Program-made: the position numbers and the translations under genes
Assembly: GCA_022508805.1 (NCBI GenBank)
Contig: JAFLUM010000013.1
Coordinates: 1-45,814, forward strand
Direction: 5' to 3'
DNA: 45,814 nucleotides
Source: Oscillospiraceae bacterium
GTDB lineage: Bacteria > Bacillota > Clostridia > Oscillospirales > Acutalibacteraceae
Shown: in pieces, positions 1 through 45,814 of the stretch
Layout: every line of letters begins with the position of its first letter
How positions within the stretch are numbered: position 1 is the first letter of the stretch
Notes under the pieces: model-generated
Database searches by the model: none
What the model saw: only the letters and a program-made list of their open reading frames with translations
What the model was told of the DNA's origin: nothing

Positions 1-54
<54 letters not shown>

Positions 55-65
55 TAAACAGAAGT

Positions 66-94
66 GTCCGCCCAATAGGGCGGGCGCTTTTTTT
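66..94 (+). terminator. Rho-independent terminator after 5S rRNA
   Basis: A six-pair GC-rich stem (CCGCCC, 68-73; GGGCGG, 78-83) with loop AATA is followed by a run of seven T at 88-94. It sits just after the 5S rRNA and would end the rRNA transcript. Confidence 0.8.
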
Positions 95-261
95 ATCGTG
101 ATATCCTTTAAGGACATCACGATAATGAAATAAATCCCTTTGGGAATTTATGATATACGCTGCGGCGTATGGGGATTTATTGCATTTCATATTCGGGTGT
201 ATCCTCCCGAAATATATCTTCACGACAAAAGTCGTGATATCACATTTTGAGATAGCAAAAT
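94..261. repeat. Intergenic array of six stem-loops with GATAT-type linkers
   Basis: Six short inverted repeats lie head to tail in the 5S-pnp gap: 94-102/116-124, 130-138/142-151, 155-160/165-170, 192-197/206-211, 221-226/231-236 and 244-249/256-261. They are separated by short A/T linkers, several containing GATAT or ATAT. An outer pairing is also possible between 125-138 and 171-190. The first hairpin has a T run only by sharing the 5S terminator tail, and no open reading frame is present. It looks like a dispersed, structured repeat of the kind common between genes in gut Clostridia. The family name is unknown to me. Confidence 0.6.
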
Positions 262-269
262 ATATCATT

Positions 270-316
270 AAAAAACACCATAGACTCACAGCTTTTTTGA
301 GTCTATGGTGTTTTTT
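270..316. terminator. Bidirectional terminator between 5S rRNA and pnp
   Basis: A perfect 19-base inverted repeat (270-288 with 298-316) has A on its left flank and T on its right, so a U tract follows the stem in both directions. The two neighbours, 5S rRNA on plus and pnp on minus, converge here. Confidence 0.85.
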
Positions 317-339
317 ATTACGATAAGTGTTTTAATTTA

Positions 340-2520
340 TCAATCGTGATGGCGGCGGTTATTGAAATGCTTTTTGCCGTCGCGTTTCGGTTTGTCCTCA
401 GGCTCGTTTTCGGGAACGAGACCCTTGACCTCGATAAGTGCGTCACGGCGGGAGAGGTTGAGTCTGCCCTGGTCGTCAATTTCAATGACCTTAACAAGCA
501 CGCTGTCGCCTACGTTGACAACGTCCTCCACCTTGTCAACACGCTTAACGTCAAGGCGGCTGATGTGAACCAGACCTTCCTTGCCGGGAGCTATCTCAAC
601 GAACGCGCCGAAGCTCATAAGTCTTGTGACTACGCCGTTGTAAACTGAGCCAATCTCGGGATCCTTGGCAATGGTCTCAACCATAAGGAGCGCGCGCTTT
701 GCGTCCTCAAGGTCAAGAGAGGTGATGAACACGCTGCCGTCCTCCTCGACGTCCACCTTGCAGTTGCACTCGGCGCAGATCTTCTGAATGACCTTGCCCT
801 GCTTGCCGATAACGTCGCCGATCTTCTCGGGGTCGATCTTCGTTGTGAGCATCTTGGGAGCATATTTTGAAAGCTCTGCTCTCGGCTCGGCGATAACGGG
901 CAACATTATCTCGTCAAGGATATACATTCTTGCCTTATACGTCTTTTCAAAGGCCTCTTTGATGATCTCGGGAGTAAGTCCGTGGATCTTAAGGTCCATC
1001 TGAATTGCTGTGATACCCTTCTTTGTACCCGCAACCTTAAAGTCCATATCGCCGAAGAAATCTTCAAGACCCTGAATGTCGACCATAGTCATAAAGCGGT
1101 CGCCCTCGGTAACAAGTCCGCAGGAGATACCTGCAACGGGAGCCTTAATGGGAACGCCTGCCGCCATAAGTGAAAGGGTAGAACCGCAGATGGAGCCCTG
1201 TGAGGTGGAGCCGTTTGAAGAAAGAACCTCGGAAACAACGCGGATAGTATAGGGGAACTCCTCAACTGAGGGGATAACGGGCAGAAGAGCTCTTTCAGCC
1301 AGCGCGCCGTGACCTATCTCGCGGCGTCCGGGACCTCTTGAGGGTCTTGTTTCACCTACTGAGTATGAGGGGAAGTTGTAGTGGTGCATATATCTCTTTT
1401 CGGTCTCGTTGTCGATACCGTCAAGGAGCTGAGCATCGCCTACTGTGCCCAAGGTCGTTATAGAGAGCACCTGAGTCTGACCGCGTGTGAACATACCTGA
1501 ACCGTGTACACGGGAAAGCAGGTCGACTTCGGCGTTAAGGGGTCTTATCTCGTCGATGCCTCTGCCGTCAACGCGCTTGCCATCGTCAAGGAGCCAGCGA
1601 CGAACAATATATTTCTGGAGCTTATAAAGGCAATCCTCGATTTTTGCAATATCGTCGGGATAAACCTCGTCAAATTTTTCGTGAACTGCGTCGTAGATGG
1701 GCTTAAGTCTCTCGTCACGGATCCTCTTGTCGTCGGTATCAAGAGCCGCTCTGACATCCTCAATGGCGAACTCTTTGATGGTCTCGTACATTTCGGGATC
1801 GGGATCGTTTGACTCAAATGCGATCTTTTCTTTGCCGACCTCTTCACGGATGCTCTTGATCCACTCAACGATTTTCTTGTTCTCCTCGTGGGCCAACATA
1901 ATGCCGTCGAACATAACGTCGTTGGGTATCTCGTTAGCGCCCGCCTCGATCATAGCCACAAGGCTGTCGGTCGAAGCAACGGTAACAGCCATTTCTGACT
2001 TGGCGCGCTCGGCCTCAGTGGGGTTGATGACATATTTTCCGTCAACAAGACCTACGGAAACGCCGCTGATAGGACCGTCCCACGGAATTTCTGATATGGA
2101 GATAGCAATGGATACGCCGATCATAGCGGTGATCTCGGGCAGGCAGTCGGGGTCTACTGACATAACCGTTGCAACAACGCCGACGTCGTTTCTCATATCC
2201 TTGGGGAACAGAGGACGGATGGGTCTGTCGATAACGCGTGAGCAAAGTGTAGCTTTTTCGCTTGCTCTGCCCTCACGGCGTTGGAATGAACCGGGAATTC
2301 TGCCTACTGAATAAAGCTTTTCTTCAAAATCCACTGAAAGCGGGAAGAAATCCACGCCCTCTCTGGGCTTTGCCGCCATTGTAGCGGTGCAAAGAATTTC
2401 TGTCTCGCCGTAGCGGACAAGTACGGCGCCGCCGGCAAGCTGTGCCATTTTGCCGACCTCGGCTGTGAATTTACGGCCGGCGATCTCAGTTTCAAAAACC
2501 TTGAAATCTTTGAAAAACAT
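340..2520 (-). CDS. pnp: Polyribonucleotide nucleotidyltransferase (PNPase)
   Basis: This 726-residue protein is the phosphate-dependent 3'-to-5' exoribonuclease of mRNA decay, usually a trimer within the degradosome. The sequence shows two RNase PH-type halves (about 10-225 and 315-540) joined by the helical domain, the conserved FFPLSVDFEE and GRREIGHGALAERAL segments, then a KH domain (IGKQGKVI, near 575) and an S1 domain (GVVTRLMSFGAFVEI, near 640). A basic, His-rich tail ends it. Length is normal for the family. The ATG at 2520 is preceded by GAGGT at a good distance. rpsO lies upstream, the classical rpsO-pnp pair, with a long hairpin in the gap that may be the autoregulatory processing site. 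Confidence 0.97.
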   Translation of the reverse strand: MFFKDFKVFETEIAGRKFTAEVGKMAQLAGGAVLVRYGETEILCTATMAAKPREGVDFFPLSVDFEEKLYSVGRIPGSFQRREGRASEKATLCSRVIDRPIRPLFPKDMRNDVGVVATVMSVDPDCLPEITAMIGVSIAISISEIPWDGPISGVSVGLVDGKYVINPTEAERAKSEMAVTVASTDSLVAMIEAGANEIPNDVMFDGIMLAHEENKKIVEWIKSIREEVGKEKIAFESNDPDPEMYETIKEFAIEDVRAALDTDDKRIRDERLKPIYDAVHEKFDEVYPDDIAKIEDCLYKLQKYIVRRWLLDDGKRVDGRGIDEIRPLNAEVDLLSRVHGSGMFTRGQTQVLSITTLGTVGDAQLLDGIDNETEKRYMHHYNFPSYSVGETRPSRGPGRREIGHGALAERALLPVIPSVEEFPYTIRVVSEVLSSNGSTSQGSICGSTLSLMAAGVPIKAPVAGISCGLVTEGDRFMTMVDIQGLEDFFGDMDFKVAGTKKGITAIQMDLKIHGLTPEIIKEAFEKTYKARMYILDEIMLPVIAEPRAELSKYAPKMLTTKIDPEKIGDVIGKQGKVIQKICAECNCKVDVEEDGSVFITSLDLEDAKRALLMVETIAKDPEIGSVYNGVVTRLMSFGAFVEIAPGKEGLVHISRLDVKRVDKVEDVVNVGDSVLVKVIEIDDQGRLNLSRRDALIEVKGLVPENEPEDKPKRDGKKHFNNRRHHD

Positions 2521-2555
2521 TGATTTTTACCTCTTTTTATTTTGTATTTTCACAA

Positions 2556-2647
2556 GGCAAAAACCACTCTTTAGCAATAACCGAAATTCTGAATATACTT
2601 AAAACATTAAGAATTTTGGTTACCGCTAAAAGCAACGGTTTTGCCCT
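2556..2647 (-). promoter_or_regulatory. Long hairpin in the pnp leader (possible RNase III/PNPase autoregulation site)
   Basis: The core is a 21-base stem, 2570-2590 with 2610-2630, with one mismatch. Two of its pairs are G-U only if the minus-strand RNA folds, which is the transcribed strand. After a small internal loop the stem continues with GGCAAAAACC (2556-2565) against 2637-2647. The whole lies between rpsO and pnp. In E. coli, pnp is autoregulated through RNase III cleavage of a similar long leader stem; the same role here is inferred from position and shape. Confidence 0.6.
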
Positions 2648-2676
2648 GCAGAATAACGCTGTAAAAGCAATTCAAG

Positions 2677-2706
2677 GCAGACAGAGCAAAAAGCCCGTCT
2701 GCCTCA
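2677..2706 (-). terminator. Hairpin just after rpsO, possible attenuator
   Basis: AGGCAGAC (2677-2684) pairs with GTCTGCCT (2699-2706), ten bases past the rpsO stop. On the minus strand the stem is followed by TGAATTGCTTTTA, a poor U tract. It may be a partial terminator between rpsO and pnp, or a 3' stabilising stem. Confidence 0.45.
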
Positions 2707-2715
2707 ATGTGTGAA

Positions 2716-2979
2716 TTACTTACGAAGACCGAGTCTTGCAACGATAGAACGGTATCTTTCGATATCCTTCTTCTGAAGATATGCAAGAAGGTTTCTTCTG
2801 TGACCAACCATTTTAAGAAGTCCTCTTCTTGAGTGGTGGTCCTTTTTGTTGACCTTAAGATGCTCAGTCAAATCGTTGATTCTCTTGGTGAGAACGGCGA
2901 TTTGAACCTCAGGTGAGCCTGTGTCGCCCTCATGAGTAGCATACTCCGCCATTATGGCCTGCTTTTCTTCTTTTGTCAT
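2716..2979 (-). CDS. rpsO: 30S ribosomal protein S15
   Basis: An 87-residue S15, a primary 16S rRNA binder of the 30S platform. The sequence carries the family signature [18 protein letters not shown] followed by [10 protein letters not shown], and ends in GLRK. The start is the ATG at 2979 with GAGGTG seven bases upstream. The frame stays open for another 43 codons upstream, but that part matches the leader RNA rather than S15, and the family length is 88-89. pnp follows on the same strand. Confidence 0.97.
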
Positions 2980-3073
2980 TTTTTTCACCTCATTCATTGT
3001 ATTCCTCAAATGCCCCAGATCCAAGCAGGTGAACACCCTTTGGGTTTTCTCAAGAACCCGAGCGCATAGAAGT
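2980..3073 (-). promoter_or_regulatory. Structured 5' leader of rpsO
   Basis: From the predicted start point near 3073 to the rpsO ATG the RNA has about 94 bases. It can form a GGGTT/AACCC hairpin, then GGGTG/CACC next to it, close to the ribosome binding site. S15 commonly represses its own mRNA through leader structures, so this is a plausible site. No specific Rfam class can be assigned by eye. Confidence 0.4.
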
Positions 3074-3079
3074 ACTTGT

Positions 3080-3108
3080 ATTTTAACATAAGTATTTTCA
3101 TTTTGCAA
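3080..3108 (-). promoter_or_regulatory. Sigma-A promoter of rpsO-pnp
   Basis: On the minus strand TTGCAA (3108-3103) is followed after exactly 17 bases by TAAAAT (3085-3080). This is a good vegetative promoter about 100 bases upstream of the rpsO start. Confidence 0.7.
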
Positions 3109-3176
3109 GTATTTATTATGAAAATAATACTAAGATAACAAAGTAGTTAAGATTTGGTTACATTTTCTAAAATCAG

Positions 3177-3206
3177 TTGACAAGAATATTTAAAAAAATG
3201 TATTCT
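3177..3206 (+). promoter_or_regulatory. Sigma-A promoter upstream of the FHA gene
   Basis: A consensus TTGACA (3177-3182) is followed after 18 bases by TATTCT (3201-3206). A transcript from here would cross the first 83-nt repeat before reaching the FHA gene, giving a leader of roughly 210 bases. It is back to back with the rpsO promoter. Confidence 0.65.
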
Positions 3207-3253
3207 ATTTATTATAGTATATATCAAACCGGCTGAAAGCGTAGGGTTGATTA

Positions 3254-3336
3254 GTGGGGGACGATGCCCACAACGTCTTGCAGCACAATTAAATTTTATC
3301 AGTAACTAACGGGCAGGTGTGGGCACCTGCCGCTAC
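3254..3336 (+). repeat. Dispersed 83-nt palindromic repeat, copy 1
   Basis: Two hairpins are joined by a linker. GGCAGGTG pairs with CACCTGCC near 3312-3331; the GGGACGATG hairpin at the left end is decayed in this copy. An inverted copy lies at 4222-4304, and 34 consecutive bases (GCAGCAC... to ...AACGGG) are identical between them. The two copies bracket the FHA gene. Confidence 0.8.
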
Positions 3337-3427
3337 TAGATAACGCCGGCTCTTTTTTCTTAAGTTAATGACATTGCCTGACAAGGGGAGCCGAATATAT
3401 TTAACATCTAAAAAAGGGGGAGCTGCA

Positions 3428-4150
3428 GTGGAAAATCTTGAATATATTATGCGCTATGTGCTGTCGGCGCTGGCAATCGCCGTCATAATCAACTGCGTGT
3501 GGTCGCTTATCCGCCTACGCCCCGAGAAAAAGGTGTACGCATTACTTCGTGATATGGCAAGCGATAAGCAGTACCCCATAACCTGCTATGAGACCTCGGT
3601 GGGCAGGAGCAAGGCTTGTGACATTGTGTTCACCAATTCCACTGTTTCCCGCTCTCACGCCGTGGTGGCATTGCGAAAAGACGGTTTTTACGTTTTTGAT
3701 ACCGAGTCAAAATCGGGAGTTTATCTCAACGGCGAAAAAATCAATAAAAACGCACGGCTTTCCGACGGCGACGTGATAGCTTTCGGCACGTCGATTATGA
3801 AATTTTACATCGGCAGCGAGGCTGACCGTGATATGTCCCACAAAAAGGATAAAAAAAGGCTGATTTCAAGGCTTGTAAATATCTCGGACAATACGGAATT
3901 CGATATGGACGGCGAGTTTATAACCATAGGAAGACTGGAAGGCAGTAATATTGAGATTTCAGCACCCTACGTTTCACGCAAGCAGGCTGTTATAACCTGC
4001 GACGGCGGCAAATGGTATATTGAGGACTTCGGCAGCGTAATGAAAACGACGGTCAACGGAGAGCCTATATACAGAAGAGTCTTACTTAAAGACGGCGACG
4101 TAATAAAAATCGGTGATTTTGCGTTTCTGTATGAAGAAACTGAGCAGTAA
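3428..4150 (+). CDS. Membrane-anchored protein with two FHA domains
   Basis: A 240-residue protein with one N-terminal membrane helix (about 7-28), so the rest is cytoplasmic. FHA domain 1 (about 50-128) has GR at 59-60, SRSH at 74-77 and NG at 101-102. FHA domain 2 (about 155-236) has GR near 168, SRKQ at 183-186 and NG at 210-211; Gln replaces the usual His of SxxH. FHA domains bind phosphothreonine peptides, so it probably recruits phosphorylated wall-synthesis proteins. The GTG at 3428 follows AGGGGGAG at a good distance; the frame is open 20 codons earlier but without a binding site. RodA and PBP genes follow, as in actinobacterial fha-rodA-pbpA clusters. No serine/threonine kinase is in the window. 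Confidence 0.88.
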   Translation: MENLEYIMRYVLSALAIAVIINCVWSLIRLRPEKKVYALLRDMASDKQYPITCYETSVGRSKACDIVFTNSTVSRSHAVVALRKDGFYVFDTESKSGVYLNGEKINKNARLSDGDVIAFGTSIMKFYIGSEADRDMSHKKDKKRLISRLVNISDNTEFDMDGEFITIGRLEGSNIEISAPYVSRKQAVITCDGGKWYIEDFGSVMKTTVNGEPIYRRVLLKDGDVIKIGDFAFLYEETEQ

Positions 4151-4221
4151 AACAGAAAAATGATACACAAAAGTTCGCACAAATCGGCTCTCTCGTCAGG
4201 AGAGCGGAAATCTGTTATCTT

Positions 4222-4304
4222 GTAGGGGCAGGTGCCCACACCTACCCGTTAGTTACTGATAAAATTAAATTGTGCTGCGGGACGATGTGGACATCGTCCC
4301 CTAC
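4222..4304 (-). repeat. Dispersed 83-nt palindromic repeat, copy 2 (inverted)
   Basis: This is the reverse complement of the element at 3254-3336. Both hairpins are intact here: GGCAGGTG/CACCTACC at the left, and GGGACGATG/CATCGTCCC at the right, with the 34-base identical linker between. It lies in the gap between the FHA gene and rodA. Confidence 0.8.
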
Positions 4305-4357
4305 AATTACATCTCATTTTCTGTTACATCTAAAATCTAAAATACGAGGTGATAAAT

Positions 4358-5596
4358 ATGCGCTTAGCAAAGGGAAAAAATGTAAATCTTGCCATAATGC
4401 TGCTTGTAATAACGCTTTTTCAGCTCACCTGCCTTTTTACACTTTTAAGCAAGGCGGAGGAGCAGTACATGCTGAGCAGTATTATCACCTTCGGCGTATA
4501 TATCGCGGTGGAATATGCATATTTTATCGGGGCAAGACTTGTGCTTAAAAGGCACGGCTTTGAGGTTGAGCTTATCGCGTTTATGCTCACGTCAATAGGG
4601 CTTTCCATAACCTTAAGCGTTTATCCGAGTAAGGCAATAACACAGCTAGTCGCAGTGCTTATCGGCATCGTCGGATTTATTGTGCTCCAATGGATCTTGC
4701 GTGACTTAAAAATAGTTATGGCATTGCGCGTGCCCGCTGCGGTGGCAGGATTGGGACTTTTAGTGTTCACTCTCGTGTTTGCGGGCTTTACCCACGGCGC
4801 AAAGAACTGGCTGTATATCGGCAATTTGTCAATTCAGCCGTCGGAGCTTGTAAAGGTTGCGTTTATATTTGTCGGCGCGGCAACCCTTGAAAAATTGCAG
4901 TCCAACCGAAGTCTCACGAAATATATCGTATTTGCACTGGGTTGTGTGGGAGCCTTGGGACTTATGTACGATTTCGGTACGGCGCTCATATTCTTTTTTA
5001 CCTTTATAGTTATCTCGTTTATGCGCTCGGGAGATATCAGAACGATTTTTCTCGTTTGCACAGTCGCTCTTATGGGTGCAGTCCTGGTGCTTATGTTCAA
5101 GCCGTATGTGGCAAACAGGTTCGCTTCTTACGGTCACGTTTGGGAGTATTTTGATACTTCGGGATTTCAGCAGACCCGTACGATGATTTATTCCGCTGCC
5201 GGAGGACTTTTCGGCGTGGGTCTGGGTAACGGCAAGCTTCGTGACGTTTTTGCCGCCACCGAGGATCTTGTTTTCGGCGTGGTGTGTGAGGAATTCGGTA
5301 TGATAATGGCAGGGGCAATTCTGCTTTCGTATGTAGCCCTGCTTATCTATTCTATACGCCATTCAAAATTTGCCCGTTCCTCATTTTATGCCATTTCGGC
5401 GTGTGCCGCATCGGGACTTATGCTGTTTCAGGCGTCGCTGAACGTTTTCGGCGTAAACGATCTTTTACCGCTTACGGGCGTAACGCTCCCGTTTATAAGC
5501 CGAGGCGGTTCAAGCATTATGTGCTGCTGGATGCTTTTGGCGTTCATCAAAGCGGTGGACAGAAGCACTTACAGATACGGAGGTGTCCGTCAATGA
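4358..5596 (+). CDS. rodA: FtsW/RodA/SpoVE family peptidoglycan glycosyltransferase
   Basis: A 412-residue polytopic membrane protein of the SEDS family, which polymerises lipid II into glycan strands together with a class B PBP. About ten hydrophobic segments are seen. Family landmarks include FTHGAKNWLYIGNLSIQPSELVKVAF in the middle, where the Asn-Trp and Pro-Ser-Glu are typical, then VGLGNGKLRDVFAATEDLVFGVVCEEFG, and near the end LPLTGVTLPFISRGGSS. The ATG at 4358 is six bases after GAGGTG; the GTG at 4349 overlaps that site. It overlaps the next gene (ATGA), suggesting coupled translation with its PBP partner. RodA rather than FtsW is inferred from the context. Confidence 0.92.
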   Translation: MRLAKGKNVNLAIMLLVITLFQLTCLFTLLSKAEEQYMLSSIITFGVYIAVEYAYFIGARLVLKRHGFEVELIAFMLTSIGLSITLSVYPSKAITQLVAVLIGIVGFIVLQWILRDLKIVMALRVPAAVAGLGLLVFTLVFAGFTHGAKNWLYIGNLSIQPSELVKVAFIFVGAATLEKLQSNRSLTKYIVFALGCVGALGLMYDFGTALIFFFTFIVISFMRSGDIRTIFLVCTVALMGAVLVLMFKPYVANRFASYGHVWEYFDTSGFQQTRTMIYSAAGGLFGVGLGNGKLRDVFAATEDLVFGVVCEEFGMIMAGAILLSYVALLIYSIRHSKFARSSFYAISACAASGLMLFQASLNVFGVNDLLPLTGVTLPFISRGGSSIMCCWMLLAFIKAVDRSTYRYGGVRQ

Positions 5597-6993
5597 AATC
5601 TATTTCACGCAGAGCGCTCACGCTGTATCTTTTAATAATCTTTTTCATGGTTGGATGCGGATTACTGTTTTTTAACCTTGTAACCAATGCGGACGCTTGG
5701 TCAATGAACCGTGCAAACCGCCACTTGTATTCCAACGGTGTTCTCGCCACGGCGGGAGACATAAAGGATGCGAACGGCAATATTCTTGTGAGTACCAAGG
5801 ACGGCAAACGCGTCTACAGTGACAGTAAAAATTTGCGTATGGCAACGCTCCACACGGTGGGCGACAACGCAGGATATATAGCAAGCGGAATACAGACGTC
5901 CTTTAAGGATGAGCTGACGGGTTATACGCTTCTTGACGGCGTATACAATCTTAAACGGTACGGTAAGGGCAACGACATCACTCTGACGCTCAATTCTGCT
6001 GTTTGTGAGACAGCGTATAAGGCGCTGGGCAATAAAAAGGGCACTGTCGCCGTTATGAATTACAAAACGGGCGAGCTTGTGTGCATAGTGTCAACGCCCA
6101 CATATGATATCAACAACAAGCCGACCGATATTGAAACGGACACAAGCGGAAAATACGAGGGTGTTTATCTTAACCGCTTCTTTTCGGGACTTTATACTCC
6201 GGGCTCGACCTTCAAGGTGATAACGGCGGCGTGTGCCATAGAAAACATACCCGATATATATAAGCGCACCTTTGAGTGTAAGGGCAAGATTCAGATAGGC
6301 GAAGGGTATGTTATTTGCAGCGGAACTCACGGCAAGGTGAACTTTGAAAAGGCGCTGAATAATTCGTGCAACTGCGCTTTCGCCGAGATCGCCGCCGAGC
6401 TGGGTGCGGAAAAGCTCACTGCGACGGCAGAACGTCTTGGCTTTAACGCAGAGTCAGCGGCAGTCAGCGGAAAAATCCGTACGGCAAAGAGCAGAATTGA
6501 TTTAAGCAAATCAGCGGCTCTTGATATCGGATGGGCGGGCATAGGTCAGTACACGACGCTTATAAATCCCTGTCATATGCTCACGGTGATTTCCTCTATC
6601 CCCAACGGCGGAACGGCAAAAGCACCGTATGTTGTAAACAAGATAACAACGCCCGAGGGGAAAACATCCTATACAGCCACACAGGCGGTAATAGGCGAAT
6701 ATTTCACCCCTGACACTGCCGGCAAGCTGGATACATTGCTTCGCTCCAACGTAAAAAATCAGTACGGTGACAACTTTTTCCCAAAAATGGAAATGTGCGG
6801 TAAAACAGGTACGGCGGAGGTCAGCGACGACCCCGACAAACGCCCCAACGCTCTTTTTGTGGGGTATTCACAGCTTTCGGAAATGCCCTTTGCCATAATT
6901 GTGGTGGTTGAGGATACCACAATGAGCATTACCAGCGCCGTTCCCATAGCCTCACAGGTGATGAAAACGGTAAAAGCGGAATACGCTAAATAA
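5593..6993 (+). CDS. pbpA: Class B penicillin-binding protein (PbpA/PBP2-like transpeptidase)
   Basis: A 466-residue D,D-transpeptidase that cross-links peptidoglycan outside the membrane. It has one N-terminal membrane helix (about 8-30), a short non-catalytic part, and a transpeptidase domain with STFK at 205-208 (acylated serine), SCN at 258-260 and KTG at 404-406. It is shorter than MrdA-type PBP2 and resembles mycobacterial PbpA in size. The start ATG overlaps the rodA stop (ATGA) and follows GGAGGTG. It is the likely partner of the upstream RodA. A second, larger class B PBP is encoded at 38806. Confidence 0.92.
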   Translation: MKSISRRALTLYLLIIFFMVGCGLLFFNLVTNADAWSMNRANRHLYSNGVLATAGDIKDANGNILVSTKDGKRVYSDSKNLRMATLHTVGDNAGYIASGIQTSFKDELTGYTLLDGVYNLKRYGKGNDITLTLNSAVCETAYKALGNKKGTVAVMNYKTGELVCIVSTPTYDINNKPTDIETDTSGKYEGVYLNRFFSGLYTPGSTFKVITAACAIENIPDIYKRTFECKGKIQIGEGYVICSGTHGKVNFEKALNNSCNCAFAEIAAELGAEKLTATAERLGFNAESAAVSGKIRTAKSRIDLSKSAALDIGWAGIGQYTTLINPCHMLTVISSIPNGGTAKAPYVVNKITTPEGKTSYTATQAVIGEYFTPDTAGKLDTLLRSNVKNQYGDNFFPKMEMCGKTGTAEVSDDPDKRPNALFVGYSQLSEMPFAIIVVVEDTTMSITSAVPIASQVMKTVKAEYAK

Positions 6994-7019
6994 AATAATT
7001 TAGTTTTTTCGACATTGTG

Positions 7020-7048
7020 TTGAAAATCGTGAAAGAGTGTGTTATACT
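7020..7048 (+). promoter_or_regulatory. Isolated promoter on the plus strand
   Basis: TTGAAA (7020-7025), 17 bases, then TATACT (7043-7048) is close to consensus. No plus-strand gene follows; the next plus-strand gene is 1.8 kb away behind two minus-strand genes. A terminator hairpin lies about 55 bases after the predicted start. Confidence 0.6.
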
Positions 7049-7054
7049 AAGTGC

Positions 7055-7130
7055 AGAGAACTTAGGTTATATTTCGTCAACGGCGTTGGCGAATGAAAAA
7101 GGAACCCCGCCCGAAAAGGCGGGGTTGTGT
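7055..7130 (+). ncRNA. Candidate small RNA between pbpA and nagA
   Basis: The promoter at 7020-7048 would start RNA near 7055. The ~75-base transcript could form a small hairpin (CGTCAA with TTGGCG, about 7076-7092) and then the strong stem at 7103-7126. No convincing short ORF with a binding site is present. The 3' tail (GTGTATTAT) is only moderately U-rich, so the end point is uncertain. The prediction rests on the promoter and terminator geometry alone. Confidence 0.35.
7103..7126. terminator. Terminator of nagA (and of the candidate small RNA)
   Basis: AACCCCGCC (7103-7111) pairs with GGCGGGGTT (7118-7126). On the minus strand the stem is followed by CCTTTTTC, a good U tract, just after the nagA stop. 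On the plus strand the tail is weaker. Confidence 0.8.
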
Positions 7131-7145
7131 ATTATATGTTGGTCA

Positions 7146-8303
7146 TTACACAAATCTTCCCATAACCATAACACGCTTAATGTTGATATCACCGTCAAAT
7201 AGGAGTATGTCCGCGTCATAGCCTTCTTTGATATATCCCTTGCGGTCGGCTACTCCGACTGTCCGCGCGGGTGTGGAGGATGCCATTGTTACGGCATCCC
7301 ACAGAGGTGCACCTACCGACTTATACATATTTCTCACAAGTATATCCATTGATGCGGCGCTGCCTGCAAGACAGCTTCTGTCGGCGAGCTTCATAACGCC
7401 GTCCTCATAAATTACCTCAACGCCGTTTTCCTGAACGCAGATATCCCCCTCTTTAAGGTTGCTTGCGGAGAATTCCAGACCGTCGGTGATAAGATACATT
7501 CCGTCGGCACCCTTACATTTATATATAAGCTTCAGCACACCGAGAGGCAGATGCCGAAGGTCGGCTATCACCTGCACTGTGTAGCGGTCGTCCGTCAGTG
7601 CCGCCTCAACGACTCCTGCTTCACGGAATATTCCCCGCTTAAAACAGCTTGTGCAGGCGTTGTAAATATGGGTTACGTCTGAAAATCCGTGGTCGAGAGC
7701 GGCTATTGCCGTGTCGTAGTCCGCCGTTGTGTGGGCGACGGAAGCAACAATGCCTTTTTCTTTTAGCTTTTCACCTAATTCGAATGCGCCGTCAATTTCG
7801 GGAGCAACGCCCATCATCTTTAAATCTGGAAACTCCAAAAGGTACGTTGGGTCGTTCTTAACGGGTGACAGGATATTGTCGATACTCTGTGCTCCACGCA
7901 TATTCGGCGAAAGGTAAGGTCCCTCAAAATGTACGCCGAGAATATTTGAACAGTCGCAGCATTCTGCGGCTTTTTTTATATGCTTTGCCGATTTCAACAG
8001 CTGCTCTGTCGGCGCGGCAAGAGTTGTCGGCAGTATTGACGTGGTACCGTGCAAAGCGTGAGCGCGGCACATTTTAACGATTTTTTCGCTGTCACAGCAC
8101 ATTGCGGATACTCCTCCGCCGCCGTGAACGTGCAAGTCAATAAATCCGGGCGACAGAAAAAGTCCTTCGCAGTCGACAACCTCAGTATTTCCGCTTTCGG
8201 AAATTTTTTTATCGATTTTTAATATCTTTTCGCCGTCCGTCAGCACGCAAAGTCTTTCCGTTCTGCTTTCAAGCACCACTTGGGCGTTTTTAAAAAGAAT
8301 CAT
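7146..8303 (-). CDS. nagA: N-acetylglucosamine-6-phosphate deacetylase
   Basis: A 385-residue amidohydrolase that removes acetate from GlcNAc-6-phosphate, in amino-sugar catabolism and wall recycling. The beta-barrel metal site is visible: HVH at 58-60, the metal-binding Glu in HFEGPY (E127), His191, His212 and the catalytic Asp274 (ITDG); His251 is in the substrate site. Length is normal. The start at 8303 overlaps the end of the upstream phosphodiesterase gene by 14 bases, so the two are probably co-transcribed. No nagB is in the window. Confidence 0.95.
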   Translation of the reverse strand: MILFKNAQVVLESRTERLCVLTDGEKILKIDKKISESGNTEVVDCEGLFLSPGFIDLHVHGGGGVSAMCCDSEKIVKMCRAHALHGTTSILPTTLAAPTEQLLKSAKHIKKAAECCDCSNILGVHFEGPYLSPNMRGAQSIDNILSPVKNDPTYLLEFPDLKMMGVAPEIDGAFELGEKLKEKGIVASVAHTTADYDTAIAALDHGFSDVTHIYNACTSCFKRGIFREAGVVEAALTDDRYTVQVIADLRHLPLGVLKLIYKCKGADGMYLITDGLEFSASNLKEGDICVQENGVEVIYEDGVMKLADRSCLAGSAASMDILVRNMYKSVGAPLWDAVTMASSTPARTVGVADRKGYIKEGYDADILLFDGDINIKRVMVMGRFV

Positions 8304-8778
8304 ATCCGTTCCTCTTTCCGTGTACGTTCATCTCACTGCACATTATGCCTTGATTTGTAATGTCTACTATGCCGTATTCACCGCTTCTGAGCGATCCGGG
8401 GCAAAAAAGATATATTCCGTCTCTGTATTCCGCTTTCTGAAAATGCGTATGCCCGTAAAGCGCCAGCTTACAGCCGTTCTCATTTGCCGCCAGCCAAAGA
8501 CGGTCAAGACTGTATTTGACGTGCTCATCGTGACCGTGGGTGATATAAATTTTCGTTCCGTTTTGAGTGAATATCATATTTTTATCATATTCGCAGTAAA
8601 AATCGTTGTTGCCCTTTACGGCGTAAACGCGTTTACCCTTTAAAAGCTCTTTGCATGAGTCAAAATCATCCACGCCGTCACCTAAAAAGACCACCGATTC
8701 CACATCTGTGTGCCTTTTTATGGCAAGCCGCATATTGCTTTTGTCTCTGTGAGAATCCGCAAGCACCAAAATTTTCAT
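8290..8778 (-). CDS. YfcE/MJ0936-type metallophosphoesterase
   Basis: A 162-residue single-domain phosphodiesterase. The dinuclear metal motifs are in order: LADSH (D8, H10), FLGDGVDD, KGNNDFYC, THGHDEH and YGHTH. The family hydrolyses phosphodiester bonds of small or artificial substrates; the natural substrate is generally unknown. The ATG at 8778 is followed by the usual MKILVLADSH start. It is the first gene of a two-gene unit with nagA and diverges from the unknown genes at 8848. Confidence 0.9.
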   Translation of the reverse strand: MKILVLADSHRDKSNMRLAIKRHTDVESVVFLGDGVDDFDSCKELLKGKRVYAVKGNNDFYCEYDKNMIFTQNGTKIYITHGHDEHVKYSLDRLWLAANENGCKLALYGHTHFQKAEYRDGIYLFCPGSLRSGEYGIVDITNQGIMCSEMNVHGKRNGYDSF

Positions 8779-8800
8779 TCATATCACAACCGAACAGTAA

Positions 8801-8817
8801 ATACATATAATATGTAT
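8801..8817. promoter_or_regulatory. 17-base palindrome in a divergent promoter region
   Basis: ATACATAT and ATATGTAT form perfect eight-base arms around one central A, between the divergent genes at 8778 (minus) and 8848 (plus). A TATAAT hexamer (8806-8811) lies inside it, so a bound protein could block a promoter. No matching -35 is clear. Confidence 0.4.
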
Positions 8818-8847
8818 ACATTATATATTAAATCGGTGGTGGTTTCA

Positions 8848-9060
8848 ATGAGTAATAAAAATTTCGACGATATTGTCAAGGGAATAAAAAGTCAAAAATC
8901 GGGTAAGGATGCCGAAGATTTTCTTATGAAACAGCTTAACGAATCTCAAAGCAAAAAACTAAAAGAGCTGTTAAGCGACAAAACGGCTATGGAACAGCTA
9001 CTTTCCACTCCACAGGCAAAAGAGCTTTTAAAGAAGTTTACGGAGGGCAAAAATGGCTGA
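8848..9060 (+). CDS. Small charged protein of unknown function
   Basis: A 70-residue, Lys/Glu-rich, probably all-helical protein without membrane segments. The second half (LKELLSDKTAMEQLLSTPQA) looks like short amphipathic helices. The ATG at 8848 follows GGTGGTGG; earlier in-frame codons run into the promoter region. It overlaps the next gene by eight bases. I do not recognise the family. Its reading frame, spacing and coupling to two further genes make it a real gene. Confidence 0.7.
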   Translation: MSNKNFDDIVKGIKSQKSGKDAEDFLMKQLNESQSKKLKELLSDKTAMEQLLSTPQAKELLKKFTEGKNG

Positions 9061-9376
9061 TCTACAGGATATTTTGTCCTCAATAAGCGCTGAGGATATG
9101 GCAAAAATAAAAAGTGTTGCGGACAGTATTATGGGCGGCGAAGAAAAACAGACAAGCAAGCCTGCGCCGACAGGAGATTTGGCTTTAGACGACAATATGT
9201 TGTCCCGCGTTATGTCTGTGATGGGTCAGATGAATAAGGACGACAGCAGAACAAGGCTTATAAAAGATTTAAAGCCGCTTTTAAGTGAAGAACGCAGGCA
9301 GAAGGCGGACGACGCACTCAAATTTTTGCAGCTTATGGAGATGCTTCCGCTTTTAAGGGGGATGTTCGGGCAATGA
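9053..9376 (+). CDS. Conserved-looking helical protein of unknown function
   Basis: A 107-residue protein starting inside the previous gene (ATG 9053, with GGAGGGCAAAA just upstream) and overlapping the next gene by ATGA. It has a flexible middle (about 32-45), then a helical C-terminal half with the pattern LIKDLKPLLSEERRQKADDALKFL followed by a hydrophobic MEMLPLLRGMFG end. I have the impression that similar proteins are widespread and uncharacterised in Clostridia, but cannot check it. No catalytic motif is seen. Confidence 0.7.
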   Translation: MADLQDILSSISAEDMAKIKSVADSIMGGEEKQTSKPAPTGDLALDDNMLSRVMSVMGQMNKDDSRTRLIKDLKPLLSEERRQKADDALKFLQLMEMLPLLRGMFGQ

Positions 9377-9783
9377 ACGATTATTCCTATTCCGAAATCC
9401 AGAATATGCAAAAAAGGGCGATGGAACGCGTCCGCGAGATGCAAAGAAACTCCGACAGTGTACTCCTGCACGCAAGAACAGAACTGGAAAGCGAGCCGAA
9501 AAGGGAGCAAACAGGATTTTCACGAACTCCGCCTGCTCCTACGCCCATACAGTCGCCTGTCAGACCGAAGGTCACAAATATGCCCGCCAATTTTCCAAAA
9601 GAAAGGCGGCAGGAGGAACAAAATTTGCCCGAACGCGCAGAGATAAGAGAAAAAGACGGCGGACTGCTTGAAAGCGTATTAAACGAGCCTGACAGGGCGA
9701 TGCTTCTCGGTCTTTTGCTGTTACTCAAAAGTGAGGGAGCGGACGAGGCTCTTATGATGGCATTGATGTACATAATGTCGTAG
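9373..9783 (+). CDS. Protein of unknown function with Pro-rich linker and hydrophobic C terminus
   Basis: A 136-residue protein: a charged helical N-terminal part (1-50), a Pro-rich linker (about 52-75), and a C-terminal segment (about 98-136) rich in Leu and Met, with RAMLLGLLLLLKSEG and ALMMALMYIMS. That end could be an amphipathic helix or a peripheral membrane anchor. It starts at an ATGA overlap with the previous gene and closes the three-gene set. I do not recognise the function. Confidence 0.7.
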   Translation: MNDYSYSEIQNMQKRAMERVREMQRNSDSVLLHARTELESEPKREQTGFSRTPPAPTPIQSPVRPKVTNMPANFPKERRQEEQNLPERAEIREKDGGLLESVLNEPDRAMLLGLLLLLKSEGADEALMMALMYIMS

Positions 9784-9796
9784 TCTTGATTTAGTA

Positions 9797-9825
9797 TTGC
9801 AGAAAAGCAGTGCTTCAGTTATAAT
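9797..9825 (+). promoter_or_regulatory. Sigma-A promoter upstream of the symporter gene
   Basis: TTGCAG (9797-9802), 17 bases, TATAAT (9820-9825). It lies 13 bases after the unknown gene's stop and ~270 bases before the symporter start, so the transcript would carry the folded repeat at 9881-9990 in its leader. Confidence 0.55.
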
Positions 9826-9880
9826 AAAAGTAAGTAGCAACAGACTGTCGAAAAATAGAGTAGATTAAAATGGATTCGCC

Positions 9881-9990
9881 TCCTCTTTAAGGGGGCTGGC
9901 AAAGCGTCAGCTTTGACTGGGGGAGTTGATTCAGTTGGTTAGAAAAAACTCCCTCAGTCGGCTGCGCCGACAGCTCCCTCAAAGAGAGAG
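9881..9990. repeat. Dispersed palindromic repeat (long imperfect hairpin)
   Basis: The left half (9881-9927, CTCTTTAAGGGGGCTG to GGGGGAGTT) is an imperfect reverse complement of the right half (9947-9990, AACTCCCTCAGTC to CAAAGAGAG). The small inner stems AAAGC/GCTTT and GTCGG/CCGAC are also visible. No ORF is present. The rest of this 310-base gap holds a promoter at 9797 and a run of CATCTAA-like repeats (about 10042-10077) before the symporter. Confidence 0.7.
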
Positions 9991-10093
9991 CGGGGAGCTT
10001 GTTCATCACTTTAGTTACTGCTATGAAGTTAGTTAATGCATCACATCTAACATCTAATTTCTAAAATTTAACGTCTAAAAAGGAAGGATACAC

Positions 10094-11515
10094 TTGAATT
10101 TCAGCGGAATACTTCAATCGGTGGACGACTTTATTTGGGGAGTGCCTTTAATGGTGCTCATTTTAGCGGGCGGAATTTATTTGACTGTAAGACTTAAGTT
10201 TTTGCAGGTACTTCGTCTGCCGCTGGCGCTTAAATGGATGGTTAAGAACGAAGAGGGCGGCGAGGGCGACGTATCGTCCTTCGGAGCACTCTGCACGGCA
10301 CTTTCGGCGACCATCGGAACGGGAAATATAGTCGGAGTTGCGACGGCTATCTGTGCAGGCGGACCGGGTGCGCTCTTTTGGATGATAGTTGCGGCGTTCT
10401 TCGGCATGGCTACAAAATACGCCGAGGGACTTTTGGCGATAAAGTTCAGAGTTACCGCTAAGGACGGTCACGCGCTGGGCGGACCTTTTTATTACATAGA
10501 AAAAGGGATGGGCAAAAAGTGGAAATGGCTTGCAAAGATGTTCGCCTTTTTCGGTGTGTGCGCGGGACTTATGGGCATCGGCACATTCACGCAGGTCAAC
10601 GGTATTTCTTCTGCCGTCAAGGGATTTTTTGACCCCAACGGCACAGCGACGGTAAAATTGCCAATAATCGGCGAACACTCGCTGGCGGTTGTAATAGCCT
10701 CAATCGTTTTGGCGGTCTGCGTGGGGCTTGTGCTCATAGGCGGAATAAAGAGAATTTCGGGCGTGGCTACGATTATAGTTCCCTTTATGGCGGTAGCATA
10801 CATTATATTTGCGCTGATATTGGTGTTATCAAATGTGACGAAAATCCCCGCCGCCGTCACAGAAATAGTCACGGGAGCGTTTGATCCGGCGGCTGTTACG
10901 GGCGGAATAATCGGCTCAATGATAATAGCCGTTCAAAAGGGCGTTGCGAGAGGTATTTTCTCAAATGAAGCGGGTCTCGGTTCTGCTCCCATTGCTGCGG
11001 CTGCCGCGCAGACGAAAGAACCTGTCAGACAGGGTCTTGTATCAATGACAGGCACGTTCCTTGACACGATAGTTATCTGCACAATGACGGGACTTTCAAT
11101 AGTTATCACGGGGGCTTGGAAGGTGAAAGGCCTTGAGGGTGTCGGCGTAACGACCTATGCCTTCGGCGAGGGAATAGCTTTCCTGCCCGCCAAGGTGACC
11201 TCGCTTATCTTGATGCTCTGTCTCGTATTCTTTGCGTTCACCACTATTCTCGGCTGGGATTATTATTCGGAGAGCTGCCTTGAATATCTTTCGGGCGGGA
11301 ATAAAAAAGCGGTAAAGATTTTCAGATATCTTTATATCCTCGCCGTGTTCATCGGACCGTATATGACCGTGTCCGAGGTGTGGACCGTCGCCGATATATT
11401 CAACGGACTTATGGCATTGCCTAATATGATAGCGATTTTCGCATTGGCAGGCGTTGTCGCAAAAGAGACCAAGGACTTTTTTGCCCGCCGCCGCAAAGGC
11501 GAGACCGACGAATAG
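10094..11515 (+). CDS. Alanine/glycine:cation symporter (AGCS family)
   Basis: A 473-residue membrane transporter with about ten to eleven hydrophobic segments, importing alanine or glycine with sodium or protons. Family landmarks are ALSATIGTGNIVGVATAI near 70, GGPGALFWM with GMATKYAEGLLA at about 90-115, and GIFSNEAGLGSAPIAAAAAQT near 300. The start is TTG at 10094, with AAGGAAGG upstream. It has its own promoter and terminator and appears to be a single-gene unit. Alanine or glycine supply could serve wall synthesis, but nothing in the sequence ties it to the wall genes. Confidence 0.93.
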   Translation: MNFSGILQSVDDFIWGVPLMVLILAGGIYLTVRLKFLQVLRLPLALKWMVKNEEGGEGDVSSFGALCTALSATIGTGNIVGVATAICAGGPGALFWMIVAAFFGMATKYAEGLLAIKFRVTAKDGHALGGPFYYIEKGMGKKWKWLAKMFAFFGVCAGLMGIGTFTQVNGISSAVKGFFDPNGTATVKLPIIGEHSLAVVIASIVLAVCVGLVLIGGIKRISGVATIIVPFMAVAYIIFALILVLSNVTKIPAAVTEIVTGAFDPAAVTGGIIGSMIIAVQKGVARGIFSNEAGLGSAPIAAAAAQTKEPVRQGLVSMTGTFLDTIVICTMTGLSIVITGAWKVKGLEGVGVTTYAFGEGIAFLPAKVTSLILMLCLVFFAFTTILGWDYYSESCLEYLSGGNKKAVKIFRYLYILAVFIGPYMTVSEVWTVADIFNGLMALPNMIAIFALAGVVAKETKDFFARRRKGETDE

Positions 11516-11549
11516 AGAAGATACAAATTGAGAACCGTTGAAAAATAAT

Positions 11550-11597
11550 AAAAGACTGTTTGTTGCACAAGTTTTGGGCGATGAACAGTCTTTTTTG
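11550..11597 (+). terminator. Terminator of the symporter gene
   Basis: AAAAGACTGTT (11550-11560) pairs with AACAGTCTTTT (11584-11594), continuing into six T. The loop is long (about 23 bases). Confidence 0.8.
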
Positions 11598-11710
11598 ACA
11601 GCAATTACATAAAAAATTGTGTCATACTTTCATTTTTGCCACAAGATATTGTGTGTTTTTTGCGGATAAAAAAATTCTGCGATTTTAACAAACTTTTTTG
11701 AAAAAAGTTA

Positions 11711-11739
11711 TTGATTTTTCACAAGACCTATGGTAGAAT
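11711..11739 (+). promoter_or_regulatory. Sigma-A promoter of the S10 operon
   Basis: TTGATT (11711-11716), 17 bases, TAGAAT (11734-11739). It is the only good promoter between the symporter terminator and rpsJ, and would start RNA near 11746. Confidence 0.7.
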
Positions 11740-11745
11740 ATACAA

Positions 11746-12058
11746 GCTTATTGCGGGTATGGGCGTTTTATGCCCTGTCGTAAGGGGCGATATGCGTTGA
11801 AGCGGTAGGTGGCTGCACGTTGATGCAGGGAATTACCGCCGAGTATGTCTGATTTTAAATCGGGCGATCAATAATGCTTTTAAATAAGGCTTTTGCGTAC
11901 CCCAACTGCGCAAAACTGCCTGCCGAGAGAGCATTCTGCGCTTTTTTGCGCCGTCCGAAGGGCCGAAAACGGTCTTTCGGTTTTAAAAACAGGCAGGTTG
12001 AAACACCCGGCTGAGTTGCAAACAAAAAAGCGTGCCCAAGAATTAGGAGGAAAACAAA
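11746..12058 (+). promoter_or_regulatory. Long structured leader of the S10 operon
   Basis: About 310 bases of non-coding leader precede rpsJ. Visible pairings include GCGGTA (11800-11805) with TACCGC, enclosing CTGCA/TGCAG; GGGC/GCCC near 11760; and AACTGCCTG near 11965 with CAGGCAGGTT near 11990-12000, enclosing smaller G/C hairpins. No ORF with a binding site is seen. A leader this long suggests autoregulation by an operon product (L4 does this in E. coli), but the structure does not match a class I know. Confidence 0.5.
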
Positions 12059-12376
12059 ATGGCAGCAACAAAAGGCAAAAAGATCCGCATCAGACTCAAA
12101 GGCTACGACCACGACCTTGTGGATAAGGCAGCGGAAAAGATCGTTGAGACAGCAAAGCGCACGGGCGCTCAGGTTTCAGGTCCCGTTCCGCTCCCCACAG
12201 AGAAGGAGATCGTCACTATCCTTCGTGCCGTTCACAAGTATAAGGACAGCCGTGAGCAGTTTGAGCAGAGAACACACAAAAGGCTTATCGACATTTTAAG
12301 ACCCTCAAACAAAACCGTTGAGGCTCTTACAGGTCTTGAGCTTCCTGCCGGCGTAGATATAGAGATCAAACTCTAA
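12059..12376 (+). CDS. rpsJ: 30S ribosomal protein S10
   Basis: A 105-residue S10, part of the 30S head and, as NusE, of the transcription antitermination complex. The sequence shows [29 protein letters not shown] and [12 protein letters not shown], all typical. TAGGAGG lies eight bases before the ATG. It is the first gene of the superoperon that continues to rplQ. Confidence 0.97.
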
Positions 12377-12437
12377 TAAACGCTTGAGCAAGGTCAAGTC
12401 GGCGGTCGCCGACCAATAACCAAAGGAGGAAATAAAA

Positions 12438-13070
12438 ATGCAAAAAGGTCTTATCGGTAAAAAAATCGGTATGACACAGCTTTTCGACGATAACGGAAAA
12501 GTAATTCCCGTTACGGTCGTTGAAGCGGGTCCCTGCACGGTAGTGCAGAAGAAAACAGTCGAGAATGACGGCTATGCCGCTGTTCAGGTAGGCTTCGGTG
12601 ACGTTAAGGTCCAGAGAGTGAACAAGCCTATGGCAGGTCACTTCAAAAAGGCTGACGTTGCTCCCAAAAAGGTTCTCAAGGAATTCAGACTTGAAGATAC
12701 CGAGTCCGTAAACGTAGGCGACATCTTAAAGGCAGACGTCTTTGCGGCAGGCGACAGAGTTGACGTCGTCGGCACCAGCAAGGGTAAGGGAACTGCCGGC
12801 GCTATCAAGAGATGGAACTTCTCACGCCTTAAGGAAACTCACGGTACAGGTCCTGTCGCAAGACACGCAGGCTCCCTGGGCGCTTGCTCCGACCCCTCAA
12901 GAGTTTACAAGGGAAAGAAGCTCGCCGGTCACTTAGGTGCAGAGAGAGTCACCATTCAGAATCTTGATGTTGTCAAGGTGGATGCAGAAAACAATCTTAT
13001 CGCGATCAAGGGCGCCATCCCCGGTCCCAAGGGCGGCATCGTAGTTATCGCAGACACTGTTAAGAAATAA
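12438..13070 (+). CDS. rplC: 50S ribosomal protein L3
   Basis: A 210-residue L3, a 23S rRNA binder near the peptidyl transferase centre. It begins [18 protein letters not shown] and carries the conserved loop with [33 protein letters not shown] (about 133-165), which reaches into the ribosome core. AGGAGG lies eight bases before the ATG. Length is typical. Confidence 0.97.
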
Positions 13071-13087
13071 GAGAGGAGTTGAAAGAA

Positions 13088-13711
13088 ATGGCTAAATTAT
13101 CAGTATTGGATAAAACGGGCAAAAAGGTTTCCGATATCGAGCTTGCAGACAGCATTTTCGCTATAGAGCCCAACACATCCGCAATGCATCTTGCAGTAGT
13201 TAATTATCTGGCAAATCAGCGCCAGGGCACACAGTCAACTCTCACTCGTTCAGAGGTGTCCGGCGGCGGTAAAAAGCCTTGGAGACAAAAGGGTACAGGT
13301 CGTGCCCGTCAGGGTTCAACAAGAGCTCCCCAGTGGTATCACGGCGGAATCGCTCTGGGTCCCAAGCCCCGCGAATACGGCTTCTCAATAAACAAGAAGG
13401 TAAGACGTCTTGCAATGAAGTCTGCGCTTTCCTCAAAGGTAGCTGCTGACGAGATGATCGTTCTCGATTCTCTCGATATGGACGCTATCAAGACTAAAGA
13501 GATAGTTGCTGTTCTCGGCGCTATCAACGCAGGCAAAAAGACGCTCATCGTTCTTCCCGAGAAAAACGACGTTGTTTACAAGAGCGCAAGAAACATTGCC
13601 GGCGTAAAGACAACGCTTGTAAACACACTTAACGTTTATGACATTCTTAACTGTGATTCAATCGTAGTTCTCAAGGATGCCGCTGCAAAAATAGAGGAGG
13701 TTTATGCATAA
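13088..13711 (+). CDS. rplD: 50S ribosomal protein L4
   Basis: A 207-residue L4 lining the peptide exit tunnel. The long internal loop is clear: [51 protein letters not shown]. The start chosen is the ATG at 13088, nine bases after GAGGAG; the TTG three codons earlier is too close to that site. L4 can act as a repressor of its own operon in other bacteria. It overlaps rplW by one base. Confidence 0.96.
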
Positions 13712-14004
13712 TGAAACTTGCACAGGAAATTATCCTCGCCCCCGTCATCACCGAAGAGAGTATGTCGGGTACAGCAGATAAAAAATACACCTTTAAGGTT
13801 GCTAAGGATGCAACTAAGGTAGACATCAAAAAGGCTGTTGAAAAGCTTTTCTCGGTAAAGGTCGCAAAGGTCAACACCATTAACGTAAGAGGTCAGCTCA
13901 GACGTTACGGCCGCTTCGAGGGCTACAGAGCTTCTTGGAAAAAGGCTATCGTAACTCTTACCGAGGATTCAAAGACTATCGAGTTCTTTGACGGAATGAT
14001 GTAA
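13711..14004 (+). CDS. rplW: 50S ribosomal protein L23
   Basis: A 97-residue L23 at the tunnel exit, the docking site for SRP and trigger factor. Seen are the start APVITEESM, KYTFKVAKDATKVDIKKAVEKLF and VAKVNTINVRG. The ATG uses the last A of the rplD stop (TAATG), with GAGGAGG ending ten bases upstream inside rplD, so translation is coupled. Confidence 0.97.
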   Translation: MKLAQEIILAPVITEESMSGTADKKYTFKVAKDATKVDIKKAVEKLFSVKVAKVNTINVRGQLRRYGRFEGYRASWKKAIVTLTEDSKTIEFFDGMM

Positions 14005-14019
14005 TGAATTTAACTTTCG

Positions 14020-14095
14020 GGCGGTAAGGTATGGAGTTTCGACATACTCCGCAAAGCTTCCCGGACAGCAGAGTAAAGCTCTGCATCACCTTAAT
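14020..14095 (+). promoter_or_regulatory. Structured spacer between rplW and rplB
   Basis: The 114-base gap is the longest inside the S10 part of the operon. GGAGT/ACTCC (14034-14050) and GCAGAG/CTCTGC (14069-14085) form two hairpins; AAGGT (14026-14030) and ACCTT (14088-14092) can close both into a three-way junction. No promoter or U tract is seen. It could be an internal control or processing site. Confidence 0.4.
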
Positions 14096-14118
14096 AACGA
14101 AAAAAGGAGATGAACGAA

Positions 14119-14952
14119 ATGTCGATTAAAGTCTATAAACCGACTACAAACGCAAGAAGAAATATGTCGGTTACAGATTATTCCGAGCTTTCAAAGGTCG
14201 CTCCCGAGAGAAGTCTTTTAGAGCCTCTCAGCAAGCACGCCGGACGCAACAGCTACGGAAGAATTACCGTTCGCCACAGAGGCGGCGGAAATCGCAGAAA
14301 ATACCGTGTAATTGATTTCAAAAGAGATAAGGTCGATATGCCCGCAACGGTTTTGACCCTTGAATACGATCCCAACCGTTCAGCGCACATCGCACTCGTT
14401 CAGTACGAGGACGGCGAGAAGAGATACATTCTTGCTCCCGTAGGTCTTAAGGTAGGCGACAAGGTTGAGGCAGGCGCCGGCGCAGACATCAAGCCCGGTA
14501 ACGCACTTCCCCTTACGAATATACCCACAGGTACCTTCGTACACAACGTTGAGCTTTATCCCGGCAGAGGCGGTCAGCTCGCCCGTGCAGCAGGTAACGC
14601 TGCACAGCTTATGGCTAAAGAGGGCGTTTACGCACTCCTCCGTCTCCCCTCAGGCGAGCTTCGCAACGTACCCGCAGGTTGTATGGCTACCGTAGGTCAG
14701 GTAGGCAATACCGACCACGAAAACGTTAAGATCGGTAAAGCAGGACGCACACGTCATATGGGCATCAGACCCACAGTCCGCGGTTCCGTAATGAACCCGA
14801 ACGACCACCCCCACGGCGGCGGTGAAGGTAAGTCACCCATCGGTCGTCCCGGTCCCTGCACACCTTGGGGCAAGCCCGCTCTCGGATATAAGACGAGAAA
14901 TAAGAAGAAGAGTTCCGACAAGCTTATTGTTAAGCGTCGTAACGGTAAATAA
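14119..14952 (+). CDS. rplB: 50S ribosomal protein L2
   Basis: A 277-residue L2, required for subunit joining and peptidyl transfer. The signature [15 protein letters not shown] (near 230) and the RNA-binding [22 protein letters not shown] are present. The frame opens at an ATG at 14110, but the AAAGGAG site abuts it; the ATG at 14119 has correct spacing and gives the normal family length. Confidence 0.97.
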
Positions 14953-14972
14953 TGGGAAAGGAGCTGTCATAA

Positions 14973-15254
14973 ATGAGTAGAAGTACTAAAAAAGGACCTT
15001 ACGTTGCACCGAAGCTTCTTGCAAGAGTTCGTGAGATGAATAAGAACGGCGAAAAGATCGTTCTTAAAACGTGGAGCCGCAGCTCGACGATTTTCCCTGA
15101 TTTTGTCGGTCATACCTTCGCGGTACACGACGGCAGAAAGCACGTTCCCGTATACGTTACAGAGGATATGGTCGGTCACAAGTTAGGTGAGTTTGCTCCC
15201 ACAAGAACCTTCAGAGGTCACGCGGGTTCAAAAACGTCCAACAACGGTAAATAA
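14973..15254 (+). CDS. rpsS: 30S ribosomal protein S19
   Basis: A 93-residue S19 of the 30S head, contacting S13. It has [63 protein letters not shown] and a basic tail, all typical. AAAGGAG precedes the ATG. It lies 20 bases after rplB. Confidence 0.97.
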
Positions 15255-15276
15255 GTCGAAAGGAGTGTATTGAATA

Positions 15277-15612
15277 ATGGAAGCAACAGCAAAGGCAACT
15301 TATGTGCGCATTGCACCCCGTAAGGTTCAGATAGTTCTTGACCTTATCAGAAATAAGCCCTGCGATGAAGCTATGGCGATACTTAAATACACACCTAAGG
15401 CTGCGTGTGAACCGCTTTACAAGCTTCTTAAATCCGCAATGGCTAACGCGGAAAACAACTATAATATGGATGTATCAAGACTTTATGTAGCATACTGCTC
15501 AGTAAGCCAGGGTCCCACTCTTAAGAGAATCAGACCCCGCGACAAGGGCAGAGCCTACAGAATCAACAAGAAAACATCCCACATCACTTTAACACTCAAG
15601 GAAGCAGAATAA
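15277..15612 (+). CDS. rplV: 50S ribosomal protein L22
   Basis: A 111-residue L22, whose hairpin loop lines the exit tunnel next to L4. It shows [17 protein letters not shown] and the C-terminal hairpin [26 protein letters not shown], the region where macrolide-resistance changes occur in other species; nothing unusual is seen. AAAGGAG precedes the ATG. Confidence 0.97.
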
Positions 15613-15628
15613 AGGAGGAGGTTAAGTT

Positions 15629-16309
15629 ATGGGCCAGAAAGTTAATCCGACCGGTTTAAGAATCGGTGTTATTAAAAACTGGGAATCACGCTGGTATGCA
15701 GATAAGAGCAGCTTCGGCGAGACGCTTGTTTCTGACTATGAGCTTCGCGAATATCTCCTTGAAACACTTGCTCCCGCGGGTGTTCCGAAGGTAGAGATCG
15801 AAAGAGACGCAAAAAGAGTCCGCATCAACATTCACTGCGCAAAGCCCGGTATGGTTATCGGACGTCAGGGTGCAGAGATCGAAAAGCTCAAAGAGATCTG
15901 CAAGAAAAAACTCGGCGGCGATAAGGACGTGTTCATCAACATCGTTGAGATCAAGCAGCCCGACCTTAACGCACAGCTCGTTGCAGAGAGCATCGCTTCT
16001 CAGCTTGAAAGAAGAATTTCCTTCAGAAGAGCTCTGAAACAGGCTATCGGCAGAACGATGCGTCTTGGCGCAAAGGGAATAAAGACTCAGGTCAGCGGCA
16101 GACTCGGCGGCGCCGAGATCGCCCGTACTGAGCATTATCATGAGGGTACAATTCCGCTGCAGACGATCCGTGCAGACATTGACTACGGCTTTGCCGAGGC
16201 AAAAACCACCTACGGCAGAATCGGCGTTAAGGTTTGGATATACAACGGTGAGGTTCTTCACGAGAACCGCAGCAGATCCCGCTCCCGCAAGGAAGGAGGC
16301 ACAAAATAA
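15629..16309 (+). CDS. rpsC: 30S ribosomal protein S3
   Basis: A 226-residue S3 at the mRNA entry site. It has the start [23 protein letters not shown], a KH domain with [14 protein letters not shown] (near 75) and the C-terminal [42 protein letters not shown] precedes the ATG. Its stop overlaps the rplP start by one base. Confidence 0.97.
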
Positions 16310-16734
16310 TGCTTTTACCCAAAAGAGTAAAATACCGTCGCGTTCAAAGAGGACGTTTGACAGGTAAGGCTTCAAGAGGTACAAAGGTTACCTACGGCGA
16401 TTTCGGTCTTGTGTCTCTTGAACCCGCATGGATCACTTCAAATCAGATAGAGGCTGCCCGTATCGCTATGACAAGATACATCAAGCGTGGCGGTCAGGTC
16501 TGGATAAAGATTTTCCCCGATAAGCCCATCACGGAAAAGCCCGCTGAGACCCGAATGGGTTCAGGTAAAGGCTCTCCCGAGTACTGGGTAGCAGTCGTAA
16601 AGCCCGGCAGAGTAATGTTTGAGATCGCCGGTGTTTCGGAAGAGGTTGCTCGCGAGGCTATGCGTCTTGCGGCGAACAAGCTTCCCGTAAAATGCAAATT
16701 TGTAACTAAAGAAGAACAGGGCGGTGAGCAGTAA
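16309..16734 (+). CDS. rplP: 50S ribosomal protein L16
   Basis: A 141-residue L16 near the A-site tRNA. It has [59 protein letters not shown] and the helical end; the Arg81-equivalent region is in place. GGAAGGAGG lies upstream inside rpsC. It shares one base with rpsC and one with rpmC. Confidence 0.97.
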
Positions 16735-16937
16735 TGAAAGCAAGCGAGATCAGAAAACTCTCCCCCAAAGAGCTGGATGCTAAGCTTTTGGAGCTGAAAG
16801 ACGAACTTTTCAAGCTTCGTTTTCAACAAGCCGTCAACCAACTCGAAAATCCCATGCGTATAAGTGCCGTTAAAAAGGACATTGCACGAGTAAAGACTGT
16901 TATTCGTGACATTGAGCTTCACGGCACCGAAGGCTAA
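16734..16937 (+). CDS. rpmC: 50S ribosomal protein L29
   Basis: A 67-residue helical-hairpin L29 at the tunnel exit next to L23. It shows [30 protein letters not shown] and [13 protein letters not shown]. The ATG overlaps the rplP stop (TAATG); the binding site GGTGAG is weak, in keeping with coupled translation. Confidence 0.96.
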
Positions 16938-16957
16938 GGAAAGGGAGGGCGTTCAAT

Positions 16958-17212
16958 ATGGAAAGAAACCTCAGAAAAACACAGGTCGGTATCGTGACAA
17001 GCGATAAAATGGATAAAACCGTTGTCGTTTCAATTAAAGACAGGGTAAGACATCCGCTTTACGGCAAAATCGTTAACAGAACCGTTAAAATCAAGGCTCA
17101 TGACGAGAACAACGAGTGCGGTATCGGCGACAGAGTTTTAGTAATGGAAACACGTCCGCTGTCAAAGGACAAGAGATGGCGTGTGGCTGAAATTATCGAG
17201 AAAGCAAAGTAA
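16958..17212 (+). CDS. rpsQ: 30S ribosomal protein S17
   Basis: An 84-residue OB-fold S17, a primary 16S rRNA binder. It begins [24 protein letters not shown] and has [11 protein letters not shown] and [29 protein letters not shown] precedes the ATG. Confidence 0.97.
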
Positions 17213-17230
17213 TTAAAGGAGGCAATCATT

Positions 17231-17599
17231 GTGATACAGCAGCAGACTTACCTCAAGGTTGCCGATAACACCGGTGCAAAAGAACTTATGTGCATCCGCG
17301 TTCTCGGTGGTTCAGGTAGAAGATATGCTAATATCGGTGACGTCGTCGTAGCATCCGTAAAAAAAGCAGCACCCGGCGGTGTTGTTAAAAAAGGCGACGT
17401 TGTTAAAGCCGTTATCGTCAGATCAGTCAAGGGCGTTCGCAGAGATGACGGAACGTACATCCGCTTTGACGAAAATGCGGCAGTTATCATAAGAGACGAC
17501 AAAAACCCCAGAGGTACCCGTATCTTTGGGCCGGTTGCAAGAGAGCTTCGCGATAAGGATTATATGAAGATCCTTTCTCTTGCTCCCGAAGTACTTTAA
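17231..17599 (+). CDS. rplN: 50S ribosomal protein L14
   Basis: A 122-residue L14 at the subunit interface. It has [48 protein letters not shown] and the ending [24 protein letters not shown]. Start is GTG at 17231, eight bases after AAAGGAGG. Spacing to rpsQ is 18 bases. Confidence 0.97.
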
Positions 17600-17611
17600 G
17601 GAGGTGCCCCG

Positions 17612-17953
17612 ATGAGTAAGGTTCATGTAAAATCAGGTGACGAGGTCATCGTCATCAACGGCAAAAACCGCGGCAAAAAGGGCAAGGTCCTTGAGGTCAG
17701 CCCCACAGAGGGCAAGGTTATTGTCGAGGGCGTTAACATGGTAACAAAGCATGTTAAACCCCGTCAGATGGGCGAGCCCGGCGGACTTATAAAGGCGGAA
17801 AGCGCTCTTTACGCCGATAAGGTTCAGCTCATTTGTCCCAAGTGCGGTAAGGCTACAAGAGTAGGCCACGTAGTTGAGATTGACGAGAAGACAGGCAAGA
17901 AAAAGAAATACCGCGTTTGCAAAAAAGAAAACTGCGGTGCAAAGTTTGAATAA
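17612..17953 (+). CDS. rplX: 50S ribosomal protein L24, zinc-ribbon form
   Basis: A 113-residue L24, an assembly initiator of the 50S subunit. The N-terminal KOW part ([21 protein letters not shown]) and [18 protein letters not shown] are typical. The C-terminal third has CPKCG and, 24 residues on, CKKENC, so a Cys4 zinc site is likely, as in many Firmicutes. TAAGGAGGTG precedes the ATG. Confidence 0.96.
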
Positions 17954-17967
17954 GGAGGAACAATAGA

Positions 17968-18510
17968 ATGGCAGCAAGACTTAAAGAAATGTATAGAGCC
18001 GATGTTGTTCCCGCTCTTCAAAAGAAGTTCAACTACAAGAGCGTTATGCAGATCCCGAAGCTTGATAAGGTTATCATCAACGTTGGCTGCGGTGAGGCGA
18101 AGGACAACTCAAAGGTTGTCGACGCTATCATCTCCGATCTTTCAAAGATCACGGGTCAAAAGCCCGTTAAGTGCGTAGCTAAGAAATCAGTTGCTAACTT
18201 TAAGCTTCGTGAGGGTATGACGATCGGCGTTAAGGTCACTCTCAGAGGAGACAGAATGTATGAATTTGTTGACAGATTCTTCAATCTTGCACTTCCCAGA
18301 GTTCGTGACTTCAGAGGAATCAACCCCAACTCCTTTGATGGCAGAGGAAACTATTCCATGGGCGTCAGAGAGCAGTTGATCTTCCCCGAAATCGACTATG
18401 ACAAGATCGACAAGGTTCGCGGTATGGACATTTGCTTCGTAACAACTGCGACAACGGATGAAGAGGCCAGAGAGCTCTTAACTCTCATGGGCGCACCGTT
18501 TGCAAAGTAA
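17968..18510 (+). CDS. rplE: 50S ribosomal protein L5
   Basis: A 180-residue L5 that binds 5S rRNA and contacts P-site tRNA. It shows [18 protein letters not shown], the 5S-binding [27 protein letters not shown], and [32 protein letters not shown] precedes the ATG. Confidence 0.97.
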
Positions 18511-18523
18511 GGAGGGGTAACAA

Positions 18524-18709
18524 GTGGCTAAGAAATCAATGAAGGTTAAGCAGGCAAGACCCGCTAAATATTCAACAAGACAGTACAACAGATGCAAAAT
18601 CTGCGGCAGACCACACGCTTACCTCCGCAAGTACGGAGTATGCCGTATCTGCTTCAGAGAGTTAGCCCATGCCGGTCAGATTCCCGGCGTGAAGAAATCA
18701 AGCTGGTAA
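18524..18709 (+). CDS. rpsZ: 30S ribosomal protein S14, zinc (Z) type
   Basis: A 61-residue short S14 with the Cys4 zinc site CKIC...CRIC (the C+ form), common in Gram-positive bacteria. It contains [46 protein letters not shown] start at 18524 after TAAGGAGGGG. No Cys-free paralogue is in this window. Confidence 0.97.
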
Positions 18710-18740
18710 GAAAGAGCAGTTGCAAAGGAGGTAACACAGT

Positions 18741-19139
18741 ATGCAAATTACTGATTCAATCGCTGATATGCTTACAAGAATCCGCAATGCGAATTCCGCT
18801 AAGCATGACACAGTGAAGGTTCCCGCGTCCAACATGAAGAAAGCGATTGCTCAAATTCTTGTTGATGAGGGCTATATAAAGAGCTTCACGGTTGAAGAGG
18901 ACGGTAAGCAGGGCGTTATCGAGATCGCTCTCAAGTACGGTCCCAACAAGTCAAGCGTGATCACCGGACTTCGCAGAGTATCAAAGCCCGGTCTGCGTAT
19001 TTACACAAACTGTGAGGATATGCCCAAGGTTATGAGAGGTCTCGGCATCGCGATCCTTTCAACGTCTAAGGGCGTTATGACAGACAAAGAGGCTCGCAAG
19101 CAGAACGTAGGCGGCGAGGTCCTCGCATTCATCTGGTAA
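18741..19139 (+). CDS. rpsH: 30S ribosomal protein S8
   Basis: A 132-residue S8, a primary binder of 16S rRNA and the spc-operon repressor in E. coli. It has [26 protein letters not shown] and the C-terminal [34 protein letters not shown] precedes the ATG. Confidence 0.97.
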
Positions 19140-19152
19140 GGAGGTACGGTAA

Positions 19153-19698
19153 ATGTCTCGTATAGGCAGACACCCCATTGCAGTTCCTGCAGGGGTTGAG
19201 GTTAAAATTGACGGCAATACTGTTACCGCGAAAGGTCCTAAAGGTACTCTTACCGGAACAGTGCACAAAAATATGAAGGTCGAGCTTGACGGCGCAGTTA
19301 TCACCGTTACTCGTCCTGACGATTCAAATCTTAACAAATCTCTTCACGGTCTTACGCGTACACTCATCGCAAATATGGTTGAGGGCGTTGACAAGGGCTA
19401 CAGCAAAGAGCTTGAGGTCAACGGCGTAGGCTACCGTGCAGCAAAACAGGGCAAGGATCTTGTGCTTAACATCGGTTACTCACATCAGGTAATCATGAGC
19501 GAGATCGACGGTATCACCGTCGACGTTCCCAGCCCCAACAAAATCATCATTTCCGGTCCCGATAAGCAAAAGGTCGGTCAGTTTGCAGCGGAAGTTCGCG
19601 AGAAGAGACCGCCCGAACCTTATAAGGGTAAGGGAATCAAATATGCCAACGAGCATATCCGTCGTAAAGAGGGAAAAGCCGGTAAGGGCGGAAAATAA
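19153..19698 (+). CDS. rplF: 50S ribosomal protein L6
   Basis: A 181-residue L6 with two similar halves, next to the GTPase centre. It begins [18 protein letters not shown] and has the signature [26 protein letters not shown] at the end. AAGGAGG precedes the ATG. Confidence 0.97.
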
Positions 19699-19716
19699 TA
19701 GGAGGAGTGTTAAGCT

Positions 19717-20076
19717 ATGGTTAGCAGACCAGATACAAAAAAGGCAAGACTCAAAAGACACAAGAGAGTCCGCGCCAAGATCACAGGCACAGCTCAGTGC
19801 CCACGCCTTAATGTGTTCCGTTCTCTTCAGCATATCTATGCTCAGCTCATAGACGACGTTGCAGGCGTTACGCTTGTTAGCGCTTCCTCGACCGAGAAGG
19901 ATTTCACACAGTACGGCGGAAACAAAGCGGCTGCAAGAGAAGTCGGTAAGCTTATCGCAGCCAGAGCACAGGAAAAAAACATTACAGATGTTGTATTTGA
20001 CCGCGGCGGATATGTTTATCAGGGCAGAGTCGCCGAGCTTGCAGAAGGCGCCCGCGAGGGCGGTCTGAACTTCTAA
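19717..20076 (+). CDS. rplR: 50S ribosomal protein L18
   Basis: A 119-residue 5S rRNA binder. It has [35 protein letters not shown] and the ending [33 protein letters not shown] lies upstream of the ATG. Confidence 0.97.
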
Positions 20077-20093
20077 AGAAAGGAGAAATGAAA

Positions 20094-20597
20094 ATGGCTA
20101 CAAAAATTGACGCATCAACACTGGATCTTCAGGAAAGAGTAGTTGCTATCAACCGCGTTTCCAAAACCGTAAAGGGCGGCCGTATCTTCAAGTTCTCCGC
20201 TTTGGTTGTTGTAGGCGACGGCAACGGCACCATCGGCTTCGGTCTCGGTAAATCGGGCGAAGTTCCGGACGCTATCCGCAAGGGTATTGAAGATGCTAAG
20301 AAGAACCTTATCAAGGTTGCTCTTAAAGGAACGACCATTCCCCACGAGATCACCGGTAAATTCGGCGCAGGCGTTGTACTTTTAAAGCCCGCTGCACCCG
20401 GTACCGGCGTTATCGCAGGCGGTCCTGTCCGTGCCGTTGTTGAGACGGTGGGCATCAAGGACATCCGTTCCAAGGCGCTTCGTTCAAACAATCCCTGCAA
20501 CGTGGTTCGCGCTACCATCGACGGACTTTCAAAGCTCCGCAACGCAGATGAGGTTGCCGCTATCCGCGGTAAATCCGTTAAAGAGATCACAGAGTAA
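20094..20597 (+). CDS. rpsE: 30S ribosomal protein S5
   Basis: A 167-residue S5 involved in decoding accuracy. It has the RNA-binding domain with [40 protein letters not shown] and the C-terminal [19 protein letters not shown]. Of two close ATGs (20088, 20094), the second has proper spacing from AAAGGAG (20079-20085) and gives the usual length. Confidence 0.96.
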
Positions 20598-20612
20598 GGA
20601 GAGTGGAGAATT

Positions 20613-20792
20613 ATGGCAAATATTCAGGTTAAGCTCGTAAAGAGCCTTATCGGAAGCAAAAAAGACCAAATCGCCACCGCCCATGCACTTGGTCTCCGCA
20701 AGATTGGGGACGTGGCAGAGCAGCCCGATAATCCTCAGACTCAGGGTAAAATTAAGAAGATTTCACATCTTTTAGAGGTTACTAAGGCTTAA
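20613..20792 (+). CDS. rpmD: 50S ribosomal protein L30
   Basis: A 59-residue L30 between rpsE and rplO, where it belongs. It reads [29 protein letters not shown], then a C-terminal strand ending [12 protein letters not shown]. The ATG at 20613 follows AGAGTGGAG. No zinc motif or extension. Confidence 0.95.
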
Positions 20793-20806
20793 GGAGGTGC
20801 ACGAAA

Positions 20807-21247
20807 ATGAAATTGCACGAACTTTCACCGGCTCCCGGCTCAAAGAAGGACGTTAAGCGAATCGGTCGCGGCGCAGGCTCAGGACAGGGCAAAACTGCCG
20901 GTAAAGGACACAAGGGTCAAAAGGCCCGTGCAGGCAGAGGTATGCGTCCCGGATTTGAGGGCGGTCAGATGCCTTTGCAGAGAAGACTTCCCAAGCGCGG
21001 CTTCAACAATATCTTCGCTAAGGAGATTGCTTCGGTCAACGTTTCGGCTCTCAACGCTTTTGAGGACGGCGCAACCGTTGATGTTGAGGCACTCGTCAAT
21101 GCAGGTCTTGTTAAAAAGGCTCTTGACGGAGTAAAGGTATTAGGAAACGGCGAACTGACGAAAAAGCTTACCGTAAGGGTCAACGCTTATTCCGAAGCTG
21201 CAAAGCAGAAGATTGAGGCGGTAGGCGGAAAGGCAGAGGTGATCTGA
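20807..21247 (+). CDS. rplO: 50S ribosomal protein L15
   Basis: A 146-residue L15, a late assembly protein. The Gly-rich basic N-terminal part ([27 protein letters not shown]) and [16 protein letters not shown] are diagnostic. AAGGAGGTG precedes the ATG; secY starts three bases after the stop. Confidence 0.97.
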
Positions 21248-21249
21248 CC

Positions 21250-22578
21250 GTGTTCCGTACTTTTGCCAACGCATGGAAAATAGTCGATTTACGTAAAAAG
21301 ATACTTTTTACGGCTTTTATAATTCTGATATACAGAATAGGCTCCGCAATGCCCGTACCGTTTGTTGACATTGCAACCACCGGCGGACTTTTCGGAGAGG
21401 AAGCGGCAAACACCTTTATGACATACCTTAGTATGATGACAGGTAACGCCTTCAACTACGGTACACTGTTTGCTCTTTCGATCACACCGTATATTAACGC
21501 ATCCATCATAATCCAGCTTCTTACTGTTGCTATCCCCTACCTGCAAAAGCTTTCGCAGGAGGGCGAGGAAGGCAGAAAGAAGATGAACAGAATAACACGT
21601 TATTCTGCTCTTTTCCTCGGATTATTACAGAGTGTTGCTTATTACTTCTTCATCCGTGCACAGGGTTACCTTGCAACGAATGCTGACGGTAAGGCATACA
21701 CCGGATTTTTCGGAGTATTCCAGGGAATCATTGTTGTTTTGTGCTATACGGCGGGCACCGTGCTCGTTATGTGGCTGGGCGAGAGAATCAATGAAAAGGG
21801 TATCGGCAACGGTATTTCAATAATCCTTTTCGCAGGTATCGTAGCCCGTATGCCCACTACGATCACCAACCTGTATCAGTACATCAACAGAGGCGGCGCT
21901 TACTTCGGTCTTGTTCCGGTAGCGGCTATCGCTCTTATCGGAATGATCTTCTTCATTGTCTGGATGGACAATGCTGAGAGAAGAATCCCCGTACAGTACG
22001 CTAAAAGAGTTGTGGGCCGTAAGATGTACGGCGGACAGAACACCCATATGCCTATTAAGGTCAATATGTGCGGCGTTCTTCCCGTTATCTTCGCAAGCTC
22101 AATCCTCTCCATCCTTCCCACCATCGCAATGTTTGCTCCCGGTAAGGAAGGTAGCTTCTGGTACAAGCTGAGCCAGGTTTGGCTTGGACAGACCCATCCG
22201 TTCTACGGAACGCTTTACTTCATATTCATAATCTTCTTTGCTTATTTCTATGCGGCTATCCAGTATAACCCCATCGAAATGGCTGACAATCTTCGTAAGA
22301 ACAGCGGCTCTGTTCCCGGAATTCGTCCCGGTAAGCCCACATCCACTTACATTCAGAAGATTTTGAACAGAATTACCCTTATCGGCGCACTCCTTTTGAG
22401 TGTTGTCGCAATGTTCCCCATAATCTATTCACAGGTTGCCGGTATCTTCACCGAAAACGGTATGAACCTTGCAATCGGCGGTACATCCATCATAATTATG
22501 GTCGGTGTTGCTCTTGAGACTCAGAAGCAGCTGGAAAGCCAGATGATGATGCGTCACTACAAGGGATTCCTTGACTAA
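21250..22578 (+). CDS. secY: Preprotein translocase subunit SecY
   Basis: A 442-residue channel subunit of the Sec translocon with ten membrane helices. Landmarks: IYRIGSAMPVPF in helix 1, a plug-like region with TGNAFNYGTLFALSITPYINASIIIQLL in helix 2, VWMDNAERRIPVQYAKRVVGRKMYGGQNTHMPIKVNMCGVLPVIFASSI, and ADNLRKNSGSVPGIRPGKPT in the cytoplasmic ribosome-binding loop. Start is GTG at 21250 with GAGGTG at the end of rplO. Confidence 0.97.
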   Translation: MFRTFANAWKIVDLRKKILFTAFIILIYRIGSAMPVPFVDIATTGGLFGEEAANTFMTYLSMMTGNAFNYGTLFALSITPYINASIIIQLLTVAIPYLQKLSQEGEEGRKKMNRITRYSALFLGLLQSVAYYFFIRAQGYLATNADGKAYTGFFGVFQGIIVVLCYTAGTVLVMWLGERINEKGIGNGISIILFAGIVARMPTTITNLYQYINRGGAYFGLVPVAAIALIGMIFFIVWMDNAERRIPVQYAKRVVGRKMYGGQNTHMPIKVNMCGVLPVIFASSILSILPTIAMFAPGKEGSFWYKLSQVWLGQTHPFYGTLYFIFIIFFAYFYAAIQYNPIEMADNLRKNSGSVPGIRPGKPTSTYIQKILNRITLIGALLLSVVAMFPIIYSQVAGIFTENGMNLAIGGTSIIIMVGVALETQKQLESQMMMRHYKGFLD

Positions 22579-22594
22579 TCGGAGGGACTTGGGT

Positions 22595-23227
22595 ATGAAT
22601 TTGATCCTTCTCGGCGCTCCGGGCGCAGGAAAAGGCACTCAGGCGGAGAAAATCTGTGATAAATACGGTATTCCCGCCGTTTCAACAGGTAATATCATCA
22701 GAGAAGCGATTAAAAACGGCACGGATATGGGACTTAAAGCTAAGTCCTATACCGACGCCGGTGCGCTTGTACCGGATGATGTTGTTATAGGTATCATAAA
22801 GGAAAGATTAGCTGAGCACGACTGCAAAAACGGCTTTGTTCTTGACGGTTTCCCCAGAACGATACCTCAGGCAGAGGCTCTTGATAAAATGGGCGTCGTT
22901 ATCGACAAGGTTGTTGATATCGAAGTTTCCGATGAGGCTATCGCCGCCCGCCTTTCAGGCAGACGCGTCTGCTTAAAGTGCGGTGCGACCTATCATACGG
23001 AATATAAAAAGTCCAAAACAGAGGGTATCTGTGACATTTGCGGCGATGAGCTTGTTCAGCGCAAGGACGATAAACCCGAAACTGTTCTTGACAGACTGAG
23101 AGTTTATCACGAACAGACCGAGCCGCTTAAAGACTACTATGAAAAAACGGGCAAGCTCGTCATAGTAGAGGGACAGGAAAAGGTTGAAGATACGACCGCT
23201 CTTGTCTTTAAGACACTGGAGGATTGA
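22595..23227 (+). CDS. adk: Adenylate kinase, zinc-LID form
   Basis: A 210-residue enzyme converting AMP plus ATP to two ADP. P-loop GAPGAGKGT at 7-15, FVLDGFPRT at 81-89, and a LID domain with four cysteines (126, 129, 146, 149) that should bind zinc, the usual long Gram-positive form. The frame is open eight codons earlier, overlapping secY, but GGAGGG sits directly before the ATG at 22595. map follows after one base. Confidence 0.96.
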   Translation: MNLILLGAPGAGKGTQAEKICDKYGIPAVSTGNIIREAIKNGTDMGLKAKSYTDAGALVPDDVVIGIIKERLAEHDCKNGFVLDGFPRTIPQAEALDKMGVVIDKVVDIEVSDEAIAARLSGRRVCLKCGATYHTEYKKSKTEGICDICGDELVQRKDDKPETVLDRLRVYHEQTEPLKDYYEKTGKLVIVEGQEKVEDTTALVFKTLED

Positions 23228-23228
23228 C

Positions 23229-23978
23229 ATGATAGTGCTTAAAACCGCAAAAGAGATCGATATTATGCGAAAAGCGTGTATCATTTCTGCGGAAGCATTA
23301 CAGTTGGCGGGCGAGGCGGTCAAGCCGGGGGTCACCACCTACGAGATTGACCAAATCGCATACCGTTACATTAAGAAACAGGGCGCCGAGCCTAACTTTC
23401 TTCACCTGTACGGTTTTCCCGCCACCGCATGTATTTCCATAAACGACGAGGTCATTCACGGCATTCCGTCAAAAACGAGAGTGCTTAAAGAGGGCGATAT
23501 AGTGAGTATCGACCTTGGGGCAAAGGTGGATGGCTATAACGGCGACAATGCTGCTACTTTCGCCTGCGGAAAGATTTCCGAGGAGGCGAAGCGGCTGTGC
23601 GACACGACCCGAGAAAGCCTTTACAAGGGCATCGAAAGGGCTGTCGCAGGCGGCAGGATCGGCGATATAGCGTACGCCGTGCAGTCCTATTGCGAAGAGA
23701 AAGGTTATTCGGTAGTCCGTGAATACACCGGTCACGGTGTGGGCACCGCGCTTCATGAAGACCCGTCGGTCCCCAATTTCGGGACACCGGGAAGAGGACA
23801 AAGACTTCTGCCCGGAATGACAATTGCTATTGAGCCCATGATTAATGCGGGCACAAAAGCAATAAAATGTTTGCCTGACGGTTGGACCGTCAAAACGCTT
23901 GACGGCAAGCTGTCCGCTCACTTTGAGCATACTGTCGCCATCACAAAGGGCGAGCCAATCATTTTAACGAAACTTTAA
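23229..23978 (+). CDS. map: Methionine aminopeptidase, type I
   Basis: A 249-residue metalloprotease that removes the start methionine from new proteins. The dimetal ligands are in place: D95, D106, H169, E202 and E233, with the substrate-binding H78 (EVIHGIP). It lacks an N-terminal zinc finger, as in the bacterial class Ia. The ATG at 23229 follows the adk stop with GGAGG upstream. Confidence 0.96.
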   Translation: MIVLKTAKEIDIMRKACIISAEALQLAGEAVKPGVTTYEIDQIAYRYIKKQGAEPNFLHLYGFPATACISINDEVIHGIPSKTRVLKEGDIVSIDLGAKVDGYNGDNAATFACGKISEEAKRLCDTTRESLYKGIERAVAGGRIGDIAYAVQSYCEEKGYSVVREYTGHGVGTALHEDPSVPNFGTPGRGQRLLPGMTIAIEPMINAGTKAIKCLPDGWTVKTLDGKLSAHFEHTVAITKGEPIILTKL

Positions 23979-23989
23979 TGAGGTGACTT

Positions 23990-24253
23990 ATGGGGTTTTG
24001 TGAAGGTGAGCTTGTCGTTTGTACGGCAGGCCGTGAAAAAGATCGGCTTATGTATGTTACGGCTTACGACGGTAAATACGTTTATCTTGCAGACGGAAAA
24101 GAACGTTCTCTTGACAATCCGAAGAGAAAGAATCCGCAGCATCTGCGCAAAACGGATAAACATATTTCGGCAGAGGCCGCAAAAACGGACAGAGCGTTGA
24201 GAAAAGCATTATCAGGAGAGGTTTTAACTTATGGCAAAACAGGACATGATTGA
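23990..24253 (+). CDS. KOW-domain RNA-binding protein
   Basis: An 87-residue basic protein. The first half ([47 protein letters not shown]) has the small beta-barrel pattern of the KOW/L14e-type domain. Similar proteins occur between map and infA in many Clostridia and are annotated as ribosomal-protein-like RNA binders; their role is not known. The ATG at 23990 follows GAGGTG. Its last 23 bases overlap infA. Confidence 0.8.
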
Positions 24254-24449
24254 AGTTGAGGGCATTGTGGTCGAGGCGCTTCCCAATACATTCTTTATTG
24301 TGGAGCTTGAAAACGGTCACAAGATCCACGCCCGCATTTCGGGCAAGCTTCGTATGAACTACATCAGAATTCTTCCCGGTGACAAGGTTACGGTTGAGCT
24401 TTCACCCTATGACCTTAACAACGGAAGGATCACATGGCGTTCAAAGTAA
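24231..24449 (+). CDS. infA: Translation initiation factor IF-1
   Basis: A 72-residue OB-fold factor that occupies the A site during initiation. It reads [69 protein letters not shown], a near-standard sequence. GGAGAGG inside the KOW gene serves as binding site. Confidence 0.97.
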
Positions 24450-24482
24450 TCAAACAGCATTTTATTGAGGAGGAAAGCTAAA

Positions 24483-24596
24483 ATGAAAGTCAGACCTTCT
24501 GTCAAAAAGATTTGCGAAAAGTGCAAGATTATCAAGCGCAAGGGTAAAGTCATGGTTATCTGTGAAAACCCGAAGCATAAGCAGCGTCAGGGCTAA
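24483..24596 (+). CDS. rpmJ: 50S ribosomal protein L36, zinc form
   Basis: A 37-residue protein, [36 protein letters not shown], with the zinc ligands CxxC, C and H (the C+ form). GAGGAGG precedes the ATG. It is too short for many gene finders but is certain from sequence and position. Confidence 0.97.
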
Positions 24597-24740
24597 GACT
24601 GATCACTGACGGTTACACTGCAGGGTAACTTTGGATTTGTCTTGGGGCTTTACGCTCAAATCGTTTCTAAAGTACTAAGGAACGATACGAAAAAACAAAA
24701 GGCTTTTTGCCGCATTTTGTAAATGGAGGTGCAACTGTAA
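24597..24740 (+). promoter_or_regulatory. Spacer/leader before rpsM
   Basis: A 144-base gap, long for this operon. Visible pairings are CAAAA-GGC...GCC-TTTTG near 24698-24721 (loop TTTTT) and CGTT/AACG near 24660-24686. No clear promoter is seen. It may hold a processing site or a repressor site for the alpha part of the operon, where S4 is the regulator in other bacteria. Confidence 0.35.
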
Positions 24741-25109
24741 ATGGCTCGTATTTCAGGTGTTGATTTACCGAGAGAAAAGAGAGTCGAGATCGGACTCACT
24801 TATATCTACGGAATCGGAAGAAAAACAGCCAGCGACATTGTTGCTGCAACAGGTGTCAATCCTGACACCCGTGTTAAGGATCTTACAGAAGAAGACGTCT
24901 CAAAGCTTCGTGAGTACATCGACCATAACGTAAAGGTCGAGGGTGATCTCAGAAGAGAGACAGCATTTGACATTAAAAGACTTGTTGAGATCGGTTGTTA
25001 CAGAGGTGTTCGTCACCGCAAGGGACTTCCCGTAAGAGGTCAGCGTTCAAAGACAAACGCCCGTACACGCAAGGGTCCGAAGAAGACCATTGCCAACAAG
25101 AAGAAGTAA
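24741..25109 (+). CDS. rpsM: 30S ribosomal protein S13
   Basis: A 122-residue S13 of the 30S head, bridging to the 50S subunit. It has [25 protein letters not shown] and the C-terminal [38 protein letters not shown] precedes the ATG. Confidence 0.97.
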
Positions 25110-25127
25110 GAGGGAGGGATTTGTAAA

Positions 25128-25532
25128 ATGGCTAAAGCAACTGCTAAAAAGGGCGCTGCAACACGCAGACGCCGTGAGCGCAAAAATATCGAAAAGGGCG
25201 CAGCCCATATTCAATCCACCTTCAATAATACGATCGTCACCATCACCGACGTACGCGGCAACGCAGTATCGTGGGCAAGTGCGGGCGAAATGGGCTTCAG
25301 AGGCTCCCGTAAGTCAACGCCGTTTGCGGCTCAGACTGCTGCGGAGACTGCCGCAAAGGCAGCTATGGAGCACGGTATGAAGACCGTTGAGGTATACGTC
25401 AAGGGACCCGGTTCAGGACGTGAGGCTGCTATAAGAGCGCTGCAGACCGTAGGACTTGAGGTTACAATGATCAAGGATGTTACTCCCATTCCTCACAACG
25501 GCTGCCGTCCGCCCAAGAGAAGACGTGTATAA
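25128..25532 (+). CDS. rpsK: 30S ribosomal protein S11
   Basis: A 134-residue platform protein. It has the start region [28 protein letters not shown] and the end [22 protein letters not shown], both diagnostic. GAGGGAGGG precedes the ATG. Confidence 0.97.
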
Positions 25533-25556
25533 AAGAATTTTGGAGGTACTGTAATT

Positions 25557-26183
25557 ATGTCAAGATATACAGGCGCGGTTTGTAAGCTTTGTCGCCGCGA
25601 GGGAAAGAAGCTTTTCCTCAAGGGCGAGCGCTGCTACACCGGCAAATGTGCCGTTGACCGCCGTTCATACGCTCCCGGCCAACATGGCCAGAACCGTAAA
25701 AAGACTTCCGAATACGGCATGCAGCTTCGTGCAAAGCAGACAGCGAAGCGCTACTACGGAATTCAGGAGAGTCAGTTCCACAAGTATTTCCTGATGGCAG
25801 AGCGCCGTCAGGGTGTTTCGGGTGAAAACCTTTTAAGAATATGTGAAAGCCGTCTTGATAACGTCGTTTATCTTCTCGGCTGGGCATCCTCCAGAGCAGA
25901 GGCAAGACAGCTTGTCGTTCACGCTCACTATCAAGTGAACGGAAGAAAAGTTGACGTACCCTCATACCTTCTTAAGGCGGGCGATGTGATCACTATTAAG
26001 GATAAGAGCCGCGACAGCGAAAAGATCAAGGCCGTTCTTGAGGAAAACGCTTCACGTCCCGTTCCCGCTTGGCTCGATAAGAATGCGGAAACACTTTCAG
26101 CCACAGTTGTTAAGCTTCCCGACAGAGAAGAAATAGCTGTTCCTGTTGCAGAGCATCTTATCGTCGAGTTCTATTCAAAATAA
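25557..26183 (+). CDS. rpsD: 30S ribosomal protein S4, zinc form
   Basis: A 208-residue primary 16S rRNA binder and likely operon repressor. The N-terminal part has four cysteines (CKLC, then C and C in [13 protein letters not shown]), the C+ form. The S4 domain with [31 protein letters not shown] is near 95-125. TTGGAGGT precedes the ATG. Confidence 0.97.
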
Positions 26184-26239
26184 TAGGCTTGAATTTATAA
26201 TTGCAGAAAAATTTCTGTACTCAGTTAGGAGGGTTTTGA

Positions 26240-27190
26240 ATGATAGGAATTGAGAAGCCCGGCATTGAAGCACTTGATTTATCTGCCGACGGAACCTATG
26301 GCAAATTTGTAGTAGAACCTCTTGAGAGAGGCTACGGCACCACATTGGGCAACAGCCTTCGCCGTGTACTTTTGTCATCGCTTCCGGGCTATGCCATTAC
26401 ATCGGTAAAAATCGACGGTGTTCTTCACGAATTCTCAACCATTGACGGGGTGAAAGAGGATGTTACGGAGATCGTTCTGAATTTAAAGGGAGTAATTCTT
26501 AAAATTCACGGCGACGGTCCCAAAACGGTTTATATTGACGCAAGCGGCAAAGGCGATGTTACCGCGGGCGATATTAAGGCTGATTCGGACGTTGAAATTC
26601 TGAATCCCGAGCATGTTATCGCTACTCTTGAAGAGGGCGGAGAGCTTAAAATGGAGCTCACCTGCGACAGAGGCAGGGGTTATGTTTCGGCTGAAAGAAA
26701 TAAGCAGCTTATGCAGCCCGTTATCGGCGTGATCGCGATAGATTCAATTTACACACCCGTATTAAAGGTTAATTATACGGTTGAAAATACCCGTGTTGGT
26801 CAGATCACCGACTACGACAAGCTCTCGCTTGAGGCTTGGACAGACGGTACAATTTCAGCGCAGGAGGCCGTTTCTCTCGGCGCAAAGATCCTTACGGACC
26901 ACCTTAACCTTTTTGTTGACCTTTCCGACGAGGCAAGGGAAACCGAGACCATGATCGTCAAGAATGACGATTCAAAGGGCAAGCTCCTTGAAATGACTAT
27001 TGAAGAGCTTGATCTTTCCGTCCGTTCGTTCAACTGCTTAAAGCGCGCGGGCATCAACACGGTCGAGGATTTGACAAACAGGTCGGAGGAGGATATGATG
27101 AGAGTCCGCAATCTCGGCAGAAAATCTCTGGACGAGGTCGTTGCAAAGCTCGAATCTCTCAACTTCTCCCTGCGTAAGGATGACGAATAA
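26240..27190 (+). CDS. rpoA: RNA polymerase alpha subunit
   Basis: A 316-residue subunit that dimerises to start polymerase assembly. The N-terminal domain shows [53 protein letters not shown]; the C-terminal domain (about 245-316) shows the DNA/activator contact region [21 protein letters not shown] and [19 protein letters not shown] precedes the ATG. Confidence 0.98.
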
Positions 27191-27207
27191 TAAAGGAGTG
27201 ATTTTGA

Positions 27208-27549
27208 ATGCCAGGAACAAGAAAACTCGGCAGAACAAGCGATCACCGCAAGGCTATGCTCAGAGGTATGGTAACGTATCTTATAGAGAACGGTCAAATT
27301 GAAACAACGGTAACAAGAGCCAAGGAAGTCAGATCAATGGCTGAAAAGCTCATTACCATTGGTAAGGATAATACGCTTCACTCAAAGAGACAGGTTTTCT
27401 CATATATCACGAAGGAAGCTGTCGCAAAGAAATTGATTGAGGAGGTAGCCCCCAAGTATGCTGATAAAAACGGCGGCTACACCCGTATTATCAAGACCGG
27501 CCCCAGAAGAGGCGATGCTGCTGAAATGTGCATCATCGAGCTTGTCTGA
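27208..27549 (+). CDS. rplQ: 50S ribosomal protein L17
   Basis: A 113-residue protein near the tunnel exit and last gene of the superoperon. It has [40 protein letters not shown], and the ending [31 protein letters not shown] precedes the ATG. A terminator follows 50 bases on. Confidence 0.97.
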
Positions 27550-27599
27550 GAAGTGCGGTAGCAATTCATACCGATAAAATTTACATCTAAAATAAAGAA

Positions 27600-27635
27600 A
27601 GCCAAAAGTCATCTATCCTTGACTTTTGGCTTTTT
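27600..27635. terminator. Bidirectional terminator after rplQ
   Basis: AGCCAAAAGTC (27600-27610) pairs with GACTTTTGGCT (27621-27631), with five T on the plus side and TTTCTTTATTTT on the minus side. It ends the ribosomal superoperon and the converging hydrolase transcript. Confidence 0.9.
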
Positions 27636-27666
27636 ATCATATGTGAAACAAATAACTTAAAAAATC

Positions 27667-28575
27667 TTAAACCGTTTTTTCCGGTACGTTCCCTTTAAAA
27701 AATTCGGCGATTTCTGTGTTGGCTTGCTCAGCAGGGTCGGTATAGGGGTCGATCACGCTGAAAACGTGCGGCAAAGGTTTTCCGTTTACCTTATCATTAA
27801 AATCGTGCAGGCGATGGTCGACTCCGCGGGATTTAAGTGCCTCGGCAAGAATATACGACTGTTTTCTTAACATATCACCCGTTGATGTGAGTATATATAC
27901 GGGCGGAAATGCGGCCGAGACATAATTGTTTATATCCATATATTTATAAAACGGATTGCTTTTCGGTTTGTTTCCTAAAAGCAGCGGCAGATTTGCATTC
28001 ATAATGACATTTCTACCCGAAAGCTCAATAGCAGGCGAAATCGCCGCCACCGCGGAAAAGTTTATCTCGTTAGATTTAACACCGAATTCTTTTTGTAAGG
28101 ACTCGTCTGCATTGACAGCGGTGCTAACACAGGCAAAATGACCGCCTGCCGAGTCCCCCGCAAGAAAGATACTGTCAGTATCAGCAGGGTAATCTTTAAG
28201 ATTGTCAGAGAGCCACTTAAATGCCGCAAAAATATCCCGTATTTGGTCGTCAAACATCACATTTCCTGCTAATCGGTAATTGATAGATGCCACAAGAAAG
28301 CCCTTTTCGGCGAGTTTAAGACAAAAATTCTTATTTATCTCCTTATAGCCGTACATCCAGCCGCCGCCGTGAATATCAATTATCACAGGCAGGGGTGTGC
28401 TTGTTCCCTCGGGATAATAAATATCAAGCAAATGCTCTCTTTTGTTGTCATCAATATACGGAATGTCAAGAATTTGCTCAATTCCCGGCGTAGGAATCTG
28501 TGATGCGATGCGCTTTTCGTCGGATTTTTCCACGTTTTTCCAAAACATATCCAGCATAGGTTTTAAAACGTACAT
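27667..28575 (-). CDS. Alpha/beta hydrolase (HSL-type esterase)
   Basis: A 302-residue cytoplasmic protein. It has HGGGWMYG (near 69-76), the oxyanion-hole motif of the hormone-sensitive-lipase family, and GDSAGG with nucleophile S142; an Asp and a His near the C terminus (PHVFSVID) would complete the triad. The substrate is probably a small ester or acetylated sugar; this is a guess. AAAGGAGG precedes the ATG at 28575. It is the last gene of the minus-strand run from rny. Confidence 0.85.
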   Translation of the reverse strand: MYVLKPMLDMFWKNVEKSDEKRIASQIPTPGIEQILDIPYIDDNKREHLLDIYYPEGTSTPLPVIIDIHGGGWMYGYKEINKNFCLKLAEKGFLVASINYRLAGNVMFDDQIRDIFAAFKWLSDNLKDYPADTDSIFLAGDSAGGHFACVSTAVNADESLQKEFGVKSNEINFSAVAAISPAIELSGRNVIMNANLPLLLGNKPKSNPFYKYMDINNYVSAAFPPVYILTSTGDMLRKQSYILAEALKSRGVDHRLHDFNDKVNGKPLPHVFSVIDPYTDPAEQANTEIAEFFKGNVPEKTV

Positions 28576-28588
28576 TTTTTATCCTCCT

Positions 28589-29272
28589 TTAGGGATGCGG
28601 TTCGCCCTTACGATACGCCTCCATAATATCACGGAAAACCTCCCCATTTGACGGCGGAGTCCACGTGATAGCGTCTGCTCCTGCGGAAATGGTTGCTCTA
28701 ACAGTCTCCTCGGTGGGTCCGCCTGTCGCCATTATGGGCACGTCAGGGAAATCTTCGCGAATTTTTCTGACAAGCTCGGGCGTTCTTGCCGCCGCTGAGA
28801 CGTTGAATATCTGTGCTCCCGCCTCAAGTCTTGCCGCTATGTCATCGTCGTCTTTGACAACGGTCACCACTATGGGAAGATCGATGATTTTTTTAAGCTC
28901 GCGAATAGTATCGTTGGACGTGGGAGCATTGACAACAACACCTGTGGCGCCTTGATACTCGGCGTGTCGGGCAAGGTTTATCACTCTTTCACCCTTGGTC
29001 AGTCCGCCGCCCACACCTGCGAATACGGGACAGTCTGCCGCCATCATCACAGCCTGAGTTATAACCGGCTGGGGCGTGAACGGATAGACAGCTATGACCG
29101 CATCGGCGTTGCAGTTGCGTATAATGCTGACATCCGTTGAAAATACGATGGATTTTATGCGCCTGCCGAATATTTTTATCCCTTTGCTCTCATAAATAGC
29201 CTCGGGAACGTTTATGCGGAAATCCCGCAGATAGCCTTTGACTTCGTTCATTGTAGTTTCTCCCTTTTCCAT
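28589..29272 (-). CDS. TIM-barrel protein, probable phosphate-binding fold, function unknown
   Basis: About 227 residues with alternating strands and helices of a beta/alpha barrel. Strand-end motifs include AVIAVYPFTPQP, PVFAGVGGG, GATGVVVNAPTS, IVVTVVKDDDD, AQIFNVSAA, PIMATGGPTEE and ADAITWTPP; the GG turn near the seventh strand looks like a phosphate-binding loop of the ThiE/TrpA type. The start is unsure: ATG 29272 has AGAGGAG upstream, ATG 29251 (MNEVKGY) has GGGAG. Reaction unknown. Confidence 0.7.
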   Translation of the reverse strand: MEKGETTMNEVKGYLRDFRINVPEAIYESKGIKIFGRRIKSIVFSTDVSIIRNCNADAVIAVYPFTPQPVITQAVMMAADCPVFAGVGGGLTKGERVINLARHAEYQGATGVVVNAPTSNDTIRELKKIIDLPIVVTVVKDDDDIAARLEAGAQIFNVSAAARTPELVRKIREDFPDVPIMATGGPTEETVRATISAGADAITWTPPSNGEVFRDIMEAYRKGEPHP

Positions 29273-29305
29273 AATATTTTTCTCCTCTAACCCCATTTTT
29301 GCTTT

Positions 29306-31360
29306 CTATATTGTATTTGCCGTGTTTTCTGCTTGCAGATTGTGCAGCATTTTGCCAACCTGTTTTTTTATTCCTTTGTGTTCAGGTCGCTGTAAAAGTC
29401 GGTCGGTGAGAGTCAGCTCTTTAGCCAGCTCCTGCGTTTGCATCAGTATTTTTGTGTCCGTCATTATGTCCGCTATGCGGAATTTCGGCAGTCCGTGCTG
29501 TCGTGTTCCGAAAAAGTCGCCGGGTCCGCGCAGCTTTAAGTCCTCATCGGCAATTTTAAAGCCGTCCGTTGTGGAGCACATAATGTTCATACGTGCGCGG
29601 CTCTCGTCGCCCTGTGCATCGGTCACCAAAATACAAGAGGATTTTGCCTTCCCTCTGCCCACTCTTCCGCGAAGTTGATGTAGCTGTGAAAGACCGAAGC
29701 GCTCGGCGTTTTCGACCACCATTATGACGGCGTTGGGAACGTCCACACCCACTTCAATAACCACGGTCGAGATAAGCAACTGCGTTTCGCCGTTTTTAAA
29801 GCGGGTCATTACCTCGTCCTTTTGCTTTGATGTCATTTTTCCGTGAATAAGGTCAAGACGGTAGTCCTTAAATGCGGTTGTACTCGCTTTTTTATAATAT
29901 TCCTCTGCCGACAGCACGCCCGTAACGGCATCGCTTTCCTCGACCAAGGGGCACACGATATACGCCTGATACCCCATATCAAGGTGTTTTTTTATATAGT
30001 CAAACATAGCGGCACGTTTTTTTGATGTGACCGAATACGTGTCGATTTTCTGCCTGCCCGGCGGAAGCTCGTCCAGTATAGATACATTTAAGTCACCGAA
30101 CAGTATCAGCGCCAAGGTGCGCGGTATGGGCGTTGCCGACATAACGTAAACGTGGGGATTTTTGCCCTTTGAGCAAAGTCCCGTGCGTTGTTTTACGCCG
30201 AAACGGTGCTGCTCGTCCGTTATGACAAGTCCTAACTGTGCAAATTCCACATCCTCCTGTATCAGCGCGTGCGTGCCGATGATCAAATCAATTTCGCCGT
30301 TTTTAAGCTCTTCTTTAATTCTGCGTTTTTCCGCAGATTTTGTACTGCCTGTCAGCAGCTCACAGCGAATACCCGTATTCTTGAAAAGTCCCGAAAAGGT
30401 TTCAAAATGCTGAACGGCAAGAACCTCGGTGGGAGCCATCAGCGCCGATTGCATACCGTTTTTTGCCGCAGAATAGACAAGTGTTGCCGCAACCGCCGTT
30501 TTTCCGCTGCCCACGTCACCCTGTAAAAGACGGTTCATCTGCTTGCCGCTTTGCATATCGGAAATCGCCTCCGCTGCCGCCCTTTTCTGTGCATTGGTCG
30601 GCATAAAGGGGAGAAGTGAGAAAAAATCCTCTGTATAATCCTTTTTCACCGTGTTTTCCGTATAAGATGCGGTATTTTTGCTTTTAAGCGACAACAGACT
30701 GAGCTGTAAAATAAAAAGCTCGTCAAAAATCAGTCTGTCCCGTGATCTCTGTAGCTGTTCTTCGTTATCAGGAAAATGAATATCACGAATAGCACGGTCA
30801 AGGCTCACCAAATCAAATTTTTCAAGTATATAATCGGGCAGATATTCGGGGATAACATCTATGGACTCCAGCGCGGTTTTGACCGCCGACTGAATCATTC
30901 TCGACGTTATTTTTTTGTTCTGCGGGTAAATAGGGCGTATTTCCGTACTTTCTGCCGCCTTGACGAACATAGGGGCAATCATTTCACGGGCAGAGTATTT
31001 GCCGATATTTATTTTTCCGTAAAAAAGATATTCTTCGTTTTGCTTAAGCATTGACGAAATATACTTGTTGTTAAAAAATACCACGTTGACCGCGTCGTCA
31101 CCGTCAGTCACGGTTCCTCTGCCAATGAGCCTGCCGCCGCTGATACGCTCGTTTTTAGGTGAAATCAGTACGGTCGCTTTTATGCACACATTCTCCCCGA
31201 TAGGGCAGTGGGCGATGGGTAGTATTTTGCTCCAATCCTCATACGCTCTGGGATAAAATCTTAAAAGTTCGCCGACTGTGGACACGCCGAGAGAGCGAAA
31301 ACCCAAACCGCGGGCATCGCCGACTCCCTTAATATTTCTAATGTCCTCGGAAAATTTCAT
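29306..31360 (-). CDS. recG: ATP-dependent DNA helicase RecG
   Basis: A 684-residue motor that remodels stalled forks and Holliday junctions. Domains: an N-terminal wedge/OB region (about 1-230), helicase domain 1 with GDVGSGKT (Walker A), DEQHRFG (motif II) and SATPIPRT (motif III), domain 2 with QLLISTVVIEVGVDVPNA and QLRGRVGRG (motifs V-VI), and the C-terminal RecG end. The ATG at 31360 is preferred; a GTG at 31369 overlaps the upstream stop but lacks a binding site. Confidence 0.96.
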   Translation of the reverse strand: MKFSEDIRNIKGVGDARGLGFRSLGVSTVGELLRFYPRAYEDWSKILPIAHCPIGENVCIKATVLISPKNERISGGRLIGRGTVTDGDDAVNVVFFNNKYISSMLKQNEEYLFYGKINIGKYSAREMIAPMFVKAAESTEIRPIYPQNKKITSRMIQSAVKTALESIDVIPEYLPDYILEKFDLVSLDRAIRDIHFPDNEEQLQRSRDRLIFDELFILQLSLLSLKSKNTASYTENTVKKDYTEDFFSLLPFMPTNAQKRAAAEAISDMQSGKQMNRLLQGDVGSGKTAVAATLVYSAAKNGMQSALMAPTEVLAVQHFETFSGLFKNTGIRCELLTGSTKSAEKRRIKEELKNGEIDLIIGTHALIQEDVEFAQLGLVITDEQHRFGVKQRTGLCSKGKNPHVYVMSATPIPRTLALILFGDLNVSILDELPPGRQKIDTYSVTSKKRAAMFDYIKKHLDMGYQAYIVCPLVEESDAVTGVLSAEEYYKKASTTAFKDYRLDLIHGKMTSKQKDEVMTRFKNGETQLLISTVVIEVGVDVPNAVIMVVENAERFGLSQLHQLRGRVGRGKAKSSCILVTDAQGDESRARMNIMCSTTDGFKIADEDLKLRGPGDFFGTRQHGLPKFRIADIMTDTKILMQTQELAKELTLTDRLLQRPEHKGIKKQVGKMLHNLQAENTANTI

Positions 31361-31368
31361 TTTTCTCA

Positions 31369-32862
31369 CTAAAAATTATAATACAAATTATACGGCAACC
31401 TTGTCGAATCAATGGAAACGTCGGCAGAGTACACAACGTATCCCTTTCTGAAGCAAACAGGAACGAAGGGGTAATACTCCGCAAAAATTGCATAGTATTC
31501 CTCCGCCGAGATTTCTCCCGCTCTGTAACGGAAATACTCTGTTGCCGCACGCTCGGTCTTGTCAATTCCCTCGCTTAACTCTGTACCGTCCGTAAAAAAC
31601 CGCGATATATCCATTGAGCCGTCAAGCTTGACTTCGCCCAAATACATATCGTAATTGCCTGCCGCTATGCGCTGACTGTAATCTTCAAACTTAAGCGGCT
31701 GAACGGTTATCAAAAAGCCCACTTGTGAGAGGGCATCTGCAATATTATATGCCGCAGCAAGCCTGTAGCGGTTGTCACCGTTCACGATAAGGTTTAATGA
31801 AAGCGTGTACGCACCGTTGGTTTTTGCTCTGCCCGAATATCGGGTGTATCCGCATTGGTCGATTATCTTATTGGCAAGTGCTTTGTCCCCCGATGCAGCA
31901 ACAAAATTCAGCTCTTTTGCCGCAGAAAGTTCGGGATTTAGCGGCAGTTTAGCCGCCTGCGCGTGGCCTTGATATGACGACAGGACAATATCCTCGCTGT
32001 CTATCGCCGCCGCGATGGCACTGCGTACATATCGGCTCAACGCCCCGTTTGCGCTGTTAAGCCCAATATACACCATATTGTTGAGCAGAATATCCTCAGT
32101 CTTGCCTGTAGTGCCTACATAATTACAGTCGGAAAGATCACTGAAAAACACGTCTGAAAGCCCTATTTTAAAGGAGTTTTCCACGCTCTCACGAATATCG
32201 GTTTTGCATAGCTCGATGGTTTTAGAGTCGTTCGCCGTATTTATAAGGGTATTTTCAAGAAAATAGTAAGCACCGCTGCCTGTGGGAACTGCCTCGGGCA
32301 AATCAGCCGTGCCCTCTTTGACAATGGGGAAGGTCAGCTTGCCTGCCGCAAGAGCATCGGAGTATTCAAGGGTAAAATCCACCGCATACGCGGATCTTGC
32401 CGCCGCTGATGCAACACCCGCAAGGTATCCGCCGTAAAGATAAGACGCTTTTGCAAGGTTAAAGGAATACACCACGTCATAGGCGTTTATGGGCGAAGAA
32501 CCGTGGCATTCTGCGTTGCTTTTTACGGTTACCGTCGCCGTAGTTCCGTTCACTGAAATACTTTCGGCAATCACGGGAACAGGCTCATAAGCACTGTTCG
32601 GCTCATAAAGGGGCTCAAAAAGGAGAGCGGCTATAAACATATTTTCATAGCTCTTCATAAAATACGGATTAAGCCCGTCGGTATCGTTATATGGCAGGGA
32701 TATTTTTCCGCCCTGAGCCGTTTCGGTGTTTACAGGCTGTGAGATATTCTCCGTCGGTGGCTCGGCAGTGGTTTCTTCTTCCGAAGCAACATTTCTGTTG
32801 CAGGCAGAAAGTAATATTATAACGCAAAGTATCGGTGAAAGGATTTTAATTAACTTGTTCAT
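31369..32862 (-). CDS. Peptide-type ABC transporter substrate-binding lipoprotein
   Basis: A 497-residue extracellular lipoprotein. The signal peptide ends in a lipobox LLSAC (Cys21), followed by an acidic Thr/Glu linker. The rest fits the family 5 (OppA/DppA) binding proteins: LPYNDTDGLNPYFMKSYENMFIAALLFEPLY near the start and a late lobe with ALSQVGFLITVQPLKFEDYSQRIAAGNYDMYLGEV. No permease or ATPase gene is nearby, which is unusual. It starts four bases after ymdB. Confidence 0.88.
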   Translation of the reverse strand: MNKLIKILSPILCVIILLSACNRNVASEEETTAEPPTENISQPVNTETAQGGKISLPYNDTDGLNPYFMKSYENMFIAALLFEPLYEPNSAYEPVPVIAESISVNGTTATVTVKSNAECHGSSPINAYDVVYSFNLAKASYLYGGYLAGVASAAARSAYAVDFTLEYSDALAAGKLTFPIVKEGTADLPEAVPTGSGAYYFLENTLINTANDSKTIELCKTDIRESVENSFKIGLSDVFFSDLSDCNYVGTTGKTEDILLNNMVYIGLNSANGALSRYVRSAIAAAIDSEDIVLSSYQGHAQAAKLPLNPELSAAKELNFVAASGDKALANKIIDQCGYTRYSGRAKTNGAYTLSLNLIVNGDNRYRLAAAYNIADALSQVGFLITVQPLKFEDYSQRIAAGNYDMYLGEVKLDGSMDISRFFTDGTELSEGIDKTERAATEYFRYRAGEISAEEYYAIFAEYYPFVPVCFRKGYVVYSADVSIDSTRLPYNLYYNF

Positions 32863-32866
32863 TCTC

Positions 32867-33652
32867 CTACCTCACCGTCACAGCCTCAGCCGCCGTCGTT
32901 CTGCCTGTATCACGGTCTACGGTGAATACACAGCCCTGCATAAAAGCAGGCGTGGTCGCCGTCTCGAACTTGGTGGTGAAGCCTTTTCTGAATTTTTCGA
33001 TTATTATTTCTTTTTTTATGCCCAGCACCGATTCCTCGGGTCCTGTCATACCGAGATCAGTAATATATCCTGTTCCGCCCGACATAATTCCTGCATCGGA
33101 CGTTTGAATATGTGTGTGAGTACCGAAAACGGCGGTAACTTTGCCGTCAAGGAAATATCCCAACGCTTTTTTTTCGGAAGTGGACTCGGCGTGGAAATCC
33201 ACTAATATTATTTTTGTTTCACGCGAGAGAGTTTCTATAACTTTTTCGGCTGTCTCAAACGGGTCAAGAAAGCCGTCAAGCCAGACCCTTCCCATAAGGT
33301 TGATAACGCCCACCTTGTAAGCGCCTCTGTCGATTATTCCGAAGCCTCTGCCCCATACTCCGTCGCCGTAGTTGGCAGGACGGATAACGCTTTCGGTGCG
33401 GTCAAGATACTCATATATTTCACGCCTTTTAAGCGAGTGATTGCCTCCGGTGATAAAATCGACTCCGCTTGTGAAAAGATGCTCGCAGGAATAGGGGAGC
33501 ATACCGTTACCCTCAGCGGAATTTTCGCCGTTGACTATGCAAATATCTATGCCGTTTGCTTTTTTAAAATCGGGAAGGAGCTTTCGGACAGCTTCGCATC
33601 CGTTTAAGCCGACTACGTCACCGACGCATAAAATCTTTATTTCACGGGACAT
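32867..33652 (-). CDS. ymdB: YmdB-type metallophosphoesterase (2',3'-cyclic nucleotide phosphodiesterase)
   Basis: A 261-residue protein of the TIGR00282 family. Motifs in order: CVGDVVG, NGENSAEGNG, GGNHSLKRREIY, DFHAESTSEK and FGTHTHIQTSD, all metal ligands. In Bacillus subtilis ymdB follows rny (ymdA) and affects biofilm and motility gene choice. Here too it lies directly downstream of rny, after a hairpin. Confidence 0.92.
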   Translation of the reverse strand: MSREIKILCVGDVVGLNGCEAVRKLLPDFKKANGIDICIVNGENSAEGNGMLPYSCEHLFTSGVDFITGGNHSLKRREIYEYLDRTESVIRPANYGDGVWGRGFGIIDRGAYKVGVINLMGRVWLDGFLDPFETAEKVIETLSRETKIILVDFHAESTSEKKALGYFLDGKVTAVFGTHTHIQTSDAGIMSGGTGYITDLGMTGPEESVLGIKKEIIIEKFRKGFTTKFETATTPAFMQGCVFTVDRDTGRTTAAEAVTVR

Positions 33653-33715
33653 TAAAACACCACTTCTAACCTTAGGGTCGAAAGTTTAACCCTAAATAAC
33701 CGCTAATTAAATTTT

Positions 33716-33752
33716 GCCCCGATGCCATTTTTGGACGAAACAGCGTCGGGGC
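33716..33752 (-). terminator. Hairpin between rny and ymdB
   Basis: GCCCCGATGC (33716-33725) pairs with GCGTCGGGGC (33743-33752), one pair being G-U. On the minus strand CAAAATTTAAT follows, a weak U tract, so readthrough into ymdB is likely and rny could be made in excess. Confidence 0.55.
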
Positions 33753-33767
33753 AATAGTTTATTGTTT

Positions 33768-35324
33768 TTATTTTGCAAAGTCGATAGCGCGATTTTCTCT
33801 CACTATATTGACCTTGATCTGACCGGGATATTCAAGCTCGTCCTCGATTTTTTTGGCGACCTCTCTTGCCACAAGAACCATTTTCTCATCTGAAACGGCG
33901 TCGGGATTGACCATGATTCTGATCTCTCTGCCCGCCTGAATGGCAAAGGATTTTTCAACGCCCTCAAAGGACGAGGCGATCTCTTCAAGCTTTTCAAGAC
34001 GCTTGATATAATTCTGAACATTTTCTCTGCGAGCTCCGGGACGTGCTGCTGAGATAGCATCCGCAGCCTGTACCAGCACGGCAACAACGGTTTTTGCTTC
34101 GATCTCGCCGTGGTGAGCCGCGATGGCGTGAACAATAGCGTCGTTTTCTCTGTACTTCTTGGCTGCCTCAACGCCCAGTTCAATGTGTGAGCCCTCATAC
34201 TCACGGTCAAGCGCCTTGCCTATATCGTGAAGAAGTCCCGCACGCTTGGCGGCTTTTACGTCCGCGCCAAGCTCTGCTGCCATAAGTCCTGCCAGATACG
34301 AAACCTCAAGGGAGTGGTTAAGAACGTTCTGACCAAAACTTGTGCGGTATTTGAGCTTACCGAGCAGCTTGACAAGCTCGGGATGAACACCGTTTACGCC
34401 GGCATCAATAACTGCTCTTTCACCTGTCTGCTTGATGGTATGCTCAACCTCACGCTTGCTCTTTTCAAACATTTCCTCAATACGGGCAGGGTGAATTCTG
34501 CCATCCTGTATGAGCTTTTCAAGAGTCAGTCTTGCTACCTCACGGCGAACCGGGTCAAAGCTGGATACGGTGATAGCCTCAGGCGTGTCGTCGATTATAA
34601 GATCAACGCCCGTAATAGTCTCAAGGGTTCTGATGTTGCGTCCTTCACGGCCGATAATTCTTCCCTTCATTTCGTCTGTGGGAAGATTTACCACGGAGAC
34701 AGTCGCCTCGGATGCGTGATCCGCAGCGCAACGCTGAATTGCCGTTGAAAGTATCTCGCGGGCAAGCTCCTCGCTCTCGTCACGGGTACGCTGTTCAAAG
34801 TCGAGTATCTTAACAGCCTTTTCGTGGGTAAGAGACTCGTCAAGCTCCTGCATAAGCAGTGCCTTTGCCTGCTCTTTCGTGTAGCCGCTGACCTTTTCAA
34901 GCATTTCAAGCTGGCTTCTTTTAAGTCTGTCGACCTCAGCGAGCTGAGCCTCAGCCGCCTTTATCTTTTCGGCTAAAAGCTCCTCTTTTTTCTCCATGTT
35001 TTCGGTTTTTTTGTCCAGCGTCTCTTCTTTTTGAATAAGACGCTTTTCTTGCCTTTGAACCTCTGCCCGTCTTTCACGAAGCTCTTTATCGGCTTCGCTT
35101 CTTAACTTGTGTATTTCGTCCTTAGCTTCAAGAATAGCTTCTTTTTTCTTGCTTTCGGCAGTCTGAACCGCCTGGTTTACAATTCTTAATGCTTCTTCAT
35201 TTGCGGAGCCTATCTTAGCCTCGGCGACCCTTTTACGGTGAACACCGCCGAGAACAAATCCGAGCACTCCGAATACAACGGCAGAGGCAACGGCAATAAC
35301 TACTGTGATCCAAGTAGCGCCCAT
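33768..35324 (-). CDS. rny: Ribonuclease Y
   Basis: A 518-residue membrane-bound endoribonuclease that starts mRNA decay in Gram-positive bacteria. It has an N-terminal membrane helix (about 5-28), a long coiled coil (30-200), a KH domain with [15 protein letters not shown], and an HD domain with [10 protein letters not shown] and AHHGE. The ATG at 35324 follows AGGAGG; an earlier in-frame codon adds 12 residues without a site. Together with PNPase at 340 it supplies two main RNA-decay enzymes. Confidence 0.97.
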
Positions 35325-35495
35325 TGTCGTTCCTCCTAAAATGACGTAAACTCTGATCAAATTGATTTAAGGGGCTTTGCTCCTGCCAATTTAACCGCCG
35401 TTTACTAAAATATTTAATTTCAAAAAATATATAAAAATATGTAATGAAATTAAGTTCAAGTACGGAGAATACTTTTATCCCATACTATCCATTAT

Positions 35496-35524
35496 ATTTT
35501 AAACAAAAATAGCGAATATGTCAA
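35496..35524 (-). promoter_or_regulatory. Sigma-A promoter of rny
   Basis: On the minus strand TTGACA (35524-35519), 17 bases, TAAAAT (35501-35496). It gives a leader of about 165 bases, A+T-rich, with no clear structure. The only other sequence before the remnant at 35636 is A+T-rich spacer. Confidence 0.65.
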
Positions 35525-35635
35525 GTACTTATGTGAATTGCGCCCGCTTAGTGCCTTTTATTCATTGAAAAAGAAATGAATTTGGTATATAATAATATAA
35601 AAATACGATCACTATTCAAAACAGGTGACTTTGAA

Positions 35636-35926
35636 TGGCTGATAATAGAAATTGGCAAATTGAATTAGAAGAATATATCAGGCAGGGCAAATTATAACGA
35701 TGTTAAAAACGGTATAACCGCTACGACAGAATTCCCTTGAACAGTTTTTTGAAAACTTGTTGGGGTCAAGCAAAATGAATTGAAAAACAGATATTTGCAC
35801 ATCGATTTTCAAAGTGACATTCAAAGTGACAAAAGTGCAGCTTTAAAGTGTAAAGATGTTACTATTGAAAGAGTAAACGGCAGACGCAACGGTAAATGGA
35901 ATATATTAGTTGATTCAGAATCATAG
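35636..35926 (+). pseudogene. Frameshifted remnant of an unknown gene
   Basis: A start ATG opens MADNRNWQIELEEYIRQGKL and then hits TAA. Coding-like sequence goes on in other frames: ...NDVKNGITATTEFP, then LEQFFENLLGSSKMN one frame over, then a 49-codon stretch ending DVTIERVNGRRNGKWNILVDSES before TAG at 35924. The pattern means several frameshifts and probably deletions. The first peptide is reminiscent of the N terminus of some Fic-family proteins, but this is only an impression. A 12-base tandem duplication (CAAAGTGACATT-like) lies near 35810-35830. Confidence 0.5.
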
Positions 35927-35952
35927 TCGAGGGTAGCCGATTTAGTTGCCTA

Positions 35953-35976
35953 AGCCGAGGGTGTATGTCCTCGGCT
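35953..35976 (+). terminator. Hairpin after the gene remnant
   Basis: AGCCGAGG (35953-35960) and CCTCGGCT (35969-35976) pair, followed by TTGCTGC. It is a weak terminator, probably left over from the decayed gene. Confidence 0.45.
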
Positions 35977-36024
35977 TTGCTGCATTTACTGCAAATTTTT
36001 ATATTTAATTTTTCATTACGGGTA

Positions 36025-36053
36025 TTGTATAAATTTTCTTGTTTTGATATACT
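36025..36053 (+). promoter_or_regulatory. Sigma-A promoter of the mre operon
   Basis: TTGTAT (36025-36030), 17 bases, TATACT (36048-36053), about 64 bases before the mreB start. Confidence 0.65.
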
Positions 36054-36116
36054 AAAATAGTACATTTATGATTTTTAAAATGAGTTCGTATAAATATTTT
36101 GACAGGAGATGTAACA

Positions 36117-37106
36117 ATGCTTTTTGCACACGATATCGGCATAGATTTGGGAACGGCAAACACGATAGTATATTTAAAGGGCAAGGGAATTGTCTTGCGT
36201 GAGCCTACGGTGGTCGCGGTCAATGAGAAAAACGATCCCCCCACTGTGGTGGCGGTAGGCAATGAGGCAAAAGAGATGATAGGCAGAACTCCAGGCTCTA
36301 TTACGGCGGTCAAGCCCTTAAAGGACGGCGTTATCGTCGATTCCGAAATAACCTCGGATATGCTCAAGGAGTTTATTAAAAAGGCAATAAGACGCTCTCC
36401 GTTCAGCCGTGCAAGGGTGCTTATCTGCGTTCCGTCGGGTATTACCGAGGTTGAGCGCAAGGCGGTGCACGATGCGGCGAGAAATGCAGGCGCAAAATAT
36501 GCTTCGCTTATTCACGAGCCTTTAGCGGCGGCAATGGGTGCAGGACTGCCCATAACCGAGGCTGTGGGCAGTATGGTCGTCGATCTCGGCGGCGGAACTA
36601 CAGAGGTTGCGGTTATTTCATACCGTGATATCGTCACAGCAAAATCCTCACGGGTGGCAGGCGACGATTTTGACGAGGCAATAATAGATTACATACGCAA
36701 AAAGCACAATATGCTTATAGGCGAGCGTACTGCTGAGGAGATAAAGATCAAAATCGGCTCTGCCTACGGCTACGACGGCGAAGGCGCTATGGACGTGCGC
36801 GGACGAAATCTTGTGGACGGATTGCCGAAAAATATCGAAATATCCTCCGAGGACGTTCGTGAGGCTCTCGCTGAACCGCTGGGACGTATACTGGAGACTA
36901 TCCGTTCTACCCTTGAAAACACTCCGCCTGAGCTTTTGGCGGATATAGTGGACAACGGCATAATGCTCACAGGCGGCGGAGCACTGCTCAGGGGCATTGA
37001 CAGGCTTATTTCCGAAGAGACAAAGATCCCCGTTCACATTGCGGTCGATCCTATGGACTGCGTTGCGATGGGAATGGGTTATTCCCTTGAAAAAGGCAAT
37101 ATATGA
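36117..37106 (+). CDS. mreB: Rod-shape-determining protein MreB (actin-like)
   Basis: A 329-residue actin homologue that forms membrane filaments guiding wall elongation. It starts [22 protein letters not shown] (phosphate 1), has [17 protein letters not shown] (phosphate 2), and [16 protein letters not shown] (adenosine motif). The ATG at 36117 follows CAGGAGA; the earlier in-frame start has no site. Operon with mreC, mreD and PBP2. Confidence 0.96.
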
Positions 37107-37116
37107 GGCATAGAAA

Positions 37117-37953
37117 ATGAACAATTTCTTTAAAAGTACGACCTTTAAGGTGCTGCTTACGGTGGCTGTTATTCTCGCCGCCGCCGCGGTATTTTCCACG
37201 GTTTCAGTGGGCGGAACGTCACCCCTCACCAATGCGCTTGGGGTGGTAGCACAGCCTTTTCAAAATGCAGCTTCATACCTTTCGTCAAAGCTGGACGGCG
37301 TTACGGGCGGATTTATCTCGTCAAAGTCCTATCAGGACCGCATAGCCGAGCTTGAACAGCAGGTGGCAGAATATCAAAGCCAGCTTGTGGACTATGAAAA
37401 GACGAAAAAGCAGCTGGAGTCCTACGAGGAATTCCTTGATATAAGAGCACAGCATCCCGATTACACTTGGGTATATTCTACCGTTATAGGTCGTGACTCC
37501 GCCGATGTTTTCGGTTCGTTTACCATAAATCGCGGCTCCGAACACGGCATAAAGGTCAACGATGCGGTCATATACAGTGAATATCTTGTAGGCGTTGTGA
37601 CTGAGGTCAATCCCACATCGGCAGTTGTGCGTTCAATATGCGACCCAACGGTTGGTGCGGCGGCTTATGAGATAAGAACCGGCGAATTAGGGTACATCTC
37701 GTCAACCACCGATATGTCCGTAAACGGCATATGCAGTCTTTCGGGACTTGCCCGTGATACGGCCATCTCAAAGGGCGGAATAATCTGTACTTCCGGTACG
37801 GGCGGACTTTTCCCGAGAGATCTTATAATCGGCACGGTGACCGACGTTCGCCAAAGCGACTCGGACCTTTCCGCCTATGCCGTTATTGACCCCGCGGTCA
37901 ATTCAAAGGACATTCACGACTGCTTTGTCATAACCGCCTTCGAGGAAGAATAG
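37117..37953 (+). CDS. mreC: Rod-shape-determining protein MreC
   Basis: A 278-residue protein with one N-terminal membrane helix (about 8-28), a coiled coil (about 70-108) and the extracellular MreC beta domain: VIGRDSADVFGSFTINRGSEHGIKVNDAVIYSEYLVGVV and IICTSGTGGLFPRDLIIGTV. It links PBP2 and RodA outside to MreB inside. The gene starts 10 bases after mreB. Confidence 0.94.
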   Translation: MNNFFKSTTFKVLLTVAVILAAAAVFSTVSVGGTSPLTNALGVVAQPFQNAASYLSSKLDGVTGGFISSKSYQDRIAELEQQVAEYQSQLVDYEKTKKQLESYEEFLDIRAQHPDYTWVYSTVIGRDSADVFGSFTINRGSEHGIKVNDAVIYSEYLVGVVTEVNPTSAVVRSICDPTVGAAAYEIRTGELGYISSTTDMSVNGICSLSGLARDTAISKGGIICTSGTGGLFPRDLIIGTVTDVRQSDSDLSAYAVIDPAVNSKDIHDCFVITAFEEE

Positions 37954-37957
37954 CATT

Positions 37958-38485
37958 ATGAGAATTCAGACAAAGGTCAAGCTGAAAAGATATTCGGTAT
38001 ATATTTTAATACTGCTGGCGGCGCATCTTTTGCAAAACACTTTTGCGATTTTTCCCTCGATAGCATCTGTAAAGCCTGTTCTTATTATCTCGGCGGCGGT
38101 ATGCATAGCCATGTTTGAGGGCGAGCTTATCGGCGGAGCGGCAGGACTTTTGGCAGGCGCACTGTGGGACACTGTCACCGCATCGTCCGACGGCTATAAT
38201 GCGCTGTTTTTGATGATCGCCTGCGCTCTTTGCGGAACGCTTTTGCGAATTTATATGCGAAATAATATCGTCACATACATTATAATGAACTTGAGTGTCA
38301 CTCTGTTCTATTTTCTGACGTATATTCTGTTTTTTATAGCCGCGCAGGGCATCGGCGGCGCTTGGGCGCTGTTTTTGCGGTATTATCTGCCGATGACGGT
38401 GTATTCCGTGGTGCTCACACCTCTTTGGTATGTCCTTATCCGCGCAGTAAACAGAAAATTTGCATATGGATATACGGAGTATTAA
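37958..38485 (+). CDS. mreD: Rod-shape-determining protein MreD
   Basis: A 175-residue protein with about five membrane segments and little else, as usual for MreD. AGGLLAGALWDTVTAS near the middle is the most typical segment. GAGGAAG at the end of mreC serves as binding site for the ATG at 37958. Confidence 0.88.
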   Translation: MRIQTKVKLKRYSVYILILLAAHLLQNTFAIFPSIASVKPVLIISAAVCIAMFEGELIGGAAGLLAGALWDTVTASSDGYNALFLMIACALCGTLLRIYMRNNIVTYIIMNLSVTLFYFLTYILFFIAAQGIGGAWALFLRYYLPMTVYSVVLTPLWYVLIRAVNRKFAYGYTEY

Positions 38486-38580
38486 AACCACTTCAGTCAG
38501 CGTGTAGAAAAAGTATATCTCGCTTGCTAAAATGAACAAAAGAGTAAATTTATGGGGAACCCCCGGCGAGGTTTTCTCAC

Positions 38581-38776
38581 CGAAAAACAGTTCGCCGAAC
38601 TGTTTTTCGCCCCTCCTGCGCTTTTATGAGGCAAAGAGTTTCGCAGTCTGCGGACTGCGACAAGGGCTCTGCCCTTGACCCCGCCGCCTTTTGTAAAAGG
38701 CGGGCGAAAACTTTAGCTATTTTGCTATAGTAAAATAGTTTATCGACAGACGGTTGCTTCCTCAAAGAGGGAGCGA
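38581..38776. repeat. Dispersed hairpin-array repeat between mreD and PBP2
   Basis: The 320-base gap holds a row of near-perfect hairpins: 38581-38592/38598-38609 (CGAAAAACAGTT), 38641-38648/38653-38660 (TCGCAGTC), 38662-38667/38671-38676 (AAGGGC), 38684-38692/38695-38703 (CCGCCTTTT), then ~38717-38738 (CTATTTT) and an element with CTCAAAGAGGGAG like that at 9969-9990. No ORF is present. It looks like a mobile or spreading intergenic element; it interrupts an otherwise tight operon. Confidence 0.7.
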
Positions 38777-38805
38777 AAAAGTTAAAAAGGTGGTGAAAAT
38801 AAAAA

Positions 38806-40911
38806 GTGAAAAGCAAATACAGTTTTAAGCTAAGAGCTGCTGCGTTTATTGCGGCGATCGTTTTCATAATTTCATTTTTTATTGCCGACCTTTTCAGAAT
38901 ACAGGTAATAAAGGGCGAGGAATACTCGTCTAAAAAAATCTCGCTATCGTCAGTTACATCAAAAATCACCGCATTACGCGGCGAGATACTTGACAGCAAC
39001 GGCAAGGCGCTTGCTTATAATGTTCCGTCAAATACAGTGTATTTAGACGCGTCATATTTTCCGCCTTCTTCTCAAAAAGAGGAGCGCAACAGAATAATGC
39101 TTTCGCTTATACATCTTTTTGACGAATACGGCACGGAGTACAACTCCTCATTGCCAATTGAGCAAAGCGGTGACGGCTTTGTCTTTACCGAAAACAGCAA
39201 CAGCGACAAAAATTACCTTTTTAAAAAGGATTATCTGAATTTAAACAGCTATGCTACGGCACAAAACTGCTTTGATGCGCTGAAAGAATACTATTTGCTT
39301 GAGGAGTTACCGGTTGACGAGGCTTTAAAGGTCGCAGGCGTGTTCTTCTTAATGACAAAGGGCGATTTTTCCACCGCAAACCCCTTTGTTTTTGCCGAAA
39401 ACGTTCCCGACGAGCTTGTGCTCATATTAAAGGAGCAAAGCAGAGATTTCAGCGGAGTTGAGACTCGTATAGACACCGACCGCACTTATTATGACGGTAC
39501 GATTGCTCCGCATATAATCGGCTTTTACGACTATATCAACGCGGACGAATACAGCGCGGTGACCGAGGAATACCGCGAAAAGCTCAAGGACGAGACCCTT
39601 ACTGACGAGGAAAAAACTCAGCTTTATTTGCGGTCATACGGAATGACAGACAAAATCGGCAAATTCGGGATTGAAAGCGCAATGGAGAACGAACTTCGCG
39701 GTACGGCGGGAGTATCCACAACCGTCACTAACGCCGACGGAACGAAAAACACGGAAATCACACAAAATCCCGTCAACGGCAACAACGTTATTTTGACAAT
39801 AAACGCGGATTTTCAAAAGCAGGTGCAGGAAATACTTCATACCCGCATCGAAAGCACTAAGGATTCAAAAAATGTTGCAGCGGCAGGCAGTATCGTTGTT
39901 ATGGACGTCAACGATTTTTCCGTGCTGGCGGCCGCCACATATCCGTCCTATGACCTTTCCACATACAAAAAGAATTTTGCCGCTCTCAGTGCTGACGAAG
40001 ACGCTCCCCTGTGGAACAGAGCGCTGAGAAGTGCTTACGCCCCCGGTTCAACGGCAAAGCCTGCTGTTTCCATAGCGGGTCTTGAGGAGGGCATTATAAC
40101 TGCCGACACAAAAATAACTTGTAACATTCTCTATACTTACTTTTCCGACAGACCCTTTATCTGTCAAAACGTGGGTCGCCACGCGTTTAGAGGTATAACG
40201 GTGGATGAGGCTCTGCGTTATTCCTGCAACACCTACTTCTATGAGGTGGGCAGACAGCTGGGCATCAACAAATTAGGCGAATATTTTTCAATGTTTGGAT
40301 TAGGTCAAAAAACGGGCGTTGAGATTTCGGAAGAGGCAGGAATGGTAGCAGGTCCCGAGGAACGCCAAGCGGCAGGCGGAGTATGGTATCCCGGCGATAC
40401 CGTTCAGGCGGCCATAGGTCAGTCCGACAACCTGTTTACGCCCATTCAGCTTGCGGCGTACGTTTCGACCCTTGCCAACGGCGGAACACGGTATAAGGCT
40501 CATTTCGTAAAGAGCATAAAATCCGCCGATTACTCCGAAACCCTTTTTGAAGCAGAGCCCGTCGTGCTTGACAGGCTTAACATTTCACCCTCGTCCCTGG
40601 CAGTCGTAAAAAAAGGTATGATCGCCATGGCAAATTCACAGCCGGCATTTAATGGAACGGATTTCCAAATAGCCGCAAAAACCGGTACCGCCGAGTTTCG
40701 AAAGCGTGTTAACGGTGAGGTTGTGAAGCTGACAAACGGATTTATGATTTCCTACGCCCCGGCAGAAAATCCGCAGATAGCCGTAGTTATCGCGGTAGAA
40801 AATATCACCAGCTCCGGTATGGCAACCTATGTAAGAGAGGTCTATGAGGCATATTTTAACGGCGGTACAGACATAACCGCCTCCCAACCCGGTGGCACGG
40901 TGCTTAGATAA
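38806..40911 (+). CDS. mrdA: Penicillin-binding protein 2 (elongation-specific transpeptidase)
   Basis: A 701-residue class B PBP. It has an N-terminal membrane helix (about 10-30), a dimerisation/pedestal region (50-320), and the transpeptidase domain with STAK at 415-418, SCN at 473-475 and KTG at 625-627. It begins with GTG at 38806, 10 bases after AAAGGTGGTG. It follows mreBCD, so it is probably the elongasome PBP; the adjacent rodA usual in many bacteria is missing and lies instead at 4358. Confidence 0.93.
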   Translation: MKSKYSFKLRAAAFIAAIVFIISFFIADLFRIQVIKGEEYSSKKISLSSVTSKITALRGEILDSNGKALAYNVPSNTVYLDASYFPPSSQKEERNRIMLSLIHLFDEYGTEYNSSLPIEQSGDGFVFTENSNSDKNYLFKKDYLNLNSYATAQNCFDALKEYYLLEELPVDEALKVAGVFFLMTKGDFSTANPFVFAENVPDELVLILKEQSRDFSGVETRIDTDRTYYDGTIAPHIIGFYDYINADEYSAVTEEYREKLKDETLTDEEKTQLYLRSYGMTDKIGKFGIESAMENELRGTAGVSTTVTNADGTKNTEITQNPVNGNNVILTINADFQKQVQEILHTRIESTKDSKNVAAAGSIVVMDVNDFSVLAAATYPSYDLSTYKKNFAALSADEDAPLWNRALRSAYAPGSTAKPAVSIAGLEEGIITADTKITCNILYTYFSDRPFICQNVGRHAFRGITVDEALRYSCNTYFYEVGRQLGINKLGEYFSMFGLGQKTGVEISEEAGMVAGPEERQAAGGVWYPGDTVQAAIGQSDNLFTPIQLAAYVSTLANGGTRYKAHFVKSIKSADYSETLFEAEPVVLDRLNISPSSLAVVKKGMIAMANSQPAFNGTDFQIAAKTGTAEFRKRVNGEVVKLTNGFMISYAPAENPQIAVVIAVENITSSGMATYVREVYEAYFNGGTDITASQPGGTVLR

Positions 40912-40943
40912 ACACATTTAAATTCAGACTGAATATATTACGC

Positions 40944-40975
40944 AACCCGCTCTGTATTTATATACAAAGCGGGTT
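40944..40975 (+). terminator. Hairpin after the mre operon
   Basis: AACCCGCT (40944-40951) pairs with AGCGGGTT (40968-40975), with TGTAT/ATACA inside. The next bases are AAAAATT rather than T, so termination may be weak. Confidence 0.5.
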
Positions 40976-41011
40976 AAAAATTACCATTGTCTCCCTCTGA
41001 TGGGGGCTCAA

Positions 41012-41175
41012 TATTTATCTGCCATTTTTTGAATTTCTGCTTTAATTCCCCCACGGAACCACGGAGGAGAAATCACATCAAGCCCGCCCCTTTGCGAAAG
41101 GATCCGGCGCTTAACGCCCTTGATGTAGATTCCCGCTTCAACGATTGTATGATCGTATTCTTCTAAAAGCGGATA
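41012..41175 (-). pseudogene. Decayed C-terminal fragment of a WYL-domain regulator
   Basis: Read on the minus strand, about 50 codons give EYDHTIVEAGIYIKGVKRR, then LSQRGGLDVISPPWFRGGIKAEIQKMADKY. This closely matches the last 60 residues of the intact WYL protein at 44539-45543 (DYAIVEAEIYSEGVKRW... and ...EIQKMANNY). No upstream remainder of the gene is recognisable. The rest of the 40912-41315 gap holds only the terminator and A+T-rich spacer. Confidence 0.75.
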
Positions 41176-41279
41176 AAGCTAAGCGATATCGGCACAAAAT
41201 GATTTCGTTAAAAATTCATAGAAATTTCGTGAGCGTTGATAAATATAGGTCTTAGGGCAATATGTGCCAAGAAATTCGA

Positions 41280-41297
41280 GCACAAAAAAGACTCTAT
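41280..41297 (+). repeat. 18-base direct repeat, island-side copy (possible attachment site)
   Basis: GCACAAAAAAGACTCTAT matches 45697-45714 (GCATAAAAAAGACTCTAT) in 17 of 18 positions and in the same orientation. The other copy is half of the tRNA-Leu terminator. The repeats bracket the accessory genes. The A run makes chance similarity possible. Confidence 0.35.
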
Positions 41298-41315
41298 ACA
41301 CCCTTTCATTCAGAC

Positions 41316-41633
41316 TCACATAGCTTTAAGTTTTTGCAGACAAGATAAGCAAATATGATGCTCGTTCGTATCCTTTTTCCTCGAAACGAAAAGCTCATCT
41401 TGCCCGATTAGGTCTTTTAAAATAAAGTGATTATTTCCTGTATAAAACCTTACAATATCTTTGTCAGAACCGCAATACGGGCATTTTACAACAGCCTTTT
41501 CAATTACGATTTTGTCGTCTTCCATATATACGGTTACTAAATCTTCTTCTCGGAGTCCCCACGCTTTCCTAATTTCAGCGGGGAGAACAAGCCTGCCGTT
41601 GGAATCCGTATGTGTTGTTTTAAACTTTCTCAT
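41316..41633 (-). CDS. AbrB/MazE-fold protein with Cys4 zinc-ribbon-like tail
   Basis: A 105-residue protein. Residues 5-46 fit the swapped-hairpin AbrB DNA-binding fold (DSNGRLVLPAEIRKAWGL, then a strand VTVYMEDDKIVIEK). The second half has CPYC (51, 54) and CLSC (95, 98), a likely zinc site about 40 residues apart. The ATG at 41633 follows AGGTG; an earlier GTG overlaps that site. AbrB proteins regulate transcription, often their own. Its binding site lies in a folded leader. Role in the island is unknown. Confidence 0.8.
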   Translation of the reverse strand: MRKFKTTHTDSNGRLVLPAEIRKAWGLREEDLVTVYMEDDKIVIEKAVVKCPYCGSDKDIVRFYTGNNHFILKDLIGQDELFVSRKKDTNEHHICLSCLQKLKAM

Positions 41634-41643
41634 TATGCACACC

Positions 41644-41728
41644 TACCCACTAAGCGATAAAAAATAACAGGCTCTTAAAGTTGCCTTTAAGAGCCATTAT
41701 ACTTGTCCTGTTGGACAAGGAGTGGGTA
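41644..41728 (-). promoter_or_regulatory. Folded leader closing over the ribosome binding site of the AbrB gene, with terminator hairpin
   Basis: TACCCACT (41644-41651) and AGTGGGTA (41721-41728) are perfect complements and enclose two hairpins: GGCTCTTAAAG with CTTTAAGAGCC (41670-41695) and CTTGTCC with GGACAAG (41702-41719). On the minus strand the first is followed by TGTTATTTTTT, so it is also a terminator for the upstream operon. The outer stem's 3' arm sits just before the AGGTG of the AbrB gene, so folding could limit its translation. Confidence 0.55.
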
Positions 41729-41733
41729 AGTAA

Positions 41734-42900
41734 TTAAAAATATAAAAATGAAAAGATTATTGATAACGCCGCGACAAAAAGAGAAACACCGGCAATAATT
41801 GATGAGATCGATACTCTCGTTTTTAGTTTTTCATCAGCAGCTTTCATTTCTAAGATTTCTTTTTCAAGCCGTTCAACTAAAGCCATCAATTGTTCTTCCA
41901 GATTATCTACATCGTCCTGAAGCTCGTAGACATCCTCTTCAATTTCATCGATGTTTTCATCGTGTTCCTGAATTATTTTATCCTGTCTTTGATCGTTTTC
42001 CTGGAGTTCGTCGACGTCCTCTTCAATTTCATCAATGTTTTCTTCGTGTTCTTGTATTTTTTTATCCTGTCTTTGGTCGTTTTCTTGAAGCTCGTCGACA
42101 TCCTCTTCAATTTCATCGATGTTTTCATCGTGTTCCTGAATTTTTATATCCTGTCTTTGGTCGTTTTCCTGAAGCTCGTCAACGTCCTCTTCAATTTCAT
42201 CAATGTTTTCATCGTGCTCTTGTATTTTTATATCCTGTCTTTGATCATTTTCCTGAAGCTCATCAACGTCTTCTTCGATTTCATCGATGTTTTCATCATG
42301 CTCTTGAATTATTTTATCTTGTCTTTGGTCGTTCTTTTGAATTTCACCGAAATCTTCCGATATTTTTAAATACCTCTCAATAAAATCTTTTTCCAAAGAA
42401 TCTATTGTTTCTTGCATTTTTTCAGCATCTTCATTGGCTTTTTTTGCCTGTTCCACTGCGCTGTCAATATAATTCTCTATAAGGGCAAAGTGTTTGTTAA
42501 CTCTTTCTTTATATTTTTTGTTTTCGTCTTCTGAAGCATCCTTTAAATCCTTTATGCGTTGTCGATTGTTGCGGACGGCAGAGCTTATTTCTCCCAAAGC
42601 ATTCGAGTCCATTCCGACTACGAAAACAACAGCGTTGACGCAAGCGATAATTGTTGCGGTGACATTATTTTGACCAGTCATAATGGTGCCGATTTCTTTT
42701 ATATTATTATGGAACATCCTTTTTATAAAAGATTGATCTTGTAAGGCTGTTATATTTTTCTCAATAGTCTTTAAATTCTCTTCTTGTTCTGTTATAGATT
42801 CGCAAAGCACATTGATAGTTTCTACCGCACCGATGTTTAATTCTTTCCTTTCGGCAGGACTCATTTGAAGAATTTCTTGAATAGTTAATTCATTAGTCAT
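41734..42900 (-). CDS. Membrane-anchored coiled-coil protein with five 28-residue repeats
   Basis: A 388-residue protein of unknown function. Residues 1-75 are a helical domain; 79-97 are hydrophobic (ATIIACVNAVVFVVGM); 110-188 helical; 190-329 are five near-identical 28-residue repeats (NDQRQDKIIQEHDENIDEIE..., four heptads each); 330-360 coiled coil; 365-387 a C-terminal membrane helix. The repeats predict a long rod. The ATG at 42900 follows GGTG; a GTG three codons earlier overlaps that site. It starts 12 bases after the HNH gene stop, so both are probably made and used together. Confidence 0.82.
   Translation of the reverse strand: MTNELTIQEILQMSPAERKELNIGAVETINVLCESITEQEENLKTIEKNITALQDQSFIKRMFHNNIKEIGTIMTGQNNVTATIIACVNAVVFVVGMDSNALGEISSAVRNNRQRIKDLKDASEDENKKYKERVNKHFALIENYIDSAVEQAKKANEDAEKMQETIDSLEKDFIERYLKISEDFGEIQKNDQRQDKIIQEHDENIDEIEEDVDELQENDQRQDIKIQEHDENIDEIEEDVDELQENDQRQDIKIQEHDENIDEIEEDVDELQENDQRQDKKIQEHEENIDEIEEDVDELQENDQRQDKIIQEHDENIDEIEEDVYELQDDVDNLEEQLMALVERLEKEILEMKAADEKLKTRVSISSIIAGVSLFVAALSIIFSFLYF
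41914..42333 (-). repeat. Five tandem 84-bp coding repeats
   Basis: Five direct repeats of 84 bases encode the 28-residue units of the coiled-coil protein. Units differ by scattered silent and a few coding changes (DKII, DIKI, DKKI; HDEN/HEEN; VDELQE/VYELQD), so expansion was not the last event. Copy number could vary between strains. Confidence 0.9.
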
Positions 42901-42912
42901 TTTAATCACCGT

Positions 42913-44535
42913 TTATCCTTTTATTTTTTCAAGAAGTCGTTGTTCCCAATCATCCTCTTCGTCATCATTTATTGTCACTACGTCGTTATCCATGTCCATT
43001 TGCGCTATATCTGCCATATCTTTGTCTATTTGACGGCGTGTTTCAAAACTGTTTTGAACAAGACTTAATGTGTCAATTGAAAGGTCGCCAGCAGCCGCCG
43101 TATTTAGAGCAACGCCTGCATGAGCAGCTGTCAAAGCAGCATTGGTTTCATTAACTCTTTTAATAAATTTATTAACAAAATAGAAAACTACGACGGAAAT
43201 CAGCCCTGTCAATAAACCGACAATAACATTTGCAAGACTTTCGCTTATATCGCTTAGAGGCGGAATTGTTTTCAACTGTGTGACAAGAGATTGCACAAGA
43301 ACTATTCCAAGGGTAGCTAATATTGCATCAAAAACGACCTGAGAAGCGGCAACAAGTCTCGTTTCAAAGGGAACGTTTTTATCAGCCATAATTTTGATAG
43401 CCCGAACAAATGAATTTATATTTTCACGGATCATTGTTACAACTTTAGCAGCAGTCGTGAAGAAGCAATTAACTACATATGTAAAAAGTGTGGACAAAAA
43501 TCCTGCTCCCGCACTTGCTCCAAGGGTTTTCATTATTTCCTTGAATTTGTCGGCATTCAGATTTTTTTCTTTGAATTGCCCCATTCTTTCTTTAAGCAGG
43601 CGTTTTAAATCTGAAAGGAACTTTTTAAAGTCTTCATCTTTGTCTGATTTGTAAGTCTTTATTGTATCGGTTATTACATCTACAAGGAATCCCGCCATTT
43701 CGCTTAAAAGTAACCCAATAGCAGCACGCAAAGCGTTTTTGCCTGCATCCTTAGCACCCTGTTTTGCCAGTGCAGACGCGTGGTATTTTATTACTCTTGA
43801 TGTAGGCGGGCGATGATCTTCCACAGCTTGTTGCGCTTTTTCTTTGGCTTCAGCCATTAAATCATCTTTCATTCCGTATTTTTCTTTATTTGTCTGTTTC
43901 CCGTCACTGGAGGTTTTATTGGCAAAGTCGTCAAGATCTTGATCGCTTTTGCTCTTGTTCAGTGATTGATCGGTGACAGCGTGATTTCTGCTGTCAGCGC
44001 CGACTGCCGCCCGTTCTTCTTTGCTGAGCATATATCCGTAATCTTTATGGATTTCATGACGAGAAATGACGTGATCGACATTGACATCGTTAGGCTCAAG
44101 TGTTTTGCCTGTATATGCATCGATAATAGGCCCGTTTCCGCTTTTTGCCTCCTTTACTTTCTTTTTATATTCAGCACGGCAATATTCATCACCGTCATAT
44201 TGTTCTTCTTTTTTTGAAAAAATCCCTTGACTTGCATTATGCTGAGTAGTAACGTTTCCGCCGAGACGATCGTTAAATAAAGCGGGACTGATGCCGAAAG
44301 GACCTAAGACGGCATTTATAATAACGTTGCAGCACTGTTTTGACAGTTCGTTAACATCCGTGCCGTTACTGTTGTTGCAAAAATCGTCTATAATATCTTT
44401 ATATCGGTCTAACTGAGCTTTTGACTTTTCTCTAAAGTAAACGCCGTTCAAAGCTTTGTTAAAATCTTCAAAATCAATGCTTTCATAAGCCTCAGCATCA
44501 TTGATATCCAAAATCACATTTTTGGTTTCCGGCAT
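42913..44535 (-). CDS. HNH-nuclease-like protein with C-terminal membrane segments, function unknown
   Basis: A 540-residue protein. Residues 1-100 are unrecognised; 138-197 resemble an HNH (beta-beta-alpha metal) nuclease: DAYTGKTL, then VDHVIS (D154, H155), then N184 and LNKSK (N193). 215-250 is charged; hydrophobic segments at about 268-290, 338-365, 400-420 and 434-457 suggest three or four membrane helices; the tail is acidic. A nuclease ahead of membrane helices is unusual. The ATG at 44535 uses AAAGGAG at the end of the WYL gene, so the pair is translated together. A defence effector is the leading guess; a structural membrane protein with a vestigial fold is possible. Confidence 0.7.
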   Translation of the reverse strand: MPETKNVILDINDAEAYESIDFEDFNKALNGVYFREKSKAQLDRYKDIIDDFCNNSNGTDVNELSKQCCNVIINAVLGPFGISPALFNDRLGGNVTTQHNASQGIFSKKEEQYDGDEYCRAEYKKKVKEAKSGNGPIIDAYTGKTLEPNDVNVDHVISRHEIHKDYGYMLSKEERAAVGADSRNHAVTDQSLNKSKSDQDLDDFANKTSSDGKQTNKEKYGMKDDLMAEAKEKAQQAVEDHRPPTSRVIKYHASALAKQGAKDAGKNALRAAIGLLLSEMAGFLVDVITDTIKTYKSDKDEDFKKFLSDLKRLLKERMGQFKEKNLNADKFKEIMKTLGASAGAGFLSTLFTYVVNCFFTTAAKVVTMIRENINSFVRAIKIMADKNVPFETRLVAASQVVFDAILATLGIVLVQSLVTQLKTIPPLSDISESLANVIVGLLTGLISVVVFYFVNKFIKRVNETNAALTAAHAGVALNTAAAGDLSIDTLSLVQNSFETRRQIDKDMADIAQMDMDNDVVTINDDEEDDWEQRLLEKIKG

Positions 44536-44538
44536 TTT

Positions 44539-45543
44539 TCATTCTCCTTTATATAATAATTTGTAATTATTTGCCATTTTTTGGATTTCAGCCTTGATTT
44601 CTTCACGGAACCACTCCGGTGAAAGCACCTCAAGCCCGTCTTTTTGTGAAAGCATCCAGCGTTTAACGCCCTCGCTGTAAATTTCCGCTTCAACGATTGC
44701 ATAATCCTTATTCTTTTCAATGACTTTAGACGTGGGCAGTCTGTCGAGAGCCGCTTCAAGACTGTTGCCGTTGAACTTAAATCGAACGGTGGAAAGCTTT
44801 CCCGGATACATAAACTGTATCCTGTTCTTGTACTCGCCTTCTTTGAACTGCCTTGAATATGGAATACTGAATTTTTGACCCGTGGGAGCTATATTTTCGA
44901 TTCGGTCAATACGGAAATTCTTCGGATACTCGTTTGTACTGTTGCAGTCGATTGCCGCAAGATAAAAATAATATTCGGAAAACATTATCGCAACGGGATT
45001 TACGGTTCTTTGTGAAACGGATAGATCCTGCTTTGTATATGTAAAGGTGATTTGCCGACAATTACTTATGTATTCGGTAAGCTGCCAAATGTGCTTGACA
45101 ATATCTTTGCCGTGGAGGGGCTGAACGTATGAATACAGGTCGCTTTTGAGAAATTCCTTAATTTTATGAGCCATATCGGGTGACGCCTGTGACAACAGCT
45201 TATGCACAAGCGTTTCCGCTTCATCTTTACTGAAAGCCCGACTTTCAAGCAGAATTTTTGATATGGCAAGAATTTCGTCAGGGGAGAACCATTCCCGTTC
45301 GGCTTTCACAAGGCGGTAACAGTTTTTCGCCCGATCATATTCAATAAATGAATCGGCATCGTAAAAATCTTTTTCGGAAATATAGACTCTCAGCGCCTCA
45401 ATGTCTCTCTGTATGCTTTTCGGACTTACACCGAATTCGTCGGCAAGAGCACTTTTGTTTATTTCTCCACCCTTTAAAAGCCGTTCGTATATGGTAAGCA
45501 GACGAAAGCCCTTTTTCTCGTTAGCATCAAAATTTGCAGTCAT
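44539..45543 (-). CDS. WYL-domain transcriptional regulator
   Basis: A 334-residue regulator: an N-terminal winged helix-turn-helix (about 10-60, with INKSALADEFGVSPKSIQRDIEAL), a linker, the WYL domain (about 150-225, with TVNPVAIMFSEYYFYLAAID, where YYFYL stands at the WYL position) and a WCX-type C-terminal domain. WYL proteins bind nucleic acid or nucleotide ligands and control several phage-defence operons, for example BrxR and CapW. It is the first gene of the operon and probably controls it. The gap upstream (45544-45700) carries its promoter. Confidence 0.9.
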   Translation of the reverse strand: MTANFDANEKKGFRLLTIYERLLKGGEINKSALADEFGVSPKSIQRDIEALRVYISEKDFYDADSFIEYDRAKNCYRLVKAEREWFSPDEILAISKILLESRAFSKDEAETLVHKLLSQASPDMAHKIKEFLKSDLYSYVQPLHGKDIVKHIWQLTEYISNCRQITFTYTKQDLSVSQRTVNPVAIMFSEYYFYLAAIDCNSTNEYPKNFRIDRIENIAPTGQKFSIPYSRQFKEGEYKNRIQFMYPGKLSTVRFKFNGNSLEAALDRLPTSKVIEKNKDYAIVEAEIYSEGVKRWMLSQKDGLEVLSPEWFREEIKAEIQKMANNYKLLYKGE

Positions 45544-45635
45544 ATTTTCATTCCTTTCAACCGATCAACCAAAGTATAACACAGCAAATGGACAAAATAT
45601 GAGCATCTAATAACAATGATATTTCTGTTTTCTAC

Positions 45636-45664
45636 ATATTACCACAAAAAAACGCTTTTGTCAT
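45636..45664 (-). promoter_or_regulatory. Probable promoter of the WYL operon
   Basis: On the minus strand ATGACA (45664-45659), 17 bases, TAATAT (45641-45636). A second TATACT-like hexamer lies at 45578-45573 without a clear -35. Direct or inverted operator repeats are not obvious. Confidence 0.45.
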
Positions 45665-45696
45665 CAAATTTGAATGTTTTTCAGTTATAATTACGG

Positions 45697-45714
45697 GCAT
45701 AAAAAAGACTCTAT
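45697..45714 (+). repeat. 18-base direct repeat, tRNA-side copy (possible attachment site)
   Basis: GCATAAAAAAGACTCTAT overlaps the tRNA-Leu terminator and matches 41280-41297 with one difference. Sites at tRNA 3' ends are common integration targets. No integrase gene is present between the copies. Confidence 0.35.
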
Positions 45715-45730
45715 CCGAAGATAGAGTCTT
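45701..45730 (-). terminator. Terminator of tRNA-Leu
   Basis: AAGACTCTATC and its complement GATAGAGTCTT form a strong stem right after the CCA end; on the minus strand six T follow. Confidence 0.85.
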
Positions 45731-45813
45731 GGTGCGAGAGACGGGACTTGAACCCGTACGGGATTACCACACGCCCCTCAAACGTGCGCGTCTGCCGATT
45801 CCGCCACTCTCGC
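45730..45813 (-). tRNA. tRNA-Leu (anticodon GAG)
   Basis: On the minus strand the acceptor stem GCGAGAG pairs with CTCTCGC, followed by A and an encoded CCA. The D arm (TGGCGGAATCGGCAGAC), anticodon arm with loop TTGAGGG (GAG), the long class II variable arm and the T arm GGGTTCAAGTCCC are all present. GAG reads CUC/CUU leucine codons. The gene lies wholly inside the window by one base. Confidence 0.93.
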
Positions 45814-45814
45814 A

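What the first reader, a model, noticed from the sequence alone, without database searches (positions are those of the whole stretch)
41734..45543. Undescribed-looking operon: WYL regulator, HNH-like membrane protein, repeat coiled-coil membrane protein
Three tightly packed genes (gaps of 3 and 12 bases) lie beside a tRNA-Leu in an A+T-rich patch among housekeeping genes. The regulator is of a class known to control phage-defence operons (BrxR, CapW). The middle protein joins an HNH-like motif (D154-H155, N184, N193) to three or four membrane helices. The third is a membrane-anchored rod. I know no named defence system with this set. One model is a membrane-held nuclease triggered by a coiled-coil sensor; this is inference.
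Basis: partly seen in the sequence, partly recalled or inferred. Interest (0 to 1): 0.8.

Follow-up and report, generated by a model that had tools for sequence, protein, structure and literature searches.

The report
Membrane-tethered HNH nuclease with coiled-coil partner
A small gene set that probably protects a bacterium from viruses by pairing a membrane-anchored DNA-cutting enzyme with a long rod-shaped partner; it is a divergent relative of a catalogued but untested candidate defence system, and its cutting protein also occurs with other partners, one of which is a known detector of giant phages.

Summary
A WYL regulator, an HNH-like protein with a hydrophobic C-terminal half, and a coiled-coil protein with a hydrophobic tail form a tight operon beside tRNA-Leu. 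The middle protein is not unknown: it matches PADLOC candidate PDC-M40B (2.7e-55). Of the 80 species-genome loci held (best of 131), 79 have a partner gene of one of three classes within 1.3 kb: PDC-M09A-like 33, PDC-M40C-like coiled coil 31, JukA or glycine-zipper/TerB 15; the last has an unclassified neighbour. The tree puts the window with the coiled-coil branch, though on a long branch, and its highest identities are outside it. Its rod matches no PDC-M40C model, so this is a variant. The operon lies in a 4.4-kb insert beside tRNA-Leu, next to the remnant of another WYL gene. Relatives occur on plasmids, in a Tn7-like element and in jumbo phages. Best model: a membrane-held nuclease switched on by an exchangeable envelope sensor. 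Defence is likely (about 0.8); the mechanism is inferred, and no structure could be predicted.

The parts
44539..45543 (-). WYL-domain transcriptional regulator (HTH_11 + WYL + WCX), first gene of the operon
   Evidence: Pfam WYL 3.4e-10, HTH_11 2.6e-7, WCX 4.7e-6, all above cut-off; 45% identical to the WYL gene that heads an HNH-membrane operon on a C. difficile plasmid
42913..44535 (-). HNH-like protein with hydrophobic, membrane-type C-terminal half (540 aa)
   Evidence: PADLOC PDC-M40B 2.7e-55; conserved HNH residues; hydropathy
43948..44121 (-). HNH core: residues 139-196 (D139-x-Y, D154-H155, N184, N193, K196)
   Evidence: D154 89/90, H155 90/90, N184 90/90, N193 90/90, K196 73/90; HNH_4 and GmrSD_C Pfam matches in 4 and 6 of 32 relatives over this region, none for the window copy itself
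44236..44301 (-). conserved element ahead of the HNH core, residues 79-100 (FGI...D..GGNVTT.HN), function unknown
   Evidence: eight positions invariant in the 10 sequences, which were found without this motif; the 80 loci were selected by it
43141..43524 (-). hydrophobic membrane-type region, residues 338-465, about three segments
   Evidence: family-averaged hydropathy peaks near residues 350, 409 and 442 over 60 members; topology not tested
41734..42909 (-). coiled-coil protein with hydrophobic tail (391 aa; alternative ATG start 9 bases in)
   Evidence: heptad power 4.30 vs at most 1.56 in 1000 shuffles
41915..42333 (-). 84-bp tandem repeat, 5.0 copies = 28 residues = four heptads per unit
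   Evidence: Tandem Repeats Finder, 88% matches, no indels
41737..41808 (-). C-terminal hydrophobic segment of the rod (residues 368-391)
   Evidence: hydropathy maximum 2.57
42607..42663 (-). second hydrophobic stretch in the N-terminal part of the rod (about residues 83-101), also present in the Variovorax partner
   Evidence: hydropathy 2.0 at residue 92; Variovorax peak at 90
45636..45664 (-). promoter-like site upstream of the WYL gene (ATGACA-17-TAATAT, TG before the second hexamer)
   Evidence: consensus scan, 16 sites in the region against 12.4 +- 3.5 in shuffles, so no more than chance
41670..41695 (-). 11-bp hairpin with T-rich tail, terminator-like in both directions, after the rod gene
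   Evidence: 8 terminator-like sites in the region against 4.4 +- 2.5 in shuffles; this is one of the three longest stems
45689..45714 (.). right copy of the 26-bp direct repeat that bounds the insert (beside tRNA-Leu)
   Evidence: D5, 85% identical; alignment
41272..41297 (.). left copy of the direct repeat, end of the displaced tRNA-Leu 3' flank (41203-41297)
   Evidence: 41203-41297 aligns to the sequence that ends 15 bases from tRNA-Leu in same-genus genome G1177, score 128 vs at most 29 in 300 shuffles and at most 27 for the 18 other relatives' loci
41012..41154 (-). remnant of another WYL gene (its C-terminal part)
   Evidence: 80% identical to 44564-44706 (D2); tblastn 67% identity over 48 aa, 1.9e-19
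45730..45813 (-). tRNA-Leu (GAG), insertion site
   Evidence: ARAGORN

Best explanation
This is a horizontally acquired, WYL-regulated anti-phage module of two membrane proteins. The HNH protein would be held at the inner membrane by its C-terminal helices, with the nuclease in the cytoplasm. The heptad-repeat rod, anchored by its tail, would act as envelope sensor or adaptor: it would detect phage DNA entry or envelope disturbance and bring or unlock the nuclease there, so that DNA is cut at the membrane early in infection. The WYL protein would hold the operon low until a ligand releases it. Shown here: gene order, conserved HNH residues, hydrophobic regions, heptad rod, constant nearby partner gene, partner classes that follow the nuclease tree, and an insert beside tRNA-Leu. 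Inferred: defence function, nuclease activity, topology, triggering, direct contact between the two proteins, repression by WYL.
For: PADLOC PDC-M40B match 2.7e-55; the nucleases beside JukA and M09A partners match the same model (6.2e-62 L006; 3.3e-64 L068 and 6.9e-40 L089). HNH residues in 89-90 of 90 rows; weak HNH_4/GmrSD_C Pfam matches among relatives. Partner class at 80 loci: M09A-like 33, M40C-like 31, JukA/TerB 15, other 1. Partner class needs 10 changes on the 92-row nuclease tree against a shuffled mean of 43.4, as low in 0 of 200; the window falls in a clade (SH-aLRT 97) of 35 rows: 33 M40C, the Variovorax copy with a coiled-coil-like partner, and itself. JukA stands beside this nuclease in Citrobacter (2.4e-58) and Mailhella (5.1e-48); JukA is a sensor that recruits an effector to the infection site according to a review, PMC13282480 (passages seen). 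WYL within 1.3 kb at 26 of 80. Tn7-like element at glmS in E. coli. Some defence genes among 96 flanking proteins. Absent from the 39 other genomes. A 4.4-kb insert beside tRNA-Leu.
Against: No phage experiment on this or any PDC-M40 locus was found. The window copy itself has no HNH Pfam match; over whole proteins more relatives match the transporter family BPD_transp_1 (10 of 60) than GmrSD_C (7 of 60); the HNH-region profile finds no solved structure. The rod is not recognised as PDC-M40C by PADLOC or by my profile (no better than background), and has no relative in the other 294 of 295 genomes of the order, in plasmids or in IMG/VR. The window's tree branch is long (1.92), and its highest identities are to nucleases outside the coiled-coil clade (L011 31%; L012 30%), so the clade placement is not certain. 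In the flank scan no family matched more than 2 of 96 proteins, and no control was run. Five of the seven M40C loci with a WYL gene are near-identical Stutzerimonas/Pseudomonas copies with a modest WYL score.
Confidence: 0.6

Rival explanations
1. A toxin-antitoxin-like or abortive module: the HNH membrane protein damages host DNA or the membrane, and the coiled-coil partner keeps it silent until infection. (Overlaps with the best explanation: it could also be anti-phage.)
For: Two genes with short gaps; in E. coli the pair, without WYL or SMI1 gene, sits in a Tn7-like element among IS elements; in Zorya II population-wide immunity is attributed to host chromosomal DNA damage (PMC11890865: abstract and section headings seen).
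Against: The partners are long or membrane-type proteins rather than small antitoxins, and fall into sequence-unrelated clusters while the nuclease family is constant.
Confidence: 0.3
2. A plasmid- or conjugation-exclusion system (defence against incoming DNA other than phage).
For: Membrane placement would suit any incoming DNA (inference); relatives are themselves found on plasmids (70 of 72,556 records).
Against: JukA partners and phage-borne copies point to phage.
Confidence: 0.15
3. A pore-forming, JukB-like effector in which the C-terminal membrane region acts and the HNH domain only adds DNA binding or cutting.
For: It lies directly downstream of JukA in Citrobacter and Mailhella; JukB is described as forming pores on the early infection vesicle (PMC13282480, passages).
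Against: The HNH residues are among the most constant positions of the protein.
Confidence: 0.15
4. Not defence: a phage remnant (XhlA/holin-like rod) or a polymorphic-toxin locus.
For: The rod passes the Pfam XhlA cut-off narrowly (35.8 vs 34.7 bits).
Against: The best XhlA stretch covers profile positions 5-47 of 67 and lies in the repeat, so it is probably a coiled-coil match; the HNH domain is N-terminal, unlike the C-terminal toxin tips of polymorphic toxins (recalled).
Confidence: 0.06

Closest known systems
PDC-M40 (PADLOC-DB phage defence candidate: A SMI1/KNR4, B HNH-membrane, C coiled coil)
   Same: B component matches at 2.7e-55; nuclease then coiled coil with hydrophobic tail in the same order; the tree puts the window with the M40C loci
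   Different: The rod matches no PDC-M40C model; no A gene (also not seen near 15 of the 31 M40C-type loci: SMI1 at 16 of 31); a WYL regulator in front (also near 7 of the 31)
Juk (JukA sensor with varied effectors)
   Same: The same HNH-membrane family stands beside JukA in Citrobacter and Mailhella; likely the same logic of sensor plus recruited membrane effector
   Different: No JukA in the window; PADLOC reported no JukB match for the window nuclease, and whether PADLOC holds a JukB model was not checked
Zorya type II (ZorA/ZorB motor plus ZorE nickase)
   Same: Membrane complex with a long cytoplasmic tail working with a nickase (that ZorE is an HNH protein is recalled)
   Different: No ZorA or ZorB match here; the nuclease carries its own membrane part
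BrxR/CapW WYL regulators
   Same: HTH-WYL-WCX protein heading a defence-type operon
   Different: Repression and operator not tested; no inverted repeat of 14 bases or more was listed between 45544 and 45743, apart from the 11-bp hairpin at 45705-45730
PDC-M09 (M09A partner)
   Same: M09A-like proteins are the commonest partner of this nuclease family (33 of 80)
   Different: No M09A match in the window

Membership tests
HNH nuclease superfamily | conserved D-H...N...N residues | tested here: met
   89, 90, 90 and 90 of 90 rows
HNH nuclease superfamily | profile match to a curated HNH family | tested here: inconclusive
   relatives: GmrSD_C 6/32 (best 2.9e-4), HNH_4 4/32 (best 0.0054); window copy none
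HNH nuclease superfamily | metal-dependent DNA cleavage | not testable with these tools
   needs purified protein
PDC-M40 | M40B protein | tested here: met
   2.7e-55
PDC-M40 | M40C coiled-coil protein | tested here: not met
   no PDC-M40C among matches up to E=1; my M40C profile at background; only layout and tail agree
PDC-M40 | M40A SMI1/KNR4 protein | tested here: not met
   none among the four proteins scanned; the other ORFs listed for 41300-45814 overlap these genes in other frames and were not scanned. At 16 of 31 M40C-type loci an SMI1 gene is present, so it is not universal there either
Juk | JukA protein | tested here: not met
   no JukA match for any of the four window proteins scanned
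Zorya | ZorA and ZorB | tested here: not met
   no ZorA or ZorB match for the four window proteins; only the Variovorax rod has a weak ZorA1 match, 1.2e-4
WYL regulators | HTH plus WYL plus WCX domains | tested here: met
WYL regulators of the BrxR/CapW type | repression of the defence operon through an upstream operator | not testable with these tools
   needs reporter and binding assays
XhlA haemolysin (Pfam PF10779) | whole-domain match including its C-terminal part | tested here: not met
   score just above cut-off, but the best stretch covers profile 5-47 of 67, in the repeat

The most novel reading that the evidence does not exclude
One membrane-tethered HNH nuclease family is a general effector platform that bacteria couple to interchangeable envelope sensors (coiled-coil rods, JukA, PDC-M09A, TerB-like proteins), guarding the membrane where phage DNA enters. 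Nucleus-forming jumbo phages carry their own copy to exclude rivals. The window version uses a rod with near-identical four-heptad repeats whose length could be tuned by repeat number.
Probability: 0.35. Interest if true: 0.8.

Novelty: new variant of a known kind. Interest (0 to 1): 0.58.

Why it matters
It gives an apparently untested catalogue entry (PDC-M40) a concrete, testable mechanism, and joins it through one shared effector family to the anti-jumbo-phage Juk sensor and to PDC-M09. If right, it shows that bacteria combine one membrane-held nuclease with different envelope sensors, and it predicts which domain does what. That Chimalliviridae phages carry such a pair raises the question whether they use it against competitors.

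Tried and rejected
A PDB profile search with the family gave one chance match, E 0.51, and with the HNH region nothing. Linking the window rod to PDC-M40C by profile failed. Searches for other copies of the rod failed in plasmids, IMG/VR and 295 genomes of the order, own included; the own genome has one further weak match, E 0.04, in a frame with two stops. A first viral-contig scan with the single nuclease found no relative; the profile scan found two, not studied further. A search of the E. coli genomes for the Citrobacter JukA pair found nothing in 'near' mode. Searches for a paper naming PDC-M40 or PDC-M09 and for an HNH-membrane-coiled-coil defence system found none in the held library, which lacks most subscription journals and, it states, bioRxiv preprints (one turned up); the original Juk paper was not seen. 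The XhlA match was rejected as coiled-coil similarity. The AbrB-like gene 41316-41642 was left out of the operon because a terminator-like hairpin (41670-41695) separates it. The flank scan took the two longest ORFs of 220-900 aa outside the operon from each locus, left out 12 near-copy loci, and stopped at the residue limit: 96 proteins from 50 of the 80 loci.
Full report
OBSERVATION. Gaps are 3 and 3 bases, or 3 and 12 with the later ATG. tRNA-Leu(GAG) is at 45730-45813. The patch is A+T-rich. A terminator-like hairpin follows the rod gene, and a promoter-like site precedes the WYL gene; promoter-like sites in this region are no more frequent than in shuffles. An AbrB-like gene lies beyond the hairpin.

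THE NUCLEASE. PADLOC names the middle protein PDC-M40B, 2.7e-55. Pfam and NCBIfam give nothing above a curated cut-off and PHROGs nothing below E 0.016. tblastn finds relatives in 70 of 72,556 plasmid records and 7 of 50,697 phage records. A profile scan of the species genomes found 131 relatives, of which the best 80 are held. In an alignment of 90 rows (window, 9 plasmid/phage, 80 genome loci) H155, N184 and N193 are present in 90, D154 in 89, K196 in 73. The scan pattern lay in the separate GGNVTT.HN element, so the HNH residues were not selected for; that element is itself invariant in the ten sequences, which were found without it. Over whole proteins 7 of 60 relatives match GmrSD_C weakly, fewer than the 10 that match the transporter family BPD_transp_1. 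Over the HNH region alone 6 of 32 match GmrSD_C and 4 of 32 HNH_4; the window copy matches neither. The likeness of the spacing to the Cas9-type HNH is recalled, not tested. The C-terminal half has three family-averaged hydrophobic peaks; single members have 1 to 6 over the whole protein.

THE ROD. Residues 121-365 have strong 3.5-residue periodicity (4.30 against at most 1.56 in 1000 shuffles), five 28-residue repeats and a C-terminal hydrophobic segment. Twenty-five of the 26 members of my M40C cluster also end in such a segment. Sequence does not link the window rod to M40C, and no other copy was found.

PARTNERS. Clusters of neighbouring genes at the 80 loci, corrected for four loci where my ORF caller had chosen too early a start for the partner (L020, L028, L030, L033), give M09A-like 33, M40C-like 31, JukA/TerB 15, other 1, within 1.3 kb and on the same strand. 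Partners are often, not always, the adjacent gene: in M09A loci a YkgJ and sometimes a TerB gene may stand between. Three loci with both M09A and a TerB-type gene (L065, L071, L073) are counted as M09A. The one 'other' (L011) has an adjacent 509-aa gene without a Pfam match. Near-copies were not removed. Only representatives were named with PADLOC: M40C in L002 and L004; M09A in L007, L009, L010 and in L036 for the eight-member Bacillota cluster; JukA 2.4e-58 in Citrobacter L006 and 5.1e-48 in Mailhella L069; M40A = SMI1/KNR4 in L041. L012 and L031 of the JukA/TerB cluster are not JukA by PADLOC, so that class is mixed. SMI1 genes stand near 16 of the 31 M40C loci. WYL genes lie within 1.3 kb at 26 of 80 loci. 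The window WYL is 45% identical to the one heading an M09A-type operon on a C. difficile plasmid and 39-40% to those of a Rummeliibacillus and a Paenibacillus locus, although the C. difficile nuclease is only about 20% identical; this may partly reflect shared phylum.

TREE. On a quick maximum-likelihood tree of 92 nucleases (L046, a short row, left out) the window lies in a 35-row clade (SH-aLRT 97) of 33 M40C rows, the Variovorax plasmid copy with its own coiled-coil-like partner, and itself; the partner label needs 10 changes against a shuffled mean of 43.4. Against this, the window's branch is long, and its highest identities are to L011 (31%) and L012 (30%), which lie outside the clade and have other partners.

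DISTRIBUTION AND MOBILITY. None of the 39 other genomes (24 of the same genus) has the nuclease. In evenly drawn sets matches at E<=0.001, own genome included, are 7 of 394 (order), 7 of 391 (class) and 11 of 398 (phylum); matches below 1e-30 are 3 in each set, own included. In same-genus genome G1177 a stretch alike to window 41203-41297 ends 15 bases from tRNA-Leu; in the window 4.4 kb, with the operon, lies between them, bounded by 26-bp direct repeats of 85% identity. Of 20 loci fetched around this tRNA, 16 from other same-genus genomes have a readable 3' flank of about 1.5 kb; none matches the WYL, HNH or AbrB-like proteins, and two carry phage-integrase genes or pieces. Left of the insert lies the remnant of another WYL gene. 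In E. coli CUPF06 the pair sits, among IS elements, between tnsE of a Tn7-like element at glmS and the pst genes; it occurs in 2 of 5426 E. coli genomes in 'near' mode. Among 96 flanking proteins from 50 loci PADLOC finds matches below 1e-15 to Gabija, type I, II and III restriction-modification, MADS and other families, none in more than 2 of the 96; the number of distinct proteins hit was not given and no control was run. Phage LAh10 has an M09A protein (3.3e-16) beside an HNH copy with all four residues, phage D6 a same-sized gene beside its copy; both records are placed in Ludhianavirus, family Chimalliviridae.

MECHANISM. JukA senses early phage proteins at the infection site and recruits an effector (PMC13282480, passages). 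Zorya pairs a membrane complex carrying a long cytoplasmic tail with, in type II, a nickase (PMC11890865, abstract and headings). WYL repressors of the BrxR family are often found near defence systems (PMC9122601, abstract and one section). By these analogies the HNH-membrane protein is most likely a membrane-held nuclease guided by an envelope sensor. PDC entries are candidates from a 'guilt-by-embedding' search, most of them not validated (PMC12988326, passages).

Noticed in passing
phage LAh10 MK838116.1 (L010:3937-6533), phage D6 MN131137.2 (L172): Jumbo phages of the genus Ludhianavirus (Chimalliviridae) carry the HNH-membrane gene, in LAh10 with an M09A partner and all four HNH residues; they may use it to exclude other phages.
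   Followed up: partly
41012-41154: Remnant of a second WYL gene just outside the insert, suggesting successive WYL-led insertions at this tRNA-Leu.
   Followed up: partly
343-2520 and 38806-45814: A pnp-like gene lies at the left end of the window while the PBP-like gene at 38806-40911 is next to the insert (names recalled); in 10 of 14 same-genus loci listed the two lie within about 2 kb, so this contig carries a rearrangement or an assembly artefact. The contig ends one base after tRNA-Leu, and 55 bases of that tRNA recur on contig C30.
   Followed up: partly
41316-41642: AbrB/MazE-like protein with cysteine pairs (CPYC...CLSC) like a zinc ribbon, inside the insert but beyond the hairpin.
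   Followed up: no
L053, L058, L061 and 20 other loci: A small YkgJ-family cysteine-cluster protein accompanies the M09A version at 23 of 80 loci and no other version; a metal or redox role is unexplained.
   Followed up: no
44236-44301: The GGNVTT.HN element ahead of the HNH core is as constant as the HNH residues in the ten unselected sequences; no family match to it was seen.
   Followed up: no
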